The notes under the pieces are model-generated. The model worked only from the letters and a program-made list of their open reading frames with translations. It was not told where the DNA came from and searched no databases. Shown here piece after piece: positions 1-64,000 of a DNA stretch of 64,000 bases (position 1 is its first letter; each line of letters opens with the position of its first letter). Both the position numbers and the translations under genes were made by a program. The DNA comes from Sphingopyxis panaciterrulae (GTDB lineage Bacteria > Pseudomonadota > Alphaproteobacteria > Sphingomonadales > Sphingomonadaceae). The stretch is taken from contig NZ_JACIJH010000001.1 in NCBI RefSeq assembly GCF_014199295.1, forward strand, positions 248,001 to 312,000, given 5' to 3'.

Positions 1-872
1 GTCTTCACCAGATGGTGAAGATAGGCGAACGGTTTCCAGCCCGGCGGCACCGGTTCGTGCGGATATTCGTAGCGCAGATCGTCGAGGCGGAAGCGGATGC
101 GCGCGAGCAGCTTCGCGCTTTCGCCGACCGCCTCGGGACAGCCGCCGAACAGTCGCGCCATCTCTCCGGGCGCCTTCAGATGCCGTTCGCCATTGGCGCG
201 CAGCAATCGGCCCGCCTTCTGGACCGTCATCCCTTCGCGGATGCAGGTGATGATGTCGTGCAGCGGACGCTGCGCGGCGGTGGCATAGAGCGCGTCGTTG
301 GTCGCGAGCAGTGGGACGCCCACCGCCGCCGACAGGCGCCGGCATTCGGCTAGTCGCCGCGCGTCGCTTCCGGTCCGCGGCATCGTTGCCGCCAGCCACA
401 CCGACTTCGGCCGCGCCCGCTTGAGCGTGCGAAGCAGCGCCGCGTCGCCGTCCATCGCGATCAGCAGGAGATCGCCACAATGCCCAAGCAGGTCGTCGAG
501 GTGCAGGATGCAGTCGCCCTTCTGCGCGCGCCGATTGCCGACCGACAGCAGCCGTGTCAGCCGTCCCCAGCCATGCCGGCTGACCGGATAGGCGACGATA
601 TCGGGCGTCCCGTCGGCGAAGACGAGCCGCGCGCCGACGACGAACCGGAAGTGGGGCGAATCCTCCCCTTTCGCCTCCAGTTCCTTGAGGAAAGCCCAAG
701 CCCGCACCACCCCCGCGACGCTGTTGCGGTCGGCGATGCCGATGCCGCCGAGGCCGAGCGCCATTGCCTCCGCGACCATCTCGGCGGGGTGTGAGGCGCC
801 GCGCAGGAAGCTGTAGTTGGTCGCGGCGACCAGCTCGGCGAAGGCGGGGGGCGGGGCGGGGATCTCGCTCAT
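1..872 (-). CDS. dnaE2: Error-prone DNA polymerase DnaE2 (ImuC), N-terminal part, cut by window edge
   Basis: This is the first 290 codons of a C-family polymerase alpha subunit; the rest lies before base 1. The protein begins MSEIPAPPPAFAELVAATNY and continues with SFLRGASHPAEMV, the N-terminal PHP-domain signature of DnaE2. The His-x-His metal pair seen in replicative DnaE at this point is replaced by an AATN stretch, which is usual in DnaE2/ImuC and means the PHP site is probably inactive. The ATG overlaps the imuB stop in an ATGA arrangement, so the two genes are co-translated. In Alphaproteobacteria ImuA, ImuB and DnaE2 form the SOS mutasome for translesion synthesis and damage-induced mutagenesis. 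Confidence 0.93.
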   Translation of the reverse strand, partial: MSEIPAPPPAFAELVAATNYSFLRGASHPAEMVAEAMALGLGGIGIADRNSVAGVVRAWAFLKELEAKGEDSPHFRFVVGARLVFADGTPDIVAYPVSRHGWGRLTRLLSVGNRRAQKGDCILHLDDLLGHCGDLLLIAMDGDAALLRTLKRARPKSVWLAATMPRTGSDARRLAECRRLSAAVGVPLLATNDALYATAAQRPLHDIITCIREGMTVQKAGRLLRANGERHLKAPGEMARLFGGCPEAVGESAKLLARIRFRLDDLRYEYPHEPVPPGWKPFAYLHHLVK

Positions 873-2407
873 GCGAACAGCCCGTGGATATACCAGCGCG
901 GATCGGGCTTTTCATCGTAGAGCCCATGGCGAAACAGCCAGTAGCGGCGGCCCTGGACATCCTCGACGCGGTAATAGTCGCGCGTCAGCCCCTTGTTGTC
1001 GCGGCGGCGCCACCATTCGGCGGCGATGCGCTCGGGCCCTTCGTAGCGGCACACCGCATGAAGCGCCCGGCGCCAGCGGAAGCGCTGCGGCGGGCCGTCG
1101 GGGACCTCGGCGATCACCTCGATCGGCTGCGGCGGATCGAAGAGCCAGAAGGGACGCAGCGGCGGCTCGCCGGGCGCAGGCGCGGGCCAGGGCTGCGGCG
1201 GCGGCGCGTCGACCGCGGGCAGTTCGAGTTGCGCCTGTTCGGGAATATGCGTGTCGACGGGGCGATATCGGCGCACCCGTCCGCGTCCGAGCCGCGTCGC
1301 GAGTCGGTCGGCGAGCGCGTCCGTCGTCGCCTCGCGCACCGCGCCGCCCTCCAGCGCCAACTGGCTCGCGCCGAGTGCTTCGAGCCGCGGCACCGACAGG
1401 CGGATCATGTCGAAGCCGAAACCGGGATCGATCGGATCGCGCAGGGCATCGATCCGCTCGGCGAACAGACGCATCACCAACTCGGCGTCGCGTGTCGGGG
1501 CGCCGGTCTCGACCGCAATCGCCCGCGCCAGCCCGTCGCTGCGAAAGAAGGTCGCGCGAAACTGCCGTCCGCCCTTGCCGCGTTCGGCCATCGCGGCGAT
1601 CACCTCGCCCGCCAGTTCGGCGAGGATAGTCATCGCGTGCGGCGCGCTCGTCACTGGCTCGGCGAAACGGCGTTCGGCAGCGACCGGGGGCGGAGCGATG
1701 CGTGGGTCGAGCGGGCTCGGCGCATCGCCGAGCAGGCGGCGCAGCGCGTCGGCGGCGTCGGCGCCGAAGCGCGCGGCGAGGCTCGCCATCGGTCGGCTCG
1801 CCAGGTCACCGATCGTCTTGAGTCCCGCACGGGCAAGCGCACGAGTCGCCTCGGCATCGAGTTCGAGCGCCGCGACCGGCAGCCGCCGGATCGCCGCCGC
1901 CTCGTCGGGGGCGGGCGGCGCCGGATAGCGTGCGAGCGCACGCGCCGCGTCGGCGGTGGGACCGAGCGCCGAGCGTACGGTCATGCCCGTCCGCTCGAGC
2001 CGCGCCTCGACATCGGCGACCAGCGCTGTCTCGCTGCCGAACGGATGCGCGGCGCCGGCGATGTCGAGGATCAGCCCGTCGGGCGGGTCGAGCGCGACGA
2101 GCGGGGTATAGCGCGCGCAGCCCTGCGCGAGCCGGTCGAGCCAGTCGCGGTCGAGCGCGGGGTCGTGCGGCACGATGAGCAGGCCCAGCACCTGCGCCCG
2201 CGCATCGGCGAGCGCCATGCCGGGGACGAGTCCGAGCGCCGCGGCGCGCGCATCGACGCTCGTGAGCCGCAACGCGCCGCGCAGCTTCTCGGCAAAGACG
2301 AGCGGCGCCTCAGGCGGCCTCGGCGCCGCGCGATTCCAGCGTTCGGCGGGAAGCCAGGGGAAGAACAGCGCCAGATAGCGCCGCGTCGCGGAAGGCTTGA
2401 TCGTCAC
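869..2407 (-). CDS. imuB: ImuB, Y-family polymerase-like mutasome subunit
   Basis: This 512-residue protein opens with ATRRYLALFFPWLPAERW, the ImuB version of the Y-family palm start. The acidic catalytic residues of DinB/Pol IV are missing: the usual DEAYLD-type segment reads LILDIAGAAHPFG here. ImuB is therefore read as the catalytically inactive hub that links ImuA, DnaE2 and the beta clamp. The start is GTG at 2407-2405. This gives an overlap of about 98 bases with the 3' end of imuA, unusually long, and the short overlap with dnaE2 downstream completes a three-gene operon. The family call is firm; the exact start is less so. Confidence 0.92.
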   Translation of the reverse strand: MTIKPSATRRYLALFFPWLPAERWNRAAPRPPEAPLVFAEKLRGALRLTSVDARAAALGLVPGMALADARAQVLGLLIVPHDPALDRDWLDRLAQGCARYTPLVALDPPDGLILDIAGAAHPFGSETALVADVEARLERTGMTVRSALGPTADAARALARYPAPPAPDEAAAIRRLPVAALELDAEATRALARAGLKTIGDLASRPMASLAARFGADAADALRRLLGDAPSPLDPRIAPPPVAAERRFAEPVTSAPHAMTILAELAGEVIAAMAERGKGGRQFRATFFRSDGLARAIAVETGAPTRDAELVMRLFAERIDALRDPIDPGFGFDMIRLSVPRLEALGASQLALEGGAVREATTDALADRLATRLGRGRVRRYRPVDTHIPEQAQLELPAVDAPPPQPWPAPAPGEPPLRPFWLFDPPQPIEVIAEVPDGPPQRFRWRRALHAVCRYEGPERIAAEWWRRRDNKGLTRDYYRVEDVQGRRYWLFRHGLYDEKPDPRWYIHGLFA

Positions 2408-3098
2408 GGTTCCACTCCAGCCGCCAGCGCGCGCCCGCAGGGCCGCCGCGCCAGCGCAGTAATTCCAGGTCGAAGGCGGGCGCGCCGGGCGCCTGCGCTT
2501 CCAATTCGCGTGAGGGCGCCGCCGCGATGCGCCAGCGCGTCTCGGCGACGCTCGGCGTCGGCTCGGCGGCGAGGCGCAGCAGCAGCAGCGTCACCCCGGC
2601 GTCGCGTGCGCCGAGCGCCAGCCGCCGTCCCGCGGTCAGGTCGAGCGCGGGCAGCCGGCCCCAGCTTTCGACGACGACCGCCGCCGATCCGGGGCAGCGC
2701 GCCGCGTCGTTGGCGGCGGCGAGCAGCGCTTTGGCATCGCCCGCCTCGATCAGCAGCAGCCGGTCGGGGTTGCCGCCCAGTTCGGCGATGCCCGGCGCGT
2801 GGAGACACCCGCCCCGCCGCGCCGCGTCGGCGGTCCGCAACCACAGCAGCGGCGCGGCGCCCCCGCCGCGCAAGGCGAGCAGCGCGGCAAAGGCGGCGGC
2901 GCTCGCAGCGTCGAGCGGATCGGCGGCGAACATCTCGTGCACCCGCCCCGCGGCGAGCCCGCCGCCGAGCGCGGCGTCGAACCCTGCATGCCCGCTCGCC
3001 AGCCAGCCCCCGGCGCGCGCGCCGGACGGCCCACCGGAAGCGGCGATCCGGGCAACGCGACGGCGCAGCCCGGCGAGAGGGGAAGACGACTCGCGCAT
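2310..3098 (-). CDS. imuA: ImuA, RecA/SulA-like mutasome subunit
   Basis: The 262-residue protein is an ImuA family member: a RecA-like fold with the segment GHAGFDAALGGGLAAGRVHEMFA in the position of the P-loop region, followed by hydrophobic strands (LLWLRTADAARRGG, RLLLIEAGDAKALL). It is the first gene of the imuA-imuB-dnaE2 operon. A LexA box ends only 6 bases upstream of the ATG, so the transcript would be nearly leaderless from this start. Translation could begin further in, but no better ribosome site was seen. SOS induction by DNA damage is expected from the family and from the box. Confidence 0.9.
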   Translation of the reverse strand: MRESSSPLAGLRRRVARIAASGGPSGARAGGWLASGHAGFDAALGGGLAAGRVHEMFAADPLDAASAAAFAALLALRGGGAAPLLWLRTADAARRGGCLHAPGIAELGGNPDRLLLIEAGDAKALLAAANDAARCPGSAAVVVESWGRLPALDLTAGRRLALGARDAGVTLLLLRLAAEPTPSVAETRWRIAAAPSRELEAQAPGAPAFDLELLRWRGGPAGARWRLEWNRDDQAFRDAALSGAVLPLASRRTLESRGAEAA

Positions 3099-3103
3099 GA
3101 TAT

Positions 3104-3118
3104 GTTCTCTATATGTTC
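3104..3118 (-). promoter_or_regulatory. LexA (SOS) box of the imuA operon
   Basis: The plus strand reads GTTC-TCTATAT-GTTC, an exact match to the alphaproteobacterial LexA site GTTC-N7-GTTC. It lies between the predicted -10 element and the imuA start codon, where bound LexA would block transcription. Confidence 0.9.
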
Positions 3119-3148
3119 TATTAGCGCGCGAGTCCCGGCGCTTGTCAA
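3118..3148 (-). promoter_or_regulatory. Predicted sigma-70 promoter of imuA
   Basis: On the minus strand TTGACA (3148-3143) is followed after 19 bases by TAATAG (3123-3118). The -10 touches the LexA box. Transcription would start near 3111, leaving a leader of roughly 13 bases. The -35 is perfect but the spacer is two bases longer than ideal. Confidence 0.55.
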
Positions 3149-3178
3149 GCCGCCGGTCTTGAGACGGTGACGCAGTCT

Positions 3179-3310
3179 GGATTTGGAAGGTTCAATACCC
3201 TCCTCGTCACCCCGGGCTTGATCCGGGGTCCCCTCAGCCACGGAGAAAGCGGGACCCCGGATCAAGCCCGGGGTGACGAAGCCGGAAAGGCCACGCTCCG
3301 CCTTTCAAAC
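3179..3310. repeat. Composite palindromic repeat, full copy 1 (core 28-bp perfect inverted repeat)
   Basis: The core is a perfect 28-bp inverted repeat: arm 3205-3232 (CGTCACCCCGGGCTTGATCC...) and arm 3251-3278, with an 18-base loop. Outside it, GGATTTGGAAGG on the left and CCTTTCAAAC on the right recur around the copies at 40848-40982 and 57114-57246. The element fills much of the gap between imuA and the efflux operon and has no coding capacity. Confidence 0.85.
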
Positions 3311-3461
3311 TGGACGTCCAATTGTTTCGCGCAAAGATGCAGAGAGGTCGGCTTGGGCCGAAAGATTCCTTTTCCTGCACCCGATGGATTTGGCACTACG
3401 TCGCCCAGGGAAAGCTGCTTCGCGGCAAGCGCGATCCCTTCGCGTCTTCGCGTGCAATATT
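3311..3461. other. Noncoding remainder of the imuA/efflux gap
   Basis: The gap between imuA (ends 3098) and the outer-membrane factor gene (stop at 3462) is 363 bases. After the LexA promoter and the composite repeat, about 150 bases remain. They contain short repeat-like pieces such as TTTCGCGCAAAGATGCAGAG and CCCTTCGCGTCTTCGCG, of a kind common in sphingomonad intergenic DNA. No gene, RNA or clear terminator was seen. Confidence 0.5.
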
Positions 3462-4862
3462 CTAACGCGCAGCCTCTGCTCCCGCCGCGCTGTCTCCCCC
3501 CAGCGCGCGGAACAGCGCGATTCGGGTCTGCGCGAGCAGGAGCCGGGTCGCGATCTCGCTGCGCCGTGCCGAATAGAGGCTGCGCTGCGCGTCGAGGCTG
3601 GACAGGAAACTGTCGACCCCGCCCCTGTAGCGCGCGTCGGTCAGCGCCGCGGTGTCGGCCGCGGCTTCGCTGTTCGCCGCCGCCGCGCGCACCCGCTCGG
3701 CTATCGTGCCCTGCACCGCGAGCGCGTCGGCGACCTCGCGGAACGCGGTCTGGATCGCGCCTTCATAGCTGGAAAGCGCTGCGTCGCGCTGGGCTTCGGT
3801 AACGGCGACCCCGGCGCGCCGGCCGCCGAAATCGAAGATCGACGCGCTCGCATCGCCGCCCGCCGACCAATGGAACGAACCGCCATCGAACAGGCTCGAC
3901 AGCGCGTCGCTCGCGAAACCGAGCAGTCCGGTCAGCGAGATGGTGGGGAACAGCCGCGCCCGCGCGACGCCGATGTCGGCATTGGCGGCGCGCAGCCGAT
4001 ATTCGGCCTCGATCACGTCGGGACGGCGGAGCAGGATCCGGGAACTGACCCCCGCGGGCAGCGCGACGATTGCGGGCGTGACCTCGGCCAGACTCGCGGG
4101 CAGCGTCGCGCGGTCGACGTCGCCGCCGACGAGCAGGCGAATCAGATTCTCGTCCTGCGCGAGCGCGCTCGTCTGCGCCGCGATCGCATCCTCGGCGGTC
4201 GCGAGAATCTGTTCGGCCTGGCGCAGGTCGGTGCGCGGCGCGATGCCGCCGTCGAGCCGCGCCTCGGTGAGCCGCACATTCTCGCGCGCATTGGCCGCGG
4301 TGTCGCGCGCGATCGCCAGCAGGTCGCGGTCGGCGCCATAATTGGCCCAGGCGTCGGCGAGATCGGCGATCAGCGCAAGCCGCACCGTGCGCGCCGCCGC
4401 CTCGGTCGCCAGCGCGCGATTGCGTTCGGCCTCGGTCGCGTTGGCGAGGCGCCCGAACAGGTCGAGCTCGAAGCCGGTGACCCCGCCCTGCAGCGAGAAG
4501 TCGCCGCTGCCCGCGCCGTCGCCGCGATCCGCATAGCCCGCGCCCGCGGTCGCGCCGATTGCCGGGAATTGCGCCGATCGCGTCACCCGAGCCTGCGCCC
4601 GCGCCGCGGCGACATTGGCGAAAGCGGTACGCAGGTCGCGGTTGTTCGCGAGTGCCTGCTCGATCAGCGCCTGCAAGCGCGGGTCGGTGAAGACCTGATC
4701 GTAGGAGAGAGCGGGCAGCGCCGCCTCGCTCTGCGCCAGATAGGCGTCGCCGACCGGCCAGCTTTCGGACACCGGGGGCGCCGACAGCACCGTCTTGGGC
4801 GCAAGCGAACAACCCGCGAGCAGCAGCGGCGCGGCGATCAGGAACAGGCGGGTGCGGGTCAT
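3462..4862 (-). CDS. Outer-membrane efflux lipoprotein (NodT/OprM type) of an RND system
   Basis: This 466-residue protein starts MTRTRLFLIAAPLLLAGCSL, a lipoprotein signal with lipobox LAGC. Two repeated OEP domains follow, recognisable from LQALIEQALANNRDLRTAFANVAAARAQARV and FELDLFGRLANATEAERNRALA, then DVIEAEYRLRAANADIGVARARLFPTISLTGLLG and SIFDFGGRRAGVAVTEAQ. It forms the trimeric channel of the tripartite pump encoded by this operon. The ATG overlaps the stop of the pump gene as ATGA. The open frame continues upstream of this start, but the signal peptide fixes the start at 4862. Confidence 0.95.
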   Translation of the reverse strand: MTRTRLFLIAAPLLLAGCSLAPKTVLSAPPVSESWPVGDAYLAQSEAALPALSYDQVFTDPRLQALIEQALANNRDLRTAFANVAAARAQARVTRSAQFPAIGATAGAGYADRGDGAGSGDFSLQGGVTGFELDLFGRLANATEAERNRALATEAAARTVRLALIADLADAWANYGADRDLLAIARDTAANARENVRLTEARLDGGIAPRTDLRQAEQILATAEDAIAAQTSALAQDENLIRLLVGGDVDRATLPASLAEVTPAIVALPAGVSSRILLRRPDVIEAEYRLRAANADIGVARARLFPTISLTGLLGFASDALSSLFDGGSFHWSAGGDASASIFDFGGRRAGVAVTEAQRDAALSSYEGAIQTAFREVADALAVQGTIAERVRAAAANSEAAADTAALTDARYRGGVDSFLSSLDAQRSLYSARRSEIATRLLLAQTRIALFRALGGDSAAGAEAAR

Positions 4863-7800
4863 GCCGGCATCTCCTGTGCGTCGTCGCGCTTGCCGAAGCG
4901 TTCGCGCAGCGCCGCGAATCCATCGCGCACTCCGCGCCGTACGAGAACGAAGAAGAGCGGGATGAAGAAGATGGCGAGCAGGGTCGCGGTCAGCATCCCG
5001 CCGATGACCGAGGTGCCGATCGCGACGCGGCTGTTCGCTCCGGCGCCGGTCGCGATGGCGAGCGGCAGCACGCCGAAGATGAAGGCGAAGCTGGTCATCA
5101 GGATCGGGCGCAGGCGGATCTTCGCCGCGGCGATCGCCGCCTCGATCACGCGCTTGCCCTGCCGCTCCTGCTGCTCGGCGAATTCGATCATCAGAATCGC
5201 ATTCTTCGCTGCCAGACCCATCGTCGTTAAGAGGCCGATCTGCATATAGACGTCGTTCTCCAGTCCGCGCAGCGTGACCGCAAGCACCGCGCCGACGAGC
5301 CCCAGCGGGATGACGAGCAGCACCGCGACCGGGATCGACCAGCTTTCGTAAAGCGCCGCGAGGCAGAGGAAGACGACGAGCAGCGACAGGCCATAGAGCA
5401 GCGGCGCCTGCCCCGACGACAGCCGCTCCTGATAAGAGGCGCCCGACCAGGCGACGCTGGTGCCCGGAATTTCGGCCGCCATCCGCTCCACTTCGGCCAT
5501 CGCCTCGCCCGAACTCACGCCGGCAGCCGCCTGGCCCGAAATCTCGAAGGCGGGCACGCCCTGAAAGCGCGAGGTACTGCTGGGCGTCGTCGACCAACTG
5601 ACGTGCGAAAAGGCCGAAAAGGGCGACATGCCGCCGTCCGACGAGCGCACATACCATTGGCCCAGATCCTCGGGCCGCGCGCGATATTGCGCGTCGCCCT
5701 GGACATAGACGCGCTTGACGCGCCCCTTGTCGATGAAGTCGTTGACATAGCGGCCGCCCCAGGCGGTCGACAGCGTGTTGTTCACGTCGCTGTTCGACAG
5801 GCCATAGGCGGTCAGCCGCTGCGTATCGATATCGACCTTCAGCGTCGCGACGTCGGGCAGGTCGCTCAGCCGCACCGAGGTCAGCTTCGGATTGGCGTTC
5901 GCCATGTCGAGCAGCCGGTCGCGTGCCGCGGCGAAATCGTCGCGCGACAGGCCGCTGCGGTTCTGCAACTCCACCGTGAAGCCCGACGTGTCGCCCAGTC
6001 CGCGCACCGCGCCGGGAACGAGCGCATAGATCTGCGCGTCGCGCAGCCCCGACAGGGCCTTGCGCGCGCGCTGCGCGATGGCGTCGGCGCTGTTGTCCGG
6101 GCCCGGGCGATCGTCCCAATGGACCAGGTTGATATAGCCTTGCCCCGTATTCTGCCCCGACGCGCCGCCCCCGCCGCCGCCGGCGATCAGGAACAGCGCC
6201 TGGACATTGTTCTTCTCGGCGGTCAGCAGATAATGTTCGACCGCGTCGCGCACTTCGAGCGTGCGTTCCTGCGTCGCGCCCGCGGGCAGGCGGAACTGGA
6301 CCGCGACCCGTCCCTGGTCCTCATTGGGCAGAAAGCCGCTCGGCAGGCGATAGAAGAGCAGTACCAGCAGCGCGACGGCGAGCGCGTAGATCGCCAGGAA
6401 CAGCCATTTGCGATCGACGACCTTGGCGACGCTGCCGGCATAGTTGGCGCTCGCGCGGTCGAAGCGCGTGTTGAATCCTTCCTTGGCGCGCTCGAACGCG
6501 TCGCGCAGGCGCGGGAAACGATGCGGTCGGTCGCCTGTGGCTCCGTGTGCTCCGGGCTTGAGCAGCGTCGAGGTCAGCGCCGGGCTGAGGATCAGCGCGA
6601 CGAGCACCGACAGCGCCATCGCCGAGACGATGGTGATCGAGAATTGGCGATAGATGACCCCGGTCGACCCGCCGAAAAACGCCATCGGCAGGAAGACCGC
6701 GGACAGGACGAGGCCGATCGCGACCAGCGCGACCTGCAATTCCTCCATCGACTGGATCGTCGCCTCGCGCGCGGTCATGCCGGGATTTTCCGCCATCAGC
6801 CGCTCGACATTCTCGACCACGACGATCGCGTCGTCGACGAGCAGCCCGATCGCGAGGACCAGCCCGAACAGCGTCAGCGTGTTGATCGAGAAGCCGGCGA
6901 TATAGAAGACCGCGAAGGTGCCGAGCAGCACCACCGGCACTGCGATCGCGGGGATCAGCGTCGCGCGCCAGCTCTGCAGAAAGACGAACATGACGACGAC
7001 GACGAGCAGGATCGCCTCGAACAGCGCCTTCTGCACCTCGCTGACCGACAATTTGATGAAATTGGTCGAATCATTGGCATAGGCATAGCCGAGCCCCTCG
7101 GGCATGTCGGCGGCCAGCTCGTCCATCCGCGCCTTGACCAGCTCGGCGGTCTTCAGCGCGTCGGATCCCGGCGACAGCGAGATGGCTATGCCAGCGCCCG
7201 GATGGCCGTTGACGCGGGTGATGCTCGTGTAATTTTCGGCGCCCAGCTCGACGCGTGCGACATCCTTGATCCGCACCGTCGATCCGTCGGACAGCGTCTT
7301 GAGGACGATATTCTCGAATTCCTCCGGCGTCTGCAGCTTCGACTGCGCGGTCACCGTCGCGTTGAGCATCTGCCCTTCCGGGGCCGGCAGACCGCCGACG
7401 TCGCCCGCCGCGATTTCGCTGTTCTGCGCGTTGATCGCATTGACCACGTCGCCGGGCATCAGTGCCATCGCCGCCAGCCGCTGCGGATTGAGCCAGATGC
7501 GCATCGCGTGCGGCGCGCCGAACACATTGACGTCGCCGACGCCGTCGACGCGCGACAGCGGGTCCTGGATGTTCGAGGTCAGATAGTCGGACACATCCTG
7601 GTTCGACCGCGAATCGGTGGTGTCGAACACCGCGACGAGCAGCAGCGTGTCCGAATTGGACTTGCTGACGCGTACCCCGCGGCTCTGCACCTGTTCGGGC
7701 AGGCGCGAGATCGCCGACTGGATCTGATTCTGGACCTGCACCTGCGCGATGTCGGGGTCGGTGCCCTTGGCGAAGATGGCGCGAATGCTCGCCTGCCCGC

Positions 7801-8053
7801 GCGAACTCGATTGCGAACTGAAATAGAGCAGGCCGTCGATCCCGGTGAGCTGTTGTTCGAGCACCTGGGTGACGCTGTTCTCGATCGTTTCGGCCGAGGC
7901 GCCCGGATAGCTGGCGCGGACGTTGACCTGGACCGGGGCGATATCGGGATATTGCTCGATCGGCAGCGAAAAGACCGCGCCCAGCCCGCCCAGCATGACG
8001 ATGATCGCCAGCACCCAGGCGAAAATCGGTCGGTTGATGAAGATGCGGGACAT
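4859..8053 (-). CDS. RND (HAE1/AcrB family) multidrug efflux pump, inner-membrane subunit
   Basis: The 1064-residue length and the start MSRIFINRPIFAWVLAIIVM are typical of HAE1 pumps, followed by LPIEQYPDIAPVQVNVRASYPGAS. The transmembrane proton-relay segment VLAIGLLVDDAIVVVENVER, with its Asp pair, is intact, as is the second-half counterpart GLAAKNAILMIEFA. Twelve membrane helices and two large periplasmic porter domains are expected. It uses the proton gradient to export hydrophobic drugs or solvents. It is the middle gene of the adaptor-pump-channel operon. The substrate cannot be read from sequence. Confidence 0.97.
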   Translation of the reverse strand: MSRIFINRPIFAWVLAIIVMLGGLGAVFSLPIEQYPDIAPVQVNVRASYPGASAETIENSVTQVLEQQLTGIDGLLYFSSQSSSRGQASIRAIFAKGTDPDIAQVQVQNQIQSAISRLPEQVQSRGVRVSKSNSDTLLLVAVFDTTDSRSNQDVSDYLTSNIQDPLSRVDGVGDVNVFGAPHAMRIWLNPQRLAAMALMPGDVVNAINAQNSEIAAGDVGGLPAPEGQMLNATVTAQSKLQTPEEFENIVLKTLSDGSTVRIKDVARVELGAENYTSITRVNGHPGAGIAISLSPGSDALKTAELVKARMDELAADMPEGLGYAYANDSTNFIKLSVSEVQKALFEAILLVVVVMFVFLQSWRATLIPAIAVPVVLLGTFAVFYIAGFSINTLTLFGLVLAIGLLVDDAIVVVENVERLMAENPGMTAREATIQSMEELQVALVAIGLVLSAVFLPMAFFGGSTGVIYRQFSITIVSAMALSVLVALILSPALTSTLLKPGAHGATGDRPHRFPRLRDAFERAKEGFNTRFDRASANYAGSVAKVVDRKWLFLAIYALAVALLVLLFYRLPSGFLPNEDQGRVAVQFRLPAGATQERTLEVRDAVEHYLLTAEKNNVQALFLIAGGGGGGASGQNTGQGYINLVHWDDRPGPDNSADAIAQRARKALSGLRDAQIYALVPGAVRGLGDTSGFTVELQNRSGLSRDDFAAARDRLLDMANANPKLTSVRLSDLPDVATLKVDIDTQRLTAYGLSNSDVNNTLSTAWGGRYVNDFIDKGRVKRVYVQGDAQYRARPEDLGQWYVRSSDGGMSPFSAFSHVSWSTTPSSTSRFQGVPAFEISGQAAAGVSSGEAMAEVERMAAEIPGTSVAWSGASYQERLSSGQAPLLYGLSLLVVFLCLAALYESWSIPVAVLLVIPLGLVGAVLAVTLRGLENDVYMQIGLLTTMGLAAKNAILMIEFAEQQERQGKRVIEAAIAAAKIRLRPILMTSFAFIFGVLPLAIATGAGANSRVAIGTSVIGGMLTATLLAIFFIPLFFVLVRRGVRDGFAALRERFGKRDDAQEMPA

Positions 8054-8059
8054 CGGGCG

Positions 8060-9235
8060 CTATTCGTCCTTTGCTTGGCTGCCGCCCGCCGCCCCTATCG
8101 TCTGCGGACGGCTCGCCGGAACCGGCTCGACCGCCATGCCCGTCTTCAGATTGCCGGTCCCCTGCGTGATCACCCGGTCGCCCGCCGCCAGCCCCGACGA
8201 GACGACCCAGTCCGTTCCCGCGGTGCGCGTGGTGACGACCTTGCGTCGCGCGACCTTGTCGTCCTTGCCGACCAGATAGACGAAGGCACTGCCGTCGAAG
8301 TCGCGCTGCACCGCCTGCTGCGGCACCAGGATCGCATCGGGCTCGACCGCCTGCTCGAACAATGCGGTCACGAACATGCCGGGCAACAGCAGGCCGCCGG
8401 GATTGGGAAAGCGCGCGCGCAGCGTGACGGTGCCGGTCGCCTCGTTGACGGTCGCCTCGGAAAATTCGACCGTCCCGGGCACCGCATAGTTGCTGCCGTC
8501 CTCGAGCCGCAGCGTCACCGCCGTACTCCCCGGCCGGGTGCCGCCACTGGCCAGCGAGCGGCGTAGCGCGGTCAGCTCGGCGCTCGACTGCTGCATGTCG
8601 ACATAGATGGGATCGACGCGCTGGATCACCGCCAGCGGGGCGGCCTGGCTTGCGCTGACGAGCGCGCCGGGCGTCGCGAGCGAGCGGCCGATGCGTCCGC
8701 CGATCGGCGCGCGGATCGTCGTATAGCGCAGGTTGATCCGCGCGGTTTCGAGCGCTGCGCGATTCTGCGCCACCGCCGCCCGCGCGACCCGTGCCGCGGC
8801 GAGCGCGTCGGTATAATCCTGCTCGGCGATCGCCTGCATCCTGGCGAGCGGTTCGAACCGCTTCGCCTTCTCGTCGGCCGCCTGCGCGCTCGCCTCGGCG
8901 CTCGCCAGATTCGCCTCGGCCTGCTGGGCGGCCGCCTCGTAAAGGCTTGCGTCGATCTGGAACAGCGGCTGGCCCGCGCGCACGACGCTGCCTTCGGTGA
9001 ACAGCCGCTTGCGGATCAGGCCGTTGACTTGCGGTCGTACCTCGCTGCTTTCATAGGCGACGGTGCGTCCGCCGAGCTCGGCGGCGATCGGAACCGCCGA
9101 CGCGGCGACAGTGACGTAACCGACCTGCGGCGCGGTGCGCTCGCGCCCCGACGGGTCGCCCGAACAGGCGGTCAGCGACAGCATCGCGGCGCACAGGGCT
9201 CCGATCAGGAGCAGCGGCCTCTGGTTGGGCATCAT
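8060..9235 (-). CDS. RND efflux periplasmic adaptor (membrane fusion protein)
   Basis: The 391-residue lipoprotein starts MMPNQRPLLLIGALCAAMLS with lipobox LTAC. It has the AcrA/MexA order: barrel-sandwich strand (RPQVNGLIRKRLFTEGSVVRAGQPLFQID), coiled-coil hairpin (EANLASAEASAQAADEKAKRFEPLA), second lipoyl half (IRAPIGGRIGRSLATPGALV) and C-terminal beta domains (VLVPQQAVQRD-like segment, VSSGLAAGDRVITQGTGNL). It is the first gene of the operon, 6 bases before the pump gene. No TetR or MarR repressor sits next to it; the nearest regulator is the LysR gene, which is more probably tied to mmsA. Confidence 0.95.
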   Translation of the reverse strand: MMPNQRPLLLIGALCAAMLSLTACSGDPSGRERTAPQVGYVTVAASAVPIAAELGGRTVAYESSEVRPQVNGLIRKRLFTEGSVVRAGQPLFQIDASLYEAAAQQAEANLASAEASAQAADEKAKRFEPLARMQAIAEQDYTDALAAARVARAAVAQNRAALETARINLRYTTIRAPIGGRIGRSLATPGALVSASQAAPLAVIQRVDPIYVDMQQSSAELTALRRSLASGGTRPGSTAVTLRLEDGSNYAVPGTVEFSEATVNEATGTVTLRARFPNPGGLLLPGMFVTALFEQAVEPDAILVPQQAVQRDFDGSAFVYLVGKDDKVARRKVVTTRTAGTDWVVSSGLAAGDRVITQGTGNLKTGMAVEPVPASRPQTIGAAGGSQAKDE

Positions 9236-9356
9236 TCGTGTCTCATGTCGTTCCGCGGGGAGGAAGCGGCGGAAATTCGCCCCTATTCACCGCATCGGCC
9301 GCGCGCTGGCAAGCGGAATAGGGCGCTTGCGACAAATTGCGACACTTTTGCCCGGA

Positions 9357-10253
9357 TCAGGACAGACTCTGACCCGGCACCAGCAGCCCGCGTTCCTTCT
9401 GCACCTCGGTGTCGAGCCAGTCGATGAAGGCGCGGATGCGCGGCTGCGGCGCGACGTCGCGGTGGAGCGCCAGCCAGAAGCTGCGCCCGATCGTCTGGTC
9501 GGGGCGCACGCGGACCAGCGCGGGATCTTCGGCGGCCAGGAAGCAGGGAAGGACGCCGACCCCGGCGCCGCTCGCGATCATCCGGCGCTGCGCGAGGATC
9601 GACGAGGATCGCACGGTCGCGCGAAGCCCCGGTTCGATCTCGCCCAGATAGTCGAGTTCGGGGGCATAGAGGATGTCGGGCATATAGCCGATCACCGCCA
9701 TGCCCGCGCGCGACAGCGGCGCCCGCTCGACCGCGTCCTGCCAGTCGGGCCGGTCCGCGGGCGCATAGAGGCCAAGGCTGTAGTCGGCGAGCTTGCGGGT
9801 GCGCAGCGGACCTTTCCGCGGCCGCGCGAGCAGCACCGCCATGTCGGCCTCGCGCCGCGAGGGGTTGAGGAAGCCCGACGAAGCGACGAGGTCGATCTCG
9901 ATCTCGGGATGCGCGGCGACGAAACCCGTGAGGCGCGGCGCGATGAAGCTGCTGCCGAATCCTTCGGACACGCTGATGCGAAGCTGCCCCGACAGGTCCG
10001 ACGGTCCCTCGCGGGCGTGGATGCGCGCCGCCGCCGCCGCCATCGTCTCGGCATGCGGGACGAGTGCCCGGCCCGCCGCGGTCAGGACGAAGCCGGCCGG
10101 CGCGCGTTCGAACAGGGTTTGCTGCAGATCGGCCTCGAGGCTGCTCACCCGCCGGCTGACCGTTGTCGGGTCGACGTGCAGGGCCTGCGCCGCGCGCGCC
10201 AGTGTGCCGTGGTGCGCGACCGACAGGAAATATTGCAGCTTGTCCCAATCCAT
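9357..10253 (-). CDS. LysR-family transcriptional regulator, probable regulator of the mmsA operon
   Basis: The 298-residue protein starts MDWDKLQYFLSVAHHGTLARAAQALHVDPTTVSRRVSSLE, a canonical LysR winged helix-turn-helix in residues 1-60. A substrate-binding domain follows (LRISVSEGFGSSFIAPRLTGFVAAHPEIEIDL, then GAGVGVLPCFLA). Longer upstream starts are in frame, but MDW is the family start. It diverges from mmsA across about 97 bases carrying TGCAG-type half-sites, the usual layout for a LysR activator and its target. Control of the valine operon is inference from position. Confidence 0.85.
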   Translation of the reverse strand: MDWDKLQYFLSVAHHGTLARAAQALHVDPTTVSRRVSSLEADLQQTLFERAPAGFVLTAAGRALVPHAETMAAAAARIHAREGPSDLSGQLRISVSEGFGSSFIAPRLTGFVAAHPEIEIDLVASSGFLNPSRREADMAVLLARPRKGPLRTRKLADYSLGLYAPADRPDWQDAVERAPLSRAGMAVIGYMPDILYAPELDYLGEIEPGLRATVRSSSILAQRRMIASGAGVGVLPCFLAAEDPALVRVRPDQTIGRSFWLALHRDVAPQPRIRAFIDWLDTEVQKERGLLVPGQSLS

Positions 10254-10256
10254 AGG

Positions 10257-10282
10257 CTGCAAATATGCAGTTTCATGCTGCA
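10257..10282. promoter_or_regulatory. Candidate LysR operator between the LysR gene and mmsA
   Basis: CTGCA-AATA-TGCAG (10257-10270) is a perfect inverted repeat. A third half-site CTGCA at 10278-10282 makes a second dyad GCAG-N7-CTGC with it. Paired overlapping dyads in a divergent gap are typical of LysR binding. The match is by pattern only. Confidence 0.5.
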
Positions 10283-10350
10283 AGTCTATCCCTTGCAATC
10301 GGTCCGGTCTTGGTCTGTTGCGGACGGCAAGGACAGACGGGAGACACGAC

Positions 10351-11844
10351 ATGCGACAGATCGACCATCATATCGTCGGCGGTGCCGGCGGCAGCGCCCG
10401 CAAGAGCGATATCTTCGACCCGAACAACGGCGGCGTGCAGGCCGCGGTCGCGCTCGGCGATGCCGCGCTGCTCGACCGTGCGGTCGCGGCGGCGAAGGCG
10501 GCGCAGCCCGCGTGGGCGGCGGTCAATCCGCAGCGCCGCGCGCGCGTGATGTTCGATTACAAGCGGATCGTCGAGGCGCATCTCGACGAACTCGCCGAAC
10601 TGCTGGCGAGCGAGCATGGCAAGGTCGTCGCCGACGCGCGCGGCGACGTCCAGCGCGGGCTCGACGTCATCGAATTCTGCTGCGGCATCCCGCATGTGCT
10701 GAAGGGCGAATATACGCAGGGCGCGGGCCCCGGCATCGACGTCTATTCGATGCGCCAGCCGATCGGCATCGGTGCTGGCATCACGCCGTTCAACTTCCCC
10801 GCGATGATCCCGATGTGGATGTTCGGCCCGGCGATCGCGACCGGCAACGCCTTCATCCTGAAACCCAGCGAGCGCGATCCCAGCGTGCCGGTGCGCCTCG
10901 GCGAGCTGATGCTCGAGGCCGGCCTTCCCGAAGGCATTTTGCAGGTCGTCCACGGCGACAAGGAAATGGTCGATGCGATCCTCGACCACCCGGATATCGG
11001 CGCGGTCAGCTTCGTCGGCTCGTCGGACATCGCCCATTATGTCTACAATCGCGGCGTGTCGAACGGCAAGCGCGTGCAGGCGATGGGCGGTGCGAAGAAC
11101 CACGGCATCGTCATGCCCGACGCCGACCTCGACCAGGTGGTGAACGACCTGACCGGCGCCGCCTTCGGCTCGGCGGGCGAACGCTGCATGGCGCTGCCGG
11201 TCGTCGTGCCGGTCGGTGAGGACACCGCGAACCGCCTCCGCGACAAGCTCATTCCCGCGATCGAGGCGCTGCGCGTTGGCGTATCGACCGATGCCGAGGC
11301 GCATTACGGCCCCGTCGTCTCGGCCGCACACAAGGCGAAGGTCGAAGGCTGGATCCAGACATGCGCCGACGAGGGCGCCGAGCTCGTCATCGACGGCCGC
11401 GGCTTCACGCTCCAGGGGCATGAGGAGGGCTTCTTCGTCGGCCCGACGCTCTTCGACCATGTCACCCCCGACATGGAAAGTTACAAGGAAGAGATTTTCG
11501 GCCCGGTACTCCAGATCGTCCGCGCCGCGGATTTCGAAGCCGCACTCGAACTGCCGTCGAAGCACCAGTACGGCAACGGTGTCGCGATCTTCACCCGCAA
11601 CGGCCACGCGGCGCGCGAATTCGCGCAGCGCGTCAACGTCGGCATGGTCGGCATCAACGTCCCGATCCCGGTGCCGGTCGCCTATCATACGTTCGGCGGC
11701 TGGAAACGCTCGGCCTTCGGCGACACCAACCAGCACGGCATGGAAGGCGTCAAATTCTGGACCAAGGTCAAGACGGTCACCGCACGCTGGCCCGACGGCG
11801 GCGGCGACGGATCGAACGCCTTCGTCATCCCGACGATGGGCTGA
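10351..11844 (+). CDS. mmsA: Methylmalonate-semialdehyde dehydrogenase (CoA-acylating)
   Basis: The 497-residue protein is an aldehyde dehydrogenase of the MmsA branch, which converts methylmalonate semialdehyde to propionyl-CoA at the end of valine (and thymine) breakdown. Visible markers are PIGIGAGITPFNFPAMIPMWMF, FVGSSDIAHYVYNRG, GGAKNHGIVMPDADLD and the catalytic cysteine in GERCMALPVVVPVG. It starts MRQIDHHIVGG with a GGGAG ribosome site at suitable distance; the open frame extends far upstream but the family start is here. It heads the operon that ends with mmsB. Confidence 0.96.
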   Translation: MRQIDHHIVGGAGGSARKSDIFDPNNGGVQAAVALGDAALLDRAVAAAKAAQPAWAAVNPQRRARVMFDYKRIVEAHLDELAELLASEHGKVVADARGDVQRGLDVIEFCCGIPHVLKGEYTQGAGPGIDVYSMRQPIGIGAGITPFNFPAMIPMWMFGPAIATGNAFILKPSERDPSVPVRLGELMLEAGLPEGILQVVHGDKEMVDAILDHPDIGAVSFVGSSDIAHYVYNRGVSNGKRVQAMGGAKNHGIVMPDADLDQVVNDLTGAAFGSAGERCMALPVVVPVGEDTANRLRDKLIPAIEALRVGVSTDAEAHYGPVVSAAHKAKVEGWIQTCADEGAELVIDGRGFTLQGHEEGFFVGPTLFDHVTPDMESYKEEIFGPVLQIVRAADFEAALELPSKHQYGNGVAIFTRNGHAAREFAQRVNVGMVGINVPIPVPVAYHTFGGWKRSAFGDTNQHGMEGVKFWTKVKTVTARWPDGGGDGSNAFVIPTMG

Positions 11845-11907
11845 TCCGGGCGCACGCATGAAACCGGTGCGAATATCGGGCATTTCTTCTGACGAAGGAG
11901 AAAGACG

Positions 11908-12438
11908 ATGATGCGATGGATCATGCCGGCCGCCCTGATGACGCTCGCCGCCTGCAGCGGCGGCAAGGACGAGAAGCCGCCGACCGAGACCGCCGACAAG
12001 GCCGCTCCGGCGCCTGCCACGTCCGCCGCCCCCGCGACGGGCGACGCCGACCTTGCCTACACCCCCGACCCGTCGGTAACGCCACCCGCCGCGCCCGAGC
12101 CGGGCGTCGGCGGCGGCGACCGGGCGATTCCCGCCGCGATCCAGGGCCGCTGGGCGCTCAAGGCCGAGGATTGCGCCGCGCGCCCCGGCACCGACCTCAC
12201 CGCGCTGGTCGTCGACGCGAAGACGCTACGCTTCTTCGAATCGGCCGGTGACCTCGCCCGGGTGCGCGACCGCGGCGCGAACCGCATCGTCGCCGATTTC
12301 AAGTTCAGCGGCGAGGGGGAGACCTGGGATCGGCTGATGCTGCTCGGGCTTTCGGGAGCCGGCAAGACGCTGGTGCGCCGCGATTATGGCGAGGGTGCCG
12401 CGGCCGAACCGATGCGCTATACGCGTTGCGCCGCTTGA
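11908..12438 (+). CDS. Small lipoprotein of unknown function in the valine operon
   Basis: The 176-residue product begins MMRWIMPAALMTLAACSGGK: a lipoprotein signal with lipobox LAAC, so an anchored envelope protein. A Pro/Ala-rich linker (about residues 25-65) follows. A compact C-terminal domain starts at IQGRWALKAEDCAARPGTDL and has a paired cysteine near the end (YTRCAA). The domain looks like the small 'ligand-binding' lipoproteins of sphingomonads but I cannot name it. It lies between mmsA and the I78-type gene, all on one strand with short gaps. Confidence 0.75.
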   Translation: MMRWIMPAALMTLAACSGGKDEKPPTETADKAAPAPATSAAPATGDADLAYTPDPSVTPPAAPEPGVGGGDRAIPAAIQGRWALKAEDCAARPGTDLTALVVDAKTLRFFESAGDLARVRDRGANRIVADFKFSGEGETWDRLMLLGLSGAGKTLVRRDYGEGAAAEPMRYTRCAA

Positions 12439-12469
12439 GCGGCGATGTTGATGAAAGGGAGATAGCGTC

Positions 12470-12769
12470 ATGAACCACCGCTGGATCGCAATCGCCGCCG
12501 CCTTGCCGCTCGCCGCCTGCGCTGCGAGCGAAATGTCCGCCGAATCGACGCCGCCGCCCGCCGAGATGACCTGCAACGCCGACGCGGTGCAAAGCCATGT
12601 CGGCCAGACCGCGACGCCCGAGCTCGGCGCGGCGATCCTCAAGGAATCCGAGGCCCGCACGCTACGCTGGGGGCCGCCGCGCTCGGCGATGACGATGGAT
12701 TATCGCCAGGACCGAGTGAACATCATTTACGACGATGCCTATAAAATCACCCAGGTCACCTGTGGCTGA
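12470..12769 (+). CDS. Peptidase inhibitor I78-family lipoprotein
   Basis: The 99-residue protein has a lipoprotein signal (IAAALPLAACAAS). Its short domain contains CNADAVQSHVGQTATPELGAAIL and ends with RQDRVNIIYDDAYKITQVTCG. This pattern (C, then vGq..t, then R...Rvn...d..g.i..v.CG) matches the I78 serine-protease-inhibitor family. The role is probably protection of the cell envelope from proteases; why it sits in a valine operon is unclear. Its stop overlaps the GTG start of the next gene by 8 bases. Confidence 0.8.
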   Translation: MNHRWIAIAAALPLAACAASEMSAESTPPPAEMTCNADAVQSHVGQTATPELGAAILKESEARTLRWGPPRSAMTMDYRQDRVNIIYDDAYKITQVTCG

Positions 12770-13163
12770 CAGTCAGCGCCGCACCCATAGCTCCGCCTCG
12801 CCCTTCGAACCCGTCTACGGCTACAGCCGGGCGGTTCGGGTGGGCGACCGGATCGATGTCGCCGGCTGCGCGCCGATCGAGCCCGATGGCTCGTCGACCG
12901 CCGGCGACGCCGGGGTGCAGGCGTCGCGCTGCCTGACGATCATCGGCGAGGCGCTTGCGGCGCTCGGCGGCGTGCCCGCCGACGTCGTGCGCACCCGCAT
13001 GTTCATCACCGACCCCGCCGACGCCGACCTCGTGGGGCGCGCGCACGGGGCGGTGTTCGGCGCGATCCGGCCCGCCGCGACGATGGTCGTCGTGTCGGCG
13101 CTGCTGCGCCCCGAATGGAAAGTCGAAATCGAGGCCGAGGCCATCATCGAGAAAAGAGCATGA
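12762..13163 (+). CDS. RidA/YjgF-family protein (enamine/imine deaminase-like)
   Basis: The 133-residue protein has the RidA pattern YSRAVRVGDRIDVAGCAPI, then ALAALGGVPADVVRTRMFITD and the C-terminal PEWKVEIEAEAII. RidA proteins hydrolyse reactive enamine/imine intermediates from amino-acid catabolism, which suits the valine context. The GTG at 12762 is chosen because it leads straight into the conserved body and overlaps the upstream stop; an earlier in-frame ATG at 12735 would lie inside the I78 gene. Its stop overlaps the next start as ATGA. Confidence 0.82.
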   Translation: MADSQRRTHSSASPFEPVYGYSRAVRVGDRIDVAGCAPIEPDGSSTAGDAGVQASRCLTIIGEALAALGGVPADVVRTRMFITDPADADLVGRAHGAVFGAIRPAATMVVVSALLRPEWKVEIEAEAIIEKRA

Positions 13164-14305
13164 CCGACCAGTTTCAACTCACCGACGACCAGCTCGCCAT
13201 TCAGGACATGGCGCGCAAGTTCACCGCCGATCGCATCACGCCCTTCGCGGCGGAATGGGACGAGAAACATCATTATCCCGTCGACGTGTGGAAGGCCGCG
13301 GGCGAACTCGGCTTCGGCGCCATTTACGTGGCCGAGGAATCGGGCGGTATCGGGCTCGGCCGGCTGGAGGCGGCGCTGATCATGGAGGCGATGGCCTATG
13401 GCTGTCCCGCGACCAGCGCCTATGTCTCGATCCACAATATGGCGACGTGGATGATCGACCGCTTCGGCGGCGCGGAGATCAAGGCGCGCTTCCTGCCCGA
13501 GCTCGTGAGCATGGAGAAGATCGCGAGCTATTGCCTGACCGAGCCGGGTTCGGGGTCGGACGCCGCGGCATTGAAGACGACGGCGAGGCGGGACGGCGAC
13601 CATTATATCCTCAACGGCACCAAGCAGTTCATCTCGGGCGCGGGCACCAACGACATCTATGTCTGCATGGTTCGCACCGGCGAGGAAAAGTCGAAAGGCA
13701 TTTCCTGCCTCGTCGTCGAAAAGGACACGCCGGGGTTGAGCTTCGGCGCGCCCGAGAAGAAGCTCGGCTGGAACGCATCCCCTACGGCTCAAGTTGTCTT
13801 CGAGGATTGCCGTGTGCCGGTCGAAAACCGGGTCGGCGCCGAAGGCGACGGCTTCCGCTTCGCGATGGCGGGGCTCGACGGCGGGCGGCTCAACATCGGC
13901 GCCTGCTCGCTCGGCGGCGCGCAGCGCTGCCTCGACGAAGCGATCGCCTATACCAAGGACCGCCAGCAGTTCGGGCAGCCGATTTCGGATTTCCAGAACA
14001 CTCAGTTCATGCTCGCCGACATGGCGACCGACCTCGAAGCCGCGCGGGCGCTGCTCTATCTCGCCGCGGCGAAGGTCACCGCGAACGCCCCCGACAAGTC
14101 GCGCTTCTCGGCGATGGCGAAGCGGCTCGCGACCGATAACGGCAGCAAGATCGTCAACGACGCGCTCCAGCTGTTCGGCGGCTACGGCTATCTGAAGGAT
14201 TATCCGATCGAGCGTTTCTGGCGCGACCTGCGCGTCCATTCGATCCTCGAAGGCACCAATCAGGTGATGCGGATGATCGTGGGAAGGGACCTGCTGCGCC
14301 AATGA
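13160..14305 (+). CDS. Acyl-CoA dehydrogenase, probable isobutyryl-CoA dehydrogenase
   Basis: The 381-residue flavoenzyme shows standard acyl-CoA dehydrogenase motifs: YCLTEPGSGSDAAALKTTA for flavin binding, YTKDRQQFGQPISDFQ, QLFGGYGYLKDYPIERFWRD and the C-terminal SILEGTNQVMRMIVGRDLL with the catalytic glutamate in LEGT. The position between mmsA and 3-hydroxyisobutyryl-CoA hydrolase points to isobutyryl-CoA as substrate, giving methacrylyl-CoA. The start MTDQFQLTDDQ overlaps the RidA stop. Substrate assignment rests on context. Confidence 0.9.
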   Translation: MTDQFQLTDDQLAIQDMARKFTADRITPFAAEWDEKHHYPVDVWKAAGELGFGAIYVAEESGGIGLGRLEAALIMEAMAYGCPATSAYVSIHNMATWMIDRFGGAEIKARFLPELVSMEKIASYCLTEPGSGSDAAALKTTARRDGDHYILNGTKQFISGAGTNDIYVCMVRTGEEKSKGISCLVVEKDTPGLSFGAPEKKLGWNASPTAQVVFEDCRVPVENRVGAEGDGFRFAMAGLDGGRLNIGACSLGGAQRCLDEAIAYTKDRQQFGQPISDFQNTQFMLADMATDLEAARALLYLAAAKVTANAPDKSRFSAMAKRLATDNGSKIVNDALQLFGGYGYLKDYPIERFWRDLRVHSILEGTNQVMRMIVGRDLLRQ

Positions 14306-15348
14306 CCGAAGATGTCTTGATCTCGACCGAAGGCCGCATCGCCCGCCTGTCGCTCAACCGCCCGAAGGCGATACACGCGCTCAACCTGCCGATGTGCGAG
14401 GCGATGATCGACGCGCTCGTCGGGTGGCGCGGGGATGCCGCCGTCGAGGCGGTGATCATCGACCATAGCGAGGGTCGCGGCTTCTGTGCCGGCGGCGACA
14501 TCCGCATGCTCGCGGAGAGCGGCGCGAAGGACGGGCGGGAGGCGCGCGCCTTCTTCCACACCGAATATCGCCTCAACCATCTGCTCTTCACCTACCCCAA
14601 GCCGGTCGTCGCCTTCATGGACGGCATCACGATGGGCGGCGGGGTCGGCATTTCGCAGCCGGCGAACTATCGCGTCGCGACCGAACACACCCGCTTCGCG
14701 ATGCCCGAGACCGGGATCGGCCTGTTCCCCGACGTCGGCGGCGGCTGGTATCTGCCGCGGCTCGAAGGACGCGTCGGCGTCTTTCTCGCGCTGACCGGCG
14801 CGCGGCTCGACGGCGCCGAATGCCTCGCGCTCGGCCTCGCGACCCATTATCTTCCGTCGGCGCGGCTTGCCGAGGCAAAGGAGCGGATCGCGGCGCACCC
14901 CGACCGGATCGGCGGCATATTGGGCGAGCTGTCGGTCACCGCGCCGCCCGCCGCGATCACCGGCCAGATCGACAAGATCAACCGCCTGTTCGCCAGCGAC
15001 CGCTACGAGGACATCCTCGCCGCGCTGGAAAAGGACGGCGGCGAATGGGCGGCGAAAGAACTGGACGCGCTTCACACCAAATCGCCCCAGACCTGCAAGG
15101 TCGCGCTGCGCCAGCTTCGCGAGGGCGCGGCGATGCCCGACTTCGCCGCCGAAATGGCGCAGGAATATGCGATCGGTAGCCGCGTCGTCCAAATGCACGA
15201 TTTCCTCGAAGGGGTCCGCGCCCTGATCGTCGACAAGGACAACAGCCCGAAATGGGACCCGCCGACTGCCGAGGCGGTGACCGATGCGTGGATCGACGCG
15301 ATCTTCTCATCGCTGCCCGATAACGAGAAATGGACGCCGCTCACCTGA
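14302..15348 (+). CDS. 3-Hydroxyisobutyryl-CoA hydrolase (crotonase fold)
   Basis: The 348-residue protein belongs to the HIBCH branch of the crotonase superfamily: SLNRPKAIHALNLPMCEAM, GRGFCAGGDIRML and MDGITMGGGVGISQ are typical. The extra C-terminal region after residue 240 (DALHTKSPQTCKVALRQLREG, IVDKDNSPKWDPP) separates hydrolases from plain hydratases. It removes CoA from 3-hydroxyisobutyryl-CoA in valine catabolism. The ATG overlaps the stop of the dehydrogenase gene, so they are translationally coupled. Confidence 0.93.
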   Translation: MTEDVLISTEGRIARLSLNRPKAIHALNLPMCEAMIDALVGWRGDAAVEAVIIDHSEGRGFCAGGDIRMLAESGAKDGREARAFFHTEYRLNHLLFTYPKPVVAFMDGITMGGGVGISQPANYRVATEHTRFAMPETGIGLFPDVGGGWYLPRLEGRVGVFLALTGARLDGAECLALGLATHYLPSARLAEAKERIAAHPDRIGGILGELSVTAPPAAITGQIDKINRLFASDRYEDILAALEKDGGEWAAKELDALHTKSPQTCKVALRQLREGAAMPDFAAEMAQEYAIGSRVVQMHDFLEGVRALIVDKDNSPKWDPPTAEAVTDAWIDAIFSSLPDNEKWTPLT

Positions 15349-15362
15349 CCTTGCCACCCACC

Positions 15363-15445
15363 TTTCGTCACCCCGGACGTGATCCGGGGTCCCGCTTTCT
15401 CAACGTCGCAAAGCGGGATGCCGGATCGAGTCCGGCATGACGAAA
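15363..15445. repeat. Palindromic repeat, core-only copy
   Basis: An imperfect inverted repeat bounded by TTTCGTCA and TGACGAAA, with inner arms CCCCGGACGTGATCCGGGG and GCCGGATCGAGTCCGGC. It is the same family as the cores at 3205, 34296, 40875 and 57146 but lacks their outer flanks. It fills the gap between two genes of the valine operon and ends about 15 bases before the next start codon. Confidence 0.8.
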
Positions 15446-15460
15446 ATACGGAGATGCCGA

Positions 15461-16243
15461 ATGACCTACGAAACCCTCCTCGTCGAACAGCGCGGCGCCG
15501 TCACGCTGGTGACGCTCAACCGCCCGCAGGCCTTGAACGCGCTCAACTCGTCGGTTCTCGACGACCTCATCGCCGCTTTCGCTGCGTTTGAGGCGGATGG
15601 TAGCCAACGCTGCGCCGTCCTCACTGGCTCGGGCGACAAGGCCTTTGCCGCGGGCGCCGACATCAAGGAAATGGCCGACAAGCCGGCCGCTGATTTCTAT
15701 CTTGAGGATTTCTTCTCGAAATGGACGAGCGACTTCGTGAAGAAGGTCCGCAAGCCGTGGATCGCCGCGGTCAACGGCTTCGCGCTCGGCGGCGGCTGCG
15801 AGCTCGCAATGATGGCCGACTTCATCATCGCGTCGGACAAGGCGAAATTCGGCCAGCCCGAAATCAAGCTCGGCGTCGCGCCGGGCATGGGCGGCTCGCA
15901 GCGGCTAACGCGCGCGGTCGGCAAGGCGAAGGCGATGGAAATGTGCCTGACCGGCCGAATGATGGATGCCACCGAGGCCGAACGCGCAGGGCTGGTCGCG
16001 CGCGTCGTCGCGCACGACGCGCTGGTCGATGAAGCGATGAAGACCGCCGCGCTGATCGCCTCGATGCCGCCGATGGCCGCGATGGTGAACAAGGACATGG
16101 TCAACGCCGCCTATGAAACCACGCTCGACCAGGGGCTGATCTACGAACGCCGCCTGTTCCAGATCCTCGCCGCCACCGAGGACAAGGCCGAGGGCATGGC
16201 CGCCTTCATCGAAAAGCGCGCAGGCGTGTGGAAAGGGCGGTGA
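15461..16243 (+). CDS. Enoyl-CoA hydratase, probable methacrylyl-CoA hydratase
   Basis: The 260-residue protein is a short-chain crotonase: [34 protein letters not shown] (oxyanion hole), [20 protein letters not shown] with the first catalytic glutamate region, and [20 protein letters not shown] with the second. It ends [12 protein letters not shown], a normal family end. In this operon it would hydrate methacrylyl-CoA to 3-hydroxyisobutyryl-CoA. The start MTYETLL is preceded by CGGAG; an earlier in-frame ATG lies in the repeat and is rejected. Confidence 0.93.
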
Positions 16244-16250
16244 CCTTCTG

Positions 16251-16370
16251 AGCCCTCTCCCCTTCAGGGGAGAGGATATGGAGGCTTGGCGCGTAGCGCC
16301 TAGCCGGAGTTGGAGAGGGGAATGCACGCCTCCCCCTCTCCCAACCCTCTCCCCTGAAAGGGAGAGGGCT
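16251..16370. repeat. CCCTCTCCCCTTCAGGGG-type inverted repeat
   Basis: AGCCCTCTCCCCTTCAGGGG at the left is mirrored by CCCTGAAAGGGAGAGGGCT at the right, with an inner stretch TTGGCGCGTAGCGCCTAG. Related sequence occurs at 32100-32220 and 33349-33461. It lies between the hydratase and mmsB genes, 14 bases before the mmsB start. Confidence 0.75.
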
Positions 16371-16384
16371 TATGGAGAGAGACA

Positions 16385-17260
16385 ATGAAAATCGCTTTCA
16401 TCGGACTCGGAAACATGGGCGGCGGGATGGCCGCGAACCTCGCGAAGGCGGGGCACGAGGTCCGCGCCTTCGACCTCAGCGAAGAGGCGCTCGCCCGCGC
16501 GGTCGAAGCGGGTTGCACTCGCGCCGCGTCGGCCGCCGAAGCCGTGACCGGTGCCGAGGCGGTGGTGACGATGCTCCCTGCGGGCCAGCATGTCGCCGGC
16601 GTCTACGAAGCCGACGTCTTCCCCAACGCCGCGCCGGGCACGCTGCTCCTCGACTGCTCGACGATCGACGTCGCGACCGCGCGCGCCAATATCGAGGCGG
16701 CGACCGCCCGGAGCCTCGTCGCGGTCGACGCGCCGGTGTCGGGCGGCATCGCGGCGGCCAATGCGGGGACGCTGACCTTCATGGTCGGCGGCACCGACGA
16801 CGGCTTCGCGCGGGCCGAACCGATCCTCGCGAAGATGGGCAAGGCGGTGATCCACGCCGGCGACGCGGGTGCGGGGCAGGGCGCGAAGATCTGCAACAAC
16901 ATGCTCCTCGGCGCCTCGATGGTCGCGACGTGCGAAACGCTCGCGCTTGCGCAGAAACTCGGGCTCGATCCGCAGAAATTCTTCGACATCGCCAGCGTCT
17001 CGTCGGGCCAGTGCTGGTCGCTGACCAGCTATGCGCCGCTTCCCGGCGTCGGCCCGACGACCCCCGCCGACAATGATTACAAGGGCGGCTTTGCCGCGGC
17101 GCTGATGCTCAAGGATCTGCGCCTCGCGATAGAGGCGGCGGCGAGCGTCGATGCGAATGTCCCGATGGGGACCAGAGCGCGCGAACTCTACGAAGCCTTC
17201 GTTGCGGAGGACGAGGGCGGCCACGATTTTTCGGCGATCATCCGGACGCTGCAGGGCTGA
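16385..17260 (+). CDS. mmsB: 3-Hydroxyisobutyrate dehydrogenase
   Basis: The 291-residue NAD-dependent enzyme starts MKIAFIGLGNMGGGMAANLA, the Rossmann GLGNMG fingerprint. It contains LLDCSTIDVATAR and DAPVSGGIAAANAGTLTFMVGG (substrate loop), the catalytic lysine region GAGQGAKICNNMLLGASM, and DNDYKGGFAAALMLKDLRLA. It oxidises 3-hydroxyisobutyrate to methylmalonate semialdehyde, the substrate of MmsA at the head of the operon, so the operon encodes isobutyryl-CoA to propionyl-CoA. Confidence 0.96.
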   Translation: MKIAFIGLGNMGGGMAANLAKAGHEVRAFDLSEEALARAVEAGCTRAASAAEAVTGAEAVVTMLPAGQHVAGVYEADVFPNAAPGTLLLDCSTIDVATARANIEAATARSLVAVDAPVSGGIAAANAGTLTFMVGGTDDGFARAEPILAKMGKAVIHAGDAGAGQGAKICNNMLLGASMVATCETLALAQKLGLDPQKFFDIASVSSGQCWSLTSYAPLPGVGPTTPADNDYKGGFAAALMLKDLRLAIEAAASVDANVPMGTRARELYEAFVAEDEGGHDFSAIIRTLQG

Positions 17261-17294
17261 ACGTCGCCTCCTGTAATGGGAAGGCGTCTTTCAA

Positions 17295-17335
17295 AAAGTA
17301 AGGCCGCCTGCCTGGTTGGCAAGCGGCCTTACTTT
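17295..17335. terminator. Terminator hairpin between convergent mmsB and the hydratase/dehydrogenase gene
   Basis: AAAGTAAGGCCGC (17295-17307) and GCGGCCTTACTTT (17323-17335) form a perfect 13-bp stem with a 15-base loop. The A- and T-rich outer ends allow termination on either strand, fitting the convergent genes mmsB and 17533-19566. Confidence 0.7.
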
Positions 17336-17399
17336 CCGTCTTTGCGGGCGGTTTAGAGCCGCGAGCCCTAAATCTGCGCCACCCTTTCTTCTGTTCGTG

Positions 17400-17469
17400 C
17401 TGAGCTTGTCGAAGCACCGTTCTTTCTTTTCGGCGTCGCAAGGAAAGAACAGCCCTTCGACAAGCTCAG
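17400..17469. repeat. CTGAGCTTGTCGAAG inverted repeat
   Basis: CTGAGCTTGTCGAAG (17400-17414) and its exact complement CTTCGACAAGCTCAG (17455-17469) enclose a second small inverted pair GTTCTTTC/GAAAGAAC. The 15-base arm is a very common intergenic repeat word in sphingomonads. It is noncoding. Confidence 0.8.
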
Positions 17470-17532
17470 AGCCCGCCCTCCGCGAAGGCGGGGCGAACGG
17501 GGATGGGTGATGCCGATTTAACGCAGGCCCCT

Positions 17533-19566
17533 TTAGAATCCGCTCTTCGCCGCCGCCTTTTCCTTCAGCAGCGGCGCGACCTCGAAGCCGTGCTGTTCCA
17601 GCGCCGCCGCGATCTTGTCAGTGCCTTCCAGCCCCGCCCAGAACATCGGACCGCCGCGATAGACCGGCCAGCCATAGCCATATATCCACACGACATCGAT
17701 GTCGCTCGCGCGCTGTGCCTTGCCTTCGGCGAGGATCAGCGCGCCTTCGTTGACCATCGGATAGAGGGTGCGCTCGACGATCTCGGACTCGCTGATCTCG
17801 CGCTTCTCGACCCCCGCCTTCTGGCGGAATTCCGCGATGATCTCGGCGACGCGCGGGCTTTCCGACGGATTGCGCTTGTCATCATAGTCATAGAAGCCCG
17901 CCTGCTTCTTCTGACCCCAGCGGCCTTCGGCGCACAGCGCGTCGCGGATGCTCTCGATGCGGTTGGGGTCGCGGTGCCAGCCGATGTCGACGCCGGCCAG
18001 GTCGCTCATCTGGAACGGCCCCATCGGCATGCCGAAATCGACATGCACCTTGTCGATCTGCGCCGGGGTCGCGCCTTCGAGCAGCAGCTTCTGCGCCTCG
18101 ATCTGGCGCGGCGCGAGCATGCGGTTGCCGATGAAGCCGTGGCACACGCCCGCGACCACCGCGACCTTGCCGATTTTCTTGCCAATGGCCATGGCCGTGG
18201 CGAGCACATCGTCGGCGGTCTTGTCGCCGCGCACGACCTCCAGCAGCTTCATCACATTGGCGGGCGAGAAGAAATGCATGCCCAGAACGTCGCCCGGCCG
18301 GCTCGTCGACGCCGCGATCTCGTTGACGTCGAGGTAGCTGGTGTTCGACGCGAGGATCGCGCCGGGCTTGGCGATCTTGTCGAGCTTGCCGAAAATCTCC
18401 TTCTTGACGTCCATATTCTCATAGACCGCCTCGATGATGAGGTCGCAGTCGGCGAGCGCGTCCAGTTCGAGCGACGGGGTGATGAGGCTCATCATCTGGT
18501 CGACCTGCTCGGGCTTGAAGCGGCCCTTCGCCGCGCTGGCGTCGTAATTCTTGCGCACCACGCCCAGACCGCGGTCGAGCGCCTCCTGCTGCGTCTCGAC
18601 GATCGTGCAGGCGAAGCCCTTCTGCAGGAAGTTCATCATGATGCCGCCGCCCATCGTGCCGGCGCCGATGATGCCGACCTTCTTCACGTCGCGCAGCTTG
18701 ATGTCCTTGGGCAGACCGTCGATCTTCGCGGCCTGGCGCTCGGCGAAGAAGATATGGCGCTGCGCCGCCGACTGGCTGCCCATCATCAGCTTCATGAATT
18801 CCTGGCGCTCGAAGGCCAGGCCCTCGTCGAAGGGCAGCCGCGTCGCCGCCTCGACGCAGGCGAGGTTGGCGTAGGGCGCCTCGAAACCGCGCCAGCGCTT
18901 GGCGTTCTTCGTCTTGAGCTGTTCGATCACCCCGATGTCGCCGAACACCTCCCGATCCCGGGTAGGCCGCGGGCCGTCGGCGATCTTCGCGCGCGCAAAG
19001 GCGATCGCATCGGCGGCAAGGCTGTCCTCGCCCGCCAGCGCGTCGACAAGGCCCATCTCCTTTGCCCTGGGGGCGGGGACGGGATCGCCAAGCGACGTCA
19101 TCGTCGCCGCGGCCTCGACCCCGACGACGCGCGGCAGCCGCTGCGTGCCGCCCGCGCCGGGCAGCAGGCCCAGCTTGACCTCGGGCACGCCGAGCTTCGC
19201 CGAAGGCACGGCGACGCGGTAATGACAGACGAGCGCGGTTTCCAGTCCGCCGCCGAGCGCCGTGCCGTGGATCGCCGCGACGACCGGCTTGGTCGCCGCC
19301 TCGATCGTGTTGAGCACGGCATTGAAATCGGGACCCCGCGGGGGCTTGCCGAATTCGCTGATATCGGCCCCGGCGATGAAGGTGCCGCCGTCGCAGCGCA
19401 GCACGATCGCCTGGACGCCGTCATCGGCGAGCGCGGCCTCGAAATGCTCCTTGAGTCCCCAGCGAACGTGCCAGGACAGCGCGTTGACGGGCGGATTGTT
19501 GACGATGATGACGGCGACGTCGCCGTCCTTCTGCATCGTGACGCTGACGGGGGTATCTTCGGACAT
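17533..19566 (-). CDS. Bifunctional enoyl-CoA hydratase / 3-hydroxyacyl-CoA dehydrogenase (FadJ/FadB-like)
   Basis: The 677-residue protein has an N-terminal crotonase domain ([57 protein letters not shown]). The dehydrogenase domain starts near residue 290 ([20 protein letters not shown]) with [15 protein letters not shown] and [20 protein letters not shown], and ends with [15 protein letters not shown]. It is shorter than E. coli FadB and closer in layout to peroxisomal-type multifunctional enzymes. It performs hydration and oxidation in beta-oxidation and is the last gene of the minus-strand cluster. Confidence 0.94.
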
Positions 19567-19590
19567 GGGAGAACTCCTTGGTCTAATGGG

Positions 19591-20793
19591 TCAATCGTCG
19601 ATCGCGGCGTGGACGAGGGTCTTGACCTCGCGCCGCACGGGATAGGTGGAAGAGGGCATGAGCTGGGTCATGAAGACCATGCAGATCTCCTCGACCGGAT
19701 CGACGAAGAAGCCGGTCGAGAACATGCCGCCCCAGTAGAAATCGCCCGCCGAGCCCGGAATCCCCGCGGCCGCCGGGTCGAGCGTCACCGCGAAGCCGAG
19801 GCCGAAGCCGACCCCGGCATTCTCGTCCTCGGAAAAGATGCCGACGCTGTGCTGCGTCAGGTCGCCGCCGCCGACGAGATGGTTCGACGTCATCAGGCTC
19901 AGCGTCTTGCGGCTGACGATCCGTGTGCCATCGAGCTTGCCGCCGCCGAGCAGCATCAGGCAGAAGCGATGATAGTCGTTCAGCGTCGAGGCGAGCCCGC
20001 CACCGCCAGAATGGAAGCTGCGGTCCTTGGCCCAGCGGCTGCGGTCGCCGGCGTCGAATTGCCGCATCTTCTCCTTCGGGTCGAAGGCATAGCAGTCGGT
20101 CAGCCGGTGCTGCTGGTCGACGGGCACCCGAAAGCCGGTGTCGGCCATGCCGAGCGGATCGAAGATGCGCTCCTTGAGCACCGCGGCGAAGGGCTTGCGT
20201 TCGATCCGCTCGATCACCGCGCCCAGCACGTCGGTCGCCATCGAATAGTTCCAGTGCGCGCCCGGGTCGAATTGCAGCGGAATCTTCGCCAGCCCCTCGA
20301 TGAAGCCGTCCATCGTGTAGTCGGCGTCGAAATCGTCGATCTTCGTCTTGCGATAGGCGGCGTCGACCGGCGTCCGCTCCTGAAAGCTGTAGGTCAGCCC
20401 GGACGTATGGCGCAGCAGGTCGACCATCAGGATCGGGCGCGCCGGCGGCCGGGTCAGGAAGGGGACGTTGCCGCCGCCCGCGACGAAGACGCCGGTGTCC
20501 CTGAACTCGGGGCAATATTTCACCAGCGGATCGGACAGCGCGACCTTGCCCTCTTCGAGCAGCATCATGAAGGCGATGCTCGTGATCGGCTTGGTCATGC
20601 TCGCGATGCGGAAGATCGCATCCTCCTTCAGCGCTTCGCCCGGCCGCGCCTCGCCGATGCACGAGCGATGCGCGATCTCGCCGCGCCGCGACACCAAAGT
20701 CGCCGCGTGCGGCAGGCGGCCGCTATCGACATATTTCGCCGCGAGGAAAGCCGGGATGCGGTCCAGCCGCTTGGTATCGAAACCGTGACTCAC
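19591..20793 (-). CDS. Serine hydrolase of the class C beta-lactamase fold (EstB-like esterase)
   Basis: The 400-residue protein carries the S-x-x-K catalytic motif in [20 protein letters not shown] and the tyrosine motif in [20 protein letters not shown]-terminal [20 protein letters not shown] lies in the place of the KTG-type segment. No signal peptide is seen, so it is probably a cytoplasmic esterase or amidase rather than a beta-lactamase. The GTG start overlaps the stop of the aldo/keto reductase gene. In this cluster it may hydrolyse an ester substrate before acyl-CoA formation; that is inference. Confidence 0.87.
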
Positions 20794-21737
20794 GAAATGC
20801 GGACTCCTTCGAGAATGGCGGCGGCTTCGGCAAGCGACGCCGGGTCGATCGCGAGGTCGGCCGCCCTAGCGGTTTCGCGAAGCTGGTCGGGCCTGCTCGC
20901 CCCGACGATCGCGCTCGTGATGCCCGGCTGCGCGAGCACCCACGCAATCGCGAGCTGCGCCAGCGAGCACCCCGCCTTGTCGGCGACCGGTTTCAGCCTT
21001 TGCACCGCTTCGAGCACCGGGTCGGTCAGGAACTGCTGCATGAAATGCGCGTCGTCGCTCGTCGCGCGGCTTCCCTCGGGCAGCGCGACGCCGGGCAGAT
21101 ATTTGCCGCTGAGCACGCCCTGTGCGAGCGGCGACCAGACGATCTGGCCGATGTCGTTCGCGATGCTGATCGGGATGACCTTCTTTTCGGCGCGGCGATA
21201 GAGCAGGCTGTATTGCGGCTGGCTCGACACGAATTTGACATTGGGTGGCGCCAGCGCGAGCGCGGCCTCGATCTGCTCGGGCGCCCATTCGGAAAAGCCG
21301 ATCGCGCGCGCCTTGCCGCTGCGCACGACTTGGCTCAGCGCCTCCATCGTCTCTTCGAGCGGGGTGTCGGGGTCGTAGCGATGGCATTGATAGAGATCGA
21401 CATAGTCGGTGCGGAGGCGCGTCAGGCTGGCATCGATCTGCTTTGCCACCTGCGCGGCGGACAGCCCCTTATCGGTGTCGGTCATCGGGAAGAAGAGTTT
21501 CGTCGCGAGCACATAGGAGTCGCGGGGCCGCCCCTTCAGCGCGTCGCCGAGGAAGCTCTCCGCGGCGCCGCGACCATAGATGTTCGCGGTGTCGATGAAA
21601 TTGATCCCGGCATCGAGCGACGCATCGACGCAGGCGCGGCCCGCGCTGTCGTCGACTCCGACGCCATAGGTCAGCCAGCTGCCGAGGCAGATCGCCGAAA
21701 CCTCGATCCCGCTGTCGCCGAGCTGTCGATACTGCAT
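20790..21737 (-). CDS. Aldo/keto reductase (voltage-gated potassium channel beta-subunit-like)
   Basis: The 315-residue protein starts [20 protein letters not shown] and shows the family tetrad regions [19 protein letters not shown] (Asp, Tyr), VLATKLFF (Lys) and [17 protein letters not shown] (His). [20 protein letters not shown] is the C-terminal NADPH-binding segment. The ATG at 21737 has AAGGA seven bases upstream; a TTG at 21743 would have no spacing. It probably reduces an aldehyde or ketone intermediate of the pathway. Confidence 0.9.
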
Positions 21738-21766
21738 CGCCAAATCCTTTCCTTAGACGCTCCTCC

Positions 21767-22570
21767 CTAGTGCGAAGTCTGGCCCAGAAGCTGGCGCGTC
21801 ACCGGGTGCGAGCTGGTGAGTCCGCCGTCGACCGCGATCGCCTGTCCGTTGACATAGCTCGCCTGATCGCTCGCGAGGAAGAGCGCGACATTGGCGAGCT
21901 CCTCAGGCTGCGCGGCGCGGCGTAACGGATTGAGCTGGCCGAGCTTGTGGGTGACGTCCTTGGCCTTGGCATAGTCGAAAGTCGGCTTGGTCATGCCGGT
22001 CTCGGTCAGGCCGGGGCAGACCGCGTTGACGCGCACGCCGCTCGTCGAAAGCTGCTGCGCCGCAACCTTGGCGAGGTTGATGACCCCTGCCTTCGACGCC
22101 GAATAGGCGCCCGGACCCGCGCCCGAATTGAGCCCTGCGACGCTCGCGGTCAGCACGATCGCGCCGCCGCGGCCCTGATCGACCATCGCCTTGCCGGCGT
22201 GCTTCACCATCAGCGCCGGGCCGATCAGATTGACGCGCAGCGTCTCGGTCCAGGCGGCAGGATCGAAATCGAAGATGCCGCCCATGTCGCCGATGATCCC
22301 GGCGTTGGCGAAAGCGACGTCGAGCCCGCCGAAACTGTCCTTTGCGGTCGCGACCAGCTTCGCGACATCGGCCTCGACCCCGGCATCGATCTCCAGCGCG
22401 ACGACCTCGCCGCCCGCGTCCTTCACGGCCTTGGCGGTATCATGCACCGCCGCCGTCTTGTCACCGATGACGAGCTTCGCGCCCTCGGCGGCGAAGCGCA
22501 GCGCGCTCGCGCGGCCGATGCCGCTGCCCGCGCCGGTGATGATCGCGATCTTGCCGTCCAATGCGCCCAT
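21767..22570 (-). CDS. Short-chain dehydrogenase/reductase
   Basis: The 267-residue protein starts [20 protein letters not shown] with the TGxxxGIG cofactor motif. The NAG motif is in [13 protein letters not shown], and the active-site YSASKAG follows [17 protein letters not shown]. It ends soon after [14 protein letters not shown], normal for classical SDRs. GGAGG lies six bases before this ATG and directly abuts the alternative ATG at 22576, so 22570 is preferred. It starts 2 bases after the stop of the next SDR gene upstream. Confidence 0.93.
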
Positions 22571-22572
22571 GT

Positions 22573-23346
22573 TCATCCTCCGCTCGAAGTATTGCCGCCG
22601 TCGATGACGATCGTCTGACCGGTGGTGAAACCGCCCGCCGGGCTCGCGAGGAACACCGCGGCGCCCGCGATCTCGTGCGGCTCGCCGATGCGGCGCAGCG
22701 ACGAGCGGCGCGTCGACACCTCCAGCGTGTCGGGATTCTCCCACAGCGCGCGGGCGAAATCGGTCTTGATCAGCCCCGGCGCGATGCAGTTCACGCGTAC
22801 CCCCTGCGGGCCGAACTCGTCGGCGAGGTTGCGCGCCATCTGCATGTCGGCCGCCTTGGAGATCGCATAGGCGCCCAGGATCGACGATCCTTTCAGGCCG
22901 CCGATCGAGCTGATGATCGTGATCGACCCCTTATCCGCCGCGAGCATCGCGGGCGCACACATGTGGATCAGCCAGTGGTTGGCGACGATATTATTGTCGA
23001 GAATCTTACGGAACTGCTCGTCGCTGATCCCCGCCGATGGCCCGTAATAGGGGTTCGACGCCGCATTGCAGACGAGCGCGGTGACCGGGCCGAAAGCGGC
23101 GACGGTCTCGTCGACCAGATGCTGGAGAGCCTCCTTCGACGAGATGTTCGCCGCGACCGCGATCGCGGTTCCCGCTCCATGTTTCGCGTTCAGTTCGGCC
23201 GCCACCGCGTCGCAGGCATCCTGTTTGCGGCTCGATATCACGACCTTCGCGCCCTGCCCGGCCATCGCTTCCGCTATGGCTTTCCCGATCCCGCGCGACG
23301 ATCCGGTGATCAGCGCGACCTGGCCTTTCATGTCGAACAGGCTCAT
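22573..23346 (-). CDS. Short-chain dehydrogenase/reductase
   Basis: The 257-residue protein starts [20 protein letters not shown] with the Rossmann TGSSRGIG motif. [11 protein letters not shown] replaces the usual NNAG, the catalytic region is [23 protein letters not shown], and the C-terminal segment is [17 protein letters not shown]. The ATG overlaps the stop of the phosphotransferase gene. In ACAD10/11-type degradation modules SDRs oxidise hydroxyacyl-CoA intermediates, a fitting role here, but the substrate is unknown. Confidence 0.92.
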
Positions 23347-24410
23347 GCCCCGGCCTTCTTTGCAAAGTCCCAAGCCATTTGCGCGAGCGGCAGGACGCGT
23401 TCGGACATCGCCTTGGCGTGCGCGGAGGAGGCGGTGCCGTCGATGACGCGCTTCTTGATCCCCTGCATGATCCCGGCGAGGCGGAAGAAATTATAGGCGA
23501 AATACCAGTTCATGTCGGGCACGCCGTCGCGCCCCGTCGCCGCGCAATAACGCTCGACCACCTCGTTGAGTTCGGGAATGCCGAGTTCGGCGCGGTCGAG
23601 GTCCATGACGCCCGAGCGTCCGCCATTCTCGGTCACCCACGCCATCGCCACATAGGTGAAATCGGCGAGCGGATCGCCGAGCGTCGACAGCTCCCAGTCG
23701 AGCACCGCGAGCACTTGCGCGCGGTCCCTGGCCCAGATCATATTGTCGATGCGATAGTCGCCGTGGACGACGCTGGTGCGCGTCTGTTCGGGCAGGGTCG
23801 CGGGCAGCCAGGCGATCAGCCGCTCCATCTCGTCCATCGTCTCGGTTTCGGAGAGCTTGTACTGCTTGGTCCAGCGGTCGACCTGGCGGCCGAAATAATT
23901 GCCGGGCTTGCCGTAATCGGACAGCCCCGCCGCCTCGACGTCGACGCCGTGCAGCGCGGCGAGCGTGTCGATCATCGCGAAATAGGTCGCGCGGCGGTTC
24001 TCGGGCGTCGACCCCGGCATCGCGCCGTCCCAGATGGTGTGGCCATCGACCATAGCCATGACGTAGAACCAGCTTCCGACCACATCGTCGTCGGTGCAAA
24101 GGCCATATTGGCGCGCGACGGGAAAGCCCATCTTATGGAGCCCCGCCTGCACCTTATACTCGCGGTCGACCGCATGCGCCGAGGGAAGCAGCGGCCCGAA
24201 GGGTTTGCGGCGGAGGACGTAATTCCCCGACGGCGCCGATATCTTGTAGGTCGGGTTCGACTGGCCGCCGGCGAACTTGCTCTGGGTCAGCGGGCCCTCG
24301 AAGCTCTCGACGTGCGCCTCCATCCACGCGGTCAGCTTCGCCTCGTCGAGGATATCGGCGCCTTCGGGCGCGACGGTGCCGCTGAAGGCCTTCTGTGCGT
24401 CGAGCGTCAT
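23343..24410 (-). CDS. Acyl-CoA phosphotransferase of the aminoglycoside-kinase fold (ACAD10/11 N-domain, LvaA-like)
   Basis: The 355-residue protein has the APH/choline-kinase fold: a nucleotide loop FAGGQSNPTYKIS (residues 47-58), ATP-lysine strand NYVLRRKPFG, catalytic HGDYRIDN (216-223) and metal-binding VLDWELSTLGDP (236-247). This family phosphorylates the hydroxyl of 4-hydroxyacyl-CoAs in the ACAD10/11 route of mammals and the levulinate pathway of Pseudomonas. An ACAD11-like dehydrogenase gene lies two genes upstream in the same direction, supporting the role. It overlaps both neighbours by 4 bases. Confidence 0.85.
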   Translation of the reverse strand: MTLDAQKAFSGTVAPEGADILDEAKLTAWMEAHVESFEGPLTQSKFAGGQSNPTYKISAPSGNYVLRRKPFGPLLPSAHAVDREYKVQAGLHKMGFPVARQYGLCTDDDVVGSWFYVMAMVDGHTIWDGAMPGSTPENRRATYFAMIDTLAALHGVDVEAAGLSDYGKPGNYFGRQVDRWTKQYKLSETETMDEMERLIAWLPATLPEQTRTSVVHGDYRIDNMIWARDRAQVLAVLDWELSTLGDPLADFTYVAMAWVTENGGRSGVMDLDRAELGIPELNEVVERYCAATGRDGVPDMNWYFAYNFFRLAGIMQGIKKRVIDGTASSAHAKAMSERVLPLAQMAWDFAKKAGA

Positions 24411-25498
24411 TGATCGAACACGATCACCGACCGTGCGGCGTCGCCCTTCTTCATCTTGTCGAACCCTTCGTTGATCTGTTCGAGCGGAATCGTCTCGGCG
24501 ACGATGCTGTCGAGGTCGAGCAGTCCGCGCAGGTAGAAATCGACGAGCCGCGGGATGTCGACGGGGAAGCGGTTGCCGCCCATGATCGCGCCCTGCAATT
24601 TCTTGCCCGAGAGCAGATCCATCGCGCCGAGCCCAACCTTTTCCGAAAGCGGCATCATGCCCAAAATCGTCGCGGTGCCGCCGCGGCGGAGCGAGGCGAC
24701 CGCGAGGCTCGCCGAGGCGGGGCGGCCCACCGCCTCGATCGCATGGTCGACGCCGCCCTTGGTCAGCTCGACGATCTGCTTCGCGGCATCGTCGGCGAGT
24801 GCGTCCACCACATCGGTGGCGCCCAGCTTCTGCGCCAGCGCGCGCTTCTCGGGTACCGGGTCGGCGGCGATGATGCGCCCCGCGCCCGCGATCTTCGCGG
24901 CGTTGATCGTCGCGAGCCCGACGCCGCCGCAGCCGACGACCGCGACGGTCTCGCCCGGCGTCACCTTGCACGCGTTGAAGATCGTCCCCGCGCCCGTCGT
25001 CACCGCGCAGCCGATCACCGCGGCGCGGTCGAGCGGCATCTCGGGGTCGATCGCGACGCAGGCATGTTCGTGGACCAGCATCACCTCCGAAAAGGCGCTG
25101 AGGTTGAGCATCTGATTGACGATGCTGCCGTCGGGGCGGGTGATGCGCGGTGCCGCTCCGGCGGCGCGGCGGGTGTCGCCGCCCATGCACAGCGACATGC
25201 GCCCCGAAACGCAGAACTCGCAGTGGCCGCAAAAGGCGGACAGGCAGGTGACGACCGCGTCGCCGACCTTCACCGTGCGCACCTCGCTGCCGACCGCCTC
25301 GACGATGCCCGCGGCCTCATGGCCGGGGATGGCGGGGAGGGGGTGCGGATAGGCGCCGTCGATGAAATGCAGGTCCGAATGGCAGAGTCCGCAGGCGGCG
25401 GTGCGGATGCGCACCTCGTGCGGCCCGGGCTTGTCGACGACGACCTCCTCGATAACGAGCGGCTTGCCGGGTTCGATCAGGACGGCGGCTTTGGTCAT
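24407..25498 (-). CDS. Zinc-dependent alcohol dehydrogenase (class III-like MDR)
   Basis: The 363-residue protein has the catalytic zinc motif CGLCHSDLHFIDG, the GHEAAGIV segment, the structural-zinc four-cysteine loop CGHCEFCVSGRMSLC, and the cofactor motif VAVVGCGGVGLATINAAKI followed by ADPVPEKR, which suggests NAD. Segments such as GGNRFPVDIPRLVDFYLRG and ETIPLEQINEGFDKM are typical of the FadD35/AdhD type enzymes in acyl-CoA clusters. It probably oxidises an alcohol side chain. It starts the five-gene overlapping block of this cluster. Confidence 0.93.
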   Translation of the reverse strand: MTKAAVLIEPGKPLVIEEVVVDKPGPHEVRIRTAACGLCHSDLHFIDGAYPHPLPAIPGHEAAGIVEAVGSEVRTVKVGDAVVTCLSAFCGHCEFCVSGRMSLCMGGDTRRAAGAAPRITRPDGSIVNQMLNLSAFSEVMLVHEHACVAIDPEMPLDRAAVIGCAVTTGAGTIFNACKVTPGETVAVVGCGGVGLATINAAKIAGAGRIIAADPVPEKRALAQKLGATDVVDALADDAAKQIVELTKGGVDHAIEAVGRPASASLAVASLRRGGTATILGMMPLSEKVGLGAMDLLSGKKLQGAIMGGNRFPVDIPRLVDFYLRGLLDLDSIVAETIPLEQINEGFDKMKKGDAARSVIVFDQ

Positions 25499-25507
25499 CT
25501 AAAATCT

Positions 25508-25610
25508 CCGTTCGTCCCCCTCCCGCTTGCGGGAGGGGTTAGGGGAGGGGATGCCGAACGCGAACCGGGACGGGCCCTCCCCCGGCCCCTCCCGCAAGCG
25601 GGACGGGAGG
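25508..25610. repeat. CCCTCCCGCTTGCGGGAGGG-type inverted repeat
   Basis: CCCCTCCCGCTTGCGGGAGGGG at the left forms a hairpin by itself and is matched by CCCCTCCCGCAAGCGGGACGGG at the right. It lies between the dehydrogenase at 25611 and the zinc alcohol dehydrogenase. It could act as a processing or attenuation hairpin but is mainly a repeat word, also seen at 33349-33461. Confidence 0.7.
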
Positions 25611-26900
25611 CTAGCGCGAAACCCCGATGTCGCCCGACGAAAAGCCCGGATCGCTCGCGGGCGAATGCTTGGCGAGCTCGATCCGCGCGATCGCGCGCGC
25701 GTGCACTTCGTCGGGACCGTCGGCGAGCCGCAGGGTCCGCTGGTGGGCATAGGCGTTGGCGAGACCGAAATCATCGGAGACGCCGCCGCCGCCATGCGCC
25801 TGGATCGCGTCGTCGATGATCTGCAGCGCCATGTTCGGCGCCTGCACCTTGATCATCGCGATCTCGGCCGCGGCCGCCTTGTTGCCGATCTTGTCCATCA
25901 TGTCGGCGGCCTTCAGGCACAGGAGGCGCGTCATCTCGATGTCGATGCGCGCGCGCGCGATGCGCTGCTCCCAGATGCTGTGCTCGGCGATCGTCTTGCC
26001 GAAGGCGACGCGCGACTGGAGCCGCTTGCACATCTTCTCCAGCGCTTCCTCGGCGACGCCGATCGTGCGCATGCAGTGGTGGATGCGGCCCGGCCCGAGG
26101 CGGCCCTGCGCGATCTCGAAGCCGCGGCCTTCGCCAAGCAGCATCGCCTCCTCGGCATTGACGCGCACATCCTTCAGCTCGACCTCCATATGGCCGTGCG
26201 GCGCGTCGTCATAGCCGAAGACCGGCAGGTGGCGCAGCACGGTGATCCCCGGCGCGTCCATCGGCACCGCGAGCATCGACTGCTGCTGGTGGCGCTTGGC
26301 GCCGAAGTCGGTCTTGCCCATCACGATCGCGACCTTGCAGCGCGGGTCGCCGACTCCCGACGACCACCATTTGCGGCCGTTGATGACATAATCGTCGCCG
26401 TCGCGCTCGATCCGCGTCTCGATATTGGTCGCGTCGGACGAGGCGACCGCGGGCTCGGTCATCAGGAAGGCCGAGCGGATCTCGCCATTCATGATCGGCT
26501 TCAGCCAGCGCTCCTTCTGCGCCGCGGTGCCATAGCGGTGGAACACCTCCATGTTTCCGGTATCGGGCGCCGAACAGTTGAACACCTCGCTCGCGAAGCC
26601 GACGCGGCCCATTTCCTCGGCGCACAGCGCATATTCGAGGTTGGTGAGGCCCGGCCCATCGAACTCGAAACTCTCGTCGACATGGTGGTGCGCGGCGCTG
26701 CGCGGCGGCATGAACAGGTTCCAGATGCCCGCGGCCTTCGCCTCGGCCTTCAGATCCTCGACGACCTGGATGACCTTCCAGCGGTCGCCGGTGCGGTCCT
26801 GCTCCTTGTAGGTGGGGACGGCGGGGCGGATCTTGCGCTCGACGAACTCGCGCACGCGGCCCTGCCAATGCTTCTGCCGGTCGGTGAGGTCGAAATCCAT
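25611..26900 (-). CDS. Acyl-CoA dehydrogenase of the ACAD10/11 type
   Basis: The 429-residue protein starts [20 protein letters not shown]. Flavin-binding [20 protein letters not shown] and [20 protein letters not shown], the [16 protein letters not shown] helix, and the C-terminal [20 protein letters not shown] are the pattern of ACAD10/ACAD11 dehydrogenase domains. The last motif replaces the Y-E-G-T of ordinary enzymes. With the kinase at 23343 it would convert a phosphorylated 4-hydroxyacyl-CoA to an enoyl-CoA. An operator palindrome lies 17 bases before the start. The pairing is established for the family; the substrate is inferred. Confidence 0.9.
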
Positions 26901-26916
26901 CGCTGCTTCCTTTCCC

Positions 26917-26932
26917 TTTACGTTCACGTAAA
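26917..26932. promoter_or_regulatory. Operator palindrome TTTACG-TTCA-CGTAAA before the ACAD11-like gene
   Basis: A 16-bp dyad with perfect 6-bp arms lies 17 bases upstream of the minus-strand start at 26900. A near copy, TTGACG-CTTG-CGTAAA, stands at 30851-30866. The form resembles sites of MerR-family LiuR-type regulators of branched-chain and fatty acyl-CoA catabolism. No such regulator gene is in the window. Confidence 0.65.
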
Positions 26933-27012
26933 CTCTTGAACCGATTCGCCCGCCTTGCCAAGTCCCGCCGCATAGAAAATTGCTAGCCGAAGGGCGCCGT
27001 CGCACTCTTCCG

Positions 27013-28470
27013 CTACGGTCGCGGCTCCGTGCTATCGGCCGCATCGCGCCGGGGCGAGGCGAGCGCGGCCAGCCGTGCTTCGTGGCTCGCCCGGTCGATG
27101 GCATAGCGGCGCAGCCCGGCGGTCGCCATGATCCCGATCAATATCATCAGCCCGGCAAAGATCCACGCCAGCGTCCGCGCCGTGTCTTCGGGCCAATCCT
27201 CGGGCCGCATCCGGTCGGTCAATCCGACATAGGCGACGAGCTGACCGACGAGGAAGATGCCGAGCGCCTGCCCGAATTTCTGCGTCATCAGATAACCGGA
27301 GAAGAACACCCCCTCGATGCGCGTGCCATGATCGACCTCGTGCGCCTCGACGATCTCGGCGACCATCGACGAGGTCGAGATGGACGCGACGATCAGCCCG
27401 AACAGCGAGGCCGTCTGGAACGACAGCAGCAGCCCCATCGACGGCCAGCCGCCGAGCTCGGGCCACCAGCCGAGGTTGCGTGCCGCATAGGGAAGGAAGG
27501 CGATCGCGCCGCTCGCCAGCGCCGCGCCGATCGCGGTGTTGCGCTTGCCGAAGCGGCGGTGGGCGTGGCCGACCGCGGCGAAGGCGCCGAACACCGCGAT
27601 GGCGAGCCCGGCCGGATACCAGGCGAGTTGCGCGTCGCTCATCTGCCAGACATAGAGCATCATGTAATTGGTCGATGCGATCGTCGTCGCATAGCCGGTG
27701 GTGATGAACAGCGCGCCGCTGACCAGCGCGACGAAGGCCGGGTTGCGAAAGGCGAGGGCGATGTCGGCGAGCATCGCCTTGCCATGGTGCGCGGCCGGCG
27801 GTGGCGGCGGCAGCGCGAGGATGCGGCGCTGCTGCCCGAACGCCGAGCCGAGCGTCGAGACGAGGATCAGCGCTGCGCCGAACAGGCCGAAGGCGGCATA
27901 GCCCGACGGATCGAGCAGGCCGTTGGTCGCTGGGTCGTCCGATTTCAGGAAATAGCCATAGGCGAGCGCGACCGCGAGTAGCCCGCCGAGCCAGCCGAAC
28001 AGGAAACGATAGCGCATCAAGGCGGTGCGCTCGTCGTAATCGCGTGTCAGTTCGGCGACGAGCGAGATCGAGGGAATCTCGCACGCCGACACCAGCACGC
28101 GCACCGCGACGACGTTCAGGAACAGTCCCAGCGTCGAATGCGCCGCGATGTCGGGCGACATCCACAGCAGCGTCCAGGCGATCGCCATCGGCAGCGCCGC
28201 GCCGTACAGCCACGGCAGTCGCCGGCCGAGCCGCGTGCGCGTCGCGTCGGACAGCCGCCCGATCAGCGGGTCGACCATCGCATCGACGAACATCGCGCCG
28301 ATCAGGATCAGCGACACCACGCGCGGATCGAACCCCAGCACCTGGTTGTAATAGATCATGAAGAAGGTGGTGAGCCCCGACTCCTTGATCCCCAGCGTCA
28401 CGCTGCCGAGGCCGTGCGCGGCCTTGATCCGGGTCGGCAGTAGTCGGGCGGGGAGAGCGCTTTGCGTCAT
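27013..28470 (-). CDS. MFS transporter of the glycoside-pentoside-hexuronide (GPH) cation symporter type
   Basis: The 485-residue membrane protein contains the GPH signature [31 protein letters not shown] between helices 2 and 3, and about twelve hydrophobic segments (for example [32 protein letters not shown]). It overlaps the next transporter gene by 4 bases and is clearly a paralogue of it. In acyl-CoA clusters such symporters probably import the growth substrate or an organic acid rather than a sugar; this is inference. Confidence 0.88.
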
Positions 28471-29885
28471 CGCGCCGTGCCCGTTTCCGCCGCGGCGAGC
28501 GCGGCCACGCGCGCCTCATGGTCTTCGCGGTCGATCGGATAATAGCGGAAGATCAGCGACGAGACGATCGCGCACAGGATCACCAGCACGCAGTAGTAAA
28601 AGGAGAAATTGTCGACGACGCTTTCGGGCACCTTGGCGGGGTCGGCCTTTTCGGGAATCCCGGCGAGGTCGACGAGCAGGCCGGTGACGAAGATGCCGAG
28701 CCCGGTCGCGCATTTCTGCATGAAGAAATTGCCGGCGAAGAAGGTGCCCTCGCTGCGCCGCCCGGTCTGGACCTCCGATGCCTCGACGATATCGGCGATC
28801 ATCGACCCGCCCGAGATCATCACCGCAACGCTGAACAGATTGGCGAGGAAGAAAAAGGCGAACAGGCCGGCGGTCGACGCGACGCTCCCCTCGATCGGCC
28901 ACAGGTGCAGGTGGCGCAGCACGAAAGGCGTGACCCAGAAGACCATGCCGATCAGCCCGCCGGCGATCGCGGTGGTCCGCTTGCCGAAGCGCCGGTGCGC
29001 CGGCCCGACGAGCAGGAAGGTGCCGACGACGCTCGCGAACAGCACCCAGGGGTAGATCATGAAGGCCTCGGGGGAGAAGCGCCAGATGAACAGATAGAGA
29101 TAGTTGGAGATGGAGAAGGTGATCCCCTGGCTGGTGTAGGCGATCGCGCCCGCCGCGAGCAGGACGAGGAAGGCGGGGTGGGTCAGCGATTCGCGAATCT
29201 CGCGAAAGGCGGTGCCGAGGCTGAAGGCCGAGGGTCTCCGGTCGGGCCAGCGCGCCGCCCAGCGATGCTGCCCCGCTGCCGAAATGAGTACTGTCGCTGC
29301 CATCAGCAGCCCGCCGAACAGCCCATATTGATAATAGCCCTCGACCGCGAGCAGCGACTTGGCGAGAAACACGTCATAGGCGAGGAAGAGCATCAGCAGC
29401 CCGCCCGCCCAGCCGAACAGATAGCGGTAGCGCATCAGCGTCGTGCGCTCGTCATAGTCGCGCGTCAGCTCCGGCAGCAGCGCGACCGACGGCACCTCGC
29501 AGCAGGAGACCAGGCTGCGCACGATCACCGCGACGACGACGAGATGCCAGAATCCCGGCGCGCCCTCGCCGCCCGGCGTCCACAGCGCGAACCAGGCGAA
29601 GGCAAGCGGGATCGGCGCCAGGTACAGCCACGGCAGCCGGCGGCCCCAGCGCGTGTGCGTCTGGTCGGACAGATAGCCGATCACCGGATCGACGAAGGCG
29701 TCGAGGACGAGCGCGAGCATCAGCGCGAAGCTGACCAGCTTCGCATCCATCCCCAGCACCTGATTGTAGAACAGCAGCAGAAAGGTCGAAAAGCCGTTGT
29801 CCTTGACCCCATAGGCAATGCTGCCGAGGCCGTGGTACATCTTGAGGCGCAGCGGCAACCGTGCCGGCGCGGCGGCCTCGCTCAC
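28467..29885 (-). CDS. MFS transporter, GPH type, second tandem copy
   Basis: The 472-residue protein starts SEAAAPARLPLRLKMYHGLG after a GTG codon and has the same signature as its neighbour, [32 protein letters not shown], plus [19 protein letters not shown]. The GTG start overlaps the SDR stop (GTGA) and its own stop overlaps the next transporter start. Two paralogues in one transcript may form a pair or serve related substrates. Confidence 0.88.
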   Translation of the reverse strand: MSEAAAPARLPLRLKMYHGLGSIAYGVKDNGFSTFLLLFYNQVLGMDAKLVSFALMLALVLDAFVDPVIGYLSDQTHTRWGRRLPWLYLAPIPLAFAWFALWTPGGEGAPGFWHLVVVAVIVRSLVSCCEVPSVALLPELTRDYDERTTLMRYRYLFGWAGGLLMLFLAYDVFLAKSLLAVEGYYQYGLFGGLLMAATVLISAAGQHRWAARWPDRRPSAFSLGTAFREIRESLTHPAFLVLLAAGAIAYTSQGITFSISNYLYLFIWRFSPEAFMIYPWVLFASVVGTFLLVGPAHRRFGKRTTAIAGGLIGMVFWVTPFVLRHLHLWPIEGSVASTAGLFAFFFLANLFSVAVMISGGSMIADIVEASEVQTGRRSEGTFFAGNFFMQKCATGLGIFVTGLLVDLAGIPEKADPAKVPESVVDNFSFYYCVLVILCAIVSSLIFRYYPIDREDHEARVAALAAAETGTAR

Positions 29886-30739
29886 GCGCCCGCCCCGGCC
29901 TTCGCCGCATCCTCCATCTGGGTGAGCGCGTCGAACAGCCCCGGCGCCTCGGGGTCCCAGGCATGACGCTGGCCGATCGTCAGCCCGCCGTCGACCAGCA
30001 GGTGGGTGCCGGTCATGAACGACGAGTCCTCGCCGGCCAGATAGGCGACGGCGTTCGCGATATCTTCGGGCTGCCCGCCGCGCGCGACCGGCTGCGCGGC
30101 CGCGCTCATCCCAGCGATCACCGCCTTCGCCGCGTCCTTGCTCTCCTCGGGCACGTCGAGCGACGAAGTGAAGATATTGGTGTTGATGAAGCCGGGGCAG
30201 ATCGCGTTCACGCGGATGCCGTAGCGCGCGAGGTCGGTCGCCGCGACCTTGGTCAGGTGCAGCACCCCCGCCTTCGCGACCGCATAGGCGGTCGGCGAAT
30301 AGCCCGCGCCGAGCGCCGCTACGCTCGCGGTGTTGACGATGCTCGCCCCCTTGCGCCCCTTCATGTGCGGGCTTGCGTAGCGGATGCCCATCGCCACCGA
30401 CTTCAGCAGCAGGTCCATCGTCCGGTCCCAGCCCTCGGGGGTGATCTCGTCGATCGGGGCGCGGTCGCCGCCGGCGCCGGCATTGTTGAAGACGATGTCG
30501 ATGCCGCCCGCCTTCGCCGCCGCCGCGTTCATCAGCGCCTCGATGTCGGCGGGCCGGGTGACGTCACAGCGGACGAAGTCGATCTGGCCGTTCGACGCTG
30601 CGGCGAGCGCCTCGCCCCCCGCTTCGTCGATATCGGCGGCGAAGACGTGTGCGCCTTCGCCCGCGAGTTTCAGGACCGTCGCCTTGCCGATGCCCGATGC
30701 CGCGCCGGTGACCACGGCGACCTTGCCTGCGAATCGCAT
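29882..30739 (-). CDS. Short-chain dehydrogenase/reductase
   Basis: The 285-residue protein starts MRFAGKVAVVTGAASGIGKA. It has VFNNAGAGGDRAPIDE, the active-site run SIVNTASVAALGAGYSPTAYAVAKAG and the SDR end TGTHLLVDGGLTIGQ. The start at MRFAGK is preceded by GGGAG at nine bases; an in-frame ATG further upstream lies across the probable promoter. It is the first minus-strand gene of the transporter block, divergent from the ACAD at 30913 with the operator at 30851 in between. Confidence 0.92.
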   Translation of the reverse strand: MRFAGKVAVVTGAASGIGKATVLKLAGEGAHVFAADIDEAGGEALAAASNGQIDFVRCDVTRPADIEALMNAAAAKAGGIDIVFNNAGAGGDRAPIDEITPEGWDRTMDLLLKSVAMGIRYASPHMKGRKGASIVNTASVAALGAGYSPTAYAVAKAGVLHLTKVAATDLARYGIRVNAICPGFINTNIFTSSLDVPEESKDAAKAVIAGMSAAAQPVARGGQPEDIANAVAYLAGEDSSFMTGTHLLVDGGLTIGQRHAWDPEAPGLFDALTQMEDAAKAGAGA

Positions 30740-30850
30740 GATGCTGCTCTCCCGTTTTCTTTTGCGACCTAGCTTAGGGGCGTCGGAAGGCGCGTCAACG
30801 GCGAGCAATCCGACGCTACGGCGCCGTAAGGGCAGGCTGGCCGGGCCAAG

Positions 30851-30866
30851 TTGACGCTTGCGTAAA
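30851..30866. promoter_or_regulatory. Operator palindrome TTGACG-CTTG-CGTAAA in the divergent promoter region
   Basis: This dyad matches the one at 26917-26932 in arm sequence (one difference) and spacing. It lies 46 bases before the plus-strand ACAD gene and 112 bases before the minus-strand SDR, so one regulator could control both arms of the cluster. Confidence 0.6.
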
Positions 30867-30912
30867 CTTGGCGACTCCCCTTAATTTGCGCGCCCGGAAT
30901 GAGGAGCATCTG

Positions 30913-32094
30913 ATGAGCGATCTGGAAGCGTTCCGCGCCGATGTGCGCGCCTGGCTGGAAGCGAACTGCCCCCCTGAAATGCGCGAGCCCGTCCGCGACG
31001 AGGACGACGTCTGCTGGGGCGGGCGCACGTTCGTGTTCAAGAACGAGGCGCAGAAACTGTGGCTCGAGCGCTGCGTGGAAAAGGGCTATACCGTCCCCGA
31101 CTGGCCCAAACCCTATGGCGGCGCCGGCCTCTCGCCCGAAGAGACCAAGATCCTCAGGCAGGAAATGAAGCGCATCGGCGCGCGCTCGCCGCTCGACAGC
31201 TTCGGCATCTGGATGCTCGGCCCGGCGCTGCTCAAATTCGGCACCGAAGAGCAGAAGGTCCATTATCTGACCCAGATCGCGCGCGGCGAGATTCGCTGGT
31301 GCCAGGGCTATTCGGAACCGGGATCGGGCAGCGACCTCGTCAGCTTGCAGACATTCGGCGACGACAAGGGCGATCATTGGGTCGTCAACGGCAGCAAAAT
31401 CTGGACCAGCTATGCCGACAAGGCCGACTGGATTTTCTGCCTCGTCCGCACTGACAAGGCGAATAAATATCAGGGCATCACCTTCATGCTCTTCGACATG
31501 GAGAGCCCCGGCGTCACGACCAAGCCGATTCTGCTGATTTCGGGCAACAGCCCCTTCTGCGAAACCTTCTTCGACGATGTCGCCGTGCCCAAGACGCAGT
31601 TCGTGGGCGAGATCAATCGCGGCTGGGACGTCGCCAAATATCTGCTCGGGCACGAACGCGAGATGATCTCGGGCGGCGGCGCGGGCGGCGATATGGTCAG
31701 CATCGGCGCGCTCTTCGCCAAATCGCTCGGCAAGAACGACCATGGCGAACTCGACGATCCGATCCTGCGCGCGGAAATGGCCGCGTTCGACGTCGATGTC
31801 TTCGCCTATCGCGCGATGGGCGAGCGCTTCATGGATATGTGGAAGACCGGCCGCGCGCACCCCGCGAGTTCGAACATGATGAAATATGTCGGCACCGAGC
31901 TGAACAAGCGCCGCCACGAACTCGTCATGTCGGGCGGCGGTAGCGACGCGCTCGAATGGGACAGCGACGAAAGCAAGGGCGGCGCCCGCGCGCGCGGCTG
32001 GCTGCGTACCAAGGCCAATTCGATCGAGGGCGGGACGAGCGAGGTCATGCTCAACGTCATCGCCAAGCGCATCCTCGACCTGCCGGGGGCTTAG
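30913..32094 (+). CDS. Acyl-CoA dehydrogenase, large/catalytic subunit of a probable two-subunit enzyme
   Basis: The 393-residue protein begins MSDLEAFRADVRAWLEANCP and has WCQGYSEPGSGSDLVSLQTF for flavin contacts, VNGSKIWTSYADKADWIFCLVRT, and the C-terminal SIEGGTSEVMLNVIAKRILD with the glutamate in IEGGT. Its size and ending resemble FadE26/FadE29-type partners of heterotetrameric dehydrogenases that act on sterol or other bulky side chains. The next gene encodes a partner lacking the final motif. GAGGAG precedes the start. Confidence 0.9.
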   Translation: MSDLEAFRADVRAWLEANCPPEMREPVRDEDDVCWGGRTFVFKNEAQKLWLERCVEKGYTVPDWPKPYGGAGLSPEETKILRQEMKRIGARSPLDSFGIWMLGPALLKFGTEEQKVHYLTQIARGEIRWCQGYSEPGSGSDLVSLQTFGDDKGDHWVVNGSKIWTSYADKADWIFCLVRTDKANKYQGITFMLFDMESPGVTTKPILLISGNSPFCETFFDDVAVPKTQFVGEINRGWDVAKYLLGHEREMISGGGAGGDMVSIGALFAKSLGKNDHGELDDPILRAEMAAFDVDVFAYRAMGERFMDMWKTGRAHPASSNMMKYVGTELNKRRHELVMSGGGSDALEWDSDESKGGARARGWLRTKANSIEGGTSEVMLNVIAKRILDLPGA

Positions 32095-32099
32095 AAATT

Positions 32100-32220
32100 A
32101 GCCCTCTCCCCTTCAGGGGAGAGGGTTGGGAGAGGGGGAGTATCTCTCCCTTGGATTTTCATTCAAAGGGCCGGGGCGACTTCCCCTCTCCCCGGCCCTC
32201 TCCCCTGAAGGGGAGAGGGA
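32100..32220. repeat. CCCTCTCCCCTTCAGGGG-type inverted repeat
   Basis: AGCCCTCTCCCCTTCAGGGG at the left is mirrored by CCCTCTCCCCTGAAGGGGAG at the right. It occupies the whole gap between the two acyl-CoA dehydrogenase genes and leaves only 6 bases before the second start codon, so its right arm supplies the purine-rich ribosome site (AGGGGAGAGG). Confidence 0.78.
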
Positions 32221-32226
32221 GACAAT

Positions 32227-33345
32227 ATGCCGCTCTATCACAATGACGACCAGGCGATGCTCAAGGACAGCGTTGCCCCCTTCGTGGCCGAACAGGCCCC
32301 GGTTTCGCATCTCCGCAAGCTCCGGGACGAGGCCGACGCCACCGGCTTCTCGCGCGATCTGTGGGCGCAGTTCACCGAAATGGGCCTGCCGGGCATGCTC
32401 GTTCCCGAGGCGCATGGCGGGCTCGGCATGGGGCATATGGAGGCGGGGATCGTGCTCGAGGAGATCGGCCGCAACCTGACCCCGTCGCCCTTCCTCGCGA
32501 CCAGCGTCGGCGCGGTCGCAGCGCTCGCCCATGCCGGCGGCACGCAGGCCGGCCGCTGGCTTTCCGCCATTGCGTCCGGCGAGGCGATCGTCGCGCTGGC
32601 GATCGACGAGGGCGCCAAGCATCGCCCCGAGCGCATCGCGACGACCGCGACGCGCGCGGGCAACGGGTTTCGGTTGGACGGCAAGAAGAGCTTCGTCGTC
32701 CACGGCCATGTCGCCGACATGAGCATCGTGTCCGCGAAGACCGACGGCGGCATCACTTTGTTCGCGGTGCCCAGGGACGCCAAGGGCCTGACTGCCGACC
32801 CGCGCCGCCTCGTCGATTCGAGTCTGGCGAGCCACGTCACCCTCGACGGGGTCGAAGTCGACGCCGACGCGGTGATCGGCGAGGTCGATGCGGGGGAGGA
32901 CGTGCTGAATGCGCTGCTCGCCGCCACCCGCACCGGCGCCGCGGCCGAGATGGTCGGCGTCGGCCAGGGCGCGATGGACATGACGGTGAACTATCTCAAG
33001 GAACGCAAGCAGTTCGGCAAGCTGATCGGCGAGTTCCAGGGCCTCCAGCATCGCGCCGCGCATCTCTATGGCGAGATGGAGGTCGCGCGCGCGACGGTGA
33101 TGAAGGCGCAGCAACTCTTGGACGAGGGCAGCGAGGGCGCCAGGCTGATGGTCTCGGTCGCCAAGGCCAAGGCGGGCCGCGCCGCGAACCTCGCGGTGCG
33201 CGAGGGCGTGCAGATGCACGGCGGCATCGGCATGACCGACGAATATGACATCGGCCTCTACATGAAACGCGACCGCGCGCTGGCGGAGTATATGGGCGAC
33301 GTGCACTACCACATCGACCAGGTCGCGCGGATGAACGGGTACTAA
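32227..33345 (+). CDS. Acyl-CoA dehydrogenase, small/non-catalytic subunit of a probable two-subunit enzyme
   Basis: The 372-residue protein starts MPLYHNDDQAMLKDSVAPFV and keeps the fold markers YLKERKQFGKLIGEFQGLQH and QMHGGIGMTDEYDIGLYMKR. It ends after HIDQVARMNGY with no Y-E-G-T or equivalent glutamate motif. Loss of this motif is what the partner subunits of FadE26/27- and FadE28/29-type heterotetramers show. Together with the 393-residue neighbour it probably forms an alpha2-beta2 enzyme. The assignment rests on motif loss and adjacency. Confidence 0.85.
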   Translation: MPLYHNDDQAMLKDSVAPFVAEQAPVSHLRKLRDEADATGFSRDLWAQFTEMGLPGMLVPEAHGGLGMGHMEAGIVLEEIGRNLTPSPFLATSVGAVAALAHAGGTQAGRWLSAIASGEAIVALAIDEGAKHRPERIATTATRAGNGFRLDGKKSFVVHGHVADMSIVSAKTDGGITLFAVPRDAKGLTADPRRLVDSSLASHVTLDGVEVDADAVIGEVDAGEDVLNALLAATRTGAAAEMVGVGQGAMDMTVNYLKERKQFGKLIGEFQGLQHRAAHLYGEMEVARATVMKAQQLLDEGSEGARLMVSVAKAKAGRAANLAVREGVQMHGGIGMTDEYDIGLYMKRDRALAEYMGDVHYHIDQVARMNGY

Positions 33346-33348
33346 TCT

Positions 33349-33461
33349 CACCCCTCCCGCTTGCGGGAGGGGCAGCGAGACTTGCGAGCTTGCTCGCTAG
33401 TCGCAGCGGGGAGGGCCTGCAACATGCCCCACCCCAACCCTCCCCTGAAGGGGAGGGAGTC
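33349..33461. repeat. CCCCTCCCGCTTGCGGGAGG / CCCTCCCCTGAAGGGGAGGG repeat region
   Basis: Two hairpin words are joined here: CACCCCTCCCGCTTGCGGGAG at the left and CCCTCCCCTGAAGGGGAGGG at the right, with CGAGCTTGCTCG between. They fill the gap between the dehydrogenase and the SDR at 33476. Confidence 0.7.
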
Positions 33462-33475
33462 GAAAGGATGATCTT

Positions 33476-34279
33476 ATGAACCTCAACGACATGTTCGGCC
33501 TCGACGGCCGCATCGCCCTCGTTACCGGCGGCTCGCGCGGCATCGGCAAGATGATCGTCGAGGGCTATCTCGCCGCCGGCTGCGCGCGCGTCTATATCTC
33601 GGCGCGCAAGGCGGCGCAGGTCGAGGCGGCGATCGCCGATTTCGACACCCGCTATCCGGGGCAGGTCGTCGGCCTGCCGTTCGACCTCTCGACCGTCGAG
33701 GGCTGCCGCGCGCTCGCCGCGGAGATCGGCGCGCGCGAAGACCGCCTCGACATCCTCGTCAACAACGCCGGCGCCGCATGGGGCGAGCCGTTCGAAGGCT
33801 TCCCCGAAAGCGGCTGGGACAAGGTGATGGACATCAACGTCAAATCGCCCTTTTTCCTGACCCAGGCGCTCCACGGGCTGCTCAAGGCCGCGGGCACGCA
33901 CGAACGTCCCGCAAAGGTCATCAACATCGGCTCGATCGACGGCATGCGCCTCAACCCGTGGGAAACCTACAGCTATCACGCGTCGAAGGCGGCGATCCTC
34001 TACCTCACCAAGCGCCTCGCGGCGCGGCTGGTGCAGGATCATGTCATCGTCACCGCGATCGCGCCGGGCGCCTTCCAGTCGGACATGAACAAGGCGGCGC
34101 GCGATCACGGCGACGCGGTCGCGAAGAGCATCCCGGTCAAGCGCATCGGCGTGCCCGAGGACATGGCCGGCGCCGCGATCTTCCTCGCGTCGAAGGCGGG
34201 CGACTATGTCGTCGGCGACACGATCGCGGTCGATGGCGGTCTCGTCCACGGCGACCTCAAGACCAGCATCGACGCCTGA
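33476..34279 (+). CDS. Short-chain dehydrogenase/reductase
   Basis: The 267-residue protein starts MNLNDMFGLDGRIALVTGGS with the TGGSRGIG motif, then ILVNNAGAAWGEPFEGFPE, the serine region VINIGSIDGMRLNPWETYSYHASKAA and the end GDYVVGDTIAVDGGLVHGD. It is the last of three plus-strand genes after the ACAD pair, likely oxidising the hydroxyacyl product or serving as a ketoreductase. It is the fourth SDR of the cluster. Confidence 0.93.
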   Translation: MNLNDMFGLDGRIALVTGGSRGIGKMIVEGYLAAGCARVYISARKAAQVEAAIADFDTRYPGQVVGLPFDLSTVEGCRALAAEIGAREDRLDILVNNAGAAWGEPFEGFPESGWDKVMDINVKSPFFLTQALHGLLKAAGTHERPAKVINIGSIDGMRLNPWETYSYHASKAAILYLTKRLAARLVQDHVIVTAIAPGAFQSDMNKAARDHGDAVAKSIPVKRIGVPEDMAGAAIFLASKAGDYVVGDTIAVDGGLVHGDLKTSIDA

Positions 34280-34295
34280 CCTGTCCTCCATTTTC

Positions 34296-34380
34296 TTCGT
34301 CACCCCGGACTTGATCCGGGGGCCCGCTACCCTTGCCCACCGATAAAAGCGGGATGCCGGATCAAGTCCGGCATGACGAA
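34296..34380. repeat. Palindromic repeat, core-only copy
   Basis: TTCGTCACCCCGGACTTGATCC is mirrored by GCCGGATCAAGTCCGGCATGACGAA at the right end (34373-34380 closes with TGACGAA). It is the core of the family at 3179, 40848 and 57114 without their flanks. It lies 18 bases before the 34398 hairpin. Confidence 0.82.
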
Positions 34381-34397
34381 TGAAGGTTGATGGCCAG

Positions 34398-34437
34398 GTC
34401 TCCTTGGTGTATTATCGGTATAATGCACCAAGGAGAC
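34398..34437 (+). promoter_or_regulatory. 18-bp stem-loop enclosing the ribosome-binding site of the 34443 gene
   Basis: Arms 34398-34415 (GTCTCCTTGGTGTATTAT) and 34420-34437 (ATAATGCACCAAGGAGAC) pair over all 18 positions, one as G-U in RNA, around a CGGT tetraloop. The right arm contains the ribosome site AAGGAGA, six bases before the ATG at 34443. The loop also contains TATAAT (34419-34424), so as DNA it could be an operator around a -10 element instead. Either reading makes it a control site. Confidence 0.75.
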
Positions 34438-34442
34438 ATCCC

Positions 34443-34970
34443 ATGCGCCTCGCTTTCCTGATCCCCCCGATGCTGCTGCTCGCCGCCTGCGAGCAAAAGG
34501 ACGAGAATGACAGGTCGGCCGGAACCGACATCTCGATCAACGCCGATGGCGAAGGCGGCGGCGGGGTCCAGATCCATACCGGCAAGGACGGCGGCAAGCT
34601 CCGCATCGGGGGCAAGGATGGCGCCGCGATCAACATCGACCTCCCCGATTTCGTCGACCTCGACATTCAGGGCGATTTCGACATCGACGGGGTCAGGCTC
34701 TATCCCGGCAGCACGATCACCAAGGTCGACGTCGACGCGAACGACGCGGGCGGCGCCGACAAGGCGACGGTGAACCTCGGCTTCACAACTCCCGCCGCGC
34801 CCGCCAGGGCGGCCGACTGGATGACGGCCGAATTCGCGAAGAAGGGCATCAAGGTCGCGCGCGACGGCGACACGCTCTCCGGCACCGACAAGGACGGCGA
34901 CGATTTCACCATCGCCTTCAATCCCGATGGCGCCACCAGCAAGGGGCAGGTGAAGATCGTCTCGAACTAG
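34443..34970 (+). CDS. Lipoprotein of unknown function
   Basis: The 175-residue product starts MRLAFLIPPMLLLAACEQKD, a lipoprotein signal with lipobox LAAC. Residues 30-80 are Gly/Asp-rich (GEGGGGVQIHTGKDGGKLRI) and resemble repeated strands of a small beta structure (FVDLDIQGDFDIDGVRLYPG). A C-terminal region, TAEFAKKGIKVARDGDTLSG, follows. I do not recognise the family. Translation is likely controlled by the hairpin immediately upstream. It converges on the ppc gene. Confidence 0.8.
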   Translation: MRLAFLIPPMLLLAACEQKDENDRSAGTDISINADGEGGGGVQIHTGKDGGKLRIGGKDGAAINIDLPDFVDLDIQGDFDIDGVRLYPGSTITKVDVDANDAGGADKATVNLGFTTPAAPARAADWMTAEFAKKGIKVARDGDTLSGTDKDGDDFTIAFNPDGATSKGQVKIVSN

Positions 34971-34977
34971 ATCGGCG

Positions 34978-34997
34978 GCCCCGGCGTTCGCCGGGGC
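34978..34997. terminator. Hairpin between convergent lipoprotein and ppc genes
   Basis: GCCCCGGCG-TT-CGCCGGGGC is a perfect 9-bp GC stem with a 2-base (in practice 4-base) loop, placed 7 bases after one stop and 5 bases from the other. It has no T-tract, so it may stabilise 3' ends rather than terminate strongly. Confidence 0.5.
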
Positions 34998-35002
34998 GAC
35001 GG

Positions 35003-37681
<2,679 letters not shown>

Positions 37682-37724
37682 GGGCGCTTTTGCTGCACCT
37701 GCGAAGGCGCAAGGTCAAGGGCGG

Positions 37725-37750
37725 GCCCGGCGCATAGCTATGCGCCGGGC
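37725..37750. repeat. 26-bp perfect palindrome
   Basis: GCCCGGCGCATAG is followed directly by its exact complement CTATGCGCCGGGC, ending 4 bases after the YbaY-like stop codon. It may be a terminator stem for that minus-strand gene, though no T-tract follows on that strand; it may also be a protein site before ppc. Confidence 0.7.
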
Positions 37751-37754
37751 AAGA

Positions 37755-38177
37755 TCAGTGCGTCTTGACCAGGGTGATCGTTCCCATATCGATCGCCGGC
37801 CGGTCGTCGAAGCTTATACTATTGCGCGTGTCGGTGATGAACATCAGCCGCCCCGATGCATCGGTGATCCGCGCCGACAGCGCGAAGCTTCCGCGCGGGT
37901 CGAGCTGGCGCCGATCGACGGTCAGCCGGAACGCGAACGGCACCTGGCGCCCGTCGGCGGTGAAGCTCTGCCGGGCGACGGTGCGCGACGGCGCGTCGGC
38001 CAGGCTGACGTCGTCGATGCGAATCTCGACCTGCGCGGTGGGCGGCAGCGCCAATCGCTCGCGATAGGTGACGCTTCCCGTGACGCTCACCGGTTGTTCG
38101 GAGGGCATCAGCGTCGCGCAGGCCGCGAGCGGCAGGGTAGCGAGACCCAGGGCGAGCGAGCGGGCGATACGGACCAT
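37755..38177 (-). CDS. YbaY-like lipoprotein
   Basis: The 140-residue protein starts MVRIARSLALGLATLPLAAC, a lipoprotein signal with lipobox LAAC. The body follows the YbaY pattern: VSVTGSVTYRERLALPPTAQ, VEIRIDDVSLADAPSRTVAR and VPFAFRLTVDRRQLDPR, ending with the TRNSISF-type strand. These are small beta-sandwich envelope lipoproteins, sometimes likened to type III secretion pilotins. Exact function is unknown. Confidence 0.82.
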   Translation of the reverse strand: MVRIARSLALGLATLPLAACATLMPSEQPVSVTGSVTYRERLALPPTAQVEIRIDDVSLADAPSRTVARQSFTADGRQVPFAFRLTVDRRQLDPRGSFALSARITDASGRLMFITDTRNSISFDDRPAIDMGTITLVKTH

Positions 38178-38250
38178 GATCGTTTCCTTATGCTTCCAGA
38201 ACGGCTGCGCGCTAGCGTCGCACAGGTGAACCTGTGCTGTCCGGTCGGCG

Positions 38251-38817
38251 TCACCCTTCCAGTTCGACATCCCAGTACAGCCAGTCGATCCAGCTTTCGT
38301 GCAGATGGTTCGGCGGAAAGGCGCGACCATTGTCCTGCAATTGCCAGCTCGTCGGGCGCCACGGCTGGCGATAGAGCGGCATATGCGCCTGTTGCGGCGT
38401 CCGGCCGCCCTTCTTCAGGTTGCACGGCGCGCAGGCGGTGGCGACATTTTCCCAGCTCGTCCGCCCGCCCAGCCGCCGCGGCACGACATGATCGAAGGTC
38501 AGTTCCTTGCCCGATCCACAATATTGGCAGGCGAAGCGGTCGCGCAGAAACAGGTTGAAGCGGGTGAAGGCCGGATGCTGCGACGGCTTCACATATTGCC
38601 TGAGCGCGATCACGCTCGGGATCGGCATCGTGTGCGTCGGCGAATGAATCTCGCGCTCGTAATTCTCGACGATCGTCACGCGGTCGAGGAATACCGCCTT
38701 GACCGCGGTCTGCCACGGCCACAGGCTCAGCGGGTAATAGCTCAGCGGCGTATAGTCGGCGTTGAGGACGAGCGCGGGACAGCTATCGGGATGGCGGGCA
38801 AGATCGGGATGGAACAT
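38251..38817 (-). CDS. HNH endonuclease family protein
   Basis: The 188-residue protein has a clear HNH site: zinc knuckle C97-x2-C100 in FACQYCGSGKELTFDHVVPR, catalytic D109-H110, N124 and second cysteine pair C129-x2-C132 (CAPCNLKKGGRTP). The N-terminal part, LNADYTPLSYYPLSLWPWQT, is conserved in the chromosomal, non-phage HNH proteins found in most Alphaproteobacteria. The start MFHPDL is chosen over an earlier ATG because the conserved part begins there. Its cellular role is not established. Confidence 0.9.
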   Translation of the reverse strand: MFHPDLARHPDSCPALVLNADYTPLSYYPLSLWPWQTAVKAVFLDRVTIVENYEREIHSPTHTMPIPSVIALRQYVKPSQHPAFTRFNLFLRDRFACQYCGSGKELTFDHVVPRRLGGRTSWENVATACAPCNLKKGGRTPQQAHMPLYRQPWRPTSWQLQDNGRAFPPNHLHESWIDWLYWDVELEG

Positions 38818-38987
38818 GGCTTGACGACGCTGCCCCCTATGCTGCTGCGCGGGATGGCGCGCCACTGCCGTTCCCAAGTGACAGCGTCATTACATCACGC
38901 ATATGATTCTGACGTCAAGGGGGCATGTGACGCAACATATGGCCGGATTCATCGGCGCATCCCACAGCATCTGGATTCGGCTGTTTC

Positions 38988-39839
38988 ATGCTGACCCGTT
39001 TCGCGCCGAGTCCGACCGGCGAGCTCCACCTCGGCCACGCCTATAGCGCGCTGCTCGCCCACGATGCCGCGCGCCGCGCCGGAGGGCGTTTCCGCCTCCG
39101 TATCGACGATATCGACGGCAGCCGCTCGCGCGAGGCCTATGTCGCGGCGGCGCTCGCCGACCTCGCCTGGCTCGGGATCGATCGGGACGGCCCGCTCCAC
39201 CGCCAGTCGCAGCATCTCGGCGCCTATGACGCGGCGCTTGGCGCGTTGAAGGCGCGGGGCCTCGTCTATCCCTGCTTCTGCACCCGCGCCGATATCGCCG
39301 CCAGCCTCGCCGCGCCGCATGGGCCGGCCGGCGCGGTCTATCCCGGCACCTGCCGTGCCCTCGACGCTGCCGAGCACGCGCGCCGCGTGGCGGGCGAGGC
39401 GCATTGCTGGCGGATCGACATGGCGCGCGCTGTGGCGCGCGCCGGCGATCTGATGTGGGAGGAGGCGGGGCAGGGGATGCGCCGCGCCGACCCGCGTACC
39501 CACGGCGATATCGTCCTCGCGCGCAAGGATGCGCCCGCCAGCTATCATCTCGCGAGCACGCTCGACGATGCCGCGATGGGGGTGACCCATGTGATCCGCG
39601 GCGCCGACCTGATCGCTGCCACCGACGTCCACCGCCTGCTCCAGGCGCTGCTCGGCCTTCCCGTGCCCGTCTATCGTCACCACGCGCTGGTCTGCGGTCC
39701 GGACGGCAGGCGACTCGCCAAGCGGGACGCCGCCGCCGCGCTCGGCGCCCTGCGCGATGGCGGCATCGACGGACATGCGCTCGCCGCCGATCTTCTCGCC
39801 GGGCGCCTTCCCGCTGGATATTCGCTGCGGATGCCCTAA
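38988..39839 (+). CDS. gluQ: Glutamyl-Q tRNA(Asp) synthetase
   Basis: The 283-residue protein is a truncated class I glutamyl-tRNA synthetase: RFAPSPTGELHLGHAYSALL with the HIGH-type motif at residues 4-23, RIDDIDGSRSREAYVAA, CFCTRADIAASLAAPHGP and a KMSKS-like RLAKRDAAAALGAL. It lacks the anticodon-binding half. GluQ enzymes attach glutamate to queuosine in tRNA(Asp). Ten bases later the HIG1 gene begins on the same strand. Confidence 0.95.
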   Translation: MLTRFAPSPTGELHLGHAYSALLAHDAARRAGGRFRLRIDDIDGSRSREAYVAAALADLAWLGIDRDGPLHRQSQHLGAYDAALGALKARGLVYPCFCTRADIAASLAAPHGPAGAVYPGTCRALDAAEHARRVAGEAHCWRIDMARAVARAGDLMWEEAGQGMRRADPRTHGDIVLARKDAPASYHLASTLDDAAMGVTHVIRGADLIAATDVHRLLQALLGLPVPVYRHHALVCGPDGRRLAKRDAAAALGALRDGGIDGHALAADLLAGRLPAGYSLRMP

Positions 39840-39848
39840 ATAGGGGGG

Positions 39849-40073
39849 ATGGAAATCCTGCTCATCCTCGGCGTCGTCGTCTGCGCCGGTCTCGTCCTCT
39901 TCGCGCTCGCGCGCGGCCTCTATCATTTCTCGCAGGGGCACCGCGCGACGACCGAGGGCGCGATCCACGACAATCAGGTGATGCAGAACCGGATGATGAT
40001 GGCCCGCATCAAGTGGCAGGCGATCACGATCATCCTCCTCGTGCTGATCGGCGTGCTCGCGGCCGGCCGCTAG
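39849..40073 (+). CDS. HIG1-domain membrane protein
   Basis: The 74-residue protein has two hydrophobic helices (ILLILGVVVCAGLVLFALA at 3-21 and AITIILLVLIGVLAAGR at the end) around a short loop with QNRMMMARIKWQ. That loop is the HIG1 signature of 'twin transmembrane' proteins such as respiratory supercomplex factors. It is probably linked to cytochrome oxidase function. Confidence 0.85.
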   Translation: MEILLILGVVVCAGLVLFALARGLYHFSQGHRATTEGAIHDNQVMQNRMMMARIKWQAITIILLVLIGVLAAGR

Positions 40074-40102
40074 AGCGCGTGGGTGCCGGGGCGGGATAGA
40101 AT

Positions 40103-40179
40103 CGTCATTGCGAGCGCAGCGAAGCAATCCAGAGCTTGCTGGAACCGCTCTGGATTGCTTCGCTGCGCTCGCAATGACG
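40103..40179. repeat. 33-bp perfect inverted repeat (CGTCATTGCGAGCGCAGCGA type)
   Basis: Arm 40103-40135 is exactly complementary to arm 40147-40179, separated by 11 bases. The word GTCATTGCGAGCGCAGCGAAG is widespread in sphingomonad intergenic DNA. It lies between the HIG1 and adenosyltransferase genes. Confidence 0.85.
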
Positions 40180-40236
40180 GCGGTTATTCCGTCCAGTTTT
40201 ATTGAACGCTAACGCATCGGTTTTCAGGCACGCGCG

Positions 40237-40818
40237 ATGGTCAAACTGAACAAGATCTACACCCGCACCGGCGACGGCGGCACGACCGGACTCGTCGACG
40301 GCTCGCGCATCGCCAAATCGGCGCCGCTGATGGCGGCGGTCGGCGATGTCGACGAAGCGAACAGCGCGGTCGGCCTCGCGGTCGCCGCGCTGTCCGCGGA
40401 CAGCGGCGAGGCGGCGATGCTCGCGCGCATCCAGAACGAGCTGTTCGACCTCGGCGCCGACCTTGCCACTCCCGCCGATGCCGAACACGGCTTCGGCCCG
40501 CACGACATGGCGCTGCGCATCGTCCCGGCGCAGATCGCGCGGCTGGAGGCGGAGATCGACGCGATGAACGCCGCGCTCGCACCGCTCACCAGCTTCATCC
40601 TGCCGGGCGGGACAGAGGCGGCCGCCCGCCTCCACCTCGCGCGCGCGGTCGCGCGCCGCGCCGAGCGCGCCGCGGTCGCGGCGGGGGAGGCGCGCGACCT
40701 CAACCCGCTCGCGCTCGCCTATCTCAACCGCCTCTCCGATCATCTCTTCGTGATGACGCGCCACATCAACGCGGCGGCGGGCGGCGACATCCTCTGGAAA
40801 CCCGGCGCCACGCGCTGA
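40237..40818 (+). CDS. Cob(I)yrinic acid a,c-diamide adenosyltransferase, PduO type
   Basis: The 193-residue enzyme starts MVKLNKIYTRTGDGGTTGLV with the ATP motif TRTGDGGTTGL, then VGDVDEANSAVGLAVAAL, LPGGTEAAARLHLARAVARR with RAERAAVA, and YLNRLSDHLFVMTR. It makes adenosylcobalamin, needed for methylmalonyl-CoA mutase, which disposes of the propionyl-CoA formed by the valine operon in this window. No cobalamin riboswitch is visible upstream. Confidence 0.94.
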   Translation: MVKLNKIYTRTGDGGTTGLVDGSRIAKSAPLMAAVGDVDEANSAVGLAVAALSADSGEAAMLARIQNELFDLGADLATPADAEHGFGPHDMALRIVPAQIARLEAEIDAMNAALAPLTSFILPGGTEAAARLHLARAVARRAERAAVAAGEARDLNPLALAYLNRLSDHLFVMTRHINAAAGGDILWKPGATR

Positions 40819-40847
40819 CGCAATGATCCTGCGGTGGTGCGCGGTTT

Positions 40848-40982
40848 GGATTTGGAAGGGGCCATTCCCAGTCTCGTCACCCCGGACTTGATCCGGGGTC
40901 CCGCTTTTCCACCGTGCTTAGCGGGACCCCGGATCAAGTCCGGGGTGACGAAGAAAGCAAAATCGCGCTCCTGCTTTCAAAC
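40848..40982. repeat. Composite palindromic repeat, full copy 2
   Basis: The core 40875-40950 has perfect 30-base arms (CGTCACCCCGGACTTGATCC... and its complement). The left flank GGATTTGGAAGGGGCCATTC and the right flank beginning GAAGAAAGCAAAATCGCGCT, ending CTTTCAAAC, reappear inverted at 57114-57246 and in part at 3179-3310. Confidence 0.85.
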
Positions 40983-40994
40983 CGCGCCACTAAT

Positions 40995-41009
40995 GTTCCT
41001 CATATGTTC
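40995..41009 (+). promoter_or_regulatory. LexA-type box upstream of egtB
   Basis: GTTC-CTCATAT-GTTC matches GTTC-N7-GTTC and also agrees with the imuA box beyond the core (ATGTTC, three pyrimidines, ATATGTTCT). It lies 74 bases before egtB and there is no other gene it could serve: the gene on its other side points toward it. Function is inferred. Confidence 0.6.
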
Positions 41010-41082
41010 TGGACAATCACCCCACGCCCGCCCATAATCCCTCGCTCGCGAAACCGAATCGCCGCTGGGGGATTGTTCCGAT

Positions 41083-42399
41083 ATGGCCAGCCGAACCGAT
41101 GCTTCGCCCGCCGTCGCTGCCGATCAGGTCGCGGAGCTGGCCCGGCGCTTCGCTGCGACACGCGCCCTCTCGCAGGACCTCGCCGCGTCGCTGTCCGACG
41201 CCGATGCGAGCGCGCAGTCGATGCCCGACGCATCGCCCGCCAAATGGCATCTCGCGCACACGAGCTGGTTCTTCGAAACCTTCGTGCTGCGCGACCATGC
41301 GCCCGGCTATCGCCTGTTCGACGATCGCTACCCCTATCTCTTCAACAGCTATTATGAGGCCGAGGGGCCGCGCCACGCCCGCCCGCAGCGCGGCCTGCTG
41401 ACCCGCCCCTCGCTGGACGCGGTGCGCGCATGGCGGGCGCATGTCGACGCTGCGGTGCGGGATGCGCTGCCCGGCCTGTCGCCCGCCGCGCGATCGCTCG
41501 TCGAGCTTGGCATCCATCACGAACAGCAGCATCAGGAATTGCTGCTCACCGACATCCAGCATCTCTTCGCGCAGAACCCGCTCGGCCCGGCGGTCTGGCC
41601 GGTCGACGAAACCGCATTTGCGAGTGAAGTTGCACGATTTTCCGCGGGCTTTCCGTCCGCACCCGACCCGGCGGCGGCGATGCGCTGGGTCCGCGGCGCC
41701 GAGGGCGTCGTGGATATCGGCCATGCGGGCGACGGCTTCGCATTCGACTGTGAAGGTCCGCGCTTTTCCGTGCTTCTGACGCCGCATGCCCTTGCCAGCC
41801 GTCCGGTGACCAACGGCGAGTGGCGGGCGTTCATCGCCGACGGCGGCTATCGCACCGCCTCGCTCTGGCTCAGCGACGGTTGGGCCTGGGTGCAGGCGGA
41901 GGGGATCGACGCGCCACTCTATTGGGACGGCGACCGGCACTTCACCCTGTCAGGGTGGCAGGCGATCGATCCCTCTGCGCCGGTCGCCCACATCAGCTTC
42001 TACGAAGCCGATGCCTTCGCGAGCTGGGCCGGCGCGCGCCTGCCGACCGAGGTCGAGTGGGAGGCGGCGGCGGCCTCGCTCGATCCGCACGGCGGACAGC
42101 AGCTCGATGCCGCCGGTCCGGCCCATCCCACCGCCGCGTCGGCAGCCGACACGTTGCTGCAACAGATGTTCGGCAGCGTGTGGGAATGGACCGGCAGCGC
42201 CTATCGTCCCTATCCGGGCTTCCGTCCCGCCCCCGGCGCGGTGGGCGAATATAATGGCAAGTTCATGAGCGGCCAGTTCGTGCTTCGCGGCGGAAGCTGC
42301 GCGACGCCGCGCGGCCATATGCGGGCCTCCTACCGCAATTTCTTCCACCCCCACCAGCGCTGGCAATTCACCGGCCTGCGTCTCGCCAAGGATCTCTGA
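41083..42399 (+). CDS. egtB: EgtB, ergothioneine biosynthesis sulfoxide synthase
   Basis: The 438-residue protein has an N-terminal DinB-like domain with the iron-binding histidines H59 (WHLAHTSWFFE) and H146/H150 (HHEQQHQELLLTD), and a C-terminal formylglycine-generating-enzyme-like domain (PVTNGEWRAFIADGGYRTAS, RLPTEVEWEAAAAS, VWEWTGSAYRPYPGF, FVLRGGSCATPRGHMRASYR). It joins hercynine to a thiol with oxygen. egtD follows after 3 bases. A LexA-type box stands upstream. Confidence 0.95.
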   Translation: MASRTDASPAVAADQVAELARRFAATRALSQDLAASLSDADASAQSMPDASPAKWHLAHTSWFFETFVLRDHAPGYRLFDDRYPYLFNSYYEAEGPRHARPQRGLLTRPSLDAVRAWRAHVDAAVRDALPGLSPAARSLVELGIHHEQQHQELLLTDIQHLFAQNPLGPAVWPVDETAFASEVARFSAGFPSAPDPAAAMRWVRGAEGVVDIGHAGDGFAFDCEGPRFSVLLTPHALASRPVTNGEWRAFIADGGYRTASLWLSDGWAWVQAEGIDAPLYWDGDRHFTLSGWQAIDPSAPVAHISFYEADAFASWAGARLPTEVEWEAAAASLDPHGGQQLDAAGPAHPTAASAADTLLQQMFGSVWEWTGSAYRPYPGFRPAPGAVGEYNGKFMSGQFVLRGGSCATPRGHMRASYRNFFHPHQRWQFTGLRLAKDL

Positions 42400-42402
42400 A
42401 CC

Positions 42403-43389
42403 ATGGGCGTCGTGCGTCAACTTCGTCAAGTTTCGGCCGACAACGACGGCATCGATCTCGCCTTCCGCGCCGACGTCCGCGCCGGACTGACGCAGGCGCA
42501 AAAGGCGATTCCGGCGCGCTGGTTCTACGACGCGACCGGCTCGGCGCTGTTCGAGGACATCACTGCGCTCCCCGAATATTATCCGACCCGCAGCGAAACC
42601 GATCTGCTGCAACGCCACGCCGCGGCGATCGCGGCAGCGATCGGCCCCGGCCGCGCGGTCGTCGAACTCGGCTCGGGCAGCTCGACCAAGACGCCGCTGC
42701 TGCTCGAGGCGATCGCTCCCGCCGCCTATGTTCCGGTCGACATTTCGGGCGATTTCCTGCGGGGCAGCGCCATGGCGCTCGCGGCGCGTTTTCCGGGTCT
42801 GCCCATCTATCCGGTCGAGGCCGATTTCATGCAGGCGGTCGATCTGCCGCGCGAGATCGCCGCTCTGCCGAAGCTCGGCTTCTTCCCCGGATCGACGATC
42901 GGCAATATGGTCGCGCGCACGGCGGTCGACCTGCTCAGGAACTGGCGGGGGTCGCTCGGCGACGGGTCGCTGTTGCTGATCGGCGTCGACCGGATCAAGG
43001 ATGTCGAAACGCTGATCGCCGCCTATGACGACCCGGCCGGGGTCACCGCGGCGTTCAACCTCAACCTGCTCGAACGCATCAACCGCGAACTGGACGGCAC
43101 CATCCCGGTCGAGAATTTCAGCCACCGTGCCGTCTGGAACGACATTTATGCGCGGATCGAGATGCATCTCGTCGCCGCCTGCGCCATGGATTTCCAGGTC
43201 GACGGGCGCGCCTATCATATGGCGAAGGGCGAGACGATCCACAGCGAAAACAGCCACAAATATGGCCCGCGCGACGCGAACCTGCTGCTCCGCGCCGGCG
43301 GCTGGACCCCGCTCGCGACCTGGGACGACGCCGATCCGGCCTTCGCGCTGATTCTTGCCGAAGCCACCGCCTTCCGCTCCGCCCCTTGA
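42403..43389 (+). CDS. egtD: EgtD, histidine N-alpha-methyltransferase
   Basis: The 328-residue protein shows the EgtD pattern: IPARWFYDATGSALFEDITA, LPEYYPTRSETDLLQRHAAA, SAM-binding VVELGSGSSTKTPLLLEAIA, FFPGSTIGNM and the histidine-site region GETIHSENSHKY. It trimethylates histidine to hercynine, the EgtB substrate. No egtA, egtC or egtE is present, which fits the short EgtB/EgtD route common in Proteobacteria. Confidence 0.96.
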   Translation: MGVVRQLRQVSADNDGIDLAFRADVRAGLTQAQKAIPARWFYDATGSALFEDITALPEYYPTRSETDLLQRHAAAIAAAIGPGRAVVELGSGSSTKTPLLLEAIAPAAYVPVDISGDFLRGSAMALAARFPGLPIYPVEADFMQAVDLPREIAALPKLGFFPGSTIGNMVARTAVDLLRNWRGSLGDGSLLLIGVDRIKDVETLIAAYDDPAGVTAAFNLNLLERINRELDGTIPVENFSHRAVWNDIYARIEMHLVAACAMDFQVDGRAYHMAKGETIHSENSHKYGPRDANLLLRAGGWTPLATWDDADPAFALILAEATAFRSAP

Positions 43390-43445
43390 CGGGCGGGCTC
43401 GAAGCCGTAGGTGCGCAGGCACATGGTTCAGCGAAAGGGCAGCAT

Positions 43446-44312
43446 ATGATCGTCGGCATCATCGGGGCAGGGCAAATGGGCGCGGGCATTGCCCAGGTCT
43501 CGGCAGGCGCTGGACATGATGTCCTGCTGTCCGACATCGACTTCGCGCGCGCCGAAGCGGGCAAGGCCGGCATCGCTAAGGCGCTTGGCCGTCTCGTCGC
43601 CAGGGAGAAGATGGGTCAGGCCGACGCCGACGCGCTGCTCGCTCGCATCACCCCCGTTGCCGACCACGCCGCCTTCGCCCCAGCCGAGCTGGTGATCGAG
43701 GCGGCGACCGAGCGCGAGGAGATCAAGCGCGCGATCTTCGCCAGCGTCGGCGCGCACCTCTCCGACACCGCGATCCTCGCGACCAACACCAGTTCGATTC
43801 CGATCACCCGCCTCGCGCAGGCGTCGCCCGACCCGGCGCGCTTCATCGGCGTCCATTTCTTCAATCCGGTGCCCGTGATGGGGCTGATCGAACTGATCCG
43901 CGGCCTCGCGACGAGCGACGCGACCCTCGCCGCGGTCGAGGCGTTCGGGCGCGGCCTCGGCAAGGAAATCGTCCACGCCAACGACGCGCCGGGCTTCATC
44001 GTCAACCGCGTGCTGATGCCGCTGATCAACGAGGCGGTGTTCGCATTGGGTGAGGGCGTGGCGACGATGCAGGACATCGACACCGGCTGCCGCCTCGGCC
44101 TCAACCACCCGATGGGCCCGATCACCCTCGCCGACTTCATCGGTCTCGACACCTGCCTCGAGATCATCCGCGTCCTCCACAACGGCACCGGCGACCCCAA
44201 ATTCCGCCCGGCGCCGCTGCTCGTCCAATATGTCGAGGCCGGCTGGGTCGGCAAAAAGGCCGGCCGCGGCTTCTATGACTGGACGGGACCGGAACCCGTG
44301 CCGACGCGGTGA
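43446..44312 (+). CDS. 3-Hydroxybutyryl-CoA dehydrogenase
   Basis: The 288-residue protein starts MIVGIIGAGQMGAGIAQVSA, the NAD fingerprint, followed by LATNTSSIPITRLAQASPDP, RFIGVHFFNPVPVMGLIELI with the catalytic histidine, DAPGFIVNRVLMPLINEAVF and CRLGLNHPMGPITLADFIGL. Length and motifs are those of stand-alone short-chain enzymes (PaaH/Hbd). The start at 43446 is fixed by the fingerprint and an AAGGG site. It follows egtD by 56 bases. Confidence 0.94.
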   Translation: MIVGIIGAGQMGAGIAQVSAGAGHDVLLSDIDFARAEAGKAGIAKALGRLVAREKMGQADADALLARITPVADHAAFAPAELVIEAATEREEIKRAIFASVGAHLSDTAILATNTSSIPITRLAQASPDPARFIGVHFFNPVPVMGLIELIRGLATSDATLAAVEAFGRGLGKEIVHANDAPGFIVNRVLMPLINEAVFALGEGVATMQDIDTGCRLGLNHPMGPITLADFIGLDTCLEIIRVLHNGTGDPKFRPAPLLVQYVEAGWVGKKAGRGFYDWTGPEPVPTR

Positions 44313-44366
44313 GCCTTTTCGGGAGCTAGACGTTGATCTTCTGACGAAGAAACGGAGAAAAAGGGC

Positions 44367-44855
44367 ATGAGCAACAGGGCTTTATGGGTATTGGGCTCAG
44401 TGCTGTTCGGCCTTGCGGTTCCGGCGCAGGCGCAGCAGGGCGCGCCCGAGGACCCGACGCTCAAGAAGACCGGCGATTCGGTCACCGAGCCTTTCGACGG
44501 CAAGGAAGTGCCCGAAAAGCTGCTGGCTATCCAGGACGATCCCTATTCGCTCGCCGGCCTTCGCAAATGCGCCGCGATCATCCGCGAGGTACGGGAACTC
44601 GACGCCGTGCTCGGCCCCGACGTCAATCAGCAGGTCGACAAGAGCCTCGCCAAAAAGCGCGAGGAGACCGCGGGCCGCGTCGCGGGCACCGTCGCCGGGT
44701 CCCTCATCCCCTTCGGCGGGCTGATCGGCGAGGTCACCGGCGCCAATGCCGAACGGCGGCGCTATGCGGCGGCGATCTATGCCGGTACGGTGCGGCGCGG
44801 CTTCCTGAAGGGCGTCGGACTCGAACGCGGCTGCAAGGCGCCGGCGCGCCCCTGA
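44367..44855 (+). CDS. Exported protein of unknown function
   Basis: The 162-residue product begins MSNRALWVLGSVLFGLAVPA followed by QAQQG, a Sec signal peptide. The mature protein has a polar helical middle (GLRKCAAIIREVRELDAVLG), a Gly-rich hydrophobic hairpin (VAGTVAGSLIPFGGLIGEVT) suggestive of a glycine-zipper, and a cysteine near each end of the domain. No family is recognised. Ribosome site AAGGG is close upstream. Confidence 0.78.
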   Translation: MSNRALWVLGSVLFGLAVPAQAQQGAPEDPTLKKTGDSVTEPFDGKEVPEKLLAIQDDPYSLAGLRKCAAIIREVRELDAVLGPDVNQQVDKSLAKKREETAGRVAGTVAGSLIPFGGLIGEVTGANAERRRYAAAIYAGTVRRGFLKGVGLERGCKAPARP

Positions 44856-44889
44856 ACCGGGGAACGCATCGAGGAAGGGGGAAGGAAAC

Positions 44890-46032
44890 ATGAAAGTCAC
44901 CAACATCCGCCCGTTCCGCATCGCCGTGCCGCAGGTGATGATCGACGATCTCGGGGCCCGCCTCGCCGCGACGCGCTGGCCGGAGAAGGAGACCGTCGAC
45001 GATTGGGACCAAGGCGTTCCGCTCGCCTATGCGCAGGAACTGGCAGCCTATTGGCGGGACCGTCACGACTGGCGCCGGGTCGAGGCGCGGCTGAACGCGC
45101 TGCCCAATTTCCTCGCCACGGTCGACGGGCTCGACATCCATTTCCTCCATATCCCCTCGGCCAATCCCGCGGCGCGGCCGCTGATCCTGACCCACGGCTG
45201 GCCGGGGTCGGTGCTCGAATTCCTCGACGTGATCGAGCCCTTGTCGGCGGACTTCCATCTCGTGATCCCGTCGCTTCCCGGCTACGGCTTTTCGGGCAAG
45301 CCCGATGTCGCCAAATGGAGCGTCGAGCATATCGCCGCGGCGTGGGACGCGCTGATGCTGGCGCTCGGCTACGACCGCTATTTCGCACAGGGCGGCGACT
45401 GGGGCAGCGCAGTGACCTGCGCGATCGGGGTGGCGCATGGCGATCATTGCGCGGGCATCCACGTCAACATGGTGGTCGGCGCGCCGCCGCCGGAGTTGAT
45501 GGCCGATCTCACCGACACCGAAAAAGCCTATCTCGCGCGCTTCCAATGGTATCAGGCGAAGGACAGCGGCTATTCGACGCAGCAGGCGACGCGGCCGCAG
45601 ACCATCGGCTATGCGCTGACCGACTCACCCGCCGGGCAGATGGCCTGGATCGTCGAGAAATATCATGGCTGGACCGATTGCGGGCACCAGCCGGGCGGCC
45701 AGTCGATCGGCGGCCATCCCGAAAATGCGTTGTCCCGTGACGCGATGCTCGACACGGTCAGCCTTTACTGGTTCACCGCCAGCGCCGCCTCGTCGGCGCG
45801 GCTCTACTGGCACAGCTTCCGCAGCTTCGTCGCCGGCGCAATCCATGTGCCGACCGCGTGCAGCCTGTTCCCGAACGAGATCATGCGCCTGTCGCGGCGC
45901 TGGGCCGACCGGCGCTATCGCAACATCGTCCACTGGAACGAGTTGGACAAGGGCGGCCATTTCGCTGCCTGGGAACAGTCCGAATTGTTCGTCGCCGAAC
46001 TGCGCGCCGCTTTCGCGCTGATGACGCTCTGA
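44890..46032 (+). CDS. Epoxide hydrolase (alpha/beta hydrolase with EHN domain)
   Basis: The 380-residue protein has the N-terminal EHN region (IRPFRIAVPQVMIDDLGARL, WRRVEARLNALPNFLATVDG), oxyanion motif LILTHGWPGSVLEFLDVI, nucleophile aspartate in YFAQGGDWGSAVTCAIG, and the final histidine in ELDKGGHFAAWEQSELF. This is the juvenile-hormone/microsomal epoxide hydrolase branch. There is no signal peptide. It may detoxify or degrade epoxides; natural substrate unknown. Confidence 0.93.
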   Translation: MKVTNIRPFRIAVPQVMIDDLGARLAATRWPEKETVDDWDQGVPLAYAQELAAYWRDRHDWRRVEARLNALPNFLATVDGLDIHFLHIPSANPAARPLILTHGWPGSVLEFLDVIEPLSADFHLVIPSLPGYGFSGKPDVAKWSVEHIAAAWDALMLALGYDRYFAQGGDWGSAVTCAIGVAHGDHCAGIHVNMVVGAPPPELMADLTDTEKAYLARFQWYQAKDSGYSTQQATRPQTIGYALTDSPAGQMAWIVEKYHGWTDCGHQPGGQSIGGHPENALSRDAMLDTVSLYWFTASAASSARLYWHSFRSFVAGAIHVPTACSLFPNEIMRLSRRWADRRYRNIVHWNELDKGGHFAAWEQSELFVAELRAAFALMTL

Positions 46033-46356
46033 TCAGAGCGGCGTCATCACCACCCGACAGCTTTCGGGCGCGGTGCGCGCGGCGGTGTTCCACGTCACCT
46101 GATTGCCGTTGCGCGCGAGCCGGGCGCCGGTCTTATTCTCATAGATCCGGCCGCGATTCGACGGTGTCGACTTGAGCACGACCGTCTGGCGCCCGTTGAC
46201 GCGGACGATCGCGCCGTCGCCGACATAATCGACCTTCAGCCGTGTGCCGGCGCTGCATTCATAGGTCGTGCCGGTGTTTCGCGGCGGCACCGACGCACAG
46301 CCCGCGACGGCGAGGGTCGTCGCAGCGACAACGGCGACGGGCAAGGTCTTGAACAT
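46033..46356 (-). CDS. MliC-like membrane-bound lysozyme inhibitor lipoprotein
   Basis: The 107-residue protein starts MFKTLPVAVVAATTLAVAGC, a lipoprotein signal with lipobox VAGC. The domain has YECSAGTRLKVDYVGDGAIV, then RVNGRQTVVLKSTPSNRGRI and a GARLARNGNQVTWN segment with a late cysteine. This order (YxC, strand, xGxxxxL, sG.rY.., fW) matches MliC inhibitors of c-type lysozyme. It lies 13 bases after the crystallin-type gene, so they are probably co-transcribed. Confidence 0.78.
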   Translation of the reverse strand: MFKTLPVAVVAATTLAVAGCASVPPRNTGTTYECSAGTRLKVDYVGDGAIVRVNGRQTVVLKSTPSNRGRIYENKTGARLARNGNQVTWNTAARTAPESCRVVMTPL

Positions 46357-46369
46357 CTCTGTCACCCCT

Positions 46370-46978
46370 TCAATAGCCCGACCGGACGCAGAGCACGTCG
46401 GCCAGATAGACGCGGCCCTGGATCGTTTCCATATGTTCGCGGGCCGACCCGTTCCAGCCGATCGAGCGGCACCAGCTATCGGCCGTGCGCGCCGCGCAAC
46501 TGGCGGTCGCGCTGCCGGTGCAGGCGAGGACCCGCGTCCCGCGCGTCGTCGGCTGGGTGTGGAATTCGGCGAAATTGCCGCGGACGCTCTGGTCATTCGT
46601 GGGCGGAGCGGGATAGCCGTCGCTGCCGCCGACCGGTCGCATCGACCGGACCGTGATTCCGCGCAGGATATTGCCGAGCATCGGCGTGTCGCGATCGACG
46701 GTGCGGCAGGTGCCGCGAAAGCGCGTCTTCTCGCACAGTTCCCACGCCCCACTTGCGACGCGCACCGAATTGACCGGCCAGGCGAGGCCGAGGTTCGGTT
46801 TCTCCTCGCCGATGAAGACCGCGGGGCCGCGATAGGCGGCGTCGCGATAGATGGTCGCCTCGGCCGGCCGATACATCCTGTCCTGCTGCGGTTGCTGGGC
46901 GCTCGAACTGACGAGCGCCCCGGCGCCCAGGCTCGCCGCCACGGCGGCCACGATCGACAAACGAACTACGCCCTTCAT
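46370..46978 (-). CDS. Secreted beta/gamma-crystallin-family protein
   Basis: The 202-residue product has a signal peptide (MKGVVRLSIVAAVAASLGAG). One beta/gamma-crystallin repeat pair is visible: ATIYRDAAYRGPAVFIGEEK with the Tyr-x-x-x-x-Tyr-x-Gly corner, then SVRVASGAWELCEKTRFRGT CRTVDRDTP. A cysteine-rich C-terminal part (ACTGSATASCAARTADSWCR) follows. Crystallin-type folds often bind calcium and stabilise secreted proteins. Function is unknown. Confidence 0.75.
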   Translation of the reverse strand: MKGVVRLSIVAAVAASLGAGALVSSSAQQPQQDRMYRPAEATIYRDAAYRGPAVFIGEEKPNLGLAWPVNSVRVASGAWELCEKTRFRGTCRTVDRDTPMLGNILRGITVRSMRPVGGSDGYPAPPTNDQSVRGNFAEFHTQPTTRGTRVLACTGSATASCAARTADSWCRSIGWNGSAREHMETIQGRVYLADVLCVRSGY

Positions 46979-47120
46979 GCGCCTTCCCCTGCTGTCTGCA
47001 AAAGCGACCTTGGGATTCGCTATCGTTCTGGTTTGTGGCGCAGAGTTTACGGCAAGCCCGGCCTATGCGCAAAGACAATCGAAGCGCTGCGCGCGCCACC
47101 GTTAACCAAGAGAGGCGGAG

Positions 47121-48419
47121 TCAGGGGGCGGGGATCGCCGTCGGTGCCGGCGCGGTAGAGGCCGGCGCCGCGAGCGGCGCGGTGAAGGACAGCATCAGCC
47201 CCGCGAGCGCCGCCGACATCAGGTTCGACAGGCTGCCTGCGAGCAGCGCCTTGAGGCCCAGCTTCGCGATCATCGGGCGCTGGTTGGGGGCGAGTCCGCC
47301 GGTCACCGCCATCTGGATCGCGATCGAGCTGAAATTGGCGAAGCCGCACAGCGCAAAGGTGGCGATCGCGACCGAGATCGGGGCAAAGCCGGCCTGCTCC
47401 TTGCCCAGGTCGATGAAGGCGACGAATTCGTTGAGCACCACCTTGGTCCCGAACAGTCCGCCGACCGCGGCGCTTTCGTCCCACGGCACGCCCATCAGCC
47501 ACATCACCGGGCGGAAGACCGCGCCGATCACCGCCTGGAACGACAGGTCGGGATAGCCGAACCAGCCGCCGATCCCGGCGAGCAGCCCATTGGCGAGCGC
47601 GACGAGCGCGACGAAGGCGAGCACCATCGCGCCCACCGCAACCGCCAGCTTGACGCCGGTCTGCGCGCCCTGTGCCGCCGCCATGATGATGTTGGCGGGC
47701 TTTTCCTCGTCGTGGCTCGCCTCGGGCATGATGACCGGCTCGATGCCCAGATCCTTGGGGTTGTCGGGCATGATGATCTTCGCCATCAGGATACCGCCCG
47801 GCGCCGACATGAAGCTTGCGGCGAGCAGATAGGGCAGCAGATGCTCGCCGATCATGCTCGCATAGGCGCCGAGGATGGTGCCCGCGACCCCGGCCATGCC
47901 GACGGTCATCACGGTGAAGAGCTGCGACGGGGTCAGGCTGGCGAGATAGGGGCGGATGACGAGCGGGCTTTCGCTCTGCCCGACGAAGATGTTGGCGGCG
48001 GCGCCCAGGCTTTCGACCTTGGTGATGCCCGTCACCTTCTGGATCGCGCCGCCGACCCATTTGATGACGAGTTGCATGATGCCCAGATAATAGAGGATCG
48101 AGATCAGCGAGGCGAAAAAGATGATCACGGGCAGCGCCGCGATCGCGAAGCTGTTCGCGCCCATTTCGGGCGAGGCGAGCGGGCCGAAGATGAAATCGGT
48201 GCCGGCCTTCGCATAGCCGAGCAGATTCGCGACGCCGGTCGACATCGCCTGAATCACCGCGCGGCCCCATGGCGTCCCGATCACCAGCAGCGCGAAGCCC
48301 GCCTGAAGCAGAAAGGCGGGGACGACGACGCGCAGCCGAATCCAACGACGATTGGACGAGAAGAGAAGGGCGATCGCGAGCAATGCGACGATGCCGAGCA
48401 GACCGATCAGGCGTTCCAT
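47121..48419 (-). CDS. Concentrative nucleoside transporter (CNT/NupC family)
   Basis: The 432-residue membrane protein shows the CNT blocks VGTPWGRAVIQAMSTGVANL, IFVGQSESPLVIRPYLASL, LGAYASMIGEHLLPYLLAAS, FMSAPGGILMAKIIMPD and KVVLNEFVAFIDLG, ending with CGFANFSSIAIQMAVTGGLA. These form the nucleoside and cation binding sites. It imports nucleosides with protons or sodium. It diverges from the S9 peptidase gene with about 150 bases between the starts. Confidence 0.95.
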   Translation of the reverse strand: MERLIGLLGIVALLAIALLFSSNRRWIRLRVVVPAFLLQAGFALLVIGTPWGRAVIQAMSTGVANLLGYAKAGTDFIFGPLASPEMGANSFAIAALPVIIFFASLISILYYLGIMQLVIKWVGGAIQKVTGITKVESLGAAANIFVGQSESPLVIRPYLASLTPSQLFTVMTVGMAGVAGTILGAYASMIGEHLLPYLLAASFMSAPGGILMAKIIMPDNPKDLGIEPVIMPEASHDEEKPANIIMAAAQGAQTGVKLAVAVGAMVLAFVALVALANGLLAGIGGWFGYPDLSFQAVIGAVFRPVMWLMGVPWDESAAVGGLFGTKVVLNEFVAFIDLGKEQAGFAPISVAIATFALCGFANFSSIAIQMAVTGGLAPNQRPMIAKLGLKALLAGSLSNLMSAALAGLMLSFTAPLAAPASTAPAPTAIPAP

Positions 48420-48568
48420 ATGGTAATTGCGTCCCCCGCAAGTTTATGACGTCTGTCTAGCGGGCTTTGGCGACGGGGCAAGGGCGTCACGCTCGGTTCG
48501 CCGCAGCGATCCGGTGGGGCTTGGCGCGCGGCGCTTTCCTTTCTAGACGGACCAAGGGGGAGGGGCGC

Positions 48569-50539
48569 ATGGTCCGGCTGCTATTCTTGATCCTTTTGTC
48601 GGCGCTTGCCGGGCCGCTGGCGGCGCAGAGCGCGCCCGCCGACACGTCGGCCGCGGCCGCACCGTCTCCGTCCGTCGCCACGATTGGCCCGCTGGCGACC
48701 GAGGCCTTCGCGCGGCTGCCCTTCGTCGAAAAGCCGGCGCTGTCGCCCGACGGCAGCCATGTCGCCGGTCTGTTCGCGGTGCGCGGCGAGCAGCGCATCC
48801 TGCTGATGCCGGTGTTCGGCGATCGCAGCCGCAGCGTCATGGTCGGGGTTCCCGACCAGACCGAGATCGCGTGGCTGCGCTGGGTCAACGACGACAATCT
48901 CGTCGTCGGGCTGTACGCGCTGCAACCCATCGCCGGCGACAATTGGTACATCTCGCGAATGATCGCGATCAGCCGCACTACCGGCAAGGTCACAAAATTG
49001 CTGTGGGATGTCGGCGGCCAGAACGGCGCCGACCTGCTGTGGGTTCCGACCGACGGCAGCAATCATATCCTCGTCGCGGCGCAGAACAGCATCTATGTGG
49101 GCGAGGATTTCTGGCCCAGCGTCTATCGGGTCGACGTCACCAATGGACGCAAGCGCGTGGTCCTCCGCGGCCGTTCCGGCGTGATGGACTGGGGCGTCGA
49201 TCACTTCGGCCGCATTCGCTACGGGATCGGCTATAGCGACGCGACGACGCGGGCGACCTTGCTCTATCGCTCGGGCGGCGAAGGCAGTTTCCGGTTGATC
49301 GAGCGCGCCTCGCTGCGCAACGAAGAGGAACTAACGGTGCCGTTCCTCTTCCTCCCCGGGACCGATCATGGCTATGTCATCGACAACGATGACGACGGGC
49401 GCTCGGTCGTCGCCGAGATCGATTTGGCGACCGGAAAGCCGGTCCGTACCGTCTATGCGGTCGACGGCAGCGACGTCGACGGTATCGAAATGTCGTTCGA
49501 CGGCTCGCGGTTGCTGGGGGTGACGACGACCGGTCGCGACCGCTCGATCCGCTGGATCGACCCGGTCATGGCGGAGCATCAGAAGACGCTCGACGCGGCA
49601 TCGCCCGCCTCGACGGTGCGGATCGAAAGCTACAGCCGCAATCTCGACAAGATGCTGGTACGGATCAGTACCCCCGACAACCCCGGTCTGCTCTATTATT
49701 ATGACGCGGCGACTGGCGCCCTCGACCGGCTTGCCGCGATCAACGAGGCGATCGGCGGCAAGCGGCTGTCGCGAGCCAGGCTGGTGCAATACAAGGCGCG
49801 CGACGGGCTCGAAATCGAGGCGGTGCTGACGATGCCGCGCGGTCGGGCGGCGAAAGGACTTCCCTTCATCGTCATGCCGCACGGCGGCCCCTGGGCGCAC
49901 GACGAACTCGGCTATGATTATTGGGCACAGTTCCTGGCCGAGCGTGGCTATGCTGTGCTCCAGCCCAATTTCCGCGGCTCGACCGGCTATGGCGAGGATT
50001 TCCTGCGCGCCGGACAGGGACAGCTCGGCTTCGCGATGCAGGACGATGTCAGCGACGGCGTGCGCTGGGCGGTCGGCGAGGGCATCGCCGATGCGAAGCG
50101 CGTGTGCATCGTCGGCGCGTCCTATGGCGGCTATGCCGCGATGTGGGGCGTTGCCAGGGATCCTGACCAGTATCGCTGCGCGATCGCCATCGCCGGCGTG
50201 TCCAACCTGCGCCGCGAAGTCAATGATTTCGGCGGCGCGGTGCGCGCGCGCCTCTATCGCGACCAGTGGCGGAAGATGACGCCCGATTTCGCGGCGGTGT
50301 CCCCGATCAACGCGATCGGCCGGATCAAGGCGCCTCTGTTGCTGATTCATGGGCGCAAGGATGTGACGGTCGATCACGGCCAGTCGGCGCGCATGTATGC
50401 CGCGATGCAGGATGCCGGAAAGACGGTCGAGTTCGTGTCGATCCCGCTCGCCGATCATTATTTCACCCGCGAAGCCGATCGCCTGACCCTGCTCGGTGCG
50501 ATCGACGACTTTTTGCGCCGTTATAATCCGCCCGATTGA
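48569..50539 (+). CDS. S9-family prolyl oligopeptidase-like peptidase, exported
   Basis: The 656-residue protein has a signal peptide (MVRLLFLILLSALAGPLAAQ), a seven-bladed propeller region of about 370 residues, and an alpha/beta hydrolase domain with VMPHGGPWAHDELGYDYWAQ, nucleophile serine in CIVGASYGGYAAMWGVARD, aspartate in LLIHGRKDVTVDHGQSARMY and histidine in IPLADHYFTREADR. It is an acylaminoacyl/dipeptidyl-type peptidase acting in the periplasm. The start at the signal peptide is preceded by GGGGGAGGGG; longer frames upstream are rejected. Confidence 0.94.
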   Translation: MVRLLFLILLSALAGPLAAQSAPADTSAAAAPSPSVATIGPLATEAFARLPFVEKPALSPDGSHVAGLFAVRGEQRILLMPVFGDRSRSVMVGVPDQTEIAWLRWVNDDNLVVGLYALQPIAGDNWYISRMIAISRTTGKVTKLLWDVGGQNGADLLWVPTDGSNHILVAAQNSIYVGEDFWPSVYRVDVTNGRKRVVLRGRSGVMDWGVDHFGRIRYGIGYSDATTRATLLYRSGGEGSFRLIERASLRNEEELTVPFLFLPGTDHGYVIDNDDDGRSVVAEIDLATGKPVRTVYAVDGSDVDGIEMSFDGSRLLGVTTTGRDRSIRWIDPVMAEHQKTLDAASPASTVRIESYSRNLDKMLVRISTPDNPGLLYYYDAATGALDRLAAINEAIGGKRLSRARLVQYKARDGLEIEAVLTMPRGRAAKGLPFIVMPHGGPWAHDELGYDYWAQFLAERGYAVLQPNFRGSTGYGEDFLRAGQGQLGFAMQDDVSDGVRWAVGEGIADAKRVCIVGASYGGYAAMWGVARDPDQYRCAIAIAGVSNLRREVNDFGGAVRARLYRDQWRKMTPDFAAVSPINAIGRIKAPLLLIHGRKDVTVDHGQSARMYAAMQDAGKTVEFVSIPLADHYFTREADRLTLLGAIDDFLRRYNPPD

Positions 50540-50581
50540 CGCCACCTTTCCAGCCACGCAAAAAGTGATTAAGCGGCGCCG

Positions 50582-51250
50582 ATGGAAAGTTCGTCCCCGC
50601 GCGCGGTCGCGCCCTCGCTGTTGCTCTTCGCCATCCTCTATGGCGGCATGGTTCCGCTCGGCGGCTTTCTCGGCGCCAAGCAGGTCGCGCTCGGCCCGCT
50701 GGCGGTCGAGGCGGGAATCTTTCCCTTCCTGACGCTGATCGCGATCTCGAGCGGCATCGCCGAACTGCACGGTCGCGCCGTCGCCGACCGCCTTGTCCGG
50801 CTCGGCTTCATCCCGCTCATCCTGGCGATTCTCCTCGCCCTGTTCGTCCTGCAACTGCCGACCGACGCCGGCATGTACGAGCCCGCGAAGGAGGCGTTCC
50901 CGATCATCGTCGGGCAGGGCTGGCGCATGATGGCCGCGGGCATCATTGCCTATGGCGTGTCGGTCAGCCTCAACGTCTGGATCTTCTCGCGCATGACCGC
51001 GAACAACGGCCGGCTGCTGCCGCTGCGCGGCTTCATCGCCGCGGCGCTCAGCCAGATCGTCGACACGCTGATCTTCATCACTATCAGCTTCTATGGCGTG
51101 CGGCCGATTGGCGAGCTGATGCTCGGCCAGATGATCGCCAAGGTCGTGCTGTCGGCGGTGATGGTGCCGCTACTCGTCATGGCGGTGGTCGCGATCGGGC
51201 GCCGGCTCGATGGCGCGCCGGTCGCCGGCGCGGCGGGAGCCGCGGCATGA
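50582..51250 (+). CDS. Queuosine-precursor transporter (VUT/YhhQ family)
   Basis: The 222-residue protein has six hydrophobic helices and the VUT-family blocks [40 protein letters not shown] and [20 protein letters not shown], ending with [16 protein letters not shown]. YhhQ proteins import preQ0/preQ1 for queuosine synthesis. gluQ in this window acts on the same nucleoside. Its stop overlaps the argB start (ATGA). Confidence 0.88.
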
Positions 51251-52149
51251 CGACCGACCCGACCCAGATGCCCGACCTCCTCGCCAAGGCCGAAACGCTG
51301 GTCGAGGCGCTACCCTATCTGCAGCGCTACGCCGGCGAGACTTTCGTGATCAAATATGGCGGCCACGCGATGGGCGATCCGGAGGCGCAGCGCGACTTTG
51401 CCGAGGATGTCGTGCTGCTGAAGGCCGTCGGCATCAACCCGGTCGTCGTCCATGGCGGCGGGCCGCAGATCGGCGCGATGCTGAAGCAGCTCGGGATCGA
51501 ATCGACCTTCGTCGGCGGGCTGCGCGTCACCGACGCCGCGACCGCCGAGGTCGCCGAGATGGTGCTGGCGGGCAAGATCAACAAGGATATCGTCGGCTGG
51601 ATCGCCGCGCTCGGCGGCCGCGCGGTCGGCCTGTCGGGCAAGGACGCCAATCTGGTGCTCGCCGAAAAGATGCGGCGCAGCGAACCCGACCCCAATTCGG
51701 GGATCGAGCGCCATGTCGACCTGGGCTTCGTCGGCGAGCCGGTCGCGGTCGACCCGACGATCCTGTCCAACCTCGCGGGCGACAATTTCATCCCGGTCGT
51801 GGCGCCGGTCGCGCTCGGCGCCGACGGGGCGACCTATAACATCAATGCCGACACGATGGCCGGGGCGATCGCCGGGGCGCTCGGCGCCAAGCGCTTCTTC
51901 CTGCTCACCGACGTCGCGGGGGTGCTCGACAAGGCGGGGACGTTGCTCACCGACCTCGACCGAGCGCGCATCGACGCGCTGAAGGCCGACGCGACGATCA
52001 CCGGCGGCATGATTCCCAAGGTCGATACCTGCCTCGGCGCGGTCGACGCGGGGGTCGAGGCCGCGGTCATCCTCGACGGGCGCGTCCCGCACGCGATGCT
52101 GCTCGAAATTTTCACGGCAAGGGGTGCGGGCACGCTCATTCATCGCTAG
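51247..52149 (+). CDS. argB: Acetylglutamate kinase
   Basis: The 300-residue kinase shows [20 protein letters not shown] (ATP lysine and glycine loop), [72 protein letters not shown] and [20 protein letters not shown]. It phosphorylates N-acetylglutamate in arginine synthesis; the arginine-sensitive type usually carries an N-terminal helix like the one here. It overlaps the VUT gene by 4 bases. Confidence 0.97.
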
Positions 52150-52181
52150 TAAGGCATCGACCTTTCGGCCGGAGACCTTCC

Positions 52182-52490
52182 TTGTATTTCATGTTGCTCA
52201 ATATTCTGGCGATCCTGCTCAACGTCCTGTGGTGGATCATCATCGTCCAGGCGGTGATGTCGTGGCTGATCGCCTTCAACGTCATCAACACCCACAATGA
52301 ATTCGTCGGCCAGCTCTGGTATGTGCTCGATCGGATCACCGAGCCGCTCTACCGCCCGTTCCGGCGTATCATGCCCGATTTCGGCGGCATCGACCTGACC
52401 CCGATGGTCGTGTTGATCCTACTCATCATCATCCGCGGGCCGGTGCTGGGCTATCTCGCCCAGCTCGGTGTGCAGGCCGGTCTGGCGTGA
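52182..52490 (+). CDS. YggT-family membrane protein
   Basis: The 102-residue protein has two hydrophobic stretches ([20 protein letters not shown] and [20 protein letters not shown]) joined by the conserved [20 protein letters not shown], the YggT signature. The start is TTG at 52182: GGAG lies seven bases before it, while the ATG at 52191 has no site. These proteins are linked to cell division and osmotic stress. folD follows after 7 bases. Confidence 0.87.
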
Positions 52491-52497
52491 GGGCGCG

Positions 52498-53418
52498 ATG
52501 ACCGGCAACGCGGCCCCGGCCCCTGCACCGCCCCACGTCATCGACGGCAAGGCCTTCGCCGCCGCGCTGCGTCAGCGCATCGCCGATGCGGTGCCGGCGT
52601 TCGCGGAGGCGGCGGGCCGCGCGCCCGGCCTCGCGGTCGTGCTCGTCGGCGACGATCCGGCGAGCGCGGTCTATGTCGCCTCGAAGGGCAAGGCGACGCG
52701 TGCTGCCGGCATGGAGAGCTTCGAGCATCGTCTGCCCGCCGATGCGACGCAGGCGGAGGTCGAGGCGCTGCTCGCGCAGCTCAACGCCGACGAGGCGGTC
52801 GACGGCATCTTGCTGCAACTGCCGCTGCCCGGCCATCTCGACGAACAGGCGGCGGTCGCGACGATCGATCCCGACAAGGATGTCGACGGGCTGACCCCGG
52901 TCAGCGCCGGGCGCCTCGCGCTCGGTATCCCGGGGATGGTGCCCTGCACTCCCTATGGCTGCCTGCTGCTGCTCCAGGATAGGCTCGGCGATTTGTCGGG
53001 GAAGGATGCGGTGGTGATCGGCCGCTCGATCCTCGTCGGCAAGCCGATGGCGGCCTTGCTGCTCGGCGCCAATTGCACGGTGACGATGGCGCACAGCCGG
53101 ACGACGGACCTGCCCGAGCGGGTCCGGCGCGCCGATATCGTGGTCGCCGCGGTCGGGCGGCCCGAGATGGTGAAGGGCGAGTGGATCAAGCCCGGCGCGG
53201 TGGTCATCGACGTCGGCATCAACCGCCTGCCGCCCGCCGAGGGCGCGGCGAAGGGCCGGCTGGTCGGCGACGTCGCCTATGACGAGGCGGCGGCGGTCGC
53301 GGCCGCGATCACCCCGGTGCCCGGCGGGGTGGGGCCGATGACGATCGCCTGCCTCTTGCGCAATACGCTCGTCGCCGCGCACCGTCGCGCGGGGCTCGCC
53401 GATCCGGAGGGTCTGTGA
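52498..53418 (+). CDS. folD: Bifunctional methylenetetrahydrofolate dehydrogenase / cyclohydrolase
   Basis: The 306-residue enzyme contains [32 protein letters not shown] with the catalytic lysine and tyrosine, [59 protein letters not shown] for NADP and [20 protein letters not shown]. It interconverts one-carbon tetrahydrofolates. The ATG at 52498 is chosen over an earlier one inside the YggT gene. Its stop overlaps the start of the next gene. Confidence 0.97.
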
Positions 53419-54089
53419 TGCGCCGCCTGCTCCTGCCCGCGCTCGCGCTGTTCCTGGTTGCCGGCTGCACGTCGCCTTCAGGGCGCGGCGATCTCTACAA
53501 CCGGCCGCTGGCGGCGAATCCGAGCGCTTTCATCGCCGCCGAACTCGCCTTCGCGCGGCTGGCGCGGGACAAGGGGCAGTGGACGGCATTTCGCGAGACA
53601 GCGGCCGATGATGCGGTGATGTTCATGCCGCAGCGCGTGCTCGCCCGCGATTGGCTGAAGGCCAAGCCCGACCCCGCGCAGGCAGTGTCGTGGCAGCCGC
53701 ACGCCGTCTATGTCAGTTGCGACGGCAACAGCGGCGCGACGACCGGCGCCTGGCAGAAGGGCCCGACGTTCGGCTATTTCACCACCATCTGGCGGCGCGA
53801 CCCGCGCAAGGGCGAGATGCGCTGGGTGCTCGACCATGGCGCCGAGCTGACGACGCCGCGGGAGGCGCCCGACTTCATCGAATCGAAACAGGCAGTCTGC
53901 GGATCGCGGCCCGATGCGGTTGCGACAGCGGCGGACGAGGGCGCGGCGGTCGGCCTGTCGGACGACCGGACGCTGAGCTGGACTTCGATCGCCCGCTCCG
54001 ACGGGTCGCGCCGCGTCACGGTGCGAATGTGGGATGGCAGCGCCATGACGGCGGTGATCGACGACCGGGTTCCGGCGCCCGGCCAATGA
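53418..54089 (+). CDS. Lipoprotein with NTF2/SnoaL-like domain
   Basis: The 223-residue protein starts [20 protein letters not shown], a lipoprotein signal with lipobox VAGC. Its domain has AFIAAELAFARLARDKGQWT, AFRETAADDAVMFMPQRVLA and TIWRRDPRKGEMRWVLDHGA, the cone-shaped NTF2-like fold seen in DUF4440-type proteins. The ATG at 53418 is preferred because GGAGG is seven bases upstream; a GTG three bases earlier is possible. Function unknown. Confidence 0.82.
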   Translation: MRRLLLPALALFLVAGCTSPSGRGDLYNRPLAANPSAFIAAELAFARLARDKGQWTAFRETAADDAVMFMPQRVLARDWLKAKPDPAQAVSWQPHAVYVSCDGNSGATTGAWQKGPTFGYFTTIWRRDPRKGEMRWVLDHGAELTTPREAPDFIESKQAVCGSRPDAVATAADEGAAVGLSDDRTLSWTSIARSDGSRRVTVRMWDGSAMTAVIDDRVPAPGQ

Positions 54090-54715
54090 TCGACCTGTTC
54101 ATCTCGGCCTTCGTCACCCTGTTCGTGGTCATCGACCCGCCGGGCTGCGCGCCGATCTATGCCAGCCTGACGAGCGGGGCGAGCGCGGCGCAGCGGCGGT
54201 CGATGGCGCTGCGCGCGACGATCATCGCCGGGGCGATCCTGATCTTCTTCGCGATGTTCGGCGAGGCGCTGCTCGCCTTCCTGCACATCGATCTCGACAG
54301 TTTCCGCATCGCCGGCGGCATCATGCTGTTCGTCATCGCGCTCGAGATGGTGTTCGAAAAGCGCACCGAACGCCGCGAGCAGCGTGCCGAAAAGGTGATC
54401 GCGACGCCTGAGATCGAGGATGTCTCGGTCTTTCCGATGGCGATGCCGATGCTCGCGGGGCCAGGGTCGATCGCCTCGGTGATGTTGCTCGTCGCGCAGA
54501 ACAACGGGTTCGACCGTGCGCTGGTGATCTTTGGCGCGCTGCTGCTCGTGCTGCTGATCAGCCTGGGGGCGCTGCTCGCGGCGGGACCGCTAATGCGGCT
54601 GATCGGGGGCAAGGGAGAGGCGATCATCACCCGCCTGCTCGGCGTGCTGCTCGCCGCGCTGGCGGCGCAGTTCGTGATCGACGGGCTGAAGGCGAGCTTC
54701 CCGAGCCTGGGCTGA
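54086..54715 (+). CDS. MarC-family integral membrane protein
   Basis: The 209-residue protein starts MIDLFISAFVTLFVVIDPPG followed by CAPIYASLTSG. The VTLFVVIDPPG...P motif with its conserved Asp-Pro, the second-half VFPMAMPMLAGPGSIASVML and six hydrophobic helices identify the MarC family. The name comes from the mar locus, but no role in resistance is shown. The ATG overlaps the stop of the lipoprotein gene. Confidence 0.93.
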   Translation: MIDLFISAFVTLFVVIDPPGCAPIYASLTSGASAAQRRSMALRATIIAGAILIFFAMFGEALLAFLHIDLDSFRIAGGIMLFVIALEMVFEKRTERREQRAEKVIATPEIEDVSVFPMAMPMLAGPGSIASVMLLVAQNNGFDRALVIFGALLLVLLISLGALLAAGPLMRLIGGKGEAIITRLLGVLLAALAAQFVIDGLKASFPSLG

Positions 54716-54719
54716 CGAA

Positions 54720-54749
54720 AAAGGGCGCCGCCTTGCGGCGACGCCCTTT
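54720..54749. terminator. Bidirectional terminator between marC-like and ompA-like genes
   Basis: AAAGGGCG and CGCCCTTT enclose an inner CGCC/GGCG stem with one mismatch and a TTGC loop. Flanking A-run (left) and T-rich end (right, CCCTTTCTT) suit termination on both strands of the convergent genes. Confidence 0.75.
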
Positions 54750-54766
54750 CTTCCACGGGAAGGAAA

Positions 54767-55456
54767 TTATTGCGCGGCGTTGACGTCCGATTGCGTGACC
54801 GGCGCGATGCGGATTTCGACGCGGCGGTTGCACTGGCGGTCGGCCTCGCTCGTCTCGGGCACGCATTTGAGCTGCGATTCGCCATAGCCCATCGTCGCCA
54901 TCCGGGCGCGCTGGACGCCGCGGGTGCCGAGGTAATCGGCGACCGACGCGGCGCGGCGTTCGGACAGACCCTGGTTATAGCTGTCGCTGCCCGACGAATC
55001 GGTGTGGCCGTAGATGTCGATATAGGTGCTCGGATATTCGCTGAGGGTCGAGGCGACGCTGTCGAGCGCGCTACGGAACTGGCTCTTCACCACCGCGCTG
55101 TTGAGGTCGAAGGTGACGTCGCCGGGCATGTTGAGGACGAGCTGGTCGCCCTGGCGCTCGACGTCGATGCCGGTGCCGGCGGTGCGTTCGCGCAGCTTCT
55201 TTTCCTGTTGGTCCATGTAATAGCCCGCGCCCGCGCCCGCGACGGCGCCGATGCCCGCGCCGACGATCTCTTCGGTGCGGCTGTTCTTGCCGCCGATCAG
55301 GTCGCCGAGCAGATAGCCGCCGAGCGCACCGCCGACGCCGCCGATCGCGGCCTTGGAAATCTTTCTCTCGCCGGTCACCGGATCGGTGACACAGCCGCTC
55401 AGCATCAGCGCGCCGATGCCGGCGAAGGTGGTGAGCTTGATCGTCTTGCTGTTCAT
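54767..55456 (-). CDS. OmpA-family outer-membrane lipoprotein with glycine zipper
   Basis: The 229-residue protein starts MNSKTIKLTTFAGIGALMLS with lipobox SGC. A glycine-zipper (AAIGGVGGALGGYLLGDLIG, EEIVGAGIGAVAGAGAGYYM) spans about residues 35-80. The OmpA C-terminal peptidoglycan-binding domain follows: VTFDLNSAVVKSQFRSALDS, YIDIYGHTDSSGSDSYNQGL and LSERRAASVADYLGTRGVQ. It probably anchors the outer membrane to peptidoglycan (YiaD/Pal-like). Confidence 0.93.
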   Translation of the reverse strand: MNSKTIKLTTFAGIGALMLSGCVTDPVTGERKISKAAIGGVGGALGGYLLGDLIGGKNSRTEEIVGAGIGAVAGAGAGYYMDQQEKKLRERTAGTGIDVERQGDQLVLNMPGDVTFDLNSAVVKSQFRSALDSVASTLSEYPSTYIDIYGHTDSSGSDSYNQGLSERRAASVADYLGTRGVQRARMATMGYGESQLKCVPETSEADRQCNRRVEIRIAPVTQSDVNAAQ

Positions 55457-55692
55457 CGTTTCGCTCCCTTTTTCAAAGCGGTGCGCGGTTCTGCGCCGCC
55501 GCTCTCCACCCGGATAACAGATGGTGCGGCGACTGGTTCCAAAATCTTGCTGAACCGGGGATGATCGGCCGTCCGCTCTCCGCCTTGTCGATGCCCTACC
55601 GATCCCATTGTGCAGCGCGGCGGCTTTGCCCTATAGCGGCGTGATGACCCAAGCTTGCCGGGGCCGGGCGCGAGAGCGCCGCTGACACGCCC
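55457..55692. other. Divergent promoter gap between OmpA-lipoprotein and CNNM genes
   Basis: About 236 bases carry the promoters of two divergent genes. No clear -35/-10 pair, operator palindrome or small gene was seen. The words TTGATGA, CCTATAGC and similar are too weak to call. Confidence 0.4.
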
Positions 55693-57015
55693 ATGACCCC
55701 CTTTCCCTGGTCGGACGTCGCGATCATCGCCGTCCTCATTCTTCTGAACGGTGTTTTCGCCCTGTCCGAGCTCGCGATCGTCTCGGCGCGTGGACCGCGG
55801 CTGCAGGCGGCCGAAAAGCGGGGGAGCCGCGGCGCCAAGATCGCGCGGCAGCTTGCCGCCGATCCGGGGCGCTTCCTGTCGACTGTACAGGTCGGCATCA
55901 CGCTGATCGGCATCCTCGCCGGCGCCTATTCGGGTGCCAGCCTGGGCCAGCCGGTCGCCGAGCGGCTGTGGGCGTGGTTCGGGCTCGACGTCGAGTCCGC
56001 GCGCACCGCGGGCTTCGCGGTCGTCATCGGCCTCACCACCTATTTCTCGCTGATCGCGGGCGAACTGGTGCCGAAGCAGTTCGCGCTGCGCGCGCCTGAA
56101 CGCATCGCGACGATCATGGCGCTGCCGATGCTGTGGCTGTCGCGTATCGCCGCACCGCTCGTCTGGCTGCTCGATGCGAGCTCGCGGCTCGTCTTTCGCC
56201 TGCTGGGGCTGAGCCGCGATTCCGAGAATCGGGTGACCGCCGAGGAACTGCACCTGATCGTCGCCGAGGCGTCGAAATCGGGGGTGATCGAGGAAAGCGA
56301 GCGTGCAATCATCTCGGGCGTCGTGCGCCTCGCCGACCGGCCGGTGCGCGAGGTGATGACCCCGCGCATCGAGGTCGACTGGATCGACATCGCCGCCGAC
56401 GCCGACGCGGTGCGCGCCAAGCTGCTCGAAACCCCGCATACCCGCCTGCCGGTCGCGCGCGGCTCGGTCGACGATATCGTCGGGGTCGTGCAGGCGCGCG
56501 ACATCGCCGGGGCGCTGTTCCGCGGCGAGGCGCTCGACCTTGAGATGCTGACGCGCCGCGCGGCGGTGATCCACGACCAGATCGACGCGATGGACGCGCT
56601 GGAAGGACTGCGCGCCGCCGAGGTGCCGATGCTGCTCGTCCACGACGAATATGGGCATTTCGAGGGGCTGGTGACGCCTGCCGACCTGCTGTCGGCGATC
56701 GCCGGCGAATTCGCCTCCGACCAGGATATCGGCAGCGAGCCCTTCGTGACCGAACGCGACGACGGCAGCCTGCTGATTGCCGGGTCGATGCCCGCCGATC
56801 AGATGGCCGAGCGGCTCGGCATCGAACTCGACGATGACCGCGATTACGCAACCGCCGCTGGTCACGCGCTGGCGATCCTGAAGCACCTGCCGCAAGAGGG
56901 CGAGAGCTTCGTCGACAAGGGCTGGCGTTTCGAAATCGTCGACATGGACGGGCGCAAGATCGACAAGCTGCTGGTCAGCGAATTGCGGCGGCCGAAGGAC
57001 GACGAGGCCGAGTGA
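55693..57015 (+). CDS. CNNM/CorC-family (hemolysin-type) membrane protein with CBS domains
   Basis: The 440-residue protein begins with a DUF21 membrane domain (VAIIAVLILLNGVFALSELA IVSARGPRL; VGITLIGILAGAYSGASLGQ; YFSLIAGELVPKQFALRAPE). A CBS pair starts near residue 210 (VREVMTPRIEVDWIDIAADA, VLVHDEYGHFEGLVTPADLL-like) and a C-terminal transporter-associated domain follows (FVTERDDGSLLIAGSMPADQ). Such proteins transport or sense magnesium or other cations. It is transcribed alone. Confidence 0.92.
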   Translation: MTPFPWSDVAIIAVLILLNGVFALSELAIVSARGPRLQAAEKRGSRGAKIARQLAADPGRFLSTVQVGITLIGILAGAYSGASLGQPVAERLWAWFGLDVESARTAGFAVVIGLTTYFSLIAGELVPKQFALRAPERIATIMALPMLWLSRIAAPLVWLLDASSRLVFRLLGLSRDSENRVTAEELHLIVAEASKSGVIEESERAIISGVVRLADRPVREVMTPRIEVDWIDIAADADAVRAKLLETPHTRLPVARGSVDDIVGVVQARDIAGALFRGEALDLEMLTRRAAVIHDQIDAMDALEGLRAAEVPMLLVHDEYGHFEGLVTPADLLSAIAGEFASDQDIGSEPFVTERDDGSLLIAGSMPADQMAERLGIELDDDRDYATAAGHALAILKHLPQEGESFVDKGWRFEIVDMDGRKIDKLLVSELRRPKDDEAE

Positions 57016-57113
57016 CTCTTGCCGTCGCGACGGCCTTGAGGCGATAAAAGATACGGCCGTGTGCGGGAAATGGTCTCCTTTGTCGCTTCAAGGCCGGTGC
57101 TGGTAGTGACTCC

Positions 57114-57246
57114 GTTTGAAAGCGGGAGCGTGATTTTGCTTTCTTCGTCACTCGGGACTTGATCCGGAGTCCTGCTTTCCGCGTTGTTCAACGGGATTCC
57201 GGATAAGTCCGGGATGACGAGACGGAAAATGGCACCTCCCGCATCC
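57114..57246. repeat. Composite palindromic repeat, full copy 3 (inverted relative to copy 2)
   Basis: GTTTGAAAGCGGGAGCGTGA, then TTTTGCTTTCTTCGTCA at the left is the complement of the right flank of the 40848 copy, and GACGAGACGGAAAATGGCAC at the right matches the complement of its left flank. The core here (CTCGGGACTTGATCCGGAGT) has drifted and its arms pair imperfectly. Confidence 0.78.
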
Positions 57247-57276
57247 AGAGGACTTTATGGCCGTTACCGGCCCCGG

Positions 57277-57840
57277 TCAGAGTTCGCCGCCGAGCGCTCC
57301 ATATTTCGCTTCGAACCCCGCCTTGTCGCCGCGGGCGAGATAGCCGGCCTGATCGACCCAATTGTCGCGGACGATGCGGCCCGAGAAATTGCCGAGCTGC
57401 GGGTCGAGCGCCGCGATATCGGCGTCGGTCCAGCCGGCGATCTGTTCGAAGCGGGTGACGCCGAGGCCCTGGAGCAGGGTGACGAGCTTCGGGCCGACGC
57501 CCTTGAGCAGTTGCAGATTGTCGGCCTTGTCCGCGGCGGGTGCGGGCCGCGGCGGGGCTGGTTCGGCCGGCGGCGGAGCGGCGGCGGGGGGTGGGGTTTC
57601 GGCCACCGGCGTCGGCATCGGTGCGGGAGCAGGCGGGGGCGTTGCGGCCTTTCGAAACGCCGGTTCGGCGGCGATGATGTCGGGTTTTGCCGGTTCGAGC
57701 GGCTTGGCGGGCGGCGCGGGCTCGACCGTCGGCGGCGCTATTTTTTGCGGTTTCCGCCGTGCCAAGAGCCACCAGAGGAGCGCGATGACGACGATCAGCA
57801 CGACGAGCGCGACGATCCAGTTTTCCTGAAGCCAAGTCAT
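57277..57840 (-). CDS. Membrane-anchored helix-hairpin-helix protein
   Basis: The 187-residue protein starts MTWLQENWIVALVVLIVVIA, one N-terminal membrane helix, then a Pro/Ala-rich linker (about 35-115), then a helix-hairpin-helix domain LQLLKGVGPKLVTLLQGLGV followed by RFEQIAGWTDADIAALDPQL. The HhH domain resembles that of NADH-quinone oxidoreductase subunit E extensions and ribosomal L21-fused domains in Alphaproteobacteria. DNA or RNA binding at the membrane is possible; the role is unknown. Confidence 0.83.
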   Translation of the reverse strand: MTWLQENWIVALVVLIVVIALLWWLLARRKPQKIAPPTVEPAPPAKPLEPAKPDIIAAEPAFRKAATPPPAPAPMPTPVAETPPPAAAPPPAEPAPPRPAPAADKADNLQLLKGVGPKLVTLLQGLGVTRFEQIAGWTDADIAALDPQLGNFSGRIVRDNWVDQAGYLARGDKAGFEAKYGALGGEL

Positions 57841-57921
57841 GATGATCTCCCTTTGGGTCAACTTATGCGGGGTTGAAGCCTATCTCAAGGGTGGTCTGAG
57901 TCTTCATTCCTCGTCCTTCTC

Positions 57922-57984
57922 GTGAAGGCGGGAATCCCGCTCTGAGGCTGGCTCGCTGGATTCCCGCTTTCGCGGGAATGACGA
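57922..57984. repeat. GCGGGAATCC inverted repeat
   Basis: GTGAAGGCGGGAATCC and GGATTCCCGCTTTCGC pair with two mismatches around a loop of about 20 bases. The word TTCCCGCTTTCGCGGGAATGAC is a common intergenic repeat. It separates purD from the HhH gene, both minus strand, and may act as a terminator for purD. Confidence 0.65.
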
Positions 57985-57994
57985 AGGGGGGACG

Positions 57995-59272
57995 CTATTT
58001 AGCTTCGCGCGCGACTTCGCGCCAGCCAATGTCGCGGCGGCAGAAGCCGGTCGGGAAATCGATCCGGTCGACCGCGGCATAGGCGCGCGCCTGCGCCTCG
58101 GTGACGCTCTTGCCCGTTGCGGTGACGTTCAGCACGCGACCGCCCGCGGCGACGATCGTCCCGTCCGCCCTCGCGGTGCCGGCGTGGAAGACGCGGACGC
58201 CGCCTGCCTCGGCATCGGCGATGCGGCGGATCGCGCCGCCCTTTTCGGGCGCGCCCGGATAGCCGTTCGCGGCCATCACCACGGTGAGCGCGAAATCCTG
58301 TGCGAAGACGGGCGGCTGCGCGTCGGCAAGGGTGCCGGTCGCGGCGGCGTGGAGCAGGCCCGCGAAATCGCCGGCGAACCGCATCATCAGCACCTGGCAT
58401 TCGGGATCGCCGAAGCGGCAATTATATTCGATCAGCTTCGGTCCTTCCCCGGTCAGCATCAGCCCGGCGAAGAGCACCCCGACATAGGGCGTGCCCTCGG
58501 CGGCCAGAGTGGCGACGGTCGGGCGGATGATACGGTCCATGACCTGCGCCTCGATCTCGTGGGTCAGCACCGGGGCGGGGCAGTAGGCGCCCATGCCGCC
58601 GGTGTTGGGGCCGGTGTCGCCGTCGCCGACGCGCTTGTGGTCCTGCGCGCTGCCGAAGGCGACAACGTGGCCGCCGTCGGTGAGCGCGAAGAAGCTCGCT
58701 TCCTCGCCGGTTAGAAACTCCTCGATGACGACCTCGGCCCCCGCGCCGCCGAAGGCGCCCGCGAACATGTCGTCGATGGCTGTCGCCGCCGCCTCGCGCG
58801 TCTCGGCGATGATCACGCCCTTGCCCGCGGCGAGGCCATCGGCCTTGATGACGACGGGAATCGTGAAACCTTCGAGTACGGCATGGGCTTCCTCGGCCGA
58901 GGTGGCGCGGACGTAGGCGGCGGTCGGGATGCCGGCGCGCGCGCACAGATCCTTGGTGAAGCCCTTCGACCCTTCGAGCCGCGCCGCCGCCGCGCCGGGG
59001 CCGAAGACCGCGACGCCGATGGCGCGCAGCCGGTCGGCGAGCCCCGCGACCAGCGGCGCCTCGGGCCCGACGACGACGAAGGCGATGGCGTGGGCGCGAA
59101 CGAAGGCGATCAGCCCGTCGAGATCGTCGGCGGCGACGGGCACGCATTCGGCGTGAATCTCTATCCCCGGATTGCCGGGCGCGGCATAGAGCTTGTCGCA
59201 GCTTGCCGATTGTGCGAGCTGCCACGCCAGTGCATGTTCGCGGCCCCCCGAGCCCACCAGCAGGATATTCAT
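57995..59272 (-). CDS. purD: Phosphoribosylamine-glycine ligase
   Basis: The 425-residue enzyme starts [20 protein letters not shown], the GARS N-domain, followed by [23 protein letters not shown]-grasp segments [40 protein letters not shown] and [30 protein letters not shown]. It catalyses the second step of purine synthesis. Its ATG (59272-59270) overlaps the xseA ATG on the other strand. Confidence 0.97.
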
Positions 59273-60728
59273 GTCCGTTCCTTTTCCCGATCCGGCGTCC
59301 GAAGGCGACACGCCCGCGCGGCTGTTAGCCGAGGCTGGAGCGCCCGACAATCATTTGGGCTCTCCGCCCGTGGGCGACGGCGCCCCTGCGCTGTCGGTCA
59401 GCCAATTGTCGGCGGCGATCAAGCGCACGGTCGAGGACGGGTTCGCGCGGGTGAGGGTGCGCGGCGAGCTGTCGGGCGCCAAGCGGGCGGCGTCGGGGCA
59501 TTTCTATGCTGGCCTCAAGGACGACAATGCCCTGATCGACATCGTGATGTGGAAGGGGCAGGCGTCGCGCCTCGCCTTTCGGCCCGAGGACGGGATCGAG
59601 GTGATCGCGACCGGCCGGGTCACCACCTATCCGGGACGGTCGAAATATCAGCTCGTCGTCGACAGCCTCGAGGTCGCGGGCGAAGGCGCGCTGATGCTGC
59701 TCTTCGAGAAATTGAAAGCGCGGCTCGGCGGCGAGGGGCTGTTCGACCGCGAGCGCAAACAGCCGCTGCCCTATCTGCCGCGCACGATCGGCGTCGTCAC
59801 CTCGCCGACCGGCGCGGTGATCCGCGACATCCTCCACCGCCTCGCCGATCGCTGCCCGACGCATGTGATCGTCTGGCCGGTGCTGGTGCAGGGCGAGGGC
59901 GCGGCGGCGCAGGTCGCGAGGGCGGTGCGCGGTTTCGACGCGCTTGCGCCCGGCGGGCCGGTGCCGCGCCCCGACCTCGTCATCATCGCGCGCGGCGGCG
60001 GGTCGATCGAGGATCTGTGGGCATTCAACGAGGAGGTGGTCGTCCGCGCGATCGCCGATTGCCGAATCTCGACGATCAGCGCCGTGGGGCATGAAACCGA
60101 CGTGACGCTCGCCGACTATGCCGCCGACACGCGCGCGCCGACGCCGACCGCCGCCGCCGAGATGGCGGTGCCGGTGCGCGCGGAACTGACCGCGCAACTT
60201 GCGACCTGGGGCGGGCGGATGATCGGCGCGGCGAGCCGGCACCAGGGGCTGTGCGGCGAGCGACTGGCGGCGCTGGCGCGCCATCTGCCGCGGCGCGACG
60301 CGCTCTATGCGCCGCAGCACCAGCGGCTCGACGATGCCGGCGACCGGCTCGATCGCAGCCAGCGGCACCGGCTGGCGGTGATCGCCGAGCGGCTGGCGAG
60401 CCGGTCCGCCGCGTTGCGCCCGGCGCTGCTTGCTCGGCGCTGGGACCGCGATCAGGCGCGCCTCGACGGGCTGGCGCGACTGCTGGCCTCGCTCGACCCG
60501 CGCGCGTTGCTCGCCCGCGGCTATGCGATGGTGCGCGATGCCGGCGGGTCGATCATTGCCAGCGCCGGCGCGGCGCGCGGGGCGGGGCATTTACGGCTGA
60601 TGTTCGCCGATGGCGAAGTGCCGGTGGCGGTGAGCGAGGGCGATGCGCCGGCGCCTTCGCCCGCGCCCAAGCCAGCGCGCAAGGCGCCATCTTCGCCGCC
60701 CGAGCGAGGGCAGGGCGAGCTGTTCTGA
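59271..60728 (+). CDS. xseA: Exodeoxyribonuclease VII large subunit
   Basis: The 485-residue protein starts [20 protein letters not shown]. The OB-fold domain has [20 protein letters not shown] and [20 protein letters not shown]; the catalytic part has [40 protein letters not shown] and [20 protein letters not shown], with a coiled-coil C-terminal region. ExoVII degrades single-stranded DNA in repair. An internal GTG near 59370 could be an alternative start, but the N-terminal segment resembles relatives. Confidence 0.95.
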
Positions 60729-60805
60729 CGGCAGCGGGGGTGGCCGCGCGGCGCGATGCTGCTATAGTTCGGTGTCCTGCTTTCCCTCCCGACGGATTTT
60801 CGACC

Positions 60806-61018
60806 ATGTTGATCGCCAGCCGCAACCGCCTCGCCCGCCTGCAATATGGCCCCAACGGCTTTCGTATCCTGTCGCCGGGCGACCATGTGCTGTGCGCGGT
60901 GACCGGCGTGGTGATCGGGCTCGACGAGTTGCGCTACTGGTCGGTGGCGCGGCAGGAGCCCTATGCCAGCGCCGCGATTTCGACGCAGGCCGCGCTAGAC
61001 GACGCCCGCAAGGCATGA
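60806..61018 (+). CDS. DUF2093-family protein
   Basis: The 70-residue protein starts MLIASRNRLARLQYGPNGFR and continues ILSPGDHVLCAVTGVVIGLD, ELRYWSVARQEPYASAAIST. This small alphaproteobacterial family (Y...F.vl.pGd.V.CAVtG..I.ld.LrYWsv..QE.Y) has no known function. It lies between xseA and the M23 peptidase gene and overlaps the latter by 4 bases. Confidence 0.88.
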   Translation: MLIASRNRLARLQYGPNGFRILSPGDHVLCAVTGVVIGLDELRYWSVARQEPYASAAISTQAALDDARKA

Positions 61019-61923
61019 AGGGTCGGCACGCCGCGGCGTGGCCGCTGCTGCTGGCGCTCGCCAGTTGCGTGCCGCCGGCGGCCGCGCCCGTCGAGCCGGC
61101 GCCGGCTCCGACGGCGCCGCCCGCTCCGACGCCCGCTCCGCCCGCCGCGCCCGTCGACGCAGATTTCACCATCCTGCGCGGCACGCCGGTACAAGGCGGC
61201 CTGCTGCTCGGCCGGGTGCCGGAGACGACGCGCGCGCTGGCGCTCGACGGCCGGGCGATCCCCGTCGCCGCCGACGGCGGCTTCCTGATCGCCTTCGACC
61301 GCGATGCGCCGGCGCGCCAGCGTCTCGTCGCGACGCTCGCCGACGGGCGGACGGTTGAGCGCGGCTTCACCGTCGCCGCGGGCGACTGGCGGATCGAGCA
61401 TGTCAACGCGCCTTATCGGGGCAGCGCGTCGAGCGACGCCGAATTTGCGCGCCGCCGCCCCGCCGAGCTGGCGCAGATCGCGGCAGCGCGGCGCGTCGAC
61501 CATGACGTCGACGGCTGGCGGCAGGCGTTCCGCTGGCCGGCGACCGGGCGGCTGTCGGGTTTCTTCGGGTCGCAGCGCGTCTATCAGGGCAAGCCAGGCA
61601 GCTATCATGGCGGCACCGACATTGCGCTGCCCGCCGGCACGCCTTTCTATGCGCCGGCCGACGGAGTGGTGACGCTGGCCGCGGCGACGCCCTTCACACT
61701 GGAAGGGCATTTGCTGATCGTCGACCATGGCATGGGGCTTAACAGCGCCTTTCTGCACTGCCAGAGCCTCGCGGTGAAGGTCGGCGACCGGGTGGTGCAG
61801 GGCCAGCGGCTCGGCACCGTCGGCCGGACCGGACGGGCGACCGGCCCGCACCTCCACTGGGGGCTGAAATGGCGCGACGCGCGCCTCGATCCCGCGACGC
61901 TTGCAGGACCGATGCCGCGCTAA
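61015..61923 (+). CDS. M23-family (LytM) peptidase, exported
   Basis: The 302-residue protein has an N-terminal signal (MKGRHAAAWPLLLALASCVP, with lipobox-like LASC), a Pro/Ala linker, a beta-rich domain, and an M23 domain at residues 175-300 with SYHGGTDIALPAGTPFYAPA (His-x3-Asp zinc ligands), GMGLNSAFLHC and HLHWGLKWRD (final His-x-His). It probably cleaves peptidoglycan cross-links. The short linker after the cysteine suggests a lipoprotein. Confidence 0.93.
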   Translation: MKGRHAAAWPLLLALASCVPPAAAPVEPAPAPTAPPAPTPAPPAAPVDADFTILRGTPVQGGLLLGRVPETTRALALDGRAIPVAADGGFLIAFDRDAPARQRLVATLADGRTVERGFTVAAGDWRIEHVNAPYRGSASSDAEFARRRPAELAQIAAARRVDHDVDGWRQAFRWPATGRLSGFFGSQRVYQGKPGSYHGGTDIALPAGTPFYAPADGVVTLAAATPFTLEGHLLIVDHGMGLNSAFLHCQSLAVKVGDRVVQGQRLGTVGRTGRATGPHLHWGLKWRDARLDPATLAGPMPR

Positions 61924-61926
61924 TTC

Positions 61927-61947
61927 TTTTGCTGCGCCGCAGCAAAA
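61927..61947 (+). terminator. Terminator hairpin after the M23 peptidase gene
   Basis: TTTTGCTGCG and CGCAGCAAAA form a near-perfect palindrome starting 4 bases after the stop codon. It probably ends the xseA-DUF2093-M23 transcript; the T-tract is short. Confidence 0.55.
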
Positions 61948-62195
61948 CCGGTAACGCCTGAAACAAAATGTCGCGAAATGGGCGATGCTATGATCTTGTA
62001 TTTCGCCGCGTCTCGGCAATGTTGCAAATACGTCACAATGCCCCGCGAAACCGCAAAAATGGGGGGGAATTTCCTTTACTCAAAATGAATGAGGGGTCAT
62101 CCCGCAGCCTATCGGGGTGTCTGGCGCGGGGGCGATTCAGCCTGCGCGCGCCATCCATTCAGGTAATTCAGCCACCAGTAGCAAGGGACTGCACT

Positions 62196-64000
62196 GTGAA
62201 GAAAACCCATTTTTCGAAGCTGAAATTGAGCGTCGCGCCCATCGTCCTGGGCGTCGCGCTGGTTTCGGCTCCCGCTTTCGCGCAGGACGCACCGGCGGAT
62301 GAGGGCGCGACCTCGGCCGACGACACGATCGTTGTTACCGGTTCGATTCTGCGTCGTACCAACACCGAAGCGCCGTCGCCGGTCACTGTGCTCAGCTCGG
62401 AAACGCTCCAGGAGCGCGGCATCAACACGGTCGCCGATGCGGTGCAGCGCCTGTCGGCCAACGGCGCGGGCACGATCACCCAGGGCTGGAACACCGGCTT
62501 CAACTTCGCCTCGGGCGCGAACGCGCCGGCGCTGCGCGGCCTGACCGTGCAAGCGACGCTGTCGATTTCGGATGGCCTGCGCATGGCGCCCTATCCGCTC
62601 GCGGATGACGGCCAGCGCAACTTCGTCGACCTCAACACCATCCCGAACGCCGTCATCGACCGCATCGAGGTGCTGCGCGACGGTGCGTCGTCGACCTATG
62701 GCGCCGATGCGATCGCGGGTGTGATCAACATCATCACCAAGAAGGAAATCCAGGGTCTCCATCTCGGCGGCTCGGTCGGCATCTCGCAGCGCGGCGATGC
62801 CGGCGAACAGCGCGTCGACGTGACCTGGGGCTATGGCGACCTCGCCGACCAGGGTTTCAACTTCTACGTCAGCGGTGAATATCAGAAGCAGGACGCGCTC
62901 TGGGCACGCGACCGCGGCTATCCATTCAATACCCAGGACTGGACGGGTGTTTGTGGGGCAAGCGGTAGCTGCCTGACCAATCTCAACTGGAACGGCTACA
63001 CCCCAGAAAACGGGTCGTTCAACGGTTTGATCAGCATTCCGGGCGTCACGCTCGTCCGTCCCGTGGACGATGATCCGCTCGTGACTCCGGATACGGCTCC
63101 GAACCCGCTGACGGGCGCTGGACGGTTCGAGTTCCTGAACTCTGCCGCCGGTTGCCGTGGATATAATATGCACCAGAACACCGGCGGATCGACCACGGCC
63201 CCGTTGGCTGGAGTTTGCGAAGTTGATTTTCACGGCGACTATATCATGTTGCAGCCGGAGATCGAGCGTAAGGGCCTGACCGCGCGGTTTACCGCCAATG
63301 TCGGCGACCGGGCGCAGGTCTATGCGATGGCCAACTATTATCAGACGAACAGCTTTGCGTCGTTCACGCCGCTGGGCTTCAACGGCACGCCGACGCCGCC
63401 GAACAACGGCGCGCTGGCCTATAACGTCATGCTTCCGGTCTATGTCTGCAACACCGGCGTCGGCACGGCGACCGGTACGGGCACGGGATGCGACGACACC
63501 AATGGCGTTCTCAATCCCTACAACCCATATGCTGCCGACGACCGCACGGCGCAGGCGTTCGTCCGCTCGACCCGTCCCCGCACCGTCTCGACAAGCTCGC
63601 GCGCGCTGCGCGGCGTGCTCGGCATCGAGGGCAGCTTCGGTGACGACTGGCGCTATTCGGCCAACTTCACGGCATCCGAAGTGCGCCTGAAGCGCACCCA
63701 GGACGGTTATTACATTCCGCAGCGCATCATGGATGCCGTCGCGCGCGGCCAGATCAACTTCAACGATCTGGAAGCCACGCCGCAGGACGTCTGGGATTAT
63801 ATCGGACCGCGTCAGGTCACGACGTCGGTGTCGGAGCTGTGGCAGGTCCAGGGCACGCTTGCCAAGGATCTGTTCGAGCTTCCCGGCGGTCCGCTGCAGG
63901 CAGCGGTCGGCGTGTCGTATCGCGATGAGTCGATCGACGCCCCGAGCGCCAATCCGGGCACGCTGGGCAACCAGTATGATCGCTATTACAGCATCAACTC
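62196..64000 (+). CDS. TonB-dependent receptor, N-terminal part, cut by window edge
   Basis: The first 601 codons of a TonB-dependent outer-membrane receptor are present. A signal peptide (KLSVAPIVLGVALVSAPAFA) precedes the TonB box-like DDTIVVTGSILRR and the plug domain (SPVTVLSSETLQERGINTVA, DAIAGVINIITKKEIQGL), then barrel strands. The start is GTG at 62196 with AAGGGA seven bases upstream; an in-frame ATG at 62085 would add 37 residues but has no ribosome site. The substrate is unknown; sphingomonad receptors of this type take up siderophores, sugars or oligomers. Confidence 0.92.
   Translation, partial: MKKTHFSKLKLSVAPIVLGVALVSAPAFAQDAPADEGATSADDTIVVTGSILRRTNTEAPSPVTVLSSETLQERGINTVADAVQRLSANGAGTITQGWNTGFNFASGANAPALRGLTVQATLSISDGLRMAPYPLADDGQRNFVDLNTIPNAVIDRIEVLRDGASSTYGADAIAGVINIITKKEIQGLHLGGSVGISQRGDAGEQRVDVTWGYGDLADQGFNFYVSGEYQKQDALWARDRGYPFNTQDWTGVCGASGSCLTNLNWNGYTPENGSFNGLISIPGVTLVRPVDDDPLVTPDTAPNPLTGAGRFEFLNSAAGCRGYNMHQNTGGSTTAPLAGVCEVDFHGDYIMLQPEIERKGLTARFTANVGDRAQVYAMANYYQTNSFASFTPLGFNGTPTPPNNGALAYNVMLPVYVCNTGVGTATGTGTGCDDTNGVLNPYNPYAADDRTAQAFVRSTRPRTVSTSSRALRGVLGIEGSFGDDWRYSANFTASEVRLKRTQDGYYIPQRIMDAVARGQINFNDLEATPQDVWDYIGPRQVTTSVSELWQVQGTLAKDLFELPGGPLQAAVGVSYRDESIDAPSANPGTLGNQYDRYYSIN

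Follow-up and report, generated by a model that had tools for sequence, protein, structure and literature searches.

The stretch of DNA analyzed here (the window, 64,000 nucleotides of Sphingopyxis panaciterrulae) contains a gene pair of the ergothioneine pathway, egtB and egtD, which encode adjacent EgtB and EgtD equivalogs that both score over the cut-offs of their models (Table 1). Only 3 bases separate the two genes, so that the pair reads as an operon. Ergothioneine is a protective thiol and serves as a small-molecule antioxidant. Ahead of egtB lies a LexA-type SOS box, GTTC-CTCATAT-GTTC, with 73 bases between the box and the ATG. The initial annotation had claimed that such a box precedes egtB, that egtBD is its only possible target, and that its orientation relative to the gene is opposite to that of the box at imuA. 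Direct reading of the sequence confirmed the box. The adenosyltransferase gene on its other side is encoded on the + strand and stops before reaching it, which leaves egtB as the sole neighboring gene that the box can serve, and the difference in orientation also holds, with imuA lying on the - strand.

Table 1. Positions, in the window, of the features at egtBD and of the imuA box used for comparison
Feature	Position	Strand	Remark
pduO-type cob(I)yrinic acid a,c-diamide adenosyltransferase	40237..40818	+	TIGR00636; not a target of the box
LexA-type SOS box GTTCCTCATATGTTC	40995..41009	+	direct reading of the sequence
-35 hexamer TGGACA of putative promoter P1	41010..41015	+	starts at the base right after the box
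-10 hexamer CATAAT of putative promoter P1	41033..41038	+	spacer of 17
EcfG-like element GAAAC-N16-GATT (presumed P2)	41050..41074	+	a few bases before the start codon
egtB, ergothioneine biosynthesis protein EgtB	41083..42399	+	TIGR03440, 575.6 bits (cut-off 360)
egtD, L-histidine N-alpha-methyltransferase	42403..43389	+	TIGR03438, 365.1 bits (cut-off 290.9)
LexA-type box of imuA (comparison)	3104..3118	+	imuA gene on the - strand

Two promoter-like sequences accompany the box. The first, P1 (TGGACA-N17-CATAAT), is the only sigma70-like site between positions 40780 and 41150, a region in which shuffled sequences contain a mean of 0.1. By adjoining the -35 hexamer of this promoter-like sequence, the box takes a position that would fit an operator blocking a putative promoter. 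The second, P2, lies closer to egtB and resembles the EcfG consensus of Sphingopyxis granuli, GGAAC-N16-CGTT, in which the AAC is reported to be nearly invariant and the -10 part flexible (PMC7083833). The element keeps the AAC and departs from the consensus at the second base; we infer that it is an EcfG promoter. The box itself was considered as an EcfG -35 element as well and was rejected, its GGAAC being on the opposite strand and pointing away from egtB. A search for known RNA elements in the 5' region of egtB returned 6 Rfam matches up to an E-value of 1, none of them at the gathering score.

The interval from the adenosyltransferase gene to the box also contains an inverted pair of the palindromic repeat CCCCGGACTTGATCCGGGG (40880-40945). 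The same repeat is found at 3210-3273, 15371, and 34303 of the window, which gives 6 matches with at most one mismatch where 0 are expected.

The box and its putative promoter within the genus

EgtB was found in 73 of the 80 genomes of the genus that were searched, at 77 places, and the upstream DNA was read for 74 of these places; a partial match in G065 and two pieces in G063 were left out. A search among the egtB orthologues of related genomes, which the initial annotation had suggested, recovered the box in 71 of the 72 orthologous copies of the genus (the copy of the window included), at about the same distance from the gene. The single ortholog that does not have it (L303, in genome G036) carries repeat-like DNA at the place where the box and the promoter are expected, and two diverged paralogs (L301 and L302, with 65-67% identity) are likewise without a box. 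All eight half-site bases are invariant in the 69 distinct rows of the genus, the spacer positions vary, and the columns 3-40 bases upstream of the box hold at most 0.35 bits. Only one further box is present in the 30 longer loci of the genus (126,661 bases). As a control, the box that the genome studied here has at a GFA-domain gene was present in 1 of 28 genus genomes.

P1 is kept together with the box. A P1-like sequence, defined as at least 8 of the 12 consensus bases in the best of a few placements, lies within a few bases 3' of the box in 70 of 70 genus rows. Its -35 hexamer reads TAGACA, TGGACA, TAGACT, or TGGACT in 69 of these rows and TAGGCA in the remaining one, and its spacer, taken from the best placement in a small search, measures 17 in 69 rows and 18 in one. 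The P2 element reads GAAAC-N16/17-GATT in 61 of the 70 rows and has AATT instead of GATT in the other 9; the form GAAAC-N16/17-[GA]ATT thus differs from the consensus given above for S. granuli (PMC7083833).

Boxes at egtB in other genera of the family

Across the family, 397 genomes were searched and EgtB was found in 315. From outside the genus, a first sample of 62 loci (L204-L265), consisting of 22 best matches and 40 loci chosen for genus coverage, was drawn before any targeted additions. A protein motif served to place 54 of these loci, and the box is present in 7 of the 54, against 0-2 for each of 11 permuted half-sites; the 8 unplaced loci were scanned whole and contain no box. Later loci were partly targeted: genera g91, g57, and g87 were searched after boxes had been seen there, and g74, g22, and others were then added. 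Taking all 128 loci outside the genus together, boxes occur at 31 of the 120 placed loci and permuted half-sites at 0-4, numbers that describe a targeted sample and are not a frequency; 97 of the 128 loci are without a box. These 31 loci have the spacing of 7; for nine alternative spacings between 3 and 12, the counts are 0-9 loci. The spacing of 5 accounts for 9 loci, eight of which read GTTCTNTGGGTTC and one of which (L309) does not, and we take the GTTCTNTGGGTTC matches for codons close to the 3' end of the preceding gene.

The box is unevenly spread: it was found in 16 of 54 loci of g91, 7 of 8 of g74, 3 of 3 of g87, 2 of 5 of g22, 1 of 2 of g90, and 1 of 1 each of g57 and g68, and in none of the remaining 54 loci. 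Its placement varies as well. In nine loci of other genera that were displayed, the box lies between the end of the adenosyltransferase gene, as read from translations, and egtB; in g91, it overlaps the start codon of egtB in the opposite orientation. Among the named records outside the genus (79 loci, L081-L159, of which 76 are placeable), 5 have a box. Four of these are Sphingomonas loci of the start-codon type, and the fifth is L103 (Novosphingobium profundi), a GC-rich site far upstream that was taken as chance.

Do the start-codon boxes of g91 and of the named Sphingomonas records result from selection for LexA binding? They could instead reflect the context of ribosome-binding site and start codon (GGAGAAC...ATG), as the box includes the ATG and often a portion of a GGAG motif, a context that the permutation control does not match. 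However, both half-sites are found at the exact spacing in those 16 g91 loci and in the four Sphingomonas loci, and some of the boxes (L269 and L285) have no GGAG directly before them. We regard the start-codon context as a possible but doubtful origin of these boxes and favor LexA selection.

In an EgtB tree built from 119 rows by a quick method, each of the two placements requires at least two changes, with gains and losses not distinguished; the tree has many open forks, L114 sits on a very long branch, and L103 was kept labelled, which inflates the "start" count. Since the positions and orientations of the box differ among the genera, the egtB box was likely gained more than once among sphingomonads.

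LexA-type boxes in the genome and the proposed control of egtBD

The LexA box of the Alphaproteobacteria, as described for Caulobacter crescentus in excerpts of two reports, is GTTC-N7-GTTC (PMC4211646, PMC12907096). The genome to which the window belongs (4.43 Mb in 35 contigs) has 89 exact sites of this pattern, whereas the reversed pattern has 30. It encodes one LexA, which has the Pfam DNA-binding domain and scores 164.1 bits with TIGR00498 (cut-off 110.95), and a box lies just ahead of lexA. Others are found ahead of recA, uvrA, uvrD, radA, rmuC, a ribonucleotide reductase gene, two imuA-like genes, and SRAP genes. The exact core, the spacing, and the location at a promoter are shared with the alphaproteobacterial SOS regulon as excerpted, lexA and recA carrying the box here, and the egtB box has the same core and spacing as the lexA and recA boxes of its own genome. 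The box has the orientation of the gene at lexA, recA, radA, rmuC, and uvrD and the opposite orientation at uvrA, the ribonucleotide reductase gene, and both imuA-like genes. The ImuA of the window matches NF033429 with 33.8 bits, below the cut-off of 150, and both ImuA matches of the genome are below this cut-off.

We also ranked the 89 sites with a spacer matrix built from 11 sites at SOS and repair genes, each of which was left out when it was itself scored. The egtB box ranks 5th, with a score that is reached by about 0.09% of random spacers of 65% GC. The ranking is a rough one: the left-out boxes of lexA, rmuC, and recA rank 27th, 23rd, and 16th.

In general, it is established that LexA acts by repression and that RecA triggers its self-cleavage. 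We hypothesize that in undamaged cells LexA would occupy the egtB box, against the -35 hexamer of P1, and exclude RNA polymerase. Upon DNA damage, RecA would become activated, LexA would cleave itself, and P1 would open, so that egtB and egtD would be co-transcribed and more ergothioneine synthesized. P2 starts 40 bases beyond the box and would allow the general stress response to drive the egtBD operon separately. In this model, we infer that LexA occupies the box, that damage induces the operon, that P2 is an EcfG promoter, and that ergothioneine is of benefit during damage. The SOS reading put forward at the outset is supported by the conservation of the box, its recurrence in other genera, and the adjoining conserved sigma70-like promoter, and on these features of the sequence we consider it very probable that the egtB box is a LexA operator that places egtBD in the SOS regulon.

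How much of the control of egtBD, then, would fall to LexA? It could be that EcfG is the real controller and that the LexA box does no more than trim the basal output of P1, so that ergothioneine would hardly respond to DNA damage. For S. granuli TFA, egtB and egtD (SGRAN_4050 and SGRAN_4049) are listed in the EcfG general stress regulon, and their expression is reported to fall in an ecfG mutant; in the genus studied here, the P2 element is conserved beside the egtB start codon. The words LexA and SOS have 0 occurrences in the main text of the S. granuli regulon paper (PMC7083833). During anoxia, the same strain induces lexA, recA, radA, dinG, two imuA operons, and SRAP genes (two imuA-like genes and SRAP genes being found in our genome too), and the main text of the report does not mention egtB, ergothioneine, or the locus numbers 4049/4050, so that egtB is absent from the SOS genes named there as anoxia induced (PMC6472365). 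However, half-sites without a single change across the 69 distinct genus rows would be hard to explain for an idle input, and the box is present in other genera, too. We consider this EcfG-centered reading improbable. As egtBD is reported to be EcfG dependent in S. granuli (PMC7083833), SOS would not be the only stress signal to act on it, and the two inputs, SOS and EcfG, probably converge on egtBD.

The conserved direct repeat might also be the site of another regulator or an upstream promoter element. It adjoins a -35 hexamer, where activators also bind, and the spacer matrix separates repair genes poorly, as the rank of lexA illustrates. Yet its core and spacing match the boxes of lexA, recA, uvrA, radA, the imuA-like genes, and other genes of the genome, and the variable distances elsewhere, together with the reversed overlap with the start codon in g91, suit a repressor better than an activator, which makes a site other than that of LexA very unlikely. 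Finally, the initial annotation had weighed a chance occurrence of the 8-base core ahead of egtB, and although the window count alone is not significant (3 exact cores against 1.43 expected, with at least 3 in 21 of 100 shuffles), the conservation in the genus at about the same distance excludes chance for practical purposes, as does a box far commoner in other genera than permuted half-sites.

We found no statement on LexA control of egtB in literature covered mostly as titles and the beginnings of abstracts and including few subscription papers. The putative target differs from those of the alphaproteobacterial SOS regulon in that egtBD makes a small-molecule antioxidant and not a protein of repair, mutagenesis, or division. 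In Mycobacterium smegmatis, a member of a distant phylum, H2O2, mitomycin C, UV, and zeocin leave most genes of the DinB superfamily uninduced; according to the excerpted report, egtB is one of two exceptions among them and responds most strongly to diamide, and no LexA box is described there for it (PMC10693628).

Detoxification genes and further boxes

Boxes were also followed at other genes in samples of 30 genus genomes. One precedes the gene of a glutathione S-transferase (L340, C19:18306; relatives L341-L367) in 27 of the 28 genus genomes that have the gene, beginning 39-49 bases before the start, a position from which the neighboring gene on the far side, encoding a MoCF-domain protein, could be controlled as well. 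Another is found in 28 of 29 genus genomes ahead of the gene of a 117-amino-acid glyoxalase-family protein (L396, C1:533112; relatives L397-L424), where it begins 51-58 bases before the start. The glyoxalase assignment is based on PF00903, which barely exceeds its cut-off in our genome and gives a clearer match in a relative, and on a PDB relative (9.9e-16). The GFA-domain gene, whose box is confined to our own genome, was rejected as an SOS target.

The boxes of the glutathione S-transferase and the glyoxalase-like gene are as conserved as that of egtB, which suggests that the SOS response of the genus has a detoxification arm and that DNA damage may be answered by chemical protection as well as by repair. 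When and why do bacteria make ergothioneine? To our knowledge, this is largely an open question, and a conserved LexA-type operator, as predicted here, would tie its synthesis to DNA damage. We lean towards a broader model, which we hold to be rather probable as a whole: LexA would control egtBD, the glutathione S-transferase, and the glyoxalase-family protein as a chemical-protection arm alongside DNA repair, egtBD would integrate SOS and EcfG via two adjacent promoters, and egtB would have come under LexA at least twice in the evolution of the sphingomonads. If this is true, the SOS response in this group would not only repair DNA but also limit further damage, by means of a thiol, a glutathione S-transferase, and a glyoxalase, and the wiring would have arisen repeatedly.

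The survey of boxes in the genome covered 49 of the 89 sites (8, 20, and 20 sites and the window's own), picked mainly for AT-rich spacers. Adjacent genes were named by eye from their translations and then checked, with 20 proteins compared to Pfam and 10 to NCBIfam; a 2'-5' RNA ligase-like match among them is marginal. The site ranked 2nd of 89 (L022 1479-1493, C5:50178) is near a gene for an 85-amino-acid protein, which matched no family, and also precedes an rpsB-like gene, named by eye. The boxes ranked 9th and 10th (L033 1506, C18:37105, and L028 1532, C9:27231) have only short reading frames beside them. The ribonucleotide reductase gene mentioned above encodes the large chain (L021, C5:14383) and has its LexA-type box before the start.
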